Below are positions 1 to 46,642 of a stretch of 46,642 bases of DNA, in pieces. The position numbers were made by a program, and so were the translations under genes. Under the pieces are notes generated by a model that did no database searches, had not been told where the DNA came from, and saw only the letters and a program-made list of their open reading frames with translations. The stretch lies in NCBI GenBank assembly GCA_017473345.1, contig JAFULL010000129.1:1-46642 (forward strand). The letters are read 5' to 3'. The stretch is from Clostridia bacterium (lineage in GTDB: Bacteria > Bacillota > Clostridia > Christensenellales > Aristaeellaceae). Each line of letters starts with the position of its first letter. Position 1 is the first letter of the stretch.

Positions 1-399
1 GCTGCTGGCTTCAACACCTACCGCACCATCGACCTCGAGTTCGCTCCCTTCGGCGGCAACTGGCTGAACGACTCCTTCCTGCAGTGCGTGTTCTCCGGCC
101 TGACCGAGGCTGACCTGACCGTGCCGCGCAAGTCCTTCTACGACGGCCTCCGCGAAGACGGCGTGAACCTTGGCAAGTACTATCAGATGCCTGCTGTTCA
201 GATGACCGACGCTTACAACGAGTACGTTGGCGAACTGATCCGTGGCGGCGCTGGCATCTGCACCTTCCGCGATCAGTGCATCGCTGGCCAGATCTCCGTT
301 GAGGACTTCTTCGCTCGTTACGAAGAGCTCAAGGGCCGCGGCCTGCAGGATGTCATCGACGAAGGCAACGAAGCTTACCAGGCCATCATGGGCAACTAA
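1..399 (+). CDS. ABC transporter extracellular solute-binding protein, C-terminal fragment
   Basis: The open frame runs in from the left edge and ends with TAA at 397-399, so only the last 132 residues are present. They align almost residue for residue with the C-terminus encoded by the decayed copy at 561-2178, sharing the blocks DLEFAPFGGNW, GKYYQMPAVQ, EYVGELIRGG and LKGRGLQDVID. That pattern, and the signal peptide visible on the sister copy, fit the family-1 solute-binding proteins of oligosaccharide ABC importers (LplA-like, about 540 residues). Its inferred role is capture of a sugar ligand outside the cell. No permease genes are in the window; they would lie to the left. A strong terminator follows. 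The substrate is unknown; the glycoside hydrolases downstream suggest a plant or algal-type glycan. Confidence 0.8.
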   Translation, partial: AAGFNTYRTIDLEFAPFGGNWLNDSFLQCVFSGLTEADLTVPRKSFYDGLREDGVNLGKYYQMPAVQMTDAYNEYVGELIRGGAGICTFRDQCIAGQISVEDFFARYEELKGRGLQDVIDEGNEAYQAIMGN

Positions 400-433
400 G
401 CTGCTTGCGCCTAACAAGCGATAAGTAACATCC

Positions 434-466
434 GGCCCCATCTCGAAAGAGATGGGGCCTTTTTTT
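434..466 (+). terminator. Rho-independent terminator after the solute-binding protein gene
   Basis: An 11-bp perfect GC-rich stem (434-444 with 449-459) closes a GAAA tetraloop and is followed by seven T residues. It separates the intact copy from the decayed copy that starts at 561. Confidence 0.93.
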
Positions 467-560
467 GTATGAAAATATTGTGCACAACACAAAGATATAT
501 GATAGAACCAACAAAACAGCACTGGTGCAAGTGCTGAAAACCGAATAAGGAGGCCACCCC

Positions 561-2178
561 ATGAAGAAACTGGTATCCTGGCACTGATCATGATGCTGTC
601 TTTGACCTCTGCTTTCGCCACCGCTACTGAAGCAATGGGCGGACTGGAAGCAAACTGGTGGGTCGACCTGGAGATCCCCAAGAGCGAACTGTACTACAAT
701 GAACTGACCATCACCGCTATGGGCAACCATTACAATCAGTATTCCACTGACTTTAATGGCGGCTACTATTTCCCCACCATTGAAAAGATGACCGGCGTTC
801 ACTTCGATATCGACTGGCGTTCCGATTACAATTCCACCGTGGTTGCCACGGCGCTGGCTCAGAGCGTGGATAACCTGCCTCACCTGATTCAGGCTTCCGG
901 CGACTACTCTATCGCCGCCTAATCAGTGAAGGCGCGATCGTTGAGCTGACTCCCTATCTTGAGCTGATGCCCAACGTTGTGGAAGCGGTCGGCGAAGACC
1001 GTATGGCCATCTGGGCAGAAGCCGACGGCGGCATCTGGACCCTGCCTGACCTGGTCAACGTTCCCGGCGCTCAGTCTACCGCTGTTCGCAAGGACTGGCT
1101 GGACCAGCTGGGCATGGAAGTGCCTGACACCTGGGAAGAGTGGAAGGCTTACTGGTACGGCGTTCGTGACAACGACATGAACGGCAACGGCGACCCCAAC
1201 GATGAAATTCCGATTTCTCTGGAAATGGGCGCGACCGGTGAAAGAAGCCTGCATCAGTTGTTGAATGCTTTCGGCATTGCTGCTTCCAACGATGCGCAGT
1301 TCTGCATCATGCCGGGCGGCACCTACGGCTTCGTCTATGACCATCCCAACTACAAGGCTTTCCTCCAGGAAGTTCGTGTTCTGTATGCCGACGGCATTCT
1401 GGACCAGGAGTTCGCAACCCGTAAGGCCACCGATATCCTCAACCTCATGGGCGGCAACCTGGTCGGCACCGTGTTTGCCTATGCTGAGCAGTGCGCTGTG
1501 CAGTCCTAAACCGCGATCGCCAATGGCGACGTGGATGCGCTGTACCTGTGTGTGGCCCCCATTGTTGGCCCATTCGGTGACAGCATGCTGCAGATGCGCG
1601 AAGGTCTGACCAAGAAGTGGTGCATCACCGCGAAGGCGGAGCAGGACGGTCTGGTAGAAGAGCTGTGCAAGTTCTGGAACTGGCAGTACAGCCCCGAAGG
1701 CGTGAGCCTGTACAACTACGGCATCGAGGGCTATACCTTCGACGTGGTGGACGGCAAGAGCGTTCTGCGTCCCGAGGTTGTAGCCAGCGGCTTCAACGTC
1801 TACCATACGATGGACCTTGAGTTTGCTCCCTTCGGCGGCAACTGGCTGACCGACGCCTTCATGCAGTGCGTGTTCTCCGGCATGACCGTGGAAGATCTCA
1901 TCGTACCGCGCCGTTCCTTCTACGACGGTCTGCGCGATGACGGCGTGAACATTGGCAAGTATTATCAGATGCCTGCTGTGCAGGGCACCGAAGCTTACAA
2001 CGAGTATGTAGGCGAGCTGATCCGCGGCGGCAACGGCATTTGCACCTATCGTGACCAGTGTGTGGCCGGTCAGATCACGATCGACGAGTTCTTTGCCAAG
2101 TATGAAGGGCTTAAGGGCCGCGGCCTGCAGGATGTCATCGATCAGGGCACTGCTGCTTACGCTGAGATCACCAAGTAA
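561..2178 (+). pseudogene. Decayed tandem copy of the solute-binding protein gene
   Basis: AAGGAGG at 546-552 precedes ATG 561, and the product begins with a signal peptide (MKKLVS then LALIMMLSLTSAFA). Three lesions break it. One base is missing near 576-580, where the frame moves from that of 561 to that of 578. One base is missing near 918-921, where the frame moves again (GDYSIAA must continue into LISEGAIVELTP). An in-frame TAA lies at 1507-1509 between CAVQS and TAIANGD. Repaired, it would give about 540 residues, the usual family length, and its last 130 residues closely match the fragment at 1-399. No lipobox cysteine is seen. Both one-base losses fall where a CCC would be expected to read CC, so sequencing or assembly error is possible; the stop codon is harder to explain that way. 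If real, only the upstream copy supplies a binding protein. Confidence 0.85.
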
Positions 2179-2200
2179 AAGCAAAATCAATCACGATTGT

Positions 2201-2225
2201 CCGGCCTGAAAGAGCCGAGCTTTTG
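2201..2225 (+). terminator. Weak terminator after the decayed binding-protein copy
   Basis: A short CGGC/GCCG stem (2202-2205 with 2214-2217) is followed by a TTTT run at 2221-2224. It is much weaker than the terminator at 434-466. Confidence 0.35.
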
Positions 2226-2309
2226 TATAAAAAAAGCGAATGCTGGTTTGCATGCGGAAATATTCACCCGTTTGCGAAAGATTTTTCTAAAAAATCGAAA
2301 GCAAATCCC

Positions 2310-2338
2310 TCTGTCAATAGGGAAGAGTGTGATATAAT
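2310..2338 (+). promoter_or_regulatory. Probable sigma-A promoter of the 2388 operon
   Basis: A perfect TATAAT lies at 2333-2338, about 50 bases before the start codon. The -35 is weak (CTGTCA at 2311-2316, 16-base spacer). The box follows an AT-rich stretch from 2225. Confidence 0.55.
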
Positions 2339-2387
2339 AAGGCCAAACAAAAGCAACATCATTCTGCCCAAGGGAGGAATTCTACCC

Positions 2388-4358
2388 ATGAGTCAGGTTC
2401 AGTTTACCCGTCAGCCCTTCATGATGGCCGATTTTGGCAAGGTCAATCCTTTGCCGGATTTTCAGAATGTTTCCTATGTGCATTCCACCGTTGTGTGGGA
2501 TGACACGCTCAACGAGGAGGATGTGCGCTACATGCGTTATGGCCGTGTGGGCACCATTCTGCCGTATCTGTCTCAGGACCAGTATACCCGCGAAAAGAAG
2601 CCCGTTGAAAAGGACGTTGTGGTCATCGAAAACGAGCATATCCGCGCGGAAATGCTGCCGTGGATGGGCGGCCGTCTGTGGTCGCTGAAGTATGAAGGCC
2701 GTGAGCTGCTCAACCATAATCCTGTTGTGCAGCCCTGCAACCTTGCACTGCGCAATGCGTGGTGCTCCGGCGGCGTGGAGTGGAACGTGTCCATCCGCGG
2801 CCATAACATGCTGACCTGCGAAAACATGTTTACCGAACTCATCAACCTGCCGGACGGCACCAGCGGCGTGCGCCTGTACGAATATGAGCGCATCCGCGGC
2901 ATCGTGTACCGTCTGGAGGCTTATCTGCCGCCGGAAAGCCACTTCCTGTATGTACAGGTGCATATTGAAAACCCCAAGGGCAATGGTGAGGTGCCCATGT
3001 ACTGGTGGAGCAATATCGCTGTGCCTCAGCGCGATGGCACGCGCGTGATCGCGCCTGCTGAAACGGCTATTCTGTCGCTGTATGATGCCGGCCAGTACCG
3101 TATGCTGCGCCGTCCGCTGCCTGTATTTGAGGGCATGGATCTGTCCAAGCCCTGCGAGATCACCCGCTCGGTCGACGTGTTCTATGATCTGCCCAAGGAA
3201 GAACGCCCCTTCGTGACAGCGCTGCAGAGCGACCACAAGGGCCTTGTTCAGATGTCCACCCACCAGATGCGCGGCCGCAAGCTGTTTGTATGGGGCGTGG
3301 GCGAGGGCGGCAAGAACTGGCAGCGCTGGCTCAGTGACGGTGTGGAGAGCTACATTGAAATCCAGTCCGGCATTGCCAAGACGCAGCAGGACCACCTGCC
3401 CATGCCTGATGGAGATGTATGGAACTGGCTGGAGGCTTATGGCCAGCTGACCTGCAATGTGGACGGCATGGAATATGCCGACGCTGTCAATGCCTGCCGC
3501 AGCGCGTTGGATGACATGATCGCCCAGAAGGATCTGGAGGCTGAACATCAGGCTCGCGCCAGGGCTATCGCGCAGGCGCAGGGCGAGATCGTCTCCATGG
3601 GCGCTGGCTGGGGCGCACTGGAGAATATGCGCCGCGAGAAGAATGGCCTGCAGCCGGTGTCTTCAGTGTGCCGTTTCCCGGAAAGCTCCATCGATCAGCA
3701 GCAGGCGCCGTGGATCGAGCTTCTCAACAGCCAGTCCTTCCCCGCAATCGACCCGCTGTGCGCGCCTGAAAGCTATATGATCGCTGACTGCTGGCGCAAT
3801 ATGCTGGTGGATGTAGAGGACAAGTCCGCCAACGCCCTGTACCATCTGGGCGTGATGCAGCATGCTGCCAAGGATCCTGAAACGGCGAAGAAGACGCTGG
3901 AAGAAAGCATTCGCCTTGCGCCCACCCCCTGGGCATGGCGCGCGTTGGCCCGCATGGCTGTGATCGCCGGAAGTACCGATGAATGCCTGAACGCCTATCA
4001 CGAGGCTCTTAAACTGCTGCCGGGCGACCGCAACCTCTGCCTCGAATATGCGCAGACGCTGCTCAATGCCGGCCTGCATGCTGAACTGTATGATTACCTG
4101 CAGACCCTGCCTGCCGATTATCAGGAACAGCCCAGATTCCTGTACCTGAAGGCCGCTGCGGATGTAACGCTGGGCCGCTATGACGAGGCGGAAGCCATTA
4201 TGCTGCGCCCGCTGTTCATTCCGGATATGCGCGAGGGCGAGCTGTCGCTGTGCGACCTGTGGTTCACCCTGTACATGAAGAAGCATAACATCAGCCGTGA
4301 AGGGGCCGAGAAGCGTTTCCCGCTGCCGCACGAGCTTGATTTCAGAATGCATGAATAA
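2388..4358 (+). CDS. DUF5107 domain protein with C-terminal TPR-like repeats
   Basis: ATG 2388 is chosen because AGGGAGGAAT (2371-2380) sits just upstream; the open frame extends back to 2223 but without a ribosome site. The 656-residue product has the DUF5107 pattern in its first 320 residues: VIENEHIRAEMLPWMGGRLW, GRELLNHNPV, then LRNAWCSGGVEWN. This is a beta-sandwich related to sugar mutarotase and glycosidase accessory folds. Residues about 525-630 hold TPR-like helix pairs. No signal peptide is seen, so it is probably cytoplasmic. It heads a gene pair with the hydrolase at 4388 (29-base gap). The exact function of DUF5107 proteins is not established; glycan binding or processing is inferred from neighbours. 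A larger paralogue is at 9827-13000. Confidence 0.85.
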   Translation: MSQVQFTRQPFMMADFGKVNPLPDFQNVSYVHSTVVWDDTLNEEDVRYMRYGRVGTILPYLSQDQYTREKKPVEKDVVVIENEHIRAEMLPWMGGRLWSLKYEGRELLNHNPVVQPCNLALRNAWCSGGVEWNVSIRGHNMLTCENMFTELINLPDGTSGVRLYEYERIRGIVYRLEAYLPPESHFLYVQVHIENPKGNGEVPMYWWSNIAVPQRDGTRVIAPAETAILSLYDAGQYRMLRRPLPVFEGMDLSKPCEITRSVDVFYDLPKEERPFVTALQSDHKGLVQMSTHQMRGRKLFVWGVGEGGKNWQRWLSDGVESYIEIQSGIAKTQQDHLPMPDGDVWNWLEAYGQLTCNVDGMEYADAVNACRSALDDMIAQKDLEAEHQARARAIAQAQGEIVSMGAGWGALENMRREKNGLQPVSSVCRFPESSIDQQQAPWIELLNSQSFPAIDPLCAPESYMIADCWRNMLVDVEDKSANALYHLGVMQHAAKDPETAKKTLEESIRLAPTPWAWRALARMAVIAGSTDECLNAYHEALKLLPGDRNLCLEYAQTLLNAGLHAELYDYLQTLPADYQEQPRFLYLKAAADVTLGRYDEAEAIMLRPLFIPDMREGELSLCDLWFTLYMKKHNISREGAEKRFPLPHELDFRMHE

Positions 4359-4387
4359 ACTTTCGCTACAGCAAAGGAGCGGTGAAA

Positions 4388-6445
4388 ATGAGCGAAGTTC
4401 TGCATCCGTGGCATTCCGTTGAAGCTGTTCAGGACGGCAGCCGGGTGGATATTGCGTTCTGGGGCCGAAAGGTCACGCAGGATGCATCGCTGTTTCCGGT
4501 AAGCATTGAGACGCAGGAGACGGAACTGCTGTATGCGCCCATCCGTCTGGTGGGTACGGCCAACGATGAAGAAATCGTATGGCATGATCAGGGGTGTTAC
4601 CTGCTCGATCCCCAAAAGGAAAGAGCGGTTGTCAACGGCTATGCTGAAAGCCAGTGCATCATTGCCAATTCCACCCTTGCGTGGGAATACGATGGTGCTG
4701 CCCGCTGGGACGTAAAGATCATGCCGCGCGGCATCATTGTGCCGCAGCTGTTTGGGCTGGAGCCGCCCAGCGTGACCCGCTGGGATCTGCAAAGCCTCAG
4801 GCTGGAAATTCCGCTGCGCAAGCAGGCAGTGCAGCTGTACGTCAGCTGGCCGGCCGGCGGCGTAAAAGCGCTGAAGGATGGTTCGCCGCTGCGTGAAAAC
4901 GGCCGCATACCTGAGGGCGGCATGAGCATGCCGTTCAAGCCGGGTCTGTGGCTGGGCAATGAAAAGCTTGGCCTGCAGCTGGTCAGTGAAACGGACGAGT
5001 ACTGGCAGGCTGCCGATCGGGAAAAGGCCATCACCATCGAGGATGCCGGCGACCACTGGGTGCTGTGCCTGCACCTGCTGGATTCGGCTCCTCGCATGTG
5101 GGAAAAACCAGGCATGACCTCACCACAGATCAACTATTCCTTTGGTCTGGTGGCTACGCCCGTCAAGCCGATGGATCCGGCCTTCCTGAAATTAAAGGCG
5201 GTTCACATCGACTGCTTTACCAAGATCATTGGCGACTACTGGCCTTACCTTAACGGCCCTGTCAGCGATGAAAACCCCGAAAAGGTCATCGACCGCCTGA
5301 GCCGCGCAGGTGTGAACCTGCTGATTCTGCACGAAAAGTGGAACAAGATTCAGAACTACTGGGAAACTGCCGTACAGACCAGAGAGGAGATCACCCGGCT
5401 GGTGCGCCTGTGCCACAGCCGTGGAATTCGCGTGATTCCGTACTTCGGGTATGAGATCACATCTGCCATGCCGTATTTTGCTGAGGTGCGCGACGAAGTC
5501 AGCTGCATCAGCGAAAACGTCGGAGGCTATTCCAGCGGCTGGTACCGCGTGCCCTATCAGCGCGCCAACATCGTTTGCTACCGCAGCCAGTGGAAGGACA
5601 GGCTGGTGGAAGGCATGCTCAGGTGTATTGATACATTTGAGTTTGACGGCGTGTATCTGGACGGCACGGCGTGCCCGTGGGGCTGTACCAATGCAAAGCA
5701 CGGCTGCGGCTATGAGGGCGAGGATGGCAAGCGCCATGCAACCTACCCCATGTTTGACGTGCGCGATATCATGCGCAAAATCTACACCGGCGTTCATAGG
5801 CGCGGCGGCATCGTCAATCCGCATCTCAGCGGCGTTGCACTGCCCTTCATTACGGGCTTCAGCGACATGATCTGGGATGGCGAGCATATTCAGATGGATA
5901 TCTGGCACAAGGGCATCCGGAATTTCTCGCTGGAGTATTTCCGCGCGGAATATCTGGGCGTCAATCACGGCATCCCCGTGCAGTTCCTTGTGTATGAAGT
6001 TCCCGGCAAGTGGAACTTTGACATGGCGCTGTCCATCTGTCTGATCCACGGCGTGTACCCGCGGCCCAATTCCGTGTATCACCCGCTGGATGTGATGGAG
6101 GAATTGTGGCGCGTGCTGGAACTGTACGGAATTGCCGACGCCAAATTTGAAGGCTACTGGGAAAACGGTGCAGCCTGGCATTGCGACGCTGAGCAGGTGA
6201 AACTGAGCTATTACCGCCGTGAGCAAAACGACGGCAGCATCAAACTGCTGGTGTTTGCGGCCAATCCCACGGTGGATGCATGTCAAGGCGTACAGCTGTC
6301 CATTCTGCCGCAGGCCTTTGACAGACAGAGCGTAAGAAGCGTGTATGACGTACGCGCCAAAGTGTATCTGGATGCCCCGCATGGCAGCTGGAAGGTGGAC
6401 ATGCCCAACCAGACCTATCAGATTTATGAAGTCACATTGGCATAA
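4388..6445 (+). CDS. Putative glycoside hydrolase, TIM-barrel type
   Basis: AAGGAG at 4373-4378 fits ATG 4388 better than the in-frame GTG at 4382. The 685-residue protein has an N-terminal beta-rich half (residues 1 to about 275) and a barrel-like C-terminal half with typical hydrolase strands: VNLLILHEKWN, IRVIPYFGYEI, FEFDGVYLDGT and SDMIWDGEHI. The acidic residues in DGVYLDGT and MIWDGEH are candidate catalytic groups. No signal peptide is visible, so the substrate is probably imported oligosaccharide. The layout resembles uncharacterised GH-like families such as DUF6067 or relatives of GH123, but I cannot fix the family or the linkage cut. A terminator follows directly, so it ends the operon begun at 2388. 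Confidence 0.65.
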   Translation: MSEVLHPWHSVEAVQDGSRVDIAFWGRKVTQDASLFPVSIETQETELLYAPIRLVGTANDEEIVWHDQGCYLLDPQKERAVVNGYAESQCIIANSTLAWEYDGAARWDVKIMPRGIIVPQLFGLEPPSVTRWDLQSLRLEIPLRKQAVQLYVSWPAGGVKALKDGSPLRENGRIPEGGMSMPFKPGLWLGNEKLGLQLVSETDEYWQAADREKAITIEDAGDHWVLCLHLLDSAPRMWEKPGMTSPQINYSFGLVATPVKPMDPAFLKLKAVHIDCFTKIIGDYWPYLNGPVSDENPEKVIDRLSRAGVNLLILHEKWNKIQNYWETAVQTREEITRLVRLCHSRGIRVIPYFGYEITSAMPYFAEVRDEVSCISENVGGYSSGWYRVPYQRANIVCYRSQWKDRLVEGMLRCIDTFEFDGVYLDGTACPWGCTNAKHGCGYEGEDGKRHATYPMFDVRDIMRKIYTGVHRRGGIVNPHLSGVALPFITGFSDMIWDGEHIQMDIWHKGIRNFSLEYFRAEYLGVNHGIPVQFLVYEVPGKWNFDMALSICLIHGVYPRPNSVYHPLDVMEELWRVLELYGIADAKFEGYWENGAAWHCDAEQVKLSYYRREQNDGSIKLLVFAANPTVDACQGVQLSILPQAFDRQSVRSVYDVRAKVYLDAPHGSWKVDMPNQTYQIYEVTLA

Positions 6446-6456
6446 GAATGAAAAAA

Positions 6457-6488
6457 GAGCGTGAAGGCAATTGCCCTCACGCTCTTTT
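6457..6488. terminator. Bidirectional terminator between convergent genes
   Basis: A 12-bp stem with one mismatch (GAGCGTGAAGGC at 6457-6468 with 6473-6484) has A-runs on its left and TTTT on its right, serving both the hydrolase at 4388-6445 and the regulator on the minus strand. Confidence 0.85.
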
Positions 6489-7629
6489 ACACATCTGTTT
6501 TTTCGAAGAAACGCAGCTCTCTGCACATCTCCAGAAAGTCCTGAAACTCTGTTCGGGTTTTGCATCCTGCCACGCCCATGATTCGCTTGAGCCGATAACG
6601 CAGCGCGGAGGCGGACAGAAACAGCCGCTCCTCCAGCGCTTCGGTGCTCAGCCCTGCAAGCAGGCCGCGCAAAAAAGCCTGATCGATGTCGTCACAGCTG
6701 TCCAGCAGCATTTCGGCGCACATCAGACGGTCAGCCTCAGGGTCGCTGTAGAAATTGACGCTGGTTTCATAATTCGTTTGGGGAAGTGCAAGCATATCGC
6801 TTTCCTCAAAGGGAATACAGGCAGTGGAATCGCGCACGATGAGCTTGCTGCGAATGCGCACTGACACGCTGGTGGCGGCCTCCTGCTTTTGCAAAAAGGC
6901 GTACAGGTTGATGGCCTGGCGGCCCAGTTCCTCATGCTCCAGCGTAACGCTGGTAATGGAGGGACTTACATTCGCAGACAGCGCCGAGTTTCCAAAGCTG
7001 GTTACAAACAGATCTTCCGGCACACGTATACCATCGGCCCTGAGTCGCCTCAACAGCGAAACAGCAACGATGTCGTTGGCGCAGATCACCGCATCAAAAC
7101 GGCTGCGCTCATGCGAAAAGGCCTGATAACATGCGTCCAGCGAAGCAGGATTGTCGAATGCGCGAAAGCTTTGCCCAAGTCCATGGGCAGCATTCCATGC
7201 ATCAAAGCAGTCCTTCTTGATCATGTCGGCGGAGGAATTGGGGTTAAAGCCGTACAGGGCAGCGCGCGGCCTGCCGCAGCGTTCAAGATAGTGCAGAATC
7301 ATCTGCATGGCCGACACGTGATCCATGCGCACAATGCCTTGAGCGGTGGCCGATTCGGCCGGATTGAAGCTGATGAGGATGCACTTTACGCCCTTGCGCG
7401 TAAAATGATCCAACACCTTGGGCATCCACGAGATCGACGTGCCGATCACGATGATCAGCCGCTGACGGCTGCCGAACAGCTCGTCAGGGTCGATGGTCTG
7501 GTAGTCGTCGGCATCAAGCTGCACAACGGTATATTTTTTGCGGCTGGCCTCGCGCATCAGGCCGTCTACCGTCTGGCGCGCCCAGATGGAATTGCGGTAG
7601 TCGGATTCCAGCAAAAATGGTATGAGCAT
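6487..7629 (-). CDS. LacI-type sugar-sensor regulator with a C-terminal LuxR-like HTH
   Basis: The 380-residue product starts straight into a periplasmic-binding-protein-like ligand domain (residues about 1-270, with DAVICANDIVAVSLLRRLRA and GIRVPEDLFVTSFGN, typical of LacI/PurR effector domains). The usual N-terminal LacI helix-turn-helix is absent. Residues about 335-380 instead hold a segment resembling a LuxR/GerE helix-turn-helix (LSTEALEERLFLSASALRYR). ATG 7629 is preferred over ATG 7635 because the minus-strand AAAGGAG (7639-7645) is nine bases from it. The gene is divergent from the GH50-like gene at 7802, so it most likely controls the glycan locus. An XylR-like arrangement (sugar sensor plus C-terminal DNA-binding domain) is the closest known parallel. 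Confidence 0.78.
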   Translation of the reverse strand: MLIPFLLESDYRNSIWARQTVDGLMREASRKKYTVVQLDADDYQTIDPDELFGSRQRLIIVIGTSISWMPKVLDHFTRKGVKCILISFNPAESATAQGIVRMDHVSAMQMILHYLERCGRPRAALYGFNPNSSADMIKKDCFDAWNAAHGLGQSFRAFDNPASLDACYQAFSHERSRFDAVICANDIVAVSLLRRLRADGIRVPEDLFVTSFGNSALSANVSPSITSVTLEHEELGRQAINLYAFLQKQEAATSVSVRIRSKLIVRDSTACIPFEESDMLALPQTNYETSVNFYSDPEADRLMCAEMLLDSCDDIDQAFLRGLLAGLSTEALEERLFLSASALRYRLKRIMGVAGCKTRTEFQDFLEMCRELRFFEKTDV

Positions 7630-7731
7630 ATGCATCCGCTCCTTTGATGGTATGATGATAACACATCGTGCACACCCGGTCAAATGCTTCGGCATGCAAC
7701 GTTTTTGCGATTTCTTCGACGGATTTTCACG

Positions 7732-7759
7732 TTGAAATGCTTAAGTGTTTTGGTACAAT
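7732..7759 (+). promoter_or_regulatory. Promoter of the GH50-like operon, with repeated AAATGCTT
   Basis: TTGAAA (7732-7737) and TACAAT (7754-7759) are separated by 16 bases, about 43 bases before GTG 7802. The octamer AAATGCTT occurs at 7735-7742, inside the promoter, and at 7682-7689, exactly 53 bases upstream (about five helical turns). This is a candidate operator pair for the divergently encoded regulator; that link is inference. Confidence 0.65.
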
Positions 7760-7801
7760 AAATATAGTGGAAAACCATTCTGCAAAGGAGGACTTTAACA
7801 A

Positions 7802-9808
7802 GTGAAAAAAATGGTCTCTTTTGAAAATATACTGGTTGAAAATGCGCAGATCGAGCGTGTGGACGACGCGCTGCGCGTGAAGATCGCCAAGGGGAATGCC
7901 GTGCTGACCCTGCCGGAGATGACCGGCGATTTTTACGGCAATGCAAAGTATTTCGTGCTGGATGTGCTGCCGCATGTGGATTACTGTGAAAGCGTGCAGC
8001 TGCATCTGTATGAGAAAAGCGGCCGCAAAATTCACATGCATATCCGCCTGTTCCCGGGCGTTGTGGGACGCATTGTTTTTCGCCTGGATCTGATGGATGG
8101 AAGCCTGCTCTTCCCGCCGCTCACACCCGGAACCATGAAGAGCGAGATCCGTGGCCAGGGCATTGTAATGGCGGACGTGGAAAAGACCGAACTGCACATC
8201 GTTGAGCCGCGTCAGGAAAACCGCGTGTTTGATATTCTGGGCGGATGGCTTTGCGATGAGCTGCCTGAATTCCCCAAGGCTGAGAAAACCACGGTCGACG
8301 TGCTGGGCCAGTGGAAGGAAAAGGAATGGCCGGGCAAGGCCCACTCTGTGGAAGAGATGAAGCAGGCGCTGCTGGCGGATGAAGCTGCGGCGGATGAGCC
8401 CATCCCGGGCTGGAATGCCTACGGTGGCTGCACGGATAAGCAGTTTGAAGCCACCGGCTGGTTCCGCACCCAGAAGGACTGCGACCGCTGGTATCTGGTG
8501 GATCCTGAAGGCTGCGCGTTCTTCTCCTCGGGTGTGTTTGGCGTGTATCCCGGCGAGCCGGGCTGGATTCTCGGCGTGGAGGATCACATGGATGAACTGC
8601 CCGATCCCAGCGGTGCTTTTGCACCTGCCTATGACCATGCGGGCGATCTGGAACTGTACCGCCGCAAGTTCAGCGGCATGTTCCCGGATGAAACGCTGCT
8701 GTATGCGCCTGCCACCGGCAACCTGATCCGTGCATTCGGTGATGAATGGTACGACCGCTGGGCAAAGCTGACGGCCCGCCGCCTGCGCCGCTGGGGCATC
8801 AACACCCTGAGCATGTTCTCTGATCCGGAGTTCATCAAGCGCTCCAAAATACCCTATGTCATTATGCTAAAGGGCTATCCGGTCACAAAGAAGACCATCT
8901 TCCGCGAGTTCCCGGACGTGTTCTCCAGGGAATATGACGACCTCAGCCGCAACTTCGCCAGCCAGCTGAAGGACTATGCCGACGATCCGCTGCTGATCGG
9001 CTACTTCCTTAACAACGAACCCACCTGGGGCTTTGTGACGGACATCCTGCTGGCGGAAAAGATGCTGGAGGATGCGCCGGAAACCGCTTCCTGTGAAGCG
9101 TTCATCCAGTGGATCAGCGAGCGCTACAACGGCGATGTCGCCGCATTCAATGCTGCGTGGAAGCAGGAACTGACCTGCTTTGAAGACCTGAAGAAGGGCC
9201 TGTTCCGTCCGGCGGAGCGCAGCCAGACGGCGTGGAATGACCTGATGGACTTCACCATGATCATGGTGGACATGTACGCAGGCATCCCTGCCAAATATGC
9301 TCGTGAATATGCGCCGCATCACCTGAACCTGGGCATGCGCTTTGCCCACGCCGAGGGCAATGCAAGCCTGCTGCGCACTGCACAGCACTTTGACGTGTTC
9401 TCCCTCAACTGCTATCAGGCCGATCCTGTGGACAAGCTGGACGGGCTTCATAAGGATCTGGATATGCCGATTCTGGTGGGCGAGTTCCACTTTGGCGCGC
9501 TGGACGCCGGTCTGCCGCATCCCAGCCTGTTCTGGGTGAAGAACCAGTACGAGCGCGGCAAGGCCTACGAGCGTTACCAGACCCGTACGGCGGCGCACGA
9601 ATGCGGCGTGGGTTCCCATTACTTCGCCTATAACGATCAGCCTGTTTGGGGCCGTTATGATGGCGAAAACTATCAGTTTGGCTTTGTGGACGTGTGCAAC
9701 AAGCCGTATGAAGTGTTTACTGAAGCGCTGCGCCGTACCAATGAAAAGATCTACGATGTAATGCAGGGCCATATCCCGCCTGAAGGCGGTGAGACCCAGC
9801 GACTGTAA
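7802..9808 (+). CDS. GH50/agarase-like glycoside hydrolase
   Basis: GTG 7802 is chosen because AAAGGAGG (7784-7791) lies ten bases upstream; the next in-frame ATG, 7811, is too far. The 668-residue protein has an N-terminal beta-sandwich (residues 1 to about 200) and a TIM barrel. LIGYFLNNEPTWGF (about residue 400) carries the expected acid/base glutamate and PILVGEFHFGALDAGLPHP (about residue 560) the expected nucleophile glutamate. Both resemble the GH50 beta-agarase signature and other clan GH-A galactan hydrolases. No signal peptide is visible, so it probably trims imported oligosaccharides. It is followed after 18 bases by the DUF5107 gene, forming an operon. The true substrate is not shown; a beta-linked galactoside is the best guess. 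Confidence 0.75.
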   Translation: MKKMVSFENILVENAQIERVDDALRVKIAKGNAVLTLPEMTGDFYGNAKYFVLDVLPHVDYCESVQLHLYEKSGRKIHMHIRLFPGVVGRIVFRLDLMDGSLLFPPLTPGTMKSEIRGQGIVMADVEKTELHIVEPRQENRVFDILGGWLCDELPEFPKAEKTTVDVLGQWKEKEWPGKAHSVEEMKQALLADEAAADEPIPGWNAYGGCTDKQFEATGWFRTQKDCDRWYLVDPEGCAFFSSGVFGVYPGEPGWILGVEDHMDELPDPSGAFAPAYDHAGDLELYRRKFSGMFPDETLLYAPATGNLIRAFGDEWYDRWAKLTARRLRRWGINTLSMFSDPEFIKRSKIPYVIMLKGYPVTKKTIFREFPDVFSREYDDLSRNFASQLKDYADDPLLIGYFLNNEPTWGFVTDILLAEKMLEDAPETASCEAFIQWISERYNGDVAAFNAAWKQELTCFEDLKKGLFRPAERSQTAWNDLMDFTMIMVDMYAGIPAKYAREYAPHHLNLGMRFAHAEGNASLLRTAQHFDVFSLNCYQADPVDKLDGLHKDLDMPILVGEFHFGALDAGLPHPSLFWVKNQYERGKAYERYQTRTAAHECGVGSHYFAYNDQPVWGRYDGENYQFGFVDVCNKPYEVFTEALRRTNEKIYDVMQGHIPPEGGETQRL

Positions 9809-9826
9809 CAAGCAGGAGGCAATGAA

Positions 9827-12800
9827 ATGAGCAAGGTAATCGTGAATGACGAGCTTCGCCTGATGATGGCGTATCCCTCTCCCGACGCTGAAGAGCTGCC
9901 CATGTTTGCGGAGCACCGCGTGCATCAGCGCTCCAGCGGCAATCCCTACCCCAGCAAGGTCGTTATGAAGGTCGACCGCGAGCATCGCGAAGAAAAGCCT
10001 TTCCGCGTCATCACGCTGGAAAACGAGTATATCAGGGTCGAACTCATGCCCGAATTGGGCGGCCGCATCTACTCCGCCTACGACAAGCGAACCGGCTACG
10101 ACTTCTTCTACAAGCAGCATGTCATTAAGCCCGCGCTGATCGGTCTGCTTGGCAGCTGGGTATCCGGCGGCTGCGAATTCAACTGGCCCTGCCATCATCG
10201 TCCCAGCACCTTTATGCCTGTAGACGTGCAGATCGAAGAGCACGAAAACGGCGCCGTGACCGTTTGGATGAGCGAAAACGAGCCCCTTGACCGCATGAAG
10301 GGCATGGTGGGCGTGCATCTGGAGCCCGGCGAAGCGCGTTTTGACACCCGCATGAAGGTGTACAACCCCACGGCCAGCCGCCACTCCTTCCTGTGGTGGG
10401 AGAACGCCGCTGTGCCGGTGAATGAGCAGTACCGTCTGGTGTTCCCGCCGGATGTGAAGTATGTGCAGTTCCACTATCGCAAGAACGTGACCGCCTACCC
10501 GGTGGCTTCCGGCGTGTACAACGGCATCCGCATGGGTGACGGCGTGGATATTTCCTACCACAAGAACACCCATCAGCCCACGTCCTATTTCTGCGCCACC
10601 TCCAACTATGACTTCTTCGGCGGCTACGACGAAGGCAAGCGCGCCGGCGTTGTGCATGTGGCTGACCGTACCGTGAGCGTTGGCAAGAAGATGTTCACCT
10701 GGGCCTACAATCAGCTGTCCCGCAGCTGGGAAAAGGCGCTGACCGATACCGACGGCGCTTATGCCGAGCTGATGGCCTCCAGCTATTCGCTCAACCAGCC
10801 CGACTTTGCATGGCTGCAGCCCTATGAGAGCAAGGAATTCTCGCAGATGTGGTACCCCATCGGCGATGTGGGCGCGCCGCTGTGCGCCTGCAAGGAGGCC
10901 TCCGTCTCCGTGGAAAACGGCAGGCTCAACGTGCAGGCCACCGTGGCCCTCAAGGGCGCGAAGGTCGTGATCAACGGTGTTGAGACCGTGTTTGACGCCG
11001 ATCCTGAAAATATTTTCAGCGCAGATGTGAACGGCGAACTGGAAACTTTCCAGCTCATCTCTCCCAAGGGCAAGGTATGGCTGAGCTACCAGAAGACCGA
11101 GCCTCAGCTGCACGAGATGCCTGAGACCATCCCGGACAATCCCTCGCTGGATATGCTCAAGACCGCGCAGGAGCTGTACCTGCTGGGCGTGCATGCCGAG
11201 CAGTACCGCGATCCCGCCGTGCGTCCGGACGGTTACTGGCGTGAGGCGCTGCGTCACGACCCGGATTATGCTCCCGCTTTGACTGCGCTGGCTGCTTGGG
11301 AACTGGCCCATTTCCGTCCCGAAAGCGCCTATGAACTGGCACAGCATGCCTGGCGTGTGGTGACGGTGCGCAACTTCCATCCCGAAAGCGGCGAACTGCA
11401 GTATCTGATGGGCCGCATTCTGGAGGCTCTTGGCCGTGATGACGAGGCGTGGAACTGGTACATGCAGTCTGCCTGGGCGCAGGACAGCCGTTCCCGCGCC
11501 ATGACTCGCGTGGCCATGCTGGAAGGCCGCCGCGGCGACTATGACGAAATGCTGCTGCATGCGGAAGAGGCTCTCAAGCAGCACGCCGGAAACGAGACGG
11601 CCATGCTGGTGAAGGCGGTTGCGCTTAGTCACATCTGCCCCGAAAAGGCGGCGGAGGCCCTTGGACAGGCTGAGAAGTTTGACGCCCTCAACCTGACCCT
11701 GCGTGCGCTTAAGTATGGTGCGACCGATGCGCTGTATGCCACGCTGCTCAGCGACGCCTGCCAGTCCGCGCTGGACATCACGGCGGATCTGACCGCGATG
11801 GGTGAATGCGAGCTGGCCGTGCAGATCCTTGCAGGCCTGCCTGTCAAGTGTGCGCAGACCGAGTATGTGCGCTGGTATCTCAGCGATGACCAGAGTGCGC
11901 TGGAAGCTGCCGCCGGGTTGGACTGCGGCGTTGCCTACCCGATGCGCTCCATCGAATATATCGCCCTGAAGGCGGCTGTTGCGGCAAAGCCTACGGATGC
12001 GAATGCGCTGAACCTGTTGGCCTGCATCGAATACGCCAGCGGCAACCATGCTGACGCCGAAGTGCTGTGGGAGCGCGCTGTGAAGGCCGACCCCGACGGT
12101 TACATGCCCTACCGCAATCTGGCTGTGGCCCGCTACAGCCATCTGGGCAAGCGCGAAGAAGCGCTGGGCCTGATGCAGATGGCGCTGGTGCGCAAGCCCG
12201 GCGATGGCGAGCTGGTATGGGAGACCGCTCATCTGATGACCCGCATGCAGGTCGATCCCAACGAGATCGCCGCGTTCCTGCTGAAGGAAGGCTACAAGCG
12301 CGAGGATACCGCCATCGAGCTGTGCCGTGCGCTCAACACCGCCGGTCGTCACGAAGAAGTGCTCGACCTGATGCTTGGCAAGAACTTCACTCCCTGCGAA
12401 GGCGGCGAGCATGCCGTGGCCGAGCAGTTCATGTTCGCGCATCATGCCATGGGCCGCAAGCTGTTCAACGCCGGTAAGTTCGAAGAAGCGCTGGATCATT
12501 TCCGCAAGGCGCAGGTGCTGCCGGATAACCTTGGCGCAGGTCTGTGGAACGAAGTGCTGCTGGTGCCGCACCAGTACTATGAGGCACAGTGCCTTGAAAA
12601 GCTGGGCAAGCCGGAAGAAGCCCGCAAGCTGTACGATCATATCCTCATTCTGAAGATCGACTACTTCTCCAACATGCATCTGCCTGAACTGGGCTGCTGG
12701 CAGGCCATGGCCCTGAAGGCCACCGGCCGTCCCGGCCCTGCGCAGGAAATGGTGGCCGAACATCTGCGCAAGCAGCAGAAGGCTGCTGCTGCCCGCGACG

Positions 12801-13000
12801 CTGGCTACTACAAGACCACGCCGTTCTTCATTTCCTTCATGGAGGATGCCAAGACGCTGCGCAAGGCTGGCTGCAGCTGGCAAAGCGCCATGGCCCACTG
12901 GGCTGCCGGCGACAAGGCCAAAGCGGCCGAACTGGCCGCGCAGTCGCTCCGTGGTGAACCGGCCAATCTGTACGCCGGTCTGATTGCAAAGGGCGAATAA
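9827..13000 (+). CDS. Large DUF5107 domain protein with many TPR repeats
   Basis: CAGGAGG (9811-9817) precedes ATG 9827. The 1057-residue product opens with a DUF5107 region (about residues 50-340; VITLENEYIRVELMPELGGR, then SGGCEFNWPCHHRPS). This corresponds to the first 320 residues of the paralogue at 2388 but with a longer repeat region. From about residue 440 to the end it is almost wholly helical, with repeated TPR-like pairs such as ALNLLACIEYASGNHADAEV. No signal peptide or membrane segment is seen. TPR arrays usually hold partner proteins, so it may scaffold the hydrolases; this is inference. It is the last gene before a strong two-way terminator. Confidence 0.85.
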   Translation: MSKVIVNDELRLMMAYPSPDAEELPMFAEHRVHQRSSGNPYPSKVVMKVDREHREEKPFRVITLENEYIRVELMPELGGRIYSAYDKRTGYDFFYKQHVIKPALIGLLGSWVSGGCEFNWPCHHRPSTFMPVDVQIEEHENGAVTVWMSENEPLDRMKGMVGVHLEPGEARFDTRMKVYNPTASRHSFLWWENAAVPVNEQYRLVFPPDVKYVQFHYRKNVTAYPVASGVYNGIRMGDGVDISYHKNTHQPTSYFCATSNYDFFGGYDEGKRAGVVHVADRTVSVGKKMFTWAYNQLSRSWEKALTDTDGAYAELMASSYSLNQPDFAWLQPYESKEFSQMWYPIGDVGAPLCACKEASVSVENGRLNVQATVALKGAKVVINGVETVFDADPENIFSADVNGELETFQLISPKGKVWLSYQKTEPQLHEMPETIPDNPSLDMLKTAQELYLLGVHAEQYRDPAVRPDGYWREALRHDPDYAPALTALAAWELAHFRPESAYELAQHAWRVVTVRNFHPESGELQYLMGRILEALGRDDEAWNWYMQSAWAQDSRSRAMTRVAMLEGRRGDYDEMLLHAEEALKQHAGNETAMLVKAVALSHICPEKAAEALGQAEKFDALNLTLRALKYGATDALYATLLSDACQSALDITADLTAMGECELAVQILAGLPVKCAQTEYVRWYLSDDQSALEAAAGLDCGVAYPMRSIEYIALKAAVAAKPTDANALNLLACIEYASGNHADAEVLWERAVKADPDGYMPYRNLAVARYSHLGKREEALGLMQMALVRKPGDGELVWETAHLMTRMQVDPNEIAAFLLKEGYKREDTAIELCRALNTAGRHEEVLDLMLGKNFTPCEGGEHAVAEQFMFAHHAMGRKLFNAGKFEEALDHFRKAQVLPDNLGAGLWNEVLLVPHQYYEAQCLEKLGKPEEARKLYDHILILKIDYFSNMHLPELGCWQAMALKATGRPGPAQEMVAEHLRKQQKAAAARDAGYYKTTPFFISFMEDAKTLRKAGCSWQSAMAHWAAGDKAKAAELAAQSLRGEPANLYAGLIAKGE

Positions 13001-13007
13001 GAGAATC

Positions 13008-13044
13008 AAAAAAGGACTGTTCCGAAAGGAACAGTCCTTTTTTG
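13008..13044. terminator. Bidirectional terminator
   Basis: A 13-bp perfect stem (13011-13023 with 13028-13040) around a GAAA loop has an A-run before and a T-run after. It serves the DUF5107 gene on + and the secreted protein gene on -. Confidence 0.95.
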
Positions 13045-13047
13045 CGC

Positions 13048-14622
13048 TTACTCAGCGGCGATAATGGCGGTAAAGCCAGTGGAATTTTTCGTCAGCATGA
13101 ACAGGTCTGTCGCCACTTCTGCGGAGGATTCCAGCATGCGCGGGCCGCCGCCCATTCCACCGCCGAAGCCGCCGCCAAAGCCACGGCCCCTGCCGCCGAA
13201 CACTTCCAGCATGGCAGGATCTGTATCGCCGAAATACTCTGCAATCTGTTCGTCAGTCAGAATATCGGTCAGGCTGAAGCCGGTCAGCAGCTGGTTGAGA
13301 TCCTTACCGGCAAGCAGCTCGTTCAAATCAGCATCCTTGAGAATCTCATTCAGATCAACATTCGCAAAGGCCTGCCGCATCGCGCCGAAACCGGGCATCT
13401 GCATGCCTTCGGGCCTTTCGGGAGGCTGCTGGCCACCCATGTCAGGCCGGGGCATTCCGCCGCCCATCTGCGCTGCCGTACCGCCGCCGTGCTGCATGCG
13501 CGTGCCGGGTACATAAGAGGTGATGGAGGTGTAGAGGCCGTTGGTCTGTTCGCCTGCGATCTCGCCGCCCAGATACACGCGGTAAGCGCCTTCTGTCAGT
13601 TCAGGGGTGGAGAAGGCAATGTAGGTATAACTGTGGGGGAAATCATAGGCGAAGACGGGCACGTCATGTTCGTCGGTCACAACCACCAGATCATCGGTGG
13701 ACTGGCCGAATTCCAGCATCATGAACAGCTGGTTGCTGTTTTCATCGATGGGATCGTACATGTTGCCCGCACCCACAACGATGCCGCCGTTGATGCTGCT
13801 GCCCATGTCGGAGTCGATGCCGCTGTCGCCGCTGGTGGGATGAGCCAGGTTGATGATGGTACCGCCGTTGAAGATGATGTAACCGTTGGAATCAATGCCG
13901 TCGCCCTCACCGCCTTTTTCAGGCTTGACGGCAGAGTACAGATAACCGTCGTTGACGGTGAGCGTACCTACTCCGTCCTCGCTCACGTTGAGCGGATCGT
14001 CGCCGGAGGACACTTCAAACACGCCGCCATTGATGGTCATGTGGCCGTATTTGACTTCAATGCCTTCGTTATCAGCATCTACAATCAGCTTGCCGCTGCC
14101 CTCAAAACCAAGGGAGACCAGCGAGTCGATCGCTCCGTCGTACTTGACGTCGTCATCGCTGAGCTTTTTAGTGTGGGAGCCGGTCACATTGTTTACGCTG
14201 CCTTCGGCCAACTCGATAGTCAGACCGTATTCGCCGGGTACACGGGGATCGTAGGCCTTTTCGCCGATGATGGCGGATGCGGTGCGGCAGGTGATGTCGA
14301 TACCGTCGAGGATCAACCGCACCCGATCTTTCTCTCCGGCGCGTACAACGATCTGCGCATCAGTCGCTGTGCCGCTCACACGGTAGGTGCCGGCAGCGGT
14401 GATGGTGATCACACGGTTAGAAAGGTCTTTAAGATCCTTGGGAACGTCTTCATGCGTTTCGTTTTTGTACGCCAGATATACGCTGGCACTTTCATCTTGC
14501 GTAATCACTTCGCCATTAACGGTGATCGCGTCGTCGCTCAGGACGATCACGGTTTCTTCTTCGGCTGCAAAGGCCGGAACCGTCATGCAAAGACAAAGCA
14601 GACAAATCAGCAGTTTTTTCAA
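13048..14622 (-). CDS. Secreted Cthe_2159-like carbohydrate-binding protein
   Basis: TTG 14622 is preferred because AAAGGTG on the minus strand (14640-14634) then has normal spacing and the product begins MKKLLICLLCLCMTVPAFA, a clean signal peptide; a GTG at 14634 would overlap that ribosome site. The 524-residue protein shows a right-handed beta-helix pattern with repeated small rungs (GHMTINGGVFEVSSGDDPLN, then GYIIFNGGTIIN). It is acidic, as in the Cthe_2159 family of calcium-binding, pectin- or cellulose-binding proteins. A low-complexity Gly/Met/Pro-rich linker (about residues 375-415) and a Gly-rich stretch near residue 490 (FGGGFGGGMGGGP) flank a short DLNEL-repeat region. It is probably exported and bound to glycan or the cell wall. 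No anchor motif is seen. Confidence 0.78.
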   Translation of the reverse strand: MKKLLICLLCLCMTVPAFAAEEETVIVLSDDAITVNGEVITQDESASVYLAYKNETHEDVPKDLKDLSNRVITITAAGTYRVSGTATDAQIVVRAGEKDRVRLILDGIDITCRTASAIIGEKAYDPRVPGEYGLTIELAEGSVNNVTGSHTKKLSDDDVKYDGAIDSLVSLGFEGSGKLIVDADNEGIEVKYGHMTINGGVFEVSSGDDPLNVSEDGVGTLTVNDGYLYSAVKPEKGGEGDGIDSNGYIIFNGGTIINLAHPTSGDSGIDSDMGSSINGGIVVGAGNMYDPIDENSNQLFMMLEFGQSTDDLVVVTDEHDVPVFAYDFPHSYTYIAFSTPELTEGAYRVYLGGEIAGEQTNGLYTSITSYVPGTRMQHGGGTAAQMGGGMPRPDMGGQQPPERPEGMQMPGFGAMRQAFANVDLNEILKDADLNELLAGKDLNQLLTGFSLTDILTDEQIAEYFGDTDPAMLEVFGGRGRGFGGGFGGGMGGGPRMLESSAEVATDLFMLTKNSTGFTAIIAAE

Positions 14623-14783
14623 AATGGATGACACACCTTTCCCTGTTTGTGATGGACACCATGTTTATCATACACGAAAAGTGAGTCCGGTGCATGATGG
14701 AATTGTGTGGGATTGATGAATTTTTTTAAGAGGAAATAAGCGGAGATTTGTCGTATATTATCCCGCAGAAGGAGATGATCCAA

Positions 14784-15806
14784 ATGAAAAACTGGCCCAA
14801 ACAGGTTTGTTCGGGCATATGGCAGGGCGGCCACTGTCAGGGAAGTGCGGTGGACGAAAAGAATGGATGGATGTTGTATTCATTCACCACCATGCTTGTG
14901 AAGACTGATCTGAACGGCAGGTTTATCGGCAGTGTCAGGGGCTTGCTGGGCCATTTGGGCTGCATTGCGTTTTGCAAAGAGGATGGCAGGCTGTACGGTT
15001 CGCTGGAATACAAGTCCGACGCCATCGGCCGGGGCATTCTGGCGCGAGCAGGTTCGGACGCAGATCTGGCCAGCGGCTTTTATATCGCTGTGTTTGACGT
15101 TTCGCGCATTGACCGGCCGAATATGGATGCATCGGCTGACGGCGTGATGACCACGGTTTTTTTGCCGGATGTGCTTAACGACTATGAAGGGCATGGCCTC
15201 AATGGCGCACCACACCGCTATGGATGCAGCGGGATCGACGGTGTGACCTTTGGCCCCTTGCCCGGAAGCGACGATCCCAAACAATACCTGTTTGTGGCAT
15301 ACGGCGTGTATGGCGATACGCAGCGTGAGGATAACGATCATCAGGTGCTGCTGTGTTACGACACGCAGGACTGGGACCGTTATGAGCAGCCGCTTGAGCA
15401 GACGTCCATGCACAGAAACGGGCCCGCCTGTCCGTTGCATCGCTTTTTTGTGCCGACGGGCAATACCACCTATGGCGTGCAAAACCTTGAATATGATGCA
15501 GCCTCGGGCCTGTTCCTGATGGCTGTCTATCCCGGTAAGAAACCGCAGTACCCCAATTACCGCCTTTTTGCGGTGGATGCCTCCAAATCTGCCGAATGTC
15601 TCGAACTCTTTGGCCTTGCAGGCGAAAGGGGAGAGGTTCTCAGCCTCCGCGGTGACGGATGGCACTTTGCATGGGGCAGCACCGGGCTCTGCGCGCTGGG
15701 CGACGGACTGTTTTATATTTCTCACGACGAAGAAACGCAGCAGGGTTTTGCAAGCTGCGCACGGCTGTATCGCTGGAATGGCGTTGATCCGTTTGAACTG
15801 GTTTAA
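14784..15806 (+). CDS. Conserved protein of unknown function, possibly a beta-propeller
   Basis: A near-perfect ribosome site (AGAAGGAGATGAT, 14767-14779) fixes ATG 14784. The 340-residue product has no signal peptide and no membrane segment. It is made of short beta-strand blocks recurring at 40-60 residues, rich in aromatics and glycine (GWMLYSFTTMLVKTDLNGRF, YLFVAYGVYGDTQ, GLFLMAVYPGKK, GDGLFYISHDEET). This suggests a propeller fold. I do not recognise a family or catalytic motif. It is transcribed alone, divergent from the secreted carbohydrate-binding protein gene, so a shared role in glycan use is possible but unproven. Confidence 0.7.
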   Translation: MKNWPKQVCSGIWQGGHCQGSAVDEKNGWMLYSFTTMLVKTDLNGRFIGSVRGLLGHLGCIAFCKEDGRLYGSLEYKSDAIGRGILARAGSDADLASGFYIAVFDVSRIDRPNMDASADGVMTTVFLPDVLNDYEGHGLNGAPHRYGCSGIDGVTFGPLPGSDDPKQYLFVAYGVYGDTQREDNDHQVLLCYDTQDWDRYEQPLEQTSMHRNGPACPLHRFFVPTGNTTYGVQNLEYDAASGLFLMAVYPGKKPQYPNYRLFAVDASKSAECLELFGLAGERGEVLSLRGDGWHFAWGSTGLCALGDGLFYISHDEETQQGFASCARLYRWNGVDPFELV

Positions 15807-15809
15807 GAC

Positions 15810-15837
15810 GCATTTTTTCGCTCATGCTGCATAAGCT
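15810..15837 (+). promoter_or_regulatory. Candidate sigma-E-like promoter before the spoVM pair
   Basis: GCATTT (15810-15815) and CATAAGCT (15830-15837), 14 bases apart, loosely match the mother-cell sigma-E consensus. In Bacillus subtilis spoVM is sigma-E dependent, which makes the site plausible, but the match is partial. Confidence 0.3.
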
Positions 15838-15860
15838 GTCTGTGAGCGAGGTGACCCGGC

Positions 15861-16043
15861 ATGAGAAAATGCTATCCCACAGACCAGTCGGCTGTGTTGC
15901 GCATTGCAGGTATCATTCTGCTGGCAGCAGGCGTTGTGCTGCTGTTTGTATGTATCCCGTGCTGGGCATGGGCAGCGCTGCTGGGCGTGGGAGCGATCGC
16001 GCTGGGGTTGCTGCTGCTGAAACTGAGCAGCGCCTGGAGGTGA
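15861..16043 (+). CDS. Small two-helix membrane protein upstream of spoVM
   Basis: GAGGTGA (15849-15855) precedes ATG 15861. The 60-residue product has two hydrophobic segments (about residues 13-31 and 33-51) joined by a CIPCWAW turn, and a basic N-terminus. Its stop codon lies within the ribosome site of spoVM, so the two are translationally coupled. No family is recognised. The sporulation setting suggests a role in the forespore or mother-cell membrane, which is inference only. Confidence 0.6.
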   Translation: MRKCYPTDQSAVLRIAGIILLAAGVVLLFVCIPCWAWAALLGVGAIALGLLLLKLSSAWR

Positions 16044-16047
16044 CGGT

Positions 16048-16131
16048 ATGGCTGTAAAAATGGTTTGTGTCAGAGCGCCCAGATTCCTGAGCGGCGTGCT
16101 CAGGCTGCTGATCCGCCGCAGGAAGGACTGA
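16048..16131 (+). CDS. spoVM: SpoVM-like spore morphogenetic peptide
   Basis: This 27-residue frame is preceded by GGAGGTGA (16036-16043) with ideal spacing. The C-terminal part, APRFLSGVLRLLIRRRKD, matches the 26-residue Bacillus SpoVM at the key places: a proline followed by an aromatic and leucine, a small-residue turn, the amphipathic helix, and the final RKD. In B. subtilis the peptide lies flat on the outer forespore membrane, senses its convex curvature and recruits SpoIVA to start coat assembly. Position next to the spoVA genes supports the call. The N-terminus (MAVKMVCVR) is slightly longer and more basic than in Bacillus. Confidence 0.85.
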   Translation: MAVKMVCVRAPRFLSGVLRLLIRRRKD

Positions 16132-16133
16132 CT

Positions 16134-16499
16134 TTATTTGCTGTGCGGCTTGAACAGAAAGCCTGCCAGCGCACCGAAAAACACAGCTGCGGCGATGCCG
16201 CCTGCCGTTGCGGAAAGCCCGCCCGTGAAAGCGCCGATGAGGCCGCTTTCCTCCACGGCATGCTTTACCCCCTGACAAAGCGCATGTCCAAAGCCGGTAA
16301 GCGGCGTTGTGGCCCCTGCGCCGGCGAAGGCGGCCAGCGGACCGTACAGGCCTACGGCGCTCAGCACCACGCCTGTGATGATAAAACACACCAGAATGCG
16401 GGCGGGCGTGATCTTTGTAAAAATCACCAGCAGTTCGCCGACGGTGCAGATCGCCCCGCCGACGAGAAATACCTTCACATACATCAGCCAGTCAAACAT
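16134..16499 (-). CDS. spoVAE: Stage V sporulation protein AE, spore dipicolinate channel subunit
   Basis: Minus-strand GGAGG with eight-base spacing fixes ATG 16499; an upstream open stretch to 16529 has no ribosome site. The 121-residue product is very hydrophobic with about four membrane segments and carries the family blocks VGGAICTVGELL, LVCFIITGVVL, AGAGATTPLTGFGHAL and FFGALAGFLFKPH. SpoVA proteins move calcium dipicolinate into the forespore and out again at germination. It is the last gene of the minus-strand spoVA operon, separated from spoVAD by a 42-base gap holding a hairpin (16517-16541) that may reduce its expression. Confidence 0.9.
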   Translation of the reverse strand: MFDWLMYVKVFLVGGAICTVGELLVIFTKITPARILVCFIITGVVLSAVGLYGPLAAFAGAGATTPLTGFGHALCQGVKHAVEESGLIGAFTGGLSATAGGIAAAVFFGALAGFLFKPHSK

Positions 16500-16541
16500 G
16501 GCATAATCCTCCGATGAAAGCGGCAGCATGACTGCCGCTTT

Positions 16542-17567
16542 TTATGGACTTTCCAATAACACAGCATGCGCAATGCCGGGAATGCTTTCGCCCTGCTGGC
16601 TGGATGTGAGCGACATCAGCGCGCCTGTAGCCATAAACAGCATCCGCCGGATCTCACGACGCTGAAGCATGGGCAGCAGCCAGGCGTTAAGCACGCTGGC
16701 ACTGCAGCCGCAGCCACTGCCACCTGCGTGTACGTCCTGCGCCTTGCGGTCGTAGATCAGTAAACCGCAGTCTGTGTAACGATCGCCGGGAAGGGGTTGA
16801 CGCTGCTCGCGCATCAGCTGCATCAGCAGGTCGTGTCCCACCTGGCCCAGATCGCCTGTGACGATCAGGTCATAATCCTCCGGCTGCGTATGCGTGTCGG
16901 CGAAGAATGCCAGCAGCGTATCAGCAGCGGCAGGAGCCATGGCTGCGCCCATATTGTTGGCGTCGGTGATACCCAAATCCACCACACGTCCCAAACAAAC
17001 CTGCGTTACATGTGCCAATGCGGGAACGGCAGGCGACAGGTTCAGCAAAGACGCGCCCGCACCAGTCACCGTCCACTGGGCCGTAGGGGAACGCTGTGTG
17101 CCGAATTCCAGCGGATAGCGGTACTGGCGTTCAGCTGTGCAGAAGTGACTGCTGGCCGCGCATACGATCTGTGAGGCATGTTCACCGTCCAGCAGCATGC
17201 TGCCCAATGCCAGACTTTCCGCCATGGTGGAGCATGCGCCATACAGCCCGATGAACGGAATGCCAAGATCACGAGCGGAAAAGGAGGCGGTGATGATCTG
17301 ATTGAGCAAATCGCCGCCCAACAGAAACTGCACTTCTTCTGGGCGTGAACCGCCTTTGCTGATCGCTTTGCGGATGGCGTCCAGATACAGCTGCTTCTCA
17401 GCCAGCTCAAAGGTCTCCTGACCGACCATTTCGTCTTTGGCCACAAAGTCAAAATACTCGCCCAGTGGCCCTTCGCCTTCCTTGCGGCCCACACAGGCGG
17501 CACAGCCGGTAATGGCCGGACGAAGCGGCAGTTCAATGGTCTGCAGGCCGATGCGTTTGGATGCCAT
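16542..17567 (-). CDS. spoVAD: Stage V sporulation protein AD
   Basis: A minus-strand AAAGGAG just upstream of ATG 17567 supports the start. The 341-residue product is a thiolase-like protein of the usual SpoVAD length, with GCAACVGRKEGEGPLGEYFD near the N-terminus, LGIPFIGLYGACSTMAESL in the middle and GDLGQVGHDLL in the C-terminal half. SpoVAD is the soluble, membrane-associated subunit of the dipicolinate transport complex and binds dipicolinate directly. It lies 12 bases after spoVAC on the same strand. Confidence 0.95.
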   Translation of the reverse strand: MASKRIGLQTIELPLRPAITGCAACVGRKEGEGPLGEYFDFVAKDEMVGQETFELAEKQLYLDAIRKAISKGGSRPEEVQFLLGGDLLNQIITASFSARDLGIPFIGLYGACSTMAESLALGSMLLDGEHASQIVCAASSHFCTAERQYRYPLEFGTQRSPTAQWTVTGAGASLLNLSPAVPALAHVTQVCLGRVVDLGITDANNMGAAMAPAAADTLLAFFADTHTQPEDYDLIVTGDLGQVGHDLLMQLMREQRQPLPGDRYTDCGLLIYDRKAQDVHAGGSGCGCSASVLNAWLLPMLQRREIRRMLFMATGALMSLTSSQQGESIPGIAHAVLLESP

Positions 17568-17579
17568 GGCTTTCTCCTT

Positions 17580-18038
17580 TCAGCGTATGAACAGGGCGTA
17601 GATCAGCCCGTATACCACGGAAGAGCCTACGCCGTATACAAGCACAGGCCCGGCGATGGAAAAAAGCTTTGCGCCAAGCCCCAGCACCAGACCCTCGCGT
17701 CGGAATTCCAGCGCAGGGGATACCATGGCGTTTGCAAAGCCGGTGATGGGCACAAAAGTACCGGCTCCGGCATATTTGCCAAGCTTGTCAAATACGCCCA
17801 GCCCGGTAAGCAGCGCTGTGAGAAACACCAGCACAATGCTGGACAGGCTGGATGCATCGCGTGCGGTCATCTTCAGCCAGCACGTTCCTGTATCGGTGAT
17901 CAGCTGGGCCAGCACGCAGATCAGGCCGCCCACCCAGAAAGAGCGCAGCAGGCAGGGAGCGACTGGTGAAGGGGGAGAAAAGCGTTCCGTCAGCCAGGAA
18001 TAATGTTTTGGATCGGTATGAATACGCTGCTTATCCAA
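17580..18038 (-). CDS. spoVAC: Stage V sporulation protein AC
   Basis: The start is TTG 18038, supported by GGAGGAGG six bases upstream on the minus strand. The 152-residue product matches SpoVAC: a soluble N-terminus, then about four membrane segments, with VGGLICVLAQLI, GTFVPITGFANAMVSPALEF and EGLVLGLGAKLFSIAGPVL. SpoVAC forms a mechanosensitive-type channel for dipicolinate release in germination. Its start codon overlaps the end of the 42-residue ORF at 18031-18159, indicating translational coupling. The order AC-AD-AE without AA, AB or AF is the short form common in Clostridia. Confidence 0.95.
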   Translation of the reverse strand: MDKQRIHTDPKHYSWLTERFSPPSPVAPCLLRSFWVGGLICVLAQLITDTGTCWLKMTARDASSLSSIVLVFLTALLTGLGVFDKLGKYAGAGTFVPITGFANAMVSPALEFRREGLVLGLGAKLFSIAGPVLVYGVGSSVVYGLIYALFIR

Positions 18039-18159
18039 GACGGTCCTCCTCCATGGGGCGCTCGTTGTGACGCAGAGACGGCCCTTTGATCAGGATCTCC
18101 TTTTCGGTGGGGCGGGGAGCAACGTCCAGCAAGGCCGGTAAAAAAGATGTGCGCTGCAA
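18031..18159 (-). CDS. Small ORF leading the spoVA operon
   Basis: A strong minus-strand AGGAGG lies seven bases before TTG 18159, and the 42-codon frame ends with TAA overlapping the spoVAC start by eight bases. The peptide is soluble and polar, with ALLDVAPRPTEKEILIKGP near its middle. The position just below the forespore-type promoter and the tight coupling argue that it is translated during sporulation. I do not recognise it. It could simply be a leader that couples translation into spoVAC. Confidence 0.5.
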   Translation of the reverse strand: MQRTSFLPALLDVAPRPTEKEILIKGPSLRHNERPMEEDRLG

Positions 18160-18185
18160 GTTGTCGCCTCCTTTTGGTTTTGAGG

Positions 18186-18216
18186 TAAGTATGCCACTTT
18201 CGGGCGGATACTATGC
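18186..18216 (-). promoter_or_regulatory. Sigma-G/F-type promoter of the spoVA operon
   Basis: Read on the minus strand, GCATAG (18216-18211) and CATACTTA (18193-18186) are 17 bases apart. They match the forespore sigma-G consensus (-35 GNATAR, -10 CATNNTA). The -10 lies 26 bases before the first TTG of the operon. In Bacillus spoVA is sigma-G dependent, so position and sequence agree. Confidence 0.75.
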
Positions 18217-18228
18217 GCGTTTCCATCA

Positions 18229-18258
18229 TTGCCTTGGATGGCGCAGTCGTGCTACAAT
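18229..18258 (+). promoter_or_regulatory. Sigma-A promoter of the queH-birA operon
   Basis: TTGCCT (18229-18234) and TACAAT (18253-18258) are 18 bases apart, about 21 bases before TTG 18280. Confidence 0.6.
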
Positions 18259-18279
18259 ACAAAAAGAGGTGATTTTTCT

Positions 18280-19641
18280 TTGAAACTTCTGCTGCATATC
18301 TGCTGCGCGCCGTGCGCCATTATGTGCGTTGAAACGCTGCGAGCCGAAGGCATTGAACCTGTTGGCTTCTGGGACAATGCAAACATTCATCCCTACACGG
18401 AATACCGCATCCGCCGCGATACGCTGGTGGATTATGCCAGATCCATCGGGCTGGATCTCATTCTTCATGGCGAATACGGCCTCAGACCCTTTGTGCGCGC
18501 CGTGGCGGAGGACATCGACCACCGCTGCATCCAGTGTTATCGCATCCGCTTTTCGGCTGCGGCCAAATATGCAGCTGAAAACGGCTTTACGCATTTTTCA
18601 TCCACGCTGTTTGTAAGCCCGTATCAGAATCACGATCTCATGCTGCAGGCTGCGCAGGCCGCAGCGGAGGAATACGGCGTGCAGTTCCTGCACCGCGATT
18701 TCCGCCCTTATTTTCAGCAGGGGCAGGAACGCGCACGCGAATTGGGATTGTATATGCAAAAGTACTGCGGCTGCATTTTCAGCGAGGAAGACCGCTACAA
18801 AAAGCGCAAGCGCCCCAAGGATATCCTGACACCGGAGAAGATTGCAGTCGAGCTTGACACCCGCTGGGCCGGACGCGGCGAGATCAGCTATGCGCAGGAA
18901 ATGACGTCCACCAACATCCGCGCGAAAGAAATGGGGCGTGAAGGCGCGCCGCACGGCAGTCTGGCCGTTTGTGAAAACCAGACGGCGGGCCGCGGCAGGA
19001 TGCAGCGCACATGGGACACGCCTGCCGGACAGGCGCTTACGCAGAGCATGGTGCTCAGGCCTCGGCTGCCTGCAGAACAGGCGCAGCTGATCACGCTGGC
19101 GGCGGCAGTCGCATCCGCACAGGCCATTCGTGATGTGTGCCCGCGGCTGAAGCCGGGCATCAAATGGCCCAATGACGTGGTGATCAATGGAAAAAAATGC
19201 GTTGGCATACTTTGCGAAATGGCCATGGCGGGCAGCGAACTGGCCTACGTGGTGCCTGGCGTAGGCATCAATGTCAATCAGCTTTCCTTTGATGGTGAAC
19301 TGGAGGACAAGGCGACTTCACTTTTGATGGAAATGCGCAGGCTGGAGCCCAAGACCCAGCCCATCAGCCGACGCAAGGTACTGTGCGCCTACCTCAAGCG
19401 CATGGAAGAAGCCGTGGATGCGCTTGAAAAAGAAGGACTGCTGGGCATTTTGCCGGAGTATATCGGCCGCAGCGTCACTTTGGGCAGCAAGGTGCGTGTC
19501 GTCGGGCCTGAGTATGAATTTACAGGCACAGCCAAAGCCATCGACGAAACCGGCGCGCTCATCGTGACCGATGAAGAAGGCGCCGATCGCCGCGTGCTTT
19601 GCGGCGACGTAAGCGTGCGCGGCATGATGGGCTATGTGTGA
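18280..19641 (+). CDS. Fusion of epoxyqueuosine reductase QueH and biotin protein ligase
   Basis: AGAGGTGAT (18265-18273) precedes TTG 18280; the 453-residue product is uninterrupted. Residues 1-180 are QueH: LLLHICCAPCA with the paired cysteines, NIHPYTEYRIRRDTL, a CxxC in DHRCIQCYRIRF and a late YCGCIFS, the cysteines expected for iron-sulfur and redox roles in the last step of queuosine tRNA modification. From about residue 181 the chain becomes a BirA ligase: DILTPEKIAVEL linker, STNIRAKEMG, QTAGRGRMQRTWDTPAG, IKWPNDVVINGKKCVGIL and VPGVGINVNQ. BirA proteins in Clostridia often have an N-terminal winged helix; here QueH sits in exactly that place, so no DNA binding is expected. It may be a natural fusion, or a deletion or assembly join of two genes. 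Confidence 0.85.
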   Translation: MKLLLHICCAPCAIMCVETLRAEGIEPVGFWDNANIHPYTEYRIRRDTLVDYARSIGLDLILHGEYGLRPFVRAVAEDIDHRCIQCYRIRFSAAAKYAAENGFTHFSSTLFVSPYQNHDLMLQAAQAAAEEYGVQFLHRDFRPYFQQGQERARELGLYMQKYCGCIFSEEDRYKKRKRPKDILTPEKIAVELDTRWAGRGEISYAQEMTSTNIRAKEMGREGAPHGSLAVCENQTAGRGRMQRTWDTPAGQALTQSMVLRPRLPAEQAQLITLAAAVASAQAIRDVCPRLKPGIKWPNDVVINGKKCVGILCEMAMAGSELAYVVPGVGINVNQLSFDGELEDKATSLLMEMRRLEPKTQPISRRKVLCAYLKRMEEAVDALEKEGLLGILPEYIGRSVTLGSKVRVVGPEYEFTGTAKAIDETGALIVTDEEGADRRVLCGDVSVRGMMGYV

Positions 19642-19659
19642 CACGAAAGGAGCATCGCG

Positions 19660-20595
19660 ATGAAACAGATGTTTGAAGGCAGCATTACCGACGTAATGGG
19701 CATCCGCGTGGGACAGGCCCAAAATGCGCAGGCACGCACCGGCGTGACGGTCGTTCTGGCGGATGACGACGGCGCTGTGGTGGCGGCGGATGTGCGCGGC
19801 GCAGCGCCCGGCACGAGGGAAACCGATCTGTGCCGCCCTGAAAACACCGTGGAAAAGGCCAACGCCGTGGTGCTGGCTGGCGGCAGCGCCTTTGGTCTGG
19901 CGGCAGCGACGGGCGTGATGGACTATCTCGAAAAACAGAACATCGGCGTGGATATGGGTGTGTGTCACGTGCCTATCGTACCGGCGGCGGTGGTTTTTGA
20001 CCTGATGGTCGGCAATGCCCATGTCCGGCCGGATGCGCAAATGGGCGAGGACGCCTGCAAAGCCGCATGCTCTCAAGTGCAGCAGGGCGCATATGGTGCA
20101 GGCACGGGCGCTACGGTCGGCAAAATGATCCCTGGAGCGATCCCTGCTCAGGGCGGCGTGGGCACAGCCAGCATCCGTCTGGCCAGCGGCGTTACAGTCG
20201 GCGCGATCGCTGTGGTCAATGCCTGCGGCGATGTGTTTGATATTCGCGATGGTCAGCCGCTTGCATGCGGCCATCTGCCGGACGGCACCGCTGTTTTGTG
20301 CGAGCAGATGATCGCAGCACCCCTGTCGGATAAGCCCCAGAACACGACCATTGCCATTGTGGCGACGGATGCAAAACTCACCAAGGCGCAGGCTCAGCGC
20401 ATGGCCACCTGCGCGCATGACGGGTATGCCCGTGCCATTCGTCCTGTGCATACCCAGATGGATGGGGACACCATCTTCGCGCTGGCAACGGGGAAGGCTG
20501 AAGGCAGCGCGCATCCCGTACAGCTGTGTGCCGCTGCGGCGGAGGTCATGGCACGCGCCATCAACAATGCCATTCTTGCGGGGAAACAGGCATGA
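19660..20595 (+). CDS. P1/S58 family self-processing peptidase (DmpA/NylC-like)
   Basis: AAAGGAG precedes ATG 19660. The 311-residue product matches the DmpA/NylC family: GITDVMGIRVGQ-like N-terminus (SITDVMGIRVGQAQNAQART), VVLAGGSAFGLAAATGVMDY, GAGTGATVGKM, VGAIAVVNACGDVFD and NTTIAIVATDAKLTKAQ. In this family the chain cuts itself before a Thr or Ser nucleophile; Asn228-Thr229 in the last motif is the expected site. Members are aminopeptidases or cyclic-amide hydrolases acting in the cytoplasm. The stop overlaps the acpS start (ATGA). Confidence 0.9.
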   Translation: MKQMFEGSITDVMGIRVGQAQNAQARTGVTVVLADDDGAVVAADVRGAAPGTRETDLCRPENTVEKANAVVLAGGSAFGLAAATGVMDYLEKQNIGVDMGVCHVPIVPAAVVFDLMVGNAHVRPDAQMGEDACKAACSQVQQGAYGAGTGATVGKMIPGAIPAQGGVGTASIRLASGVTVGAIAVVNACGDVFDIRDGQPLACGHLPDGTAVLCEQMIAAPLSDKPQNTTIAIVATDAKLTKAQAQRMATCAHDGYARAIRPVHTQMDGDTIFALATGKAEGSAHPVQLCAAAAEVMARAINNAILAGKQA

Positions 20596-20957
20596 AGGGT
20601 ATCGGCATTGATCTGTGCGCCATTGAGCGCATTGAAAAAAGTATGAACGAGCGTTTTCTCACGCGCTATTTTACGCAGGAGGAACGCAACTATATCGCAC
20701 AGCGCGGTCAGATGGGCGCGCAGAGCGCAGCGGCCATGTTTGCTGCCAAAGAGGCTTTTCTCAAGGCTGTCGGCATTGGTATTGGCCGTGGAATCGAGCT
20801 TTGTGAAGTGGGCGTGGGTCATACGGACACCGGTATACCCGTCTACCATCTTTGTGGAAAAGCGGCTGAAAAAATGGATGAGCTGGGGGCGAAAAGCGCT
20901 TTGCTCAGCCTGTCGCATGAGGCAGGCGTTGCCGCCGCCGTGTGCGTGATTGAATGA
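20592..20957 (+). CDS. acpS: Holo-[acyl-carrier-protein] synthase
   Basis: ATG 20592 overlaps the stop of the peptidase gene by four bases. The 121-residue product has the AcpS signature: GIGIDLCAIERIEKSMNERF with the metal-binding aspartate, FTQEERNYIAQ, and MFAAKEAFLKAVGIG with the second metal ligand. It moves the phosphopantetheine arm from CoA to acyl carrier protein in lipid synthesis. Length is typical. It is followed by nnrE/nnrD after 15 bases; this pairing is very common in Firmicutes. Confidence 0.95.
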   Translation: MKGIGIDLCAIERIEKSMNERFLTRYFTQEERNYIAQRGQMGAQSAAAMFAAKEAFLKAVGIGIGRGIELCEVGVGHTDTGIPVYHLCGKAAEKMDELGAKSALLSLSHEAGVAAAVCVIE

Positions 20958-20972
20958 TACGGAGGGAGACCG

Positions 20973-22826
20973 ATGCTCAAAACCATTGCGCCTGCTGAAA
21001 TGAAGCGTGTGGAAAACCAGGTGATGGAGTGCACGCCCGTTACCGGCGAGCAGCTGATGCAGCGCGCAGCCAGACATGTGGCGGATGCGGTGGACCGTTT
21101 GATTCGTAGTCAAAAGGCCTATGTATTGTGCATCTGCGGCACGGGCAACAATGGCGGCGACGGTATGGCGGCCATGCGGATGCTTGCGCAGGCTGATCCT
21201 TCCTTTCAAGGAGAGTGCTGGGTGCTGCCCGGAAAGCTATCGGCGGATGCTGTGCGCGAACTGGACAGGCTGCGCCGTACCAATGTGGTTATCCGGATGA
21301 TTGAAGAGAAACTGCCGCCTGTACCTGAAAAAGTGGGCTGCGTGATCGACGCGCTGTTTGGCACGGGCCTGTGCCGCAATCTGGAAGGAATGGCATTGGC
21401 ATGCGTTCGACTGATCAAGCGGCTGGATGCGCCTGTGGTCGCGGTGGATATTCCCTCCGGCCTCAATGGGCTTGACGGCAGAGTGATGGGGGAGGCCGTC
21501 AGGGCAGATCACACCATTACCTTCCATCGTCCCAAGCCGGGACTGTATCTGGGTCAGGGGCTGGATTATGCTGGTGAGATCACGATTGCAGATATTGGTA
21601 TCCTGCCGGAAATGGACGATGCGGATGGTTTTCTTGTGCTGCAGAAGCAGGACCTTTCGGCGTTCCTGCCCAAACGCGCCCGTGTAAGCCACAAGGGAAA
21701 CTATGGCCGCGTGCTTTTGCGGGCTGGTTCACGCGGAATGGCAGGAGCAGCCGCCATTGCTGCCACGGCTGCATTGCGCACGGGCGCGGGGCTTGTAACA
21801 GTTGCCTGCCCGGACGAAGTGATGGATATCGTACAGGTGATCTGTCCCTGTGCAACCTGCATCCCCCTGCCGGACGATGTGGAGCAGGCGTGGCAGATTC
21901 TGCAGGATGCACTTTCCCGCTGCGATGCAGTGGGCGCCGGATGCGGACTGGGCAAAAGTGCGTGGGCAGCGGAACTGCTGAAACGGCTGATCAAAGAAGA
22001 CAGACCCATGGTGCTGGATGCGGATGCCCTTAATCTGTTGGCGCAGGAAAAAATCACTGCGCCGGGTGCGTTTATCACACCCCATCCTGCGGAGGCAGCA
22101 AGGCTTCTGGGATGCGATACGGCATCCATCGTGGCCGACGTGCCTGCGGCGGCGCTTCGATTGGGCGAAATGTATCGTACGGTGCTCAAGGGTGCGTGCA
22201 GCGTGCTGTGCGCAGATGGCAAAATGGCGATCAATCCCTTCGGTACGCCGGCAATGGCCAAGGGCGGAAGCGGCGATGCGCTTACCGGCGTGATGGCTGC
22301 GTTGCTTGCAGGCCGCGCGGTCGGAACATATGCCATGGACGATCTTTCCCTGATGCAGACTGCGTGTGCACTGCATGGTCTGGCTGGTGAAGCAGCACAG
22401 CAGCAGTATGGTCAGCGCGGTGTGCTGGCGACGGATCTTTGCGAACGCCTTGGGATGGATTTCACCGAAAAACCGAACATTTCAAAGGGGACGAATGATG
22501 AGCAACCGACTTTTGAACAGCGTAGCGTGACGGTGATCGTGGAACATAAAAAGGGAATGCGCGATGAAAAAGATCGTTCGCTGGTCTACCGCCATAACTG
22601 CGGGTATGTGCAGGAAGTGCTGGAGCATCAAAACGAATGGCAGGATGCATGCATTTTAGGCGTTGACGGTGTTGTGGAATGGTTTGAAGGCGACGTTGCC
22701 GCTATTTGTTCCGACGGCGAACGCGAACTGTGGATCGTTGCACCGCAGCAGCTGCGCCTGACGCCGGACGAGATCCGCCGTGAAACAGCCTGGCTGGGCC
22801 AATGGACAAGCATTCGCTGCCTGTAA
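20973..22826 (+). CDS. nnrD: Bifunctional NAD(P)H-hydrate epimerase/dehydratase, read through into a pyrophosphatase-like tail
   Basis: GGAGGGAGACC precedes ATG 20973. Residues 1-210 are the NnrE (YjeF_N) epimerase domain, with GTGNNGGDGMAAMRML and VDIPSGLNGLDG. Residues about 225-505 are the NnrD dehydratase kinase-like domain, with VLDADALNLLA and GGSGDALTGVMAALLAG. Together they repair hydrated NADH and NADPH. The usual protein ends near residue 505, but here the frame continues to 617. The extra tail, from about residue 520, resembles small clostridial inorganic pyrophosphatase-like proteins. Restoring one base near 22520 would give nnrD its own TAG stop and open an overlapping second gene from ATG 22498, so the join is probably a frameshift rather than a designed fusion. 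Confidence 0.88.
   Translation: MLKTIAPAEMKRVENQVMECTPVTGEQLMQRAARHVADAVDRLIRSQKAYVLCICGTGNNGGDGMAAMRMLAQADPSFQGECWVLPGKLSADAVRELDRLRRTNVVIRMIEEKLPPVPEKVGCVIDALFGTGLCRNLEGMALACVRLIKRLDAPVVAVDIPSGLNGLDGRVMGEAVRADHTITFHRPKPGLYLGQGLDYAGEITIADIGILPEMDDADGFLVLQKQDLSAFLPKRARVSHKGNYGRVLLRAGSRGMAGAAAIAATAALRTGAGLVTVACPDEVMDIVQVICPCATCIPLPDDVEQAWQILQDALSRCDAVGAGCGLGKSAWAAELLKRLIKEDRPMVLDADALNLLAQEKITAPGAFITPHPAEAARLLGCDTASIVADVPAAALRLGEMYRTVLKGACSVLCADGKMAINPFGTPAMAKGGSGDALTGVMAALLAGRAVGTYAMDDLSLMQTACALHGLAGEAAQQQYGQRGVLATDLCERLGMDFTEKPNISKGTNDEQPTFEQRSVTVIVEHKKGMRDEKDRSLVYRHNCGYVQEVLEHQNEWQDACILGVDGVVEWFEGDVAAICSDGERELWIVAPQQLRLTPDEIRRETAWLGQWTSIRCL
22498..22826 (+). pseudogene. Inorganic pyrophosphatase-like gene, frameshifted near its start
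   Basis: AAAGGGG then ATG 22495/22498 marks a likely original start (MSNRLLNS). That frame hits TGA after ten codons. One inserted base near 22520 would join it to the frame encoding VTVIVEHKKG, NCGYVQEVLEHQNEWQDACI, LGVDGVVEWFEGDVAAI and ELWIVAPQQLRLTPDEIRRE. This pattern follows the short clostridial pyrophosphatase-like family (NYGYV..., GEEQDAYILGVD, F.G.V.AIIHR, VVAPEG). The conserved NYG is NCG here and several acidic positions look worn, so activity is doubtful even if the frame is intact. Confidence 0.55.
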
Positions 22827-22900
22827 GCATGGCAGAAATTGCAAGCAAATATTAAAATCGTACATTTGGTTAAAAAATAACTGGAATGTTCGGAAATCCG

Positions 22901-22929
22901 CTGACAAATCCTTCTGTTTTCGATAAAAT
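22901..22929 (+). promoter_or_regulatory. Sigma-A promoter before the pur leader
   Basis: CTGACA (22901-22906) and TAAAAT (22924-22929) are 17 bases apart. Transcription would start near 22936, leaving a leader of almost 200 bases before the purE start. Confidence 0.7.
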
Positions 22930-22934
22930 AAGCC

Positions 22935-23053
22935 TATCGTTCGGAAGGGAGGCGCAATGCTGGCATGTGTTCGAAGGAATTTCGCTGTTCCACCTGCCTG
23001 CAGCATAAGGCGCTTTCTAGCTGTTCCGGCGAGAATACCACCCTTGTATACAG
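22935..23053 (+). ncRNA. Structured leader or small RNA of unknown class before the pur remnant
   Basis: The transcript can fold into a long irregular hairpin. GCGC (22953-22956) pairs with a later GCGC after GCATAAG, ATGCT with AGCAT (22999-23006 region), GGCA with TGCC, and apical GGAA with TTCC. Outer pairings are possible between CGGAA and TTCCG and between AAGGG (22945-22950) and CCCTT (23041-23045). A rod with a central asymmetric bubble and its own terminator is reminiscent of 6S RNA, but it is shorter than usual and I see no diagnostic sequence. It does not match the purine, PRPP, glycine or ZTP riboswitch consensus that I know. A 38-codon cysteine-containing frame (22965-23081) overlaps it and is the alternative reading. 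Confidence 0.4.
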
Positions 23054-23096
23054 GATGCAGCTTCGCGGCATGCCCGCGTAAAAGCTGCATCTTTTT
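23054..23096 (+). terminator. Terminator or attenuator before purE
   Basis: A perfect ten-bp outer stem (GATGCAGCTT, 23054-23063, with 23082-23091) encloses a second GC-rich hairpin and is followed by TTTTT. It lies between the leader promoter and the purE ribosome site (AGGAGG near 23119), so it either ends a small RNA or acts as an attenuator. Confidence 0.85.
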
Positions 23097-23131
23097 ATGC
23101 AGGTCAATTGGCTCATCAGGAGGCAAAATAC

Positions 23132-24479
23132 ATGAAAAAAGTTGCAGTGATCAAGCGATCTTCCCGTGCTGGAAGGCTGCTTCAAGACGCTGAAAAAGCT
23201 GGATATTCCCTATGAGGCGCATGTATATTCCGCTCACCGCACGCCCTTTAAGGCAGCTGAGTTCGTCCGCAGCGCGCACGAAAACGGCTTTGGCGGCTGC
23301 TTCGGACTGCCCATTGCCGGCATGGAAGAACCCGTGCTGGTTTCCGGCACCGATGGCTGCGGCACCAAGGTCAAGATGGCCATTCTGATGGACAAGCATG
23401 ACACTATCGGCGTTGACGCCGTGGCCATGTGCGTTAACGACATCATCTGCATGGGCGCAAAGCCTCTGTTCTTCCTGGACTATATTGCCTGCGGCAAAAA
23501 CATTCCCGAGAAGATCGCTTCCGTCGTTGCCGGTGTGGCCGAGGGCTGCGTGTAGTCCGGCGCGGCACTGATCGGCGGCGAGACGGTTGCGCTGGACGTC
23601 ATGCAGGAAGTGTACGAGAGCAAGCTGACCAAGGTGTTCCCGTACTATGGCGAGGGCGAAAAGGTCGCAAAGACCACCACCTCCGTTAAGGAATGGGCCA
23701 AACTTGCGGTGCTTTCCAACAGGCCTGTGGCATTTATCCCGGCCTTCCCCGGCACCAACTGCGAAATCGACACCGCCCGCGCACTCACCCGTGCAGGCGC
23801 TGAACCCCGCGTGCTGCTCATCAATAACCTGACGTCTGCTGCCATCGGCGAAAGCCTGAAGGAAGCTGTGCGCATGATCGGCAAAAGCCAGATGATCGTG
23901 CTGCCCGGCGGCTTCAGCGGCGGCGACGAGCCTGACGGCAGCGCCAAGTTTATCACTGCGTTCTTCCGCAACCCCATGATGAAGGATGCTGTGCACGAGC
24001 TGCTCAAAAACCGCGACGGCCTGATGCTGGGCATCTGCAACGGTTTCCAGGCGCTGATCAAGCTGGGTCTGGTACCCTACGGCGAGATCATCGACGTGGA
24101 TGACACCTGCCCGACCCTGACCTTCAACACCATCGGCCGTCACCAGAGCATGCTGGTGCGCACCCGCATCGCAAGCAACAAGAGCCCCTGGCTGCAGCTG
24201 GTGGAGGCTGGCGACATCCACAACATTGCCATTTCGCACGGCGAGGGCCGCTTTGTTGCCAGCGACGCCGTGGTAGAGGAACTGGTGCGCAACGGTCAGG
24301 TTGCCACGCAGTATGTGGATCTTGCCGGTGATCCTACTATGGATCTGCGTTTCAACCCCAATGGCAGCGTGCTGGGGAAGATGGGCCACAGCGAACGCGC
24401 CGGTATCGACCTGTACAAGAACGTGCAGGGTAACCGCTTCCAGCCGATCTTCGAAGGCGGCGTAAAATACTTCAAGTAA
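23132..24479 (+). pseudogene. Collapsed purine operon: joined pieces of purE, purM and purL
   Basis: AGGAGG precedes ATG 23132. The first codons (MKKVAVI) are PurE, then about 11 bases are lost at 23153, which shifts the frame. PurE resumes ([31 protein letters not shown]) and ends at ENGFG near 23294. There it becomes PurM ([46 protein letters not shown]), with TAG at 23553-23555 where PurM has glutamine (EGCVQ-GAALIGGET). At about 23585 it becomes the C-terminal glutaminase part of a long PurL (FIPAFPGTNCEIDTARAL, LPGGFSGGDEPDGSAKF, LMLGICNGFQALIKLGLVP, SHGEGRF). Even here about a dozen residues are missing between FNPNGS and VLGKMGHSER. No intact PurE, PurM or PurL can result. Real decay and mis-assembly at short repeats are both possible. 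Confidence 0.85.
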
Positions 24480-24486
24480 CAAACAG

Positions 24487-24518
24487 ACGCCCGGTCACAC
24501 AGGTGATTGGGCGTTTTT
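24487..24518 (+). terminator. Terminator after the pur remnant
   Basis: ACGCCC (24487-24492) and GGGCGT pair, with an inner TCAC/GTGA continuation, followed by TTTTT. Confidence 0.85.
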
Positions 24519-24671
24519 ATGTGTTTTTTATATGAAAATATTACTTTTGGAATCAAAAATGGCTAATAGCATTACAATTGTTTAAAATATGGGATTATTT
24601 CTTTTCAAGACAATATCTTGGTGATACAATAAGTACAAAATACAACCCATGGTATTTTGGAGGAGAAACAA

Positions 24672-25418
24672 ATGACGATTCGGGTGGTTGTGGCTGAGGC
24701 GAATGACGAGCAACGCAAAGCAATGGTGGATGCACTTTTACAGGAAGAGAACTGCGTGCTGGCAGGTACAACAGGCAGCGGTCTGGCTGCGCTGGATCTT
24801 GTACGCCGGATGAGACCGGACGTGCTTGTGTGCAGCATGCAGCTGCCGGGAATGGACGGCTTTGACCTGTTGCAGGAAATTGCACAGTCTCCTCTTGAAA
24901 GCAGGCCGCTGGTCATCATCACGTCGATCATCTTCCGGGAAGATCTGGTGCGTCGCGCTTTTGATATGGGTGCAGCCGATTATATGGTAAAGCCGTTTGC
25001 AGCGCAGCTGCTGGTACGGCGCATCCGCAGGGTGTTTCTGTATGAGGCCTATGCGGCACATACGCCGAGCGAAAACCGTATGGAGCGCAAACTGGCCGGA
25101 ATTTTGCTGCAGCTGGGCATTCCAGCTCATCTGAGCGGCTATCGCTTTTTGCAGGAAGCCGTGCGCGCCACGCTCAGACAGCCGCAGCTGCTGGATCACC
25201 TCATGCACGACCTGTACCCGCGCGTTGCACAATCCTGCCATTCAACGACGTGCGGCGTGGAAAGGTCTATTCGTGAGGCAATCACGCTGGCATGGGAACG
25301 CGGCAGACCTGAGGAGACCAGCAAGGTGCTTGGGCGCAACGTCAATCCCTATTATGAAAAACCGACCAGCGGCGAGTTGATCGCGCTGGTCGCGGAAAAG
25401 ATGCGGGCCTATATGTGA
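24672..25418 (+). CDS. Spo0A-family regulator with a degenerate receiver domain
   Basis: TTTTGGAGGAG precedes ATG 24672. Residues 1-120 form a response-regulator receiver, and residues about 135-248 a Spo0A C-terminal DNA-binding domain (LGIPAHLSGYRFLQEAV, CGVERSIREAITLAWERGR, KPTSGELIALVAEKM). The recognition helix region is well kept. The receiver is not. Where Spo0A has the phospho-acceptor aspartate (DVLVLDIIMP) this protein reads DVLVCSMQLP, with Ser55. The acidic pair near residue 10 is Glu-Ala instead of Asp-Asp. The late lysine (MVKPF) remains. It therefore probably cannot be phosphorylated by the normal relay. It may act constitutively, bind another signal, or be a paralogue of a true Spo0A elsewhere. 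The usual neighbour spoIVB is absent. Confidence 0.88.
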   Translation: MTIRVVVAEANDEQRKAMVDALLQEENCVLAGTTGSGLAALDLVRRMRPDVLVCSMQLPGMDGFDLLQEIAQSPLESRPLVIITSIIFREDLVRRAFDMGAADYMVKPFAAQLLVRRIRRVFLYEAYAAHTPSENRMERKLAGILLQLGIPAHLSGYRFLQEAVRATLRQPQLLDHLMHDLYPRVAQSCHSTTCGVERSIREAITLAWERGRPEETSKVLGRNVNPYYEKPTSGELIALVAEKMRAYM

Positions 25419-25420
25419 TA

Positions 25421-26053
25421 TCAGCTTTGCGGGTTCAGATACTGCAGGATCAGAAGCGTACCTTCCTGCACAGAAATACAGGCTTCGCCGCCGGTATGGC
25501 AGTTGCTGACGCCAAGCGGATAGTCACAGCTGAGGCTTGCGTCGGATAACGGATATTTCAGCCCCGTCAGCGTAACGCCGCTGGCCTGCTGGCTCATGCA
25601 GAATACGCTTACGGTCGTACCGGCGCTGCGCCCGGGCAGCACAAGGGAACCGTTCGTCAATGCATAAGCGTCATAATCCTGTGCAGTCATGTGGATCTGT
25701 GCGCCCATGCGGCTCATGCGGCACATGCTCTGCCAGTTGGCCAGCAGGTGATCTGCCCGGCCGCCGCTGCAGCCGTAAAGGGCAAACTGTCTGTATCCCA
25801 GCTGCCAGCCATGCGCCAGCGCGATGCCGGTATCGGTATCGTCTTTTTCGACGGGAAACTGCACCAGCGGCAAAGAGGCAGGCAGATCAAATTGGCCCAG
25901 CGAGTCCAGATCGCCCATCAGCAGATCAGGGGTGATGCCCATTGCCAACAGCGGACGCAGGCCGCCGTCAGCAGCGATGACGCAGTCCTGCGACGAGGGC
26001 GTAAAATCGCGCGGGGTAAAGTCACCCGCGCCTACGATGAAGCAGATTCCCAT
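25421..26053 (-). CDS. thiN: Thiamine pyrophosphokinase
   Basis: Minus-strand GGAGG six bases before ATG 26053 sets the start. The 210-residue product has the family motifs DCVIAADGGLRPLLAMGITP, DLLMGDLDSLG, FPVEKDDTDTGIALAHGW and YGCSGGRADHLLAN. It makes thiamine diphosphate from thiamine and ATP in the cytoplasm. Together with the TPP-controlled ThiT at 32209 it supports thiamine salvage. It converges on the Spo0A-like gene with only two bases between stops. Confidence 0.95.
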   Translation of the reverse strand: MGICFIVGAGDFTPRDFTPSSQDCVIAADGGLRPLLAMGITPDLLMGDLDSLGQFDLPASLPLVQFPVEKDDTDTGIALAHGWQLGYRQFALYGCSGGRADHLLANWQSMCRMSRMGAQIHMTAQDYDAYALTNGSLVLPGRSAGTTVSVFCMSQQASGVTLTGLKYPLSDASLSCDYPLGVSNCHTGGEACISVQEGTLLILQYLNPQS

Positions 26054-26079
26054 GAGAGGCCTCCATACGGTTAAAAAAC

Positions 26080-26112
26080 TTGACTGATCACAGTAAATGG
26101 ATAGTATACTGT
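26080..26112 (+). promoter_or_regulatory. Promoter and inverted repeat before the flavin reductase gene
   Basis: TTGACT (26080-26085) lies upstream of TAGTAT (26102-26107, 16-base spacer) or TATACT (26105-26110, 19 bases). ACAGTA (26090-26095) and TACTGT (26107-26112) form an inverted repeat across the spacer and -10, a likely repressor site. Confidence 0.5.
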
Positions 26113-26163
26113 ATTGTAGCATGATTGTTTTTGTTGTGCAACGCTATACAGGGAGGAATAAAA

Positions 26164-26721
26164 ATGCGCAAAAATTTCGGAGCCAAACCCATTCTGTATC
26201 CCCAGCCGGTTTTTATCATTGCTACGTACAACGACGATGGAACGGCAGACGCCATGAACGCTGCATGGGGCGGTATCAGTGAAGTCAGCGAAATTTCGAT
26301 GTGCCTGAGCGAAAATCATCGCACAACGCGTAATGCCATCGCACGCAAGGCTTTTACCGTCAGTATGGGTACGGTGGACTATATGGCGCAGTGTGATTAT
26401 GTGGGCATTGTATCTGGCGACGATGTACCGGATAAGCTGGAACGCTGCGGTTTTCATGCAGTGAAAAGTGAATTTGTCGATGCGCCGCTGATCGCCGAAC
26501 TGCCCATGGCGGTAGAATGCAGGCTGATCAGCTATGACCCGGAAAGCTGCCGCATGGTGGGCGAAGTCGTCAATGTGTGCGCCGATGAAAGTGTGCTGAC
26601 AGATGGAAAAATCGACCCTGCAAAGCTGAAGCCCATTGTCTTTGACGGCGTGCATCATACCTATCATGCGCTTGGCGAAAAGGTTGGCAATGCCTTCAGC
26701 GACGGCGCAAAGTACAAGTAA
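26164..26721 (+). CDS. Flavin reductase-like FMN-binding split-barrel protein
   Basis: GGGAGGAATAAAA precedes ATG 26164. The 185-residue product matches the flavin reductase-like family common in anaerobes: PQPVFIIATYNDDGTADAMN, AWGGISEVSEISMCLSENH, VDYMAQCDYVGIVSG. It binds FMN and likely passes electrons from a reduced carrier; the physiological partner is unknown. It stands alone between its own promoter and a terminator. Confidence 0.9.
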   Translation: MRKNFGAKPILYPQPVFIIATYNDDGTADAMNAAWGGISEVSEISMCLSENHRTTRNAIARKAFTVSMGTVDYMAQCDYVGIVSGDDVPDKLERCGFHAVKSEFVDAPLIAELPMAVECRLISYDPESCRMVGEVVNVCADESVLTDGKIDPAKLKPIVFDGVHHTYHALGEKVGNAFSDGAKYK

Positions 26722-26738
26722 AAACAGTTTGTTTTCAA

Positions 26739-26766
26739 ACAGCCGGCCATGTCCGGCTGTTTTTTA
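26739..26766 (+). terminator. Terminator after the flavin reductase gene
   Basis: ACAGCCGG (26739-26746) pairs with CCGGCTGT (26753-26760), followed by six T residues. Confidence 0.93.
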
Positions 26767-26865
26767 ATGTTTCTCAAACATTTTTCTGACAAAATGAAAA
26801 CCTCCCGGCTTTATACTGGCTATCGTTGGTTGAGAAACAATAACGATGTTGCGGAGGAAAGAACG

Positions 26866-27237
26866 ATGACGAAGAAGAATTTTGTGTTTCTGGTTTTGAC
26901 GGTTGTGGGTGGTCTGCTGTTTTCGCTGGGTATGTGCATGTGCCTGGTGCCTGAATGGAACGCCTTTAAGCCCGGCGTTGTGGTTACGGCGCTTGGCGCA
27001 GTTGCTTTGCTGGCCATTGCGCTGGTACGCTGGATCATGGCGGGCAAGCCCGTTGCGCACATCAACTGGAACAAGGCCGGCAAAGTGGCCTACTGTGTGG
27101 CTGCATTGCTGGTGCTGGGCGCCGGTATGGCGATGATCATGGCTTTTGAAGGACTCATGATTCCCGGTATGCTGGTGGGTATTGTGGGCATCGTTCTGGC
27201 TCTTGGTATGATCCCGGTTTTCAAGGGACTGAAGTAA
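26866..27237 (+). CDS. Small four-helix membrane protein, paralogous to 30307-30678
   Basis: GCGGAGGAAAG precedes ATG 26866. The 123-residue product has about four hydrophobic helices. The first hairpin, VVGGLLFSLGMCMCLVPEW, closely resembles VVGTLLFGTGMSCCMTQTG in the protein at 30307. This pattern is found in small clostridial membrane proteins sometimes labelled dihydropteridine reductase, a name I see no support for here. It is followed after 28 bases by the repeat protein at 27266, probably in one operon. Function unknown. Confidence 0.75.
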   Translation: MTKKNFVFLVLTVVGGLLFSLGMCMCLVPEWNAFKPGVVVTALGAVALLAIALVRWIMAGKPVAHINWNKAGKVAYCVAALLVLGAGMAMIMAFEGLMIPGMLVGIVGIVLALGMIPVFKGLK

Positions 27238-27265
27238 ATCGACCCATCATTTTGAGAGGAGAATC

Positions 27266-27574
27266 ATGAATATGAGCAAGCAGGAAGAATATAAGCAGAA
27301 GGCTATCGAGCACGACATGACTGACGTGCCCGCTGTGGACCTTGAAAAGGTGGAAGAAGGCGCAGTAAGCGCTTATCAGAAAATGGAGGACGCGGTGGTT
27401 GGCGGTTACAAGAAAATCGAAACCGGCGTTGTGGGTGGCTATAAGAAGATTGAAGACGGTGTAGTCGATGGCTTTACGAAAATGACCGATAAGTTTGTGG
27501 AAAAGTTTTTCACCCGCGAGGGCGAAACGGTGGAAGAAGCCAAAAAGCGCATGAACGCCGTCAGGGACAAGTAA
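27266..27574 (+). CDS. Soluble protein with four 11-residue amphipathic repeats
   Basis: GAGAGGAGAATC precedes ATG 27266. The 102-residue product is highly charged and helical. Its centre consists of four consecutive 11-residue units: AVSAYQKMEDA, VVGGYKKIETG, VVGGYKKIEDG and VVDGFTKMTDK. This 11-mer periodicity is that of apolipoprotein, synuclein and LEA-type helices that lie on membranes, so peripheral lipid binding is a reasonable inference. The C-terminus (FFTREGETVEEAKKRM) recurs in small clostridial proteins. No enzyme motif is present. Confidence 0.8.
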   Translation: MNMSKQEEYKQKAIEHDMTDVPAVDLEKVEEGAVSAYQKMEDAVVGGYKKIETGVVGGYKKIEDGVVDGFTKMTDKFVEKFFTREGETVEEAKKRMNAVRDK

Positions 27575-27582
27575 TACGACAG

Positions 27583-27612
27583 GAGCACGGAAAAGGGTTC
27601 CGTGCTCTTTTT
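27583..27612 (+). terminator. Terminator after the repeat protein gene
   Basis: GAGCACGGA (27583-27591) pairs with TCCGTGCTC (27599-27607), followed by TTTTT. Confidence 0.93.
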
Positions 27613-27635
27613 CTTGCGGCGCAAAAGAGCGCTGT

Positions 27636-27668
27636 GTAAACAAAACTTTAACAAATGTGTGCTATGAT
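27636..27668 (+). promoter_or_regulatory. Promoter region of the two-component operon with a direct repeat
   Basis: TATGAT (27663-27668) is a good -10 but no clear -35 is seen. Just upstream, TAAACAAAAC and TTAACAAATG form a direct repeat of about one helical turn, the layout used by OmpR-type regulators, which suggests activation by the regulator encoded next. Confidence 0.45.
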
Positions 27669-27703
27669 AGCAGTGATATCAGTCAGAAAGAGGGACTGCA
27701 GCC

Positions 27704-28375
27704 ATGTTTAAAATTCTGGTTGTGGAGGATGACAGGGATCTGAATCGCACGGTATGCACGTTTTTGAATCATTCAGGCTATGAAGCTACGGGCTGTCTGG
27801 ATGCGATGCAGGCCTATGATGCGATGTGTGAGACCATGTTTGACCTGATCGTTTCAGACATTATGATGCCGGGCGTGGATGGGTTTGAATTTGCCAAAAA
27901 CGTTCGTGCGCTCAACGAGAATATCCCTATTCTGTTCATGACAGCCAAGGATGACATCGCCTCCAAGGAGCGTGGCTTCCGCATTGGCGTGGATGACTAC
28001 ATGGTCAAGCCCATCGATCTGGACGAATTGTTTTTGCGTATTGGAGCCCTGCTGCGCCGGGCGAAGATCGCTGCCAGCCGCAAGCTGGAAGTAGGTGGTT
28101 TTGTGATGGATGCAGATGAGTTCACTGCCGAATTCAACGGCGAGGAGATCCCCATGACGGTGCGCGAGTTCAACATTCTTTACAAACTGCTGTCCTATCC
28201 CAGGAAAACCTTCACCCGTCAGCAGTTGATGGATGAATTCTGGGATGCGGAGTCCGAAACTGCACCCAGAGCGGTGGACGTTTATATGACCAAGCTGCGC
28301 AGCAAGCTGGCGGACTGTGATGCGTTTGAAATCAAAACCGTCCACGGATTGGGTTATAAGGCGGTGCTGAAATGA
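27704..28375 (+). CDS. OmpR/PhoB-type response regulator
   Basis: The 223-residue product has a full receiver (VEDDRDLN acidic pair, Asp52 in VSDIMMPGVDG, MTAKDD, and YMVKPIDLDE) and a winged-helix output domain (MTVREFNILYKLLSYPRK, RAVDVYMTKLRSKL, KTVHGLGYKA). ATG 27704 follows AAAGAGGGACTGC. The stop overlaps the kinase start by four bases, so the pair is coupled. In contrast to the Spo0A-like protein in this window its phosphorylation site is intact. The regulon is unknown; the membrane genes around it are the first candidates. Confidence 0.95.
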   Translation: MFKILVVEDDRDLNRTVCTFLNHSGYEATGCLDAMQAYDAMCETMFDLIVSDIMMPGVDGFEFAKNVRALNENIPILFMTAKDDIASKERGFRIGVDDYMVKPIDLDELFLRIGALLRRAKIAASRKLEVGGFVMDADEFTAEFNGEEIPMTVREFNILYKLLSYPRKTFTRQQLMDEFWDAESETAPRAVDVYMTKLRSKLADCDAFEIKTVHGLGYKAVLK

Positions 28376-29430
28376 AGCGTTTTTGGCGGGGATTGGGCAA
28401 CTATCTGGTTTTCTTTCTGATGGTGGCTTTTCTAGTGACCTGCTGCATCATGCTGTTCACCCGTTCGCTGATAGGGTCGCTGGGAATTGTGCTCACGGGT
28501 GAAAACCTGAATGCGGCAGCCAAGCTCACCTTTATCAATGTGCTGCTTCTCAGCCTGTTGTTCACGATTTTTGATGAGCTGCGCCGAAAACTGACGGTGG
28601 AACGTACTGCCCGCCGCATTGCTGATGCAGCGCAGAGGATCGTTGCAGGTGATTTCACTGCGCGTGTGGATCGTCCCAGCCGTTTCAGCAATGACGAGCA
28701 TTTTGTGGAGATCATCGACTGTTTCAACCGCATGGCGGAGGAACTGTCCGGCGTGGAAACACTGCGGACGGATTTTATCTCGAATGTATCCCACGAAATG
28801 AAAACGCCGCTGGCTGTGATGCAGAACTACGGCACGCTTTTGCAGACGCCGGGCCTTGCGGAGGAGAAACGCGTGGAATATGCGCAGGGCGTGACGGATA
28901 GTGCCCGGCGGCTTGCGGACATGGTGACCAATATCCTGAAGCTCAATAAGCTGGAAAACCAGCAGATTTTTCCGCATGCTGAGAAATACGACCTGGGCGA
29001 GCAGCTCTGCGAGGCGCTGCTGCAGTATGAAAGCGTTTGGGAGCGCGAAAACATTGAAATTGAAACGGACATCGCAGAAGATGTGGTGATCCATGCCGAC
29101 TGCGAGCTTTTGTCGCTGGTGTGGAACAACCTGCTGTCCAATGCATTCAAATTCACTCCGTCCGGCGGTACGGTCAGCCTGTCACTGAGCGCAGAGCCGC
29201 ACTATGCCGTGGTAAAGGTGCAGGATACTGGCTGCGGCATGTCAGCGGAAACAGGAGCGCATATCTTTGAAAAGTTTTATCAGGGCGATTCTTCACATGC
29301 CACGCGCGGAAACGGCCTGGGGCTTGCGCTGGTTAAACGGGTGATGGATATTGTTCATGGCGAGATCAGCGTGGAAAGCCAGCTGGGGGCAGGAACGACG
29401 TTCATCGTAAGAATCAGGAGAGTATCATGA
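28372..29430 (+). CDS. Sensor histidine kinase with a minimal sensor region
   Basis: ATG 28372 overlaps the regulator stop. The 352-residue protein has two membrane helices (about residues 10-30 and 49-67) with a loop of roughly 20 residues, then a HAMP-like linker (VAGDFTARVDRPSR), the dimerisation helix with His141 in SNVSHEMKTPLAV, and an ATPase domain (LVWNNLLSNAFKFT, VQDTGCGMS, GNGLGLALVKRV). With almost no extracellular part, sensing probably happens in the membrane or through partners. The next two genes encode membrane proteins and are candidate partners. Confidence 0.95.
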   Translation: MKRFWRGLGNYLVFFLMVAFLVTCCIMLFTRSLIGSLGIVLTGENLNAAAKLTFINVLLLSLLFTIFDELRRKLTVERTARRIADAAQRIVAGDFTARVDRPSRFSNDEHFVEIIDCFNRMAEELSGVETLRTDFISNVSHEMKTPLAVMQNYGTLLQTPGLAEEKRVEYAQGVTDSARRLADMVTNILKLNKLENQQIFPHAEKYDLGEQLCEALLQYESVWERENIEIETDIAEDVVIHADCELLSLVWNNLLSNAFKFTPSGGTVSLSLSAEPHYAVVKVQDTGCGMSAETGAHIFEKFYQGDSSHATRGNGLGLALVKRVMDIVHGEISVESQLGAGTTFIVRIRRVS

Positions 29431-30317
29431 ACTGGAAGAAATGGGGGAAACAGCTGCTGTTTCCGCACCCGGTGCTGGCGGTGCTGCTGTGTATTGCTGC
29501 GGCTGTACTGCTGACGTACAGTTTTGTGGCACTGAAAACGACAGATCTGCTCAGTATTGCCGCTTATGTGCTGTCGTTTTATGCACTGGTGCTCGCCTGT
29601 GTGAGCGTACCGCAGATGGTGCGGTGGTTCGTGCGTTTTCGCACAGAAAACCGCTATTATTTGCGCTATCGAACGGATGTACAGCTGAGGGTCAACCTTT
29701 CCCTGTATGGCATGGCCGTATTTAACAGTGCCTATGCGCTGTTTCAGCTTTGTCTGGGGCTGAAGCACCATTCGGCATGGTTTTACGCCATGGCAGGATA
29801 TTACCTGCTGCTGGCGCTGATGCGCATCATGTTGGTACGCTACACGCGCCGGCATGCTCCAGGCGAGGAAACCGAACTTGAGTGGCGCAAGTACCGCCTG
29901 TGCGGCGTATGTCTGCTGATCATGAACCTGGCGCTGGCAGTATTCACGCTGTACTTTGTGTTCCGCATCCGCATATTCGTCCACCATGAAATAACGACCA
30001 TTGCCATGGCGGTGTATACATTCGCAGCCCTGACAATGGCGATCATCAATGTGATACGCTACCGCAAATATCACAGCCCGGCTTATTCTGCTGCCAGGGA
30101 TATTTCGCTTGTGTGCGCAGCAGTATCCATGCTGACGCTTGAAAATGCCATGCTTACTGCGTTTGGACAGGAAAGCGGAGAATTGTTCCGTCAAATCATG
30201 CTGGGCGCAACGGGCGTTGCTGTGATTTGTTTTGTGCAGGGAATTGCGCTGTATATGATCATCAATGCCACAAAACAGCTGAAACAACCTACAGAGGAGA
30301 AAAACAATGGAAAATGA
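29427..30317 (+). CDS. Polytopic membrane protein coupled to the histidine kinase
   Basis: ATG 29427 overlaps the kinase stop by four bases. The 296-residue product has about eight hydrophobic helices arranged in pairs (LAVLLCIAAAVLLTYSF, LSIAAYVLSFYALVLACV, YYLLLALMRIMLV, VCLLIMNLALAVFTLYF) and a basic N-terminus. No transporter or enzyme motif is recognised. Coupling to the kinase gene suggests a sensing or effector role. Confidence 0.8.
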   Translation: MNWKKWGKQLLFPHPVLAVLLCIAAAVLLTYSFVALKTTDLLSIAAYVLSFYALVLACVSVPQMVRWFVRFRTENRYYLRYRTDVQLRVNLSLYGMAVFNSAYALFQLCLGLKHHSAWFYAMAGYYLLLALMRIMLVRYTRRHAPGEETELEWRKYRLCGVCLLIMNLALAVFTLYFVFRIRIFVHHEITTIAMAVYTFAALTMAIINVIRYRKYHSPAYSAARDISLVCAAVSMLTLENAMLTAFGQESGELFRQIMLGATGVAVICFVQGIALYMIINATKQLKQPTEEKNNGK

Positions 30318-30678
30318 CAAGACCTTTCAGTATACCTATTCCGCCAAAGAACAGGCGAAAATCCGCGAGATCCGCAGTAAATATCTGCCCAAAGAGGAAA
30401 ACAAAATGGAGCAGATTCAGCGGCTGGATGCGTCTGTAACACAGAAGGCCACCATGTATGCCATTATTGTGGGCGTCGTGGGTACGCTGCTTTTTGGCAC
30501 CGGTATGAGCTGCTGTATGACCCAAACGGGCAAGTGGTTTGCCGTGGGGATTCCCGTCGGGCTCGTCGGACTGCTGGTGCTGGCGGCTGCTTATCCGCTG
30601 TATAACCATGTGGTTCGGAAAGAACGCAAGCGCATTGCGCCGGAGATTCTGCGCCTGACAGACGAACTGCTGAAATAA
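30307..30678 (+). CDS. Small membrane protein with charged tails
   Basis: GAGGAGAAAAAC precedes ATG 30307, which overlaps the previous gene by 11 bases. The 123-residue protein has a charged N-terminal region (YSAKEQAKIREIRSKYLPK), two membrane helices, and a basic, then acidic C-terminus (RKERKRIAPEILRLTDELLK). Its first helix hairpin resembles that of the protein at 26866. Similar clostridial proteins exist, but I know of no proven function. Confidence 0.8.
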   Translation: MENDKTFQYTYSAKEQAKIREIRSKYLPKEENKMEQIQRLDASVTQKATMYAIIVGVVGTLLFGTGMSCCMTQTGKWFAVGIPVGLVGLLVLAAAYPLYNHVVRKERKRIAPEILRLTDELLK

Positions 30679-30681
30679 CGT

Positions 30682-30718
30682 AAATCCCCCTGCCGTTGGA
30701 TAGATGACAGGGGGATTT
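30682..30718. terminator. Terminator between convergent genes
   Basis: AAATCCCCCTG (30682-30692) pairs with CAGGGGGATTT (30708-30718) around a 15-base loop. It lies between the membrane-protein operon on + and the esterase gene on -. Confidence 0.75.
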
Positions 30719-30720
30719 CA

Positions 30721-31854
30721 TTATTTTACCTCAGGGCAATGCCAGTCAAAGATCTTTTCCGGCGGATCAAAGGGAAGTTTCATGAACTTGTCGGACTTGA
30801 GTTCTTCGCCACACCGTTCGCGCTGAATGATTTCGATCAGCATGTCAAAGTCTTCCGGCAAATGGGCATGTCCGCCGCTGCGCCAGTACCACAGCAGATT
30901 TTCCGGCTTGCCGTACATCTTCCAGACCTCCAGTGCTGCAAGACTGGTCTGATAGGTGTTGACTGGGCCGGCCCATACGTCGCTGAGAGCTTCTGAATCA
31001 AACAGCACACGCGGTGCGATGAGCGCCTTGAGGAAATGTTCATCAAACGGAAGCTCGGCTTCCCGGTCGAGATAGTCAGCCATTCCGGGGCCAAACCAGT
31101 CCGGGAAGCGGGTGTAAATATCCCGCAGCGTTTCGCTGCGCGCCTCAGTGCCATCCTCGTGCAGGGCTTTCATGTGAATGCGGTAGCAGCCTGTACCGCC
31201 TGCGCCCGATCCTTCGGGGTTGACGATGGCAGCTCGCTCATCCATTGCGCCTGCCAGCAGTGCGGCCTTGCCACCGCGAGACAGGCCGGTGAATGTAACG
31301 CAGGACATTTCTGCATAGCCCATCTGCTGCAGTGCATCCAGTGTGCGGCTGAAACCCCAGGCCCATGCAGCGAGCGCGCCGAAATCGGCCTGCGAATAGG
31401 TTTCGTACAGGTTGCCGGTGCGGCTGGGATTGCGCAGATCAGGAACGAACTCGCAGCGGTTGAAGGCAGCTAGCAGGATGCCGCGGCTGACGAATTTTTC
31501 AGCAATGGCAGGATCCTGCATGCTGGCATAGCAAAGGTCGCCGTCGATCACCACAGGCCAGGGGCGCGGCCCTTCCGGTATGTGGGCATAAACCGTGAAA
31601 CTCACCGGATGGCTGCGCGTGCCTGTGTGCACGCGTATAATGTTCATCCTGCCGACGATTTCCGGCAGGGTGAGCGGTTCCACTTCCAGGAATTCCGGTT
31701 CGGGCGGAAACTGACCATACTGCAGTGTGACGACGGTTTTCATCAGCTCCTTGCGCCGCTTTTTCCAGTCGTCGATACAGGTAACTTTTTGCCCGTTATC
31801 AAATGTAAAAAGATCAGGCAGCTTTCCTAGCACTTCGTAAGAGGTGATCTTCAT
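30721..31854 (-). CDS. CE15-like glucuronoyl esterase family protein
   Basis: Minus-strand AAGGAG nine bases before ATG 31854 supports the start. The 377-residue alpha/beta-hydrolase carries the nucleophile motif FTGLSRGGKAALL (Ser192), matching the GxSRxGK pattern of CE15 glucuronoyl esterases, followed by VNPEGSGAGGTGCYR. A late histidine in GGHAHLPED completes a plausible triad. CE15 enzymes cut ester links between glucuronic acid of xylan and lignin alcohols. No signal peptide is visible, unusual for CE15, so it may act on small imported esters. It is alone on its strand. Confidence 0.8.
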   Translation of the reverse strand: MKITSYEVLGKLPDLFTFDNGQKVTCIDDWKKRRKELMKTVVTLQYGQFPPEPEFLEVEPLTLPEIVGRMNIIRVHTGTRSHPVSFTVYAHIPEGPRPWPVVIDGDLCYASMQDPAIAEKFVSRGILLAAFNRCEFVPDLRNPSRTGNLYETYSQADFGALAAWAWGFSRTLDALQQMGYAEMSCVTFTGLSRGGKAALLAGAMDERAAIVNPEGSGAGGTGCYRIHMKALHEDGTEARSETLRDIYTRFPDWFGPGMADYLDREAELPFDEHFLKALIAPRVLFDSEALSDVWAGPVNTYQTSLAALEVWKMYGKPENLLWYWRSGGHAHLPEDFDMLIEIIQRERCGEELKSDKFMKLPFDPPEKIFDWHCPEVK

Positions 31855-31899
31855 GGCGGTATTCTCCTTTTTTGCTGACAGGGAGTATATGTTTATCGT

Positions 31900-31910
31900 T
31901 TTCGACGAAA
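31900..31910. promoter_or_regulatory. Palindrome between the esterase and the TPP riboswitch
   Basis: TTTCGACGAAA is a perfect odd palindrome about 50 bases before the esterase start, of the kind bound by LacI-type dimers. A minus-strand TATACT lies between it and the gene. Its use as an operator is inference. Confidence 0.35.
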
Positions 31911-31957
31911 CAGTGTTGTTTCCTGTCGACGCCTGTGAAAAAACAACAGGCAGGGTC

Positions 31958-31986
31958 TTGACACTGCTCTGTCAGCGGCATATAAT
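31958..31986 (+). promoter_or_regulatory. Consensus sigma-A promoter of the thiT transcript
   Basis: Perfect TTGACA (31958-31963) and perfect TATAAT (31981-31986) with an ideal 17-base spacer. Full control therefore must come from the riboswitch downstream. Confidence 0.95.
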
Positions 31987-32004
31987 ACAACCGAACTGAA
32001 CACA

Positions 32005-32091
32005 CCGCTAGGGGCGCAGAAATGCTGAGATGGCCTGCCTGAGGCCTGTCCCTTTGAACCTGATGTAGTCAATCCTACCGTAGGGAAGCGA
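32005..32091 (+). promoter_or_regulatory. TPP riboswitch (THI element)
   Basis: The conserved parts appear in order: AGGGGCGC, GCTGAGA, a variable P3 arm, CCCTTTGAACCTGAT, and CGTAGGGAAGCG closing the P1 stem with the 5' CGCT. It binds thiamine diphosphate and controls the thiamine transporter gene downstream. Confidence 0.97.
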
Positions 32092-32122
32092 ACAAAGTCA
32101 AACAACGCTTTTGGCGTTTTGC

Positions 32123-32157
32123 GATACCGCTGTCCATACGGACGGCGGTATTTTATT
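32123..32157 (+). terminator. Riboswitch-controlled terminator
   Basis: ATACCGC and GCGGTAT close a GC-rich hairpin with an inner TGTCC/GGAC(G) arm, followed by TTTTATTT. It lies 50 bases before the thiT ribosome site, so TPP binding most likely stops transcription here. Confidence 0.9.
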
Positions 32158-32208
32158 TGGCAACAGCGCGGTGCGTGCGTTCGAATGATGATAGGGAGGG
32201 ATTTCTCC

Positions 32209-32862
32209 ATGGCATTCAAATTCGAGGACGTTACCCTGACTGGATGGATTCTGCTGGTGGTGCTGATCGCGGTTGGCGCAGCACTGATGATGATCGCGCG
32301 TAACAAGCAGAAGTGGACGCCGCAGATGATGGCCAACGCCGCCATCTGCATGGCGCTTAGCTTTGTGCTCAGCTATATCCGCCTGTTCAAGCTGCCGCAG
32401 GGCGGTTCTGTCACCCCGGCGTCGCTGCTGCCGATCATCGCCTTTGCCTATTATCATGGCTCGATTCCCGGCCTGGTGGTGGGCATTGCCTACGGCTTCC
32501 TGCAGATGATTCAGGACCCGTGGATCGTAGGGGCTGTGCAGGCTGCGCTGGACTACCCGCTGGCCTTTGGCAGCATTGCGCTTGCGGGACTGGCAGGTGA
32601 ACTGGCCCGCAAGCAGAAGTGCAGCGAACTGGTCAGCTGGATCGGCGGTGTGGCCTTCGTGGGTATTGCGCGTTTCATCTGCCATGTGCTCAGCGGCGTG
32701 GTGTTCTTTGCGGAATATGCCGAAGGTTCCGGCCTGTCGCCGCTGGTGTATTCGCTCAGCTATAATTCCTTCGTGTTTGTGGATCTGGCCATCTGCCTTG
32801 TGGTGGTGGCATTCCCGCAGGTGCGCAAAGCCCTTGGCCGCATGAATACCGGTAAACGCTAA
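32209..32862 (+). CDS. thiT: Energy-coupling factor thiamine transporter, substrate-binding subunit
   Basis: AGGGAGGG (32193-32200) precedes ATG 32209. The 217-residue membrane protein has about six helices. It matches ThiT (YuaJ): ANAAICMALSFVLSYIRLFK, GGSVTPASLLPIIAFAYYHG, GIAYGFLQMIQDPWIVGAVQ, LDYPLAFGSIALAGLAG and FICHVLSGVVFFAEYA. The glutamine/tryptophan-rich loops bind thiamine. ThiT works with shared EcfT and EcfA subunits that are encoded elsewhere. The TPP riboswitch upstream confirms the substrate. Confidence 0.97.
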   Translation: MAFKFEDVTLTGWILLVVLIAVGAALMMIARNKQKWTPQMMANAAICMALSFVLSYIRLFKLPQGGSVTPASLLPIIAFAYYHGSIPGLVVGIAYGFLQMIQDPWIVGAVQAALDYPLAFGSIALAGLAGELARKQKCSELVSWIGGVAFVGIARFICHVLSGVVFFAEYAEGSGLSPLVYSLSYNSFVFVDLAICLVVVAFPQVRKALGRMNTGKR

Positions 32863-32870
32863 AAAGCAAA

Positions 32871-32911
32871 AAGAATCCCGGCAGTCTTTCAGGCAGACTG
32901 CCGGGATTCTT
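32871..32911. terminator. Bidirectional terminator between thiT and the desulfhydrase gene
   Basis: A 17-bp perfect stem (32871-32887 with 32895-32911) has A-runs before it and T-runs after it, serving both strands. Confidence 0.95.
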
Positions 32912-32917
32912 TTGAAT

Positions 32918-33946
32918 TCAGTCCATGATGTAAATGCCATCCAGCAGGTCCTGCTCCAGCAGCGGGCGATGCTTGTCGCTGTAAATACCGGGCAAGCCGC
33001 CGGTATGGATCATGATGACCTGTTCACCCGGGGCGATTTTCTTTGTTTTGACCATATCAATGATACCGGCAAGCGTTTTGCCTGTGTAGCAGGGATCCAC
33101 GATGATGGCTTCCTTTTGAGCCATCAGGTACATGGCCTCGCGCGCTTCCTTTGCAGGTACGTTGTATGCACCGAAGCTGTAGTCAGCAATGTCGAAATCC
33201 TCCGGCGAGGCATTCATCGTCAGCCCATAAGCATCCTTGACCTGCTGGAAATATTCCATCAGTCTCTGCAACTTGGCTTCGCCAAAGGGAACGATGGAAA
33301 TGCCTGTCAGCCGCAGGGGAGAATGCTCGTTTTTCAGTCCGCAGAACAGGCCCATATAGGTGCCCAGACTGGACAAGGTGCAAACGACGCGTGCATCTTC
33401 AATGCCCATATAGGCGGCCTGCTCACTCAGTTCGACAGCGCAGTCGTAATAGCCCAGCATGCCAAGTTCATCGCTTGCGCCCATGGGGGTGTAGTATACT
33501 TTTTCACCGGCTGCCTCATGCATGGCCGTCAGTTCTGCAGCAAACGCTTCGTACTGCTCAATAACCGGGCGTTCAGGATCGACCTTGCGGAAAAATACGT
33601 CAGCACCCATCATGCGGGCGAGAAGCAGGCTGGAGGAAAGCTCGCCGGGGTATGTATCCACATAAGCCAGTGTGCACTTCAGCCCAAGCTTTGCAGCCAC
33701 AGCCGCAGTGAGACGTCCGTGGTTGCTTTGGGCAGCGCCCACGGTAAGCAGCCGCGTAGCGCCCTGCTTGAGCGCGGCGGCAGCCACATATTCCAGCTTG
33801 CGCAGCTTGTTGCCGCCGAAGCCGAGATTGGTCAGATCATCACGCTTGATATACAGCTCGATCCCCAGTTCTTTCGAAAGGGACGGCAGATATTCCAGTG
33901 GAGTGGGTGTATTGAGAAAATGGACTTTTTCGCGGCCGAATGCCAT
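32918..33946 (-). CDS. PLP-dependent D-cysteine desulfhydrase / ACC deaminase family enzyme
   Basis: Minus-strand GGAGG eight bases before ATG 33946 sets the start; three codons upstream lack support. The 342-residue product matches the fold II family: NTPTPLEYLPSLSKELG, YIKRDDLTNLGFGGNKLRKL with the cofactor lysine, VGAAQSNHGRLTAAVAAKLG, and MIHTGGLPGIYS near the end. It probably removes sulfide and ammonia from D-cysteine, giving pyruvate; ACC deaminase or L-cysteate activity cannot be ruled out from sequence. It is monocistronic. Confidence 0.88.
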   Translation of the reverse strand: MAFGREKVHFLNTPTPLEYLPSLSKELGIELYIKRDDLTNLGFGGNKLRKLEYVAAAALKQGATRLLTVGAAQSNHGRLTAAVAAKLGLKCTLAYVDTYPGELSSSLLLARMMGADVFFRKVDPERPVIEQYEAFAAELTAMHEAAGEKVYYTPMGASDELGMLGYYDCAVELSEQAAYMGIEDARVVCTLSSLGTYMGLFCGLKNEHSPLRLTGISIVPFGEAKLQRLMEYFQQVKDAYGLTMNASPEDFDIADYSFGAYNVPAKEAREAMYLMAQKEAIIVDPCYTGKTLAGIIDMVKTKKIAPGEQVIMIHTGGLPGIYSDKHRPLLEQDLLDGIYIMD

Positions 33947-33999
33947 GCAAAACACCTCCGAAACAGGATGCGACCAGTATAGCCCATTTTTGATGTAAA

Positions 34000-34040
34000 A
34001 AAGAAATCGTCCGACAGTTCTTTTGATGAACTGACGGACG
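34000..34040 (-). terminator. Terminator of the ychF-ATP-grasp operon
   Basis: On the minus strand CGTCCGTCAGTTC (34040-34028) pairs with GAACTGTCGGACG (34020-34008), with one mismatch, followed by ATTTCTTTTTT. Confidence 0.88.
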
Positions 34041-34045
34041 AAGTG

Positions 34046-35056
34046 TTAAATGTCCATAAACTGGCGGAACTCACGCATGATGCCGATGCCGTCTGGATAG
34101 TGGGCGGCGAACTGCGGCACTGCGTGGCTGGGGAAGCTGTTGCCTTCGATGAAAACAGGGCCCTTTTCAGTGATAGCCACGTCCCAGGCAACGAAACGCA
34201 TCTGCGGCACCTTCTGCGAGGCGGCGATACACATGGCTTTGGCCTCATCAAAGAAGGGAACCTCAAAGCCAATGATGGGCGTGCCGGTCATGGGGTGATG
34301 GGTGAAAGTGTTGCCCTTCTTGTCAGCACCCACGGTGAGCAGCTTACCGCTGGCCAGATCCACGCGCGCAGCCATGCCGCCCTGGTCGACGTTGTCCATT
34401 ACATTGCCGTTGCCGATGCGCAGGAAGGCATATACAATGCCCTGCTTTTTGTCGCCCAACAGAGTGGCAATGCGGATGGTGTTGACGGAGGTAGGGCACA
34501 TTTCAGCCATGCGGGGATGCTGAATGACGCGCTCCTCGATGATGCCGATCTGCTTGCCGAGCAGTTCCTTCAGGAAATCTTCCTCGCGGCCCGCCCAGTG
34601 CTCAGCAGTAAAGCGCTCGATGCCCACGCCGCTGCTGCCTTCCAGAGGCTTGGCGATGATGTCGGGATAGTCGCCCAGAAAAGCCTTGAACTCTTCCAGC
34701 GCGGTCTCGGCGCTGACCTTCATCCAGCCGCGGCCCACTTCATCGCGGAACAGCTCATTGAAGGTGGCCTTGTCGTCAAAAAGGTACCAGTAGGCCTTAT
34801 CGTTCATGCGGCGCACGATGGTGTTGCTGAGTCCGCGGGTGATCTGCGTTTTGCGCTGGGCGTCATTGAGTTTGTACATCTGCGCGATTTTGTAGTCCAC
34901 ATAACCGGCGTTGTACTTGACTGCGCAGTACAGCATGTCGCAAAGCAGCCATGCGCGGCATTTGCCGCTGCGCTCCTTCAAAAGCTTCGTGGTCTGCCAC
35001 ATGGCTTTCCAGTCCATGCGCACCAGCCGCTTGAAGAAGAAAGAAAGTCGGGACAT
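34046..35056 (-). CDS. Sugar-transfer associated ATP-grasp domain protein
   Basis: ATG 35056 is preceded on the minus strand by AAGGAGG, which contains the stop codon of ychF, so the two genes are coupled. The 336-residue product has a helical N-terminus (about residues 1-100) and an ATP-grasp fold: DYPDIIAKPLEGSSGVGIER, IIEERVIQHPRMAEM, SVNTIRIATLLGDKK, and metal-binding acidic residues in AWDVAITEKGPVFIEGNSFP. This matches the ATPgrasp_ST family found in polysaccharide or cell-envelope contexts, which joins an acid and an amine or hydroxyl. The substrate is unknown. Confidence 0.88.
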   Translation of the reverse strand: MSRLSFFFKRLVRMDWKAMWQTTKLLKERSGKCRAWLLCDMLYCAVKYNAGYVDYKIAQMYKLNDAQRKTQITRGLSNTIVRRMNDKAYWYLFDDKATFNELFRDEVGRGWMKVSAETALEEFKAFLGDYPDIIAKPLEGSSGVGIERFTAEHWAGREEDFLKELLGKQIGIIEERVIQHPRMAEMCPTSVNTIRIATLLGDKKQGIVYAFLRIGNGNVMDNVDQGGMAARVDLASGKLLTVGADKKGNTFTHHPMTGTPIIGFEVPFFDEAKAMCIAASQKVPQMRFVAWDVAITEKGPVFIEGNSFPSHAVPQFAAHYPDGIGIMREFRQFMDI

Positions 35057-35068
35057 GAAAATGCCTCC

Positions 35069-36166
35069 TTACACGTTGAAGCGGAACAGGACGATGTCGC
35101 CGTCCTTCATCACATATTCCTTGCCTTCGCTGCGCACAAGCCCCTTTTCCTTGCAGGCGGTCATGTTGCCGTTGGCGATCAGGTCGTCATAGGCCACCAC
35201 TTCGGCACGAATGAAGCCGCGTTCAAAGTCGGTGTGGATCTTGCCGGCAGCCTGAGGCGCCTTGGTGCCGCGGGTGATGGTCCAGGCACGGCATTCGTCA
35301 GAACCGGAGGTCAGGAAGGAAATCAGGCCCAGCAGGTCGTAGCAGGCGGTGATCAGGCGGTCCAGACCGCTCTGGCCAAGGCCCAGTTCGTTGAGGAATT
35401 CCTCTTTTTCCTCGGCGTCCATCTGGGCGATCTCCTCTTCGATCTGCGCGCTGACGGTGAACACCTGTGAGCCTTCGCTGTCGGCGATTTCGCGAACAGC
35501 CTTGACGTAGGGCAGGTCGTCCATGCCGGGGCCGATGTCGCTGTCAGCGATGTTGGCCGCATAGATGACAGGCTTGTCCGTCAGCAGGAACCAGCCCTTC
35601 ACGATCTCCTGCTCGTCCTTGGTCATGGTGAAGGTACGGGCGGGCTTGCCGGCTTCCAGGTGAGCCTTCAGGCGGGTGGCCAGTTCGGCCTCGGCGGCGT
35701 GCTTCTTGTCGCCGCCCTTGAACAGCTGCATGGCCTTGGCTGCACGGCGTTCCACGGTTTCGAGGTCAGCAAAGATCAGCTCCAGCTGGATGACGTCGAT
35801 GTCGCGAGCGGGATCGATGGAGCCGTCCACGTGGATGATATTTTCATCCTCAAAGCAGCGGACGACATGCACGATGGCGTCCACCTCGCGGATGTGGGAC
35901 AGGAACTTGTTGCCCAGACCTTCGCCGCGGCTGGCACCCTTCACCAGACCGGCAATGTCCACAAATTCAACGGTAGCAGGGGTGACCTTCTTGGGCTGAT
36001 ACATCTGCGCCAGCACGTCCAGACGGGCGTCGGGAACGGGCACAACACCGGTGTTGGGCTCGATGGTGCAGAAAGGATAGTTGGCAGCCTGCGCGCCGGC
36101 GCGGGTGATGGCGTTAAACAGCGTGCTCTTGCCTACGTTGGGAAGACCGACAATACCAAGTTTCAT
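35069..36166 (-). CDS. ychF: Ribosome-binding ATPase YchF/OLA1 family
   Basis: The 365-residue product starts [20 protein letters not shown] (P-loop) and carries [19 protein letters not shown] and a C-terminal TGS-type end ([32 protein letters not shown]). It is a universally conserved P-loop NTPase that prefers ATP and binds the ribosome. Length is typical. Minus-strand AAAGGAG about 11 bases before ATG 36166 fits, and a strong promoter lies upstream. Confidence 0.97.
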
Positions 36167-36251
36167 CTATGCGTACAGCTCCTTTGTTCTGTGGGTCGTA
36201 TTTCTGAATGTGCACATCTATCAATTTGCTCAGCGATCCGCACAACAATAC

Positions 36252-36280
36252 ATTATACCACATAGCGCTTTTTTTCTCAA
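36252..36280 (-). promoter_or_regulatory. Sigma-A promoter of ychF
   Basis: On the minus strand TTGAGA (36280-36275) and perfect TATAAT (36257-36252) are 17 bases apart. The leader to ychF is about 80 bases with no terminator. Confidence 0.88.
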
Positions 36281-36308
36281 TACAGGCAGGCATTTCCAGA
36301 AAGGATCA

Positions 36309-36340
36309 AAAATGCAGCCCTGACAATTCAGGGCTGCATG
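36309..36340 (-). terminator. Terminator of the surface-protein operon
   Basis: On the minus strand ATGCAGCCCTGA pairs with TCAGGGCTGCAT around a four-base loop, followed by TTTTT. It lies just after the stop at 36348. Confidence 0.9.
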
Positions 36341-36347
36341 GGTGAGA

Positions 36348-38945
36348 TCAGGCACGTTTTTTGAGCAATACGTAACCGATCAGCGAGAGCAGAATGAGCT
36401 GCATCCACAGCAAAGGCAGATTATTGTCGCCTGTCTCAGGCACACCGGTATTAGTGATCACAAAGTCGTTTCCGTTCTTTGTGAGAGAACTGGTGTAGCC
36501 AGGTACGTCGACCTCTTCGATGATGTAGTCGTGTACATTCCACTCGGCGTAGAAATACCAGGTATCGCCTTCGACCTTCACGTTGGGATCATCGATGCTC
36601 AGCACCTTTGTATATACAAAGTCCGGGTCATCTGCAGCCGTCACACGCAGCGTGATGGAATTGGGCCTTATGCTGCCGCTGTCAATCCAGTGTTTGGTGA
36701 TGGTAACAGGCGTTGTGGGTATGTAATCCGTATAGGTGTTGGTAATACTTACTTCCGCACGCTCGTTCTCGGCAACGGTTGCCGTTCGTCCGCCGGTAAC
36801 GGTCAGGTAAAGACCTTTGATTGCTGCACTGGCCCGGTCTTCCTTAACGGTGTACTTTCCAACCGGCAGATCGTGCAGCACATATTCGCCGTTGGCGAAT
36901 TCAGCATAGGTGATCACCTTGCTGAAATTGTTGGGGCCGGTCACGCTAAAACGCGTTGTGGGCGGCGTATGGAAGGTGTCGTCCGGGCTGATGGTCAGCT
37001 TGGTGATCAGCAGGCTTCCACGCGGATGCAGGGTGTTGACGAACTGCAGTGTGTGCTCCTCGTTCATGGTAACAGAAGCGTTCTGTTTGTTTGCCACGTT
37101 TCCGCCGTCTGTCGAAACAGCGGTGTTATAGTAGGAGGATTTGTCTTCCGTAACGGTGGCGCTGCAGCCTTCGGTGAGGCCCAGCATAAGGGTCTCATCA
37201 GCTTTGAGGGTGAAGGATGCCTGATAACCGTTATCCACCGGCAGGAATGTGAGCGCCTTGCTGGTGACGGCTCCATTTGCATCCGTGACGGAGGCAATGC
37301 GTTCGCCGCCCTTTTCTCCGTCCACGCGCACACCGGTACAACTGTCCACCAGAATGGTAAAACCGTACTCGAAGCCTTCCATGGCATGGCCTGCAGTCGT
37401 CTTGGATACCATCAGAGGAACCAGTTTCGGTGTGTTGGTGAAGTCGACCGTGATGGGCGTTGCGTCCAGAGCAGCGGAGGCCTCTCGTACACCGGTGCCC
37501 AGTTCCATGTTTTCAGCAGCATTTCTTACCATGCATTCGCCCGTAGAGTCAGTCACGGTATAGGATGCCTTGTAGTTTTCCACTGCGCCTTCGGTGATCT
37601 CGTATTTGGCATTGACAGGTACGTTGGTGAAACGCTGTGTTTCGCCGCCGCTGAGATCACGGTAGAACACGATGACGCCGTCTCTGTCCGCACGCTGCAG
37701 ACCGTTGCTGGAGTAGATCACGGTCTCGTCCGGGGTAAGATTGCTGAAAGTGACCGTAAAGGGGAAACGCACATCAGGATCAATGCCGTCAGCAACGATC
37801 TTGGTCAGATCGATTTCAACCGTGCGGTTGAGGGTATTGGTAAAGGTGACGGTGACCTGCTCGCCTGGCTCGGCTTCTTCCCTGCTGGTGGACAGCGCTT
37901 CGTTTTCAGCTTTGGTAGAACCACTGTTGCTGATGAGGTTGCCGCCTGTGCCGGCATTGGTGATCTGGTAGGAAGCCCTGTAATCACCTGCCTGTTCGCT
38001 GAACAGGTAGGTGGCTCCGTCAAGCGTTCCGTCTTCAGTGGCAGCAGGCAGGCCCTTGAACTCGATCCATCGGTCGGGGGAGATGGTCACATTCACCAGT
38101 GCGGTACCGTCAGCGCCTGCCTTAAAGCTGGCCTCGGTGTCGCCGCTGGTTTCGTGGATGGTGTACAGGTAGTTTTCGTTGGGGTTGAGGCGGGTAAAGC
38201 TGGCAAACACGCTGTAGGTACCGGCCTCAGTATAGGCTCCGCGCACCTGCTTTTTCAGCAGCACATCGACAGGCTGACGCTCGGAGGGGATGTCTGCCGT
38301 GTTGACAAAGCCAGCCTGTTTGTTCTTACCTGCTTCGATCTCACCTGTGATAGTGGTTTTGGAAGCGGTGAAACCAAGGGTTTCCGCTTCGGTCACAGTG
38401 TACTGCGTACCTTCGGGAATGCTTTCGAAGGTAATGCTTTGATCGTGTTTGAGACGCACAGTGGCTTTGCCGGAGCTAAACACGGTATTGCCAAACGTCT
38501 GCGTTCCGCTGATCTTTTCGCCGGTCAGCTGCACGGTGAAGGTAAATTCCTCGTCGCGCTGGCCTTTGTCCTCTACTCCGTCAGGGAGGATCACCGTTTT
38601 GCTGACGGTCAGTTCGCCGTACTGTTCGGTGGAGGTATTGACGATGGTGTAGGGGCCGCGGCCAATATTGACAGGCGTGACCATATCCGGCGAGGTATAG
38701 CCGTCAATGGCGTCCTCCAGCAGGTAGTACTCGGCGTCGCCGCCGGGTATTTCAAACCGGTAGACCCACAAACCGTCCTTGCCTTCGGGAATAACCCATT
38801 TGGTTTTGTCGAAGGTCAGTACAGTGCTGTCTGCGGTTTCAGGCGGCGAAGAGGGGGCGTCTGTTTCAGTTACTGCAAGCGCAGGCAGACATGCAGCCAT
38901 AACGCACAGCAGCACTGCGAGCCATTTTTTCATTTTTGGGGTCAT
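36348..38945 (-). CDS. Sortase-type surface protein with Cna-B/pilin-like repeats
   Basis: AAAGGAG on the minus strand fits ATG 38945 (MTPKMKKWLAVLL), two codons inside the longest frame. The 865-residue product has a signal peptide ending near ACLPALA, then about seven beta-sandwich units of 80-110 residues, each ending in a VTFTNT, VEFTNTL, FVNTL or SITNT strand, the pattern of Cna-B/DUF7601-type pilin domains. The C-terminus is VPETG, a hydrophobic helix and KKRA: a sortase signal for covalent attachment to the wall. No sortase gene is in the window. It follows the giant protein gene after 18 bases in one operon and may anchor or assemble with it. Confidence 0.88.
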   Translation of the reverse strand: MTPKMKKWLAVLLCVMAACLPALAVTETDAPSSPPETADSTVLTFDKTKWVIPEGKDGLWVYRFEIPGGDAEYYLLEDAIDGYTSPDMVTPVNIGRGPYTIVNTSTEQYGELTVSKTVILPDGVEDKGQRDEEFTFTVQLTGEKISGTQTFGNTVFSSGKATVRLKHDQSITFESIPEGTQYTVTEAETLGFTASKTTITGEIEAGKNKQAGFVNTADIPSERQPVDVLLKKQVRGAYTEAGTYSVFASFTRLNPNENYLYTIHETSGDTEASFKAGADGTALVNVTISPDRWIEFKGLPAATEDGTLDGATYLFSEQAGDYRASYQITNAGTGGNLISNSGSTKAENEALSTSREEAEPGEQVTVTFTNTLNRTVEIDLTKIVADGIDPDVRFPFTVTFSNLTPDETVIYSSNGLQRADRDGVIVFYRDLSGGETQRFTNVPVNAKYEITEGAVENYKASYTVTDSTGECMVRNAAENMELGTGVREASAALDATPITVDFTNTPKLVPLMVSKTTAGHAMEGFEYGFTILVDSCTGVRVDGEKGGERIASVTDANGAVTSKALTFLPVDNGYQASFTLKADETLMLGLTEGCSATVTEDKSSYYNTAVSTDGGNVANKQNASVTMNEEHTLQFVNTLHPRGSLLITKLTISPDDTFHTPPTTRFSVTGPNNFSKVITYAEFANGEYVLHDLPVGKYTVKEDRASAAIKGLYLTVTGGRTATVAENERAEVSITNTYTDYIPTTPVTITKHWIDSGSIRPNSITLRVTAADDPDFVYTKVLSIDDPNVKVEGDTWYFYAEWNVHDYIIEEVDVPGYTSSLTKNGNDFVITNTGVPETGDNNLPLLWMQLILLSLIGYVLLKKRA

Positions 38946-38963
38946 CAGCATTGCTCCTTTGCG

Positions 38964-41900
38964 TTAGTTTCCTGCATTTTCAGCAGTGGGATCATAGTTG
39001 GAAATGTAGGTGATTTTGGCCGCACCGTCATTTGCGCGGCCTTCGATGGGCTCGTCGCTGTCGGGAGAAGGCATGGACTTATCGCCGGCGATTGAAGCGG
39101 CGTTTTTCAGCACGGGATTCAGGTAAGCAGAGCCGCCGCCTGCGCCGTAGTCGCCGCCGCCTTCTTTACCGGCATACCAGCCTGCGCCGCCACCGCCGCC
39201 GTCGCCGATGCGGTCAGCTCCGTTGCCGCGCAGCGGAGAACCATCAGAAGGATTGAGCGTGTTGCCGCCAATGCCTACGCGTACACCGTTGGAACGGATA
39301 GCGCTTCCGGCTACCAGTCCGCCGCCAAAAGCACCGGTCTTGGGATCCTGATTGCCGGCGCCGCCGCCACCGCCTGCAACAATCAGGGTGTTGGTGACGT
39401 CAGCATCCCATTCTTCTCCATGGATGACAGGGTTGGGAATGCGGGAAATGTGAGTCATGCCGCCACCGCCGCCGGAACTGCCGGTGGTACCGGCGGTGCC
39501 GCCGCCGTTGCATCCGCCCGGAGCGCTTGTCTTTGAGGATTCGCCCTTGCAGCCGACCATCACATAGAGCTTTTCACCCTGGCTGAGATAGAGATAACCT
39601 TCGGAATAGCCGCCTCTGCCGCCGAGGGACTGCGCATCCTGACCACCCTGTGAGCCCCATGCCTGCAGCAGATACCAACCCTCACTGGGAGCGATGAAGG
39701 TCTGAACTTCGACAGGATGTGCAAGCGCACTGTTGATTAGGGGACAGGTGTACAGCTTTTCGAGCTTCCACTGGGCATAGACGGTTTTGTTTTCGGTCAG
39801 TTTCCATGCATCGTTCGGGTCAAAGGCGTTGCCATTTGCATCCTGCCAGCCGATGAAGGTCATGGCAGTCGGCGTGGCAGTGCCGTCGACATAGGTCAGA
39901 TATTCCGGCTGCAGGTAGGTTCCGCTGGAAAGTTGATTGCCTTGGCTGTCGGTGTAATAACGCACGACGTTGCGGCTGTATTTGCCGCCGAATGTGCCGC
40001 CGTTTGCAACATAGGTAACGGAATAACCCAGCCCAGCAGGCTGTACTGTACCCGTCCACACGGTCAATTCAGGATTGACGCGTTTGGAAGTGTCCGTATC
40101 GACCCACTTTTTATAAATGACGAGTTCGTTATCGTTGGCGGGCATGTTGTCCATCACATAGGACAGCAGCGTGTTGTCGTAAGTCATGCCGGTGATGGTC
40201 ACAGAACCATCCTCGTCAATGGTCACGTAGCGGTCGTTGGGATCCAGCTGATAGTTTACGCCGTTGAGGGAAGGCGCTTTGGTCTCTTTGAGCAGATAGG
40301 TACCGCGTTCCAGACCGGTGAAGCTGACCTTGCCCGTTTCGTCGGAAACGGCAGTCATGTCATAATATGCGCCGGAATCAGCATTGCCGGTCAGCCTGAA
40401 CTGCGCGCCCTGCAGGAACTGATTGCTTGCGCCGTCCCTCTTGTAGAAGGCAAAATCCAGATAACGGCGCCTGTTCCACACGCTGTAGGCTTTGCCGTCC
40501 AGATCGACCATATCGTCCTCGGCGATCGTGGCGGCACCATAGGTATTCACACTTACGCTGAGCGTTTTTCCAAGCGGCAGATAGGGGGATTCGCTGGTCC
40601 AGCTGCTGGTGAGTTCCTCAAGCGTGTAGTTTGTGCCGTATTCGACATTGGGGAAGCGCACAGCGCCGCTGGCATCCGAGGTGGCGTACAGTTCCACGGT
40701 GTTGCCGTAGTTGGATATGCCGCTTAGACGGAAGCTGACGCCCTCGATGGCAGTTTCAGCATAGTCGCCTGCTGCACGTGCTCTTTTGTAGAACGTCAGA
40801 TCGCCGTGGATGCGGGGATCGTTTTTCATGACGAAGGAAACGCCGGGTTCATAGGGTACACCGTCAATCGTCAGATTTCCGGCATGGTCGATGACAACAC
40901 TGTGCTGCGTGGTGTTGAGCAGCCAGTCGGGCGTGGTGGCATATTCAAGCAGCGTATAGCTGCCTTTTTCCAGATTACGGAAGATGGTGTTGCCGCGCTT
41001 GTCCGTTTCCTGCATCATGTCTACAGCGGTACCGTAGTCAGATGTTCCGTACAGGCGGAAGGTGACGCCGGGAATGTTGACGTCGGCGTCAACAGAACTC
41101 TGTTTGTTGACAGGTACATCTGCTACCACCACATAGCGCACGATGGTGGGGCCGATGCTGCGGCACTCGTTTGACGTTGCGCCGGTTTCGTTGATGCAGC
41201 GCTTGCCCAGGAATTCAACGCCGTTGTAGGTTTCGGGATAAACGTCTTTGGTGGCGGAGGAATCAGGCAGTTTGTCGGGCGCTTTCATGAACAGGTTCAC
41301 GTAAACGGATTCGCCCTCGGCAAGCCGAAAGTCATTGCCGTTTACATCCTTGCGCATGTCGACGGCAACAGCATAGGCTGCCTCGGGAATGGAGGCATTG
41401 TCCTGCGGCTGCGTCCAGACAGAGGAATCAAATACATAGTTTTCGACGCCTTCTGCAGGCAGAGCGACTGCCTGGGTGGTGTAGTATACCTTGGGTGCGA
41501 TGCCCATGATGACAAGGTCACTGGTATCCACCTCGGTAAGACGACCGTACCATTCACTGACGTCGCCGTCATAGGTGTCCTGCTCCAGCGCGTCAAAGAA
41601 GATCATATTGGTGTAGCTTACGCCGGGGTCGGAGGCAAAACGCAGGCGGTAGATATAGTCGCCGCCGGCCAGCACGGTGGTTTCGTTGCTGTACTGTTCG
41701 TCCTCGACGGCCTTGACGCGCTTGCTCAGACCCGTGGAGGCCGAGGTGATGGCATTGATATCATACCGCGCCTCGGCGTAGAGGAAACGGTTGCCTTCAG
41801 AGGTAGGATCCAGGCCGGAGATCAGCGGCCTGCGGTTGGCGGGCAGACTGCCGCCGTCGTCGGGATAGCCCTTGGCAATATCCTCGTTGCCGGTCTGATA

Positions 41901-44318
41901 GGCAACAATGTTGTCCACGGCGTTGCCGATATCCTTGATAGTATCCCATGCATGGAACGTATCATAGGAAAGGGCATAGCTGGGCGCGGAATCGTGGATT
42001 TTTACCACCAGCAGGGTGCAGTGATCACGGTAGTTGGCATGCTGCGTAACCGTGTAGTAATTGGGAGAAAGATATTCGGAGCCTACGCGTACAGCGATGG
42101 ACTTTTCATCCAGCGTTGCGCCCAGTGGCAGCAGGTCGTAGAACGTACCGGTATACTGCTCCAGACTTTCGACGGTGCTGTCCTCGCCGGAGCGGATGGT
42201 TTCGATCTGCTGAATGTTCCATGATACAATGAAGCGGCGCTGAAGCACGTCGTTGCGTCCTGCTACGACGTTTTTGCTCAAAGAAGACTCTCTGATGGAA
42301 CTGCGTGCATAATCGTATTCTTCACGCCAGTCGCCGCAGCGGTACAGAGAGTATTCTTCGGTTGCGGGATCCTGACGGTACAGCAGGCCCTGCATCTGGT
42401 TGAGAATGGCGATCTGGTTTGCGCCCTTGATATAGTTGAGTACACGCGCAGAATTTTTCAACTCCAGCTTAGCCACGACGCCAAAGAGAAACTCTAAGTA
42501 CTCGTTTTCTGTTTCTACTTTATATGCCGTGGTGCCTTCAGGCAGGTAAACGGTATGGGTGGCAAGGTCGACCCAAACGCCCTCGGCCAGAGACTCAACC
42601 TTCGGTGTCACAGGATCCAGCGAAACCTTGGCGGCAAGCTCATATTCCTGATCTGATCCACTACGGGTATAGAATGAAAGCACGTCGCTTGCAGAGGTGG
42701 ATGTTTTGAAGGTGTAGAAGGCCTGAGAATCCTCATCAAAATAATCAGTATAGGGGAGCGCGTTATACTGAAGAGAAACAAACTGGAAATCTTCAGGAGT
42801 CAGTTCAAGCCCCTCTTCCAGCTTCAAAGCGCTGTCCACCTTAAACAGTTTGATGCCGTCTGTGCCGTCGGGGGCATTATCGACCATCACGTATCTGGAA
42901 CGGAGACGCTTGAACACCTGCTCAACCTGCTCGGCAGTCAGGTACTTTTGATCGGGAAGGTTTTGCCACGCTTCCATATCTTTGTACAGGTTGTTTGCTG
43001 TGCTGAAGGACCACACGGCATAGTCAAAACCGCCAAAGGTATCCAGCTTGCCAGTTTGAAAATCCTGCAGGTCATACCGGGTATATTCGCCTGCTTCAAA
43101 ACCGAGCGAGTTAAACAGAGCGGGGCCGCCGCGGGTCAGCTGCCACAAATCGCCATCGCGATAGGCGCCGTCGCCGCGCTTCCAGGCGTTGTAATTGCCT
43201 TCCGGTTCCCAGAAATCAGGTTTGTGGTAGGTGTATTCGACGGTATCATATACGGTCTGGGGCAGATCAATGCCATCAAAGGGTTCCAGTGCAACCTCAA
43301 TACGGTTGGTGGCCGTCCACAGTTCAAGATTGCGCACAGATGCTGCGGGGATCATGGTGATCACGCTGTCCATACGGTTTTGCGTAAGTGTCTGATTGGA
43401 AATGGTCACAGAGGCATCGGTATTGGCTTCCACAAACTTACCGCCGGAAAAGAGGTAACCGCAGATGGTCATATCACAGACGTGATTGCCGTCCTTGTCG
43501 ACGATGGTGCCAAGAGTGTCGGTCAGAGTGAGATGATAGGGCTGCGTGGTCGCACCGTCGATGGCGGTGGTAACAGGCCAGGCGAGGTACCAGCAGTCTG
43601 CGGCAGACGCAGGCGGGGTACCCCACTCATCCATCCAGCGCTTGGACATGACCGGATAACCTTTGTCGGTGCTGATGACGCGTGCGGTGGAATCCATTAC
43701 GACAGGCGCAGCATGAAGTTGCTTTTTGTCGGCAAACTCTTCGCCTTCGTAATAGGCCGTATATTCCATGGTGGTGAGATAGGGTTCAACAGACTGGCCG
43801 GGCGTGTAATCAACATAGTTGAAAGTGGTATTTTTCGTGAAATAGGCAATCTGCACATAGCCGGTATAATCAGCGTCTGAAAGCTTTTTAAAGTTGTAGA
43901 TGACAATGTTGTCCCCTGCTTCTCTGAAAGCCAGGAACACTTCCGGGTCAATGTTCTGTGGTTCGGTCTCGGCCTCATACTGTGTGGGGATCGACATTTC
44001 ATAGCCATCCCCGCGTTCGCCGTTACGATTGGTCCAAAGTGATTTGGGGATGGTAAACGTAAGGTCGCCCGGCTTGACGACAGAACCATTGGGCAGATGG
44101 ATGCTGTAAGTGAGCTGATAGGTAAAACGATGGCCTGCTGCACTGCTGACAGGCGTCCAGATGGCGAGTGTTTGATCCTCGTTCAGCTGTGCGCCGCCGG
44201 CAAAAAGCGCGTTGAAATCAGCCGTGATGGTCTCTGCATAGCATGCGCTCATCATGGCAAAGATCAGAATGATGGATGCTGCCGCTGCTTTCAGGCAAAA
44301 GTTCATGATCTTCGTCAC
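38964..44318 (-). CDS. Giant secreted adhesin-like protein with SpaA, InlB-like and glycine-rich domains
   Basis: GTG 44318 has minus-strand GGAGG eight bases upstream and opens a signal peptide (LKAAAASIILIFAMMSACYA); the open stretch to 44480 has no such site. The 1784-residue product has a long N-terminal region of unknown fold (to about residue 1070), three SpaA/Cna-B-like domains (about 1075-1165, 1190-1295, 1300-1395; GVTFRLYGTSDYG, GVSFRLSGISNYG, GAQFRLTGNADSG), an InlB-type repeat (about 1430-1515, ending AQW), and a glycine-rich lectin-like C-terminal domain (about 1540-1770; LIVAGGGGGAGN). There is no LPXTG-type anchor, so it is probably held by the partner at 36348 or by non-covalent binding. 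Confidence 0.85.
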   Translation of the reverse strand: MTKIMNFCLKAAAASIILIFAMMSACYAETITADFNALFAGGAQLNEDQTLAIWTPVSSAAGHRFTYQLTYSIHLPNGSVVKPGDLTFTIPKSLWTNRNGERGDGYEMSIPTQYEAETEPQNIDPEVFLAFREAGDNIVIYNFKKLSDADYTGYVQIAYFTKNTTFNYVDYTPGQSVEPYLTTMEYTAYYEGEEFADKKQLHAAPVVMDSTARVISTDKGYPVMSKRWMDEWGTPPASAADCWYLAWPVTTAIDGATTQPYHLTLTDTLGTIVDKDGNHVCDMTICGYLFSGGKFVEANTDASVTISNQTLTQNRMDSVITMIPAASVRNLELWTATNRIEVALEPFDGIDLPQTVYDTVEYTYHKPDFWEPEGNYNAWKRGDGAYRDGDLWQLTRGGPALFNSLGFEAGEYTRYDLQDFQTGKLDTFGGFDYAVWSFSTANNLYKDMEAWQNLPDQKYLTAEQVEQVFKRLRSRYVMVDNAPDGTDGIKLFKVDSALKLEEGLELTPEDFQFVSLQYNALPYTDYFDEDSQAFYTFKTSTSASDVLSFYTRSGSDQEYELAAKVSLDPVTPKVESLAEGVWVDLATHTVYLPEGTTAYKVETENEYLEFLFGVVAKLELKNSARVLNYIKGANQIAILNQMQGLLYRQDPATEEYSLYRCGDWREEYDYARSSIRESSLSKNVVAGRNDVLQRRFIVSWNIQQIETIRSGEDSTVESLEQYTGTFYDLLPLGATLDEKSIAVRVGSEYLSPNYYTVTQHANYRDHCTLLVVKIHDSAPSYALSYDTFHAWDTIKDIGNAVDNIVAYQTGNEDIAKGYPDDGGSLPANRRPLISGLDPTSEGNRFLYAEARYDINAITSASTGLSKRVKAVEDEQYSNETTVLAGGDYIYRLRFASDPGVSYTNMIFFDALEQDTYDGDVSEWYGRLTEVDTSDLVIMGIAPKVYYTTQAVALPAEGVENYVFDSSVWTQPQDNASIPEAAYAVAVDMRKDVNGNDFRLAEGESVYVNLFMKAPDKLPDSSATKDVYPETYNGVEFLGKRCINETGATSNECRSIGPTIVRYVVVADVPVNKQSSVDADVNIPGVTFRLYGTSDYGTAVDMMQETDKRGNTIFRNLEKGSYTLLEYATTPDWLLNTTQHSVVIDHAGNLTIDGVPYEPGVSFVMKNDPRIHGDLTFYKRARAAGDYAETAIEGVSFRLSGISNYGNTVELYATSDASGAVRFPNVEYGTNYTLEELTSSWTSESPYLPLGKTLSVSVNTYGAATIAEDDMVDLDGKAYSVWNRRRYLDFAFYKRDGASNQFLQGAQFRLTGNADSGAYYDMTAVSDETGKVSFTGLERGTYLLKETKAPSLNGVNYQLDPNDRYVTIDEDGSVTITGMTYDNTLLSYVMDNMPANDNELVIYKKWVDTDTSKRVNPELTVWTGTVQPAGLGYSVTYVANGGTFGGKYSRNVVRYYTDSQGNQLSSGTYLQPEYLTYVDGTATPTAMTFIGWQDANGNAFDPNDAWKLTENKTVYAQWKLEKLYTCPLINSALAHPVEVQTFIAPSEGWYLLQAWGSQGGQDAQSLGGRGGYSEGYLYLSQGEKLYVMVGCKGESSKTSAPGGCNGGGTAGTTGSSGGGGGMTHISRIPNPVIHGEEWDADVTNTLIVAGGGGGAGNQDPKTGAFGGGLVAGSAIRSNGVRVGIGGNTLNPSDGSPLRGNGADRIGDGGGGGAGWYAGKEGGGDYGAGGGSAYLNPVLKNAASIAGDKSMPSPDSDEPIEGRANDGAAKITYISNYDPTAENAGN

Positions 44319-44370
44319 TACTGTATCCTCCGAAAAAAACAATAAATTAAAGAAATAAACCCAATTTAAA

Positions 44371-44399
44371 AAGTTAACATAATCAACATCTCGTGTCAA
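44371..44399 (-). promoter_or_regulatory. Promoter of the surface-protein operon
   Basis: On the minus strand perfect TTGACA (44399-44394) and a weak -10 TAACTT (44376-44371) are 17 bases apart, in an AT-rich stretch about 50 bases before GTG 44318. Confidence 0.65.
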
Positions 44400-44429
44400 T
44401 ATTTGGAAGGGCTTTACGACATACAAGAA

Positions 44430-44463
44430 CATAAAAAATGCACCGTTGATTAACGGTGCATTA
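44430..44463 (-). terminator. Terminator of the 44467-46170 gene
   Basis: On the minus strand AATGCACCGTT pairs with AACGGTGCATT around a short loop and is followed by TTTTTT. It isolates the membrane-protein gene from the surface operon. Confidence 0.9.
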
Positions 44464-44466
44464 AAA

Positions 44467-46170
44467 TCAGCGGAATGCAAAGAAGCGAAGATCGCCTTTT
44501 GTATCGATCAGTTCGGCAGTTACAGTCCGGTTAACGGATTCGCCGATGTACGCCAGCAGTTCAGTCGGCGGCTGATCTTTTTCTGTGACGAACAATAGTT
44601 TTTCATTCAGAAAATCTGCAGCGGTGAAGTGACGACCGTCAAAGCCAAGGTTATCAAGCTGCGCATACCAGCTGGGTGTGCGGCAGTTCCAGTCGCCCCA
44701 GATCATAATATTGGTTGGTATGCCGCCGGATACATCCGGAAGCAGGCGCGTATCACGCAGAAGATTGGGGGTGCGAAGGATCAGCTTATCAGGATGCGCA
44801 AGTGCATAAGCCTCCAAATCGGCTTCACGCGTGGCAGAAACCTGATCGGGCCTGTCTGACAACACGTCCAGTGTAGCGCCTGCATGAAAAACAGCACATA
44901 CAGCACACAAAACAGCCAATGTCATGGCGATGATTTTGCGCTTGACAGAAGCATGTACCAGTTTCTCAGAAGCAGAAACCGCAAGAGCACACAGCAGTAC
45001 GGCGGCCGGGAAAAGCGCACAGTCGGCAGCCCGGGAAAGGAAGCGGCCCTTGAAGGCCAGGTACATCAGCATCAGCAGAGCAAGGCAGATCGTTCCTGCT
45101 GCAGCAAGGGGAATCAGGAATTGACTGTGATTACGGATCGGAATCAGAATGACGATCGCAGCAAGCAGCAGCAAAAGAAAACCGCACAGGCAATAACGAG
45201 GGTTGTTTCTGAAGAACTGGACCAGCGTCTGCACTCCGGAAGACAAACGCTGAGCAAGAGAAATGCCGGATGAAAGAGCGCTGTCCAACTTTTCAAAGGC
45301 TTCAGCAGTGATGTTTTCATCCATGAAATACCATTGCTGTACCAACGCAAGTTCAGAGCGCGACCAACCTATATCGGCAAGCACACTGTCGTCCACCGAA
45401 AGAAGTTGATCTTCGGTATAATCCATGGGACCGGTGTTTGCGTCCTGGAAATGCATCAGCTCAGCCAGTTCAGGGTCGCGCAATTCCAGCGAACGAATTC
45501 CCATCAGCCCAGCGATCAGGATACAGCCGCAGCATCCAGCAATGAGAAGACGACGCAGCTGTGTTCCGCGCGGACGGCGCAAAAGAATGAAACCGGCCAG
45601 CGCGAGCATCCAGAACGGCAGGCAAGCCAAGCTGCTCTGGGCGCGAATCAAATAACTGCATATTAATAGAAGAAAGGAGCAAATAAGCGATGTGAAGCTC
45701 GAACTGTCCGACAGTGCAGCCGAGACAAGCAAGGCGGTTGCTGCGGCTCCCAGCATGGCGGCAGTCGTTGTGAAATTAATGCGCGAAAAAGCAAAGGAAG
45801 TAAAAACAGCGGTAAAGATGCCTGAAAGAAGAATTCCACTGAAAATGGAGATCTTTTTAGAAGCGATGGACAGCAGACTGCCACCGATAATAGCCAGAGA
45901 GAACCACAGACAGCCGATCTGGAAAAGCGAGAACCATGCAACGCCGGGAACGAGTAAAGTCAGCTGCTTCATTAATAAGGAAAGAAGCGTATGCTGATAC
46001 AACTGGAATCCGGCAGGAGATCCGCCTTCAAACCCCATGTAGGCTTTTACAATCAGAATGTCATCAGAATTCTCATAACGGAAATAGGTAATGCTGCCGA
46101 GAACCAAAATCAGTACAGTTGCCAGCACAAAACCATAAAACCAAGGCAGCAGTTTTGCAACGCGTTTCAT
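44467..46170 (-). CDS. Polytopic membrane protein, possibly a GT-C-type glycosyltransferase
   Basis: A minus-strand AAAGGACG precedes ATG 46170. The 567-residue product has about ten to twelve membrane helices and a C-terminal soluble part of roughly 130 residues. An acidic motif, YENSDDILI, follows the first helix; GT-C enzymes carry an Asp/Glu pair in that first outer loop and have this general layout. I recognise no specific family, so transfer of lipid-linked sugars to surface polymers or proteins is only a suggestion. It lies beside the surface-protein operon but has its own terminator. Confidence 0.7.
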   Translation of the reverse strand: MKRVAKLLPWFYGFVLATVLILVLGSITYFRYENSDDILIVKAYMGFEGGSPAGFQLYQHTLLSLLMKQLTLLVPGVAWFSLFQIGCLWFSLAIIGGSLLSIASKKISIFSGILLSGIFTAVFTSFAFSRINFTTTAAMLGAAATALLVSAALSDSSSFTSLICSFLLLICSYLIRAQSSLACLPFWMLALAGFILLRRPRGTQLRRLLIAGCCGCILIAGLMGIRSLELRDPELAELMHFQDANTGPMDYTEDQLLSVDDSVLADIGWSRSELALVQQWYFMDENITAEAFEKLDSALSSGISLAQRLSSGVQTLVQFFRNNPRYCLCGFLLLLLAAIVILIPIRNHSQFLIPLAAAGTICLALLMLMYLAFKGRFLSRAADCALFPAAVLLCALAVSASEKLVHASVKRKIIAMTLAVLCAVCAVFHAGATLDVLSDRPDQVSATREADLEAYALAHPDKLILRTPNLLRDTRLLPDVSGGIPTNIMIWGDWNCRTPSWYAQLDNLGFDGRHFTAADFLNEKLLFVTEKDQPPTELLAYIGESVNRTVTAELIDTKGDLRFFAFR

Positions 46171-46516
46171 TTCTGTAAACGTCCTTTCTGATCAAAAAAT
46201 CAGTTCGAAAAGATGATAACAGATAGAGGTTTACCGCGTCAAGATTTCTGCTTACGAACGTAAAAATGGAACCTGAGATGGAAAGTTCGGAATAATACAA
46301 GTTGTTTGAAAGCCTTATAAATCAAAAGATTCGGGAAATACAAAAAAATCAAAAAAACTTCAAAAAAATTAAAAAAAGGTGTTGACACCCTAAAGGAACT
46401 GTGCTAATATGTACAAGCTCGCTCGCGAGCAACGAACCTTGAAAACGATACAGAGTAAAGAAACGCAAACGACAGTCAATAACTTGAGTTTAGCACTGAA
46501 AAGTGTTTAACGGATT
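46171..46516 (+). promoter_or_regulatory. rRNA operon control region with UP-like element and promoter
   Basis: TTGACA (46382-46387) and TAATAT (46405-46410) are 17 bases apart. Upstream, four A7 tracts start at 46342, 46351, 46362 and 46371, spaced 9-11 bases, one helical turn each, as in strong UP elements. A small GCTCGC/GCGAGC hairpin (near 46417-46430) follows the start point, then about 100 bases of leader to the 16S gene. No open frame worth reporting lies here. Confidence 0.88.

Positions 46517-46642
<126 letters not shown>

Follow-up and report, generated by a model that had tools for sequence, protein, structure and literature searches.

The purine biosynthesis (pur) locus at 23132-24479 of the window (the whole stretch of 46,642 nucleotides analysed here, i.e., contig C117 of the metagenome-assembled genome (MAG) G000) is probably the non-functional relic of a redundant pur operon that was eroded by deletions between short repeats. 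The genome bin comprises 2,408,459 bases in 132 contigs at a completeness of 65.1% and a contamination of 2.6%. The anatomy and synteny of the remnant, the repeats at its joins, the presence of a second copy in the bin and the clade to which each gene belongs were observed on assembled contigs of this MAG and assemblies of its relatives, which form the basis of the analysis throughout. In the proposed course of events, an ancestral operon of the order purE-(C)-F-M-N-purO-AICARFT-D-L was situated between nnr and the thiamine diphosphokinase gene and would have become redundant, most likely through a second operon (purE-C-F-M-N-purO..., on contig C52 of the same bin) supplying the same enzymes and presumably complete beyond the contig end. 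Two deletions at short direct repeats, probably RecA-independent and of the slippage type, would account for most of the approximately 10 kb that are gone, accompanied by an 11-bp loss, a 39-bp loss and a nonsense change; this order of events is the one we infer. The relic belongs to a known kind, ordinary gene decay, and is of interest for its clear anatomy and its mosaic history.

Parts of purE, purM and purL follow each other in a single reading frame, which is interrupted only by the loss of 11 bases in purE and by a TAG in purM, and the NCBIfam profile coverage accordingly passes from positions 9-54 of PurE (TIGR01162) to 26-124 of PurM (TIGR00878) and on to 935-1239 of the PurL C-terminus (TIGR01857). 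The first part (purE', 23132-23295, + strand) is the N-terminal third of PurE as determined by profile and alignment; relative to purE of G008 and G013, it lost 11 bases at ~23151-23154, which removes the codons for MGSD from an MGSDSD stretch and shifts the frame. Junction 1 (23285-23295, + strand) is the 11-bp word CGGCTTTGGCG common to purE and purM, from which purM' (23285-23587, + strand) extends over about 100 codons of PurM and contains the single internal stop of the frame 23154-24479, a TAG at 23553-23555. Junction 2 (~23577-23587, + strand) joins purM to purL at GGCGGCGAG(ACGG). The remaining part (purL', 23580-24479, + strand) is the C-terminal glutaminase part of PurL, identified by TIGR01857, a GATase_5 match and alignment, and carries a 39-bp in-frame loss after ~24362, before VLGKMGHSER, by which 13 residues including IEGITSPDGR are gone. 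A separate 36-bp loss in purL beside junction 2 was considered and dropped: VALDVMQEV of the window matches VALDAMQEV of G015, and the purM/purL join hence needs no extra purL deletion.

The pieces pass the Pfam cut-offs as domain fragments (PurE with 40 bits at a cut-off of 30), and each falls below its NCBIfam family cut-off, with 34.8 bits vs 149.6 for PurE, 119.4 bits vs 236.35 for PurM, and 397.8 bits vs 1057.05 for PurL. Lesions that destroy function were found in all three parts (the MGSD loss, the truncations, the TAG and the 39-bp loss), and a full-length PurL with synthase and glutaminase parts was not found in the window. Since PurE is without MGSD, PurM without its C-terminal domain and PurL without its synthase part, no piece should work as the enzyme after which it is named. 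The first-pass annotation of this DNA had described the locus as a purE-purM-purL chimera of 1.35 kb, with PurE running into PurM at a shared word, PurM running into the PurL C-terminus, an approximately 11-base loss near 23153, a TAG in place of a PurM glutamine and an in-frame gap of about a dozen residues before VLGKMGHSER, and this description was confirmed by profile matches and alignments in all of these points.

That annotation had also proposed the collapse of a whole pur operon, and synteny supports that this happened in place. Upstream of the remnant lies an open nnr gene (NAD(P)H-hydrate epimerase/dehydratase, 20973-22826, + strand, NCBIfam yjeF domains over the cut-off), and downstream the thiamine diphosphokinase gene thiN (25421-26122, − strand, TIGR01378 over the cut-off). 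The locus was compared in eight native-type relatives (G003, G004, G005, G007, G008, G012, G013, and G015), of which G008 and G013 have their pur operon spread across two contigs each. An intact pur operon preceded by nnr was found in six of the eight, at a distance of less than 0.5 kb in G003, G008 and G013 (305 bp in the window) and of 1.3-2.2 kb in G005, G007 and G015; the stretches fetched for G004 and G012 yielded no nnr. The thiamine diphosphokinase gene is located downstream of purL in G008 and G013 (2/8), whereas a search of the stretches fetched for the other six did not reveal it. Relatives thus hold an intact copy at the same site, and with both neighbours flanking the remnant, it is most simply the old operon in place. 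By query matches, the operons of G015, G007, G005, G003 and G004 are intact in the order purE-C-F-M-N-AICARFT-D-L (AICARFT and purD of G007 being confirmed by Pfam), unlike the broken locus in the window. From the start of purE to the end of purL, 11,355 bp (~11.4 kb) are covered in G015 vs 1,348 bp in the window, i.e., ~10 kb are gone.

The operon leader (22827-23131, + strand), which comprises the promoter region, was delimited by alignment with the sequence upstream of purE in G013, a word scan and folds. It contains a word that we take to be PurBox-like and a strong attenuator-like hairpin at ~23052-23095 (ATGCAGC...GCTGCAT, followed by a T-rich tail), which is alike in the folds of the window, G008 and G013. 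A leader riboswitch was rejected as no Rfam family exceeded the threshold (one chance-level match, E 0.71). Beside the relic, a Spo0A-like response regulator (24657-25418, + strand) scored 179.5 bits vs a family cut-off of 200 and had no match in the relatives' loci searched.

Further features were observed elsewhere in the window. A second broken gene at 590-2178 (+ strand), presumably encoding a transporter-type solute-binding protein, changes frame near 920, contains an in-frame TAA (1507-1509), and is preceded by the C-terminus of a similar gene, reaching up to 399. At 18229-19641 (+ strand), an ORF of 470 residues joins an N-terminal part without family match, which we take to be QueH-like, to a BirA biotin ligase (family match), and its halves match different frames in G013, as if they were separate genes. 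An ORF of 1838 residues at 38964-44480 (− strand) presumably encodes a surface protein.

Both large joins coincide with short repeats. The word CGGCTTTGGCG is present in both purE and purM of G008 and G013 as well as in C52 purM, and absent from C52 purE. At junction 2, GGCGGCGAG(ACGG) is whole in C52 purM, G015 purL has GGCGGCGAG, and purL of G008 and G013 have CGGCGAG. Junction 1 therefore has a repeat of 11 bp and junction 2 one of at least 7 bp (9 with G015 purL), lengths that rest on the relatives because G000 has lost its own native purE and purL. Among 300,000 random deletions drawn in the G015 operon (with draws shorter than 500 bp scored as misses), an exact repeat arose at a frequency of ~3e-5 for at least 11 bases and ~1e-3 for at least 7, so that both junctions carry repeats beyond chance. 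Hardly any repeat accompanies the 11-bp loss, and that at the 39-bp loss is short and imperfect. Repeated deletion between short repeats, as suggested in the first-pass annotation, hence holds for the two big joins, fails for the 11-bp loss and is weak for the 39-bp loss. The three larger joins all keep the frame, which simple arithmetic puts at ~1 in 27 by chance and which decay does not demand. The relatives had been recommended for a comparison of the junctions, and junction 1 was found in none of the 16 same-genus relatives; allowing up to three mismatches, G000 was alone among 100 genomes, a count in which strong divergence could hide others.

A second set of pur genes is located on contig C52 of the same bin (locus L003), where purE, purC, purM and purN are open (Pfam), a PurF-like gene scores 167 bits against TIGR01134 (cut-off 350, i.e., below), and purN is followed by the start of a putative IMP cyclohydrolase gene (labelled purO), truncated where the contig stops. 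Oriented divergently to purE is a formate-tetrahydrofolate ligase gene (fhs). An intact operon elsewhere in the genome, for which a search had been advised, was thus encountered as an open purE-C-F-M-N series, but one that the end of the contig truncates. No other contig with the C52 end was found, and the start of contig C7, a candidate for a second purL from a 30-bp match, was discarded as its first 6 kb had no match to pur queries. AICARFT (AICAR transformylase) was not found in the G000 assembly, nor was any purL besides purL' or any full purL. The purD domain PF01071 had two weak matches (26.9 bits, just over the cut-off with its neighbours, and 24.6 bits) in frames of 1064 and 407 residues, which were considered to be ATP-grasp enzymes of another kind. 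AICARFT, purD and purL come after purO in relatives, and their absence here says little because C52 breaks where they would follow and the MAG is 65% complete.

Over 305 bp, purM' is 97.4% identical to C52 purM; the seven differing sites comprise four silent, two missense and one nonsense difference (CAG in C52, TAG in the window). Identity of purM' to other purM sequences was 90% for G013, 87% for G008, 80-85% for G001, G002, G006, G009, G011, G014 and G016, and 71-75% for the other six native-type genomes. Gene trees were calculated with FastTree and midpoint-rooted; they are small, and several branch orders are weakly supported. In these trees, purE' groups with the native-type purE of the old site and C52 purE with the other group, whereas purM' has C52 purM as its sister (at a support of 0.94 for DNA and 0.85 for protein), and the pair falls into a clade with G013 and G008 (1.00). 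C52 pairs with G008 for purF (1.00), purN (0.92) and purO (0.95), and G013 stays native-type for these genes. According to the trees, the native operon of G013 therefore contains a single C52-like gene (purM), and G008 has four (F-M-N-purO). Judged by sequence relationships, the relic in G000 would have been a mosaic before it decayed, with native-type purE and purL around a C52-like purM, as in G008 and G013. A tentative scenario, possible rather than probable, is that the ancestors of G000, G008 and G013 harboured two pur operons of different ancestry, between which parts were exchanged (purM in each of the three genomes, F-M-N-purO in G008), after which G008 and G013 might have kept the mosaic at the old site, and G000 the fhs-adjacent operon while its old one collapsed. 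The purO gene of G008 is split over two contigs (loci L030 and L029); both ends match C52 purO and are non-identical in their overlap. The C52 contig terminates close to this split, where the assembly graph might branch at the border of a recombination.

The likelihoods attached here to decay, auxotrophy and artefact belong to readings that overlap in part. It is quite unlikely that the remnant is an assembly or strain-mixture artefact, in which reads of an intact operon or of several strains were misjoined. A MAG of 132 contigs and 65% completeness, a partly similar operon in the same bin and a junction seen in one of 100 genomes would suit such misjoining, but two large joins, two small losses and one stop are found on one contig with both flanks syntenic, and the shared words of 7-11 bases are presumably too short for usual assembly k-mer joins. 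In addition, purE' is of another type than C52 purE and purM' differs from C52 purM at seven sites; on these grounds, a collapse of C52 reads onto the window was rejected, and the intact same-genome operon that was named in advance as a source of such a collapse did not turn out to be one. True purine auxotrophy, which the first-pass annotation had offered as the consequence of erosion in the cell, is unlikely as well. It would mean that de novo synthesis was lost, that purines are salvaged and that C52 is mis-binned or incomplete; mis-binning is conceivable given 132 contigs and 65% completeness, and neither AICARFT nor a full purL turned up in the assembly, with purD limited to the two weak matches. 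Absence does occur in the genus: over the cut-off, exactly one purE was found in 15 of 16 same-genus relatives and purL in 14 of 16 (at contig ends, that of G012 lies in two pieces and that of G013 is cut), G009 having a contig-end piece of purL only, and in G010 (95% complete), a candidate purine auxotroph, neither gene was found. Against auxotrophy stand the five open early-pathway genes on C52 (purE, purC, purF-like, purM, and purN), the position of the missing genes, which are those expected just past its end, and the fact that C52 purM is the nearest found to purM'. Furthermore, the middle of C52 fits the bin composition, with a tetranucleotide distance of 0.0062 to the G000 centroid, the range being 0.0049-0.0123 for 11 G000 stretches (the same from which the centroid was built) and 0.0114-0.0255 for 10 stretches of relatives, one of which (G013, 0.0114) falls inside the G000 range. 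The pur end of C52 (L003) lies at 0.0123, at the range edge and equal to another G000 stretch.

The possibility that TAG is read as glutamine in the host and the chimera is made as one protein is practically nil. The TAG faces CAG of C52 purM and is rare as a stop in G000, ending 8 of 303 coding-like frames and none of 32 hand-picked window genes (a mechanical ORF count, 26/261 TAG ends, was inflated by false ORFs, with a Pfam match in one of eight scanned). However, TAG is equally rare in relatives (0/58 ends in G008, 3/65 in G013, 2/56 in G005, and 0/98 in the other group), in line with 0-4.6% of coding-like ends in the same-genus stretches examined. Outside the window, it ends 7 of 268 coding-like frames in G000, none of which continues as coding-like sequence, so that the purM' TAG alone has coding sequence beyond it, and reading as glutamine was rejected. 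A scan of 25 G000 stretches, with only four tRNA genes among them, revealed no tRNA with anticodon CUA, and each enzyme part would be truncated anyway. In G000, TAG serves as a true, though infrequent, stop, and the TAG of purM' is a lesion. It is also very improbable that the remnant is still useful, by way of its kept promoter region and a 292-residue PurL glutaminase part open from the ATG at 23601 (23601-24479). Leader and hairpin are kept, and dN/dS of purL' (0.18-0.19 vs G008 and G013, 0.14-0.26 vs six relatives) is within the range of functional pairs (0.13-0.40 with the near-identical G005/G007 left aside; 0.13 between G008 and G013) over 304 codons, which include ~7 leading codons where purM' faces purL and divergence is slightly inflated. 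Such values do not by themselves show relaxed selection, but low dN/dS is expected anyway if the loss is recent, the synthase part to be fed is absent, and purL' is missing 13 residues that all six relatives in the comparison possess. Moreover, purL' differs at five otherwise invariant columns, compared to 0-1 in five of the six relatives and 22 in distant G004 (G005 and G007 can hardly score odd residues because they are near identical). Both dN/dS and the odd residues fit a recent loss.

Read as the decayed relic of a redundant operon, the locus presents a visible step of operon loss, with the old site, breakpoints with repeats and a possible replacement. It also carries two warnings, namely that auxotrophy does not necessarily follow from pur gene fragments in a genome bin, and that one pur operon in this genus can hold genes of different ancestry.

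Among the titles and abstract openings covered by a literature search, nothing was recognised as this locus. Mosaic operons formed by gene displacement in situ were reportedly described by Omelchenko et al. in 2003, and a passage in PMC4481853 likewise mentions mosaic operons via in situ gene displacement. The C52-like genes inside the native-type operons of G008 and G013 resemble this class; unlike in those mosaic operons, the mosaic copy in G000 is dead and its mosaic state is visible only from the relic. For the decay itself, sections of PMC3637634 on the reductive evolution of Streptococcus agalactiae report indels of 1 to 10,095 nt in genes that become dispensable, many of them at repeats below the RecA threshold, and provide a precedent for RecA-independent erosion. 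As in the S. agalactiae pseudogenes described in these sections, deletions at short direct repeats would have affected dispensable genes in G000, but here one biosynthetic operon was reduced to a nearly in-frame chimera of 1.35 kb with a second operon in the bin.
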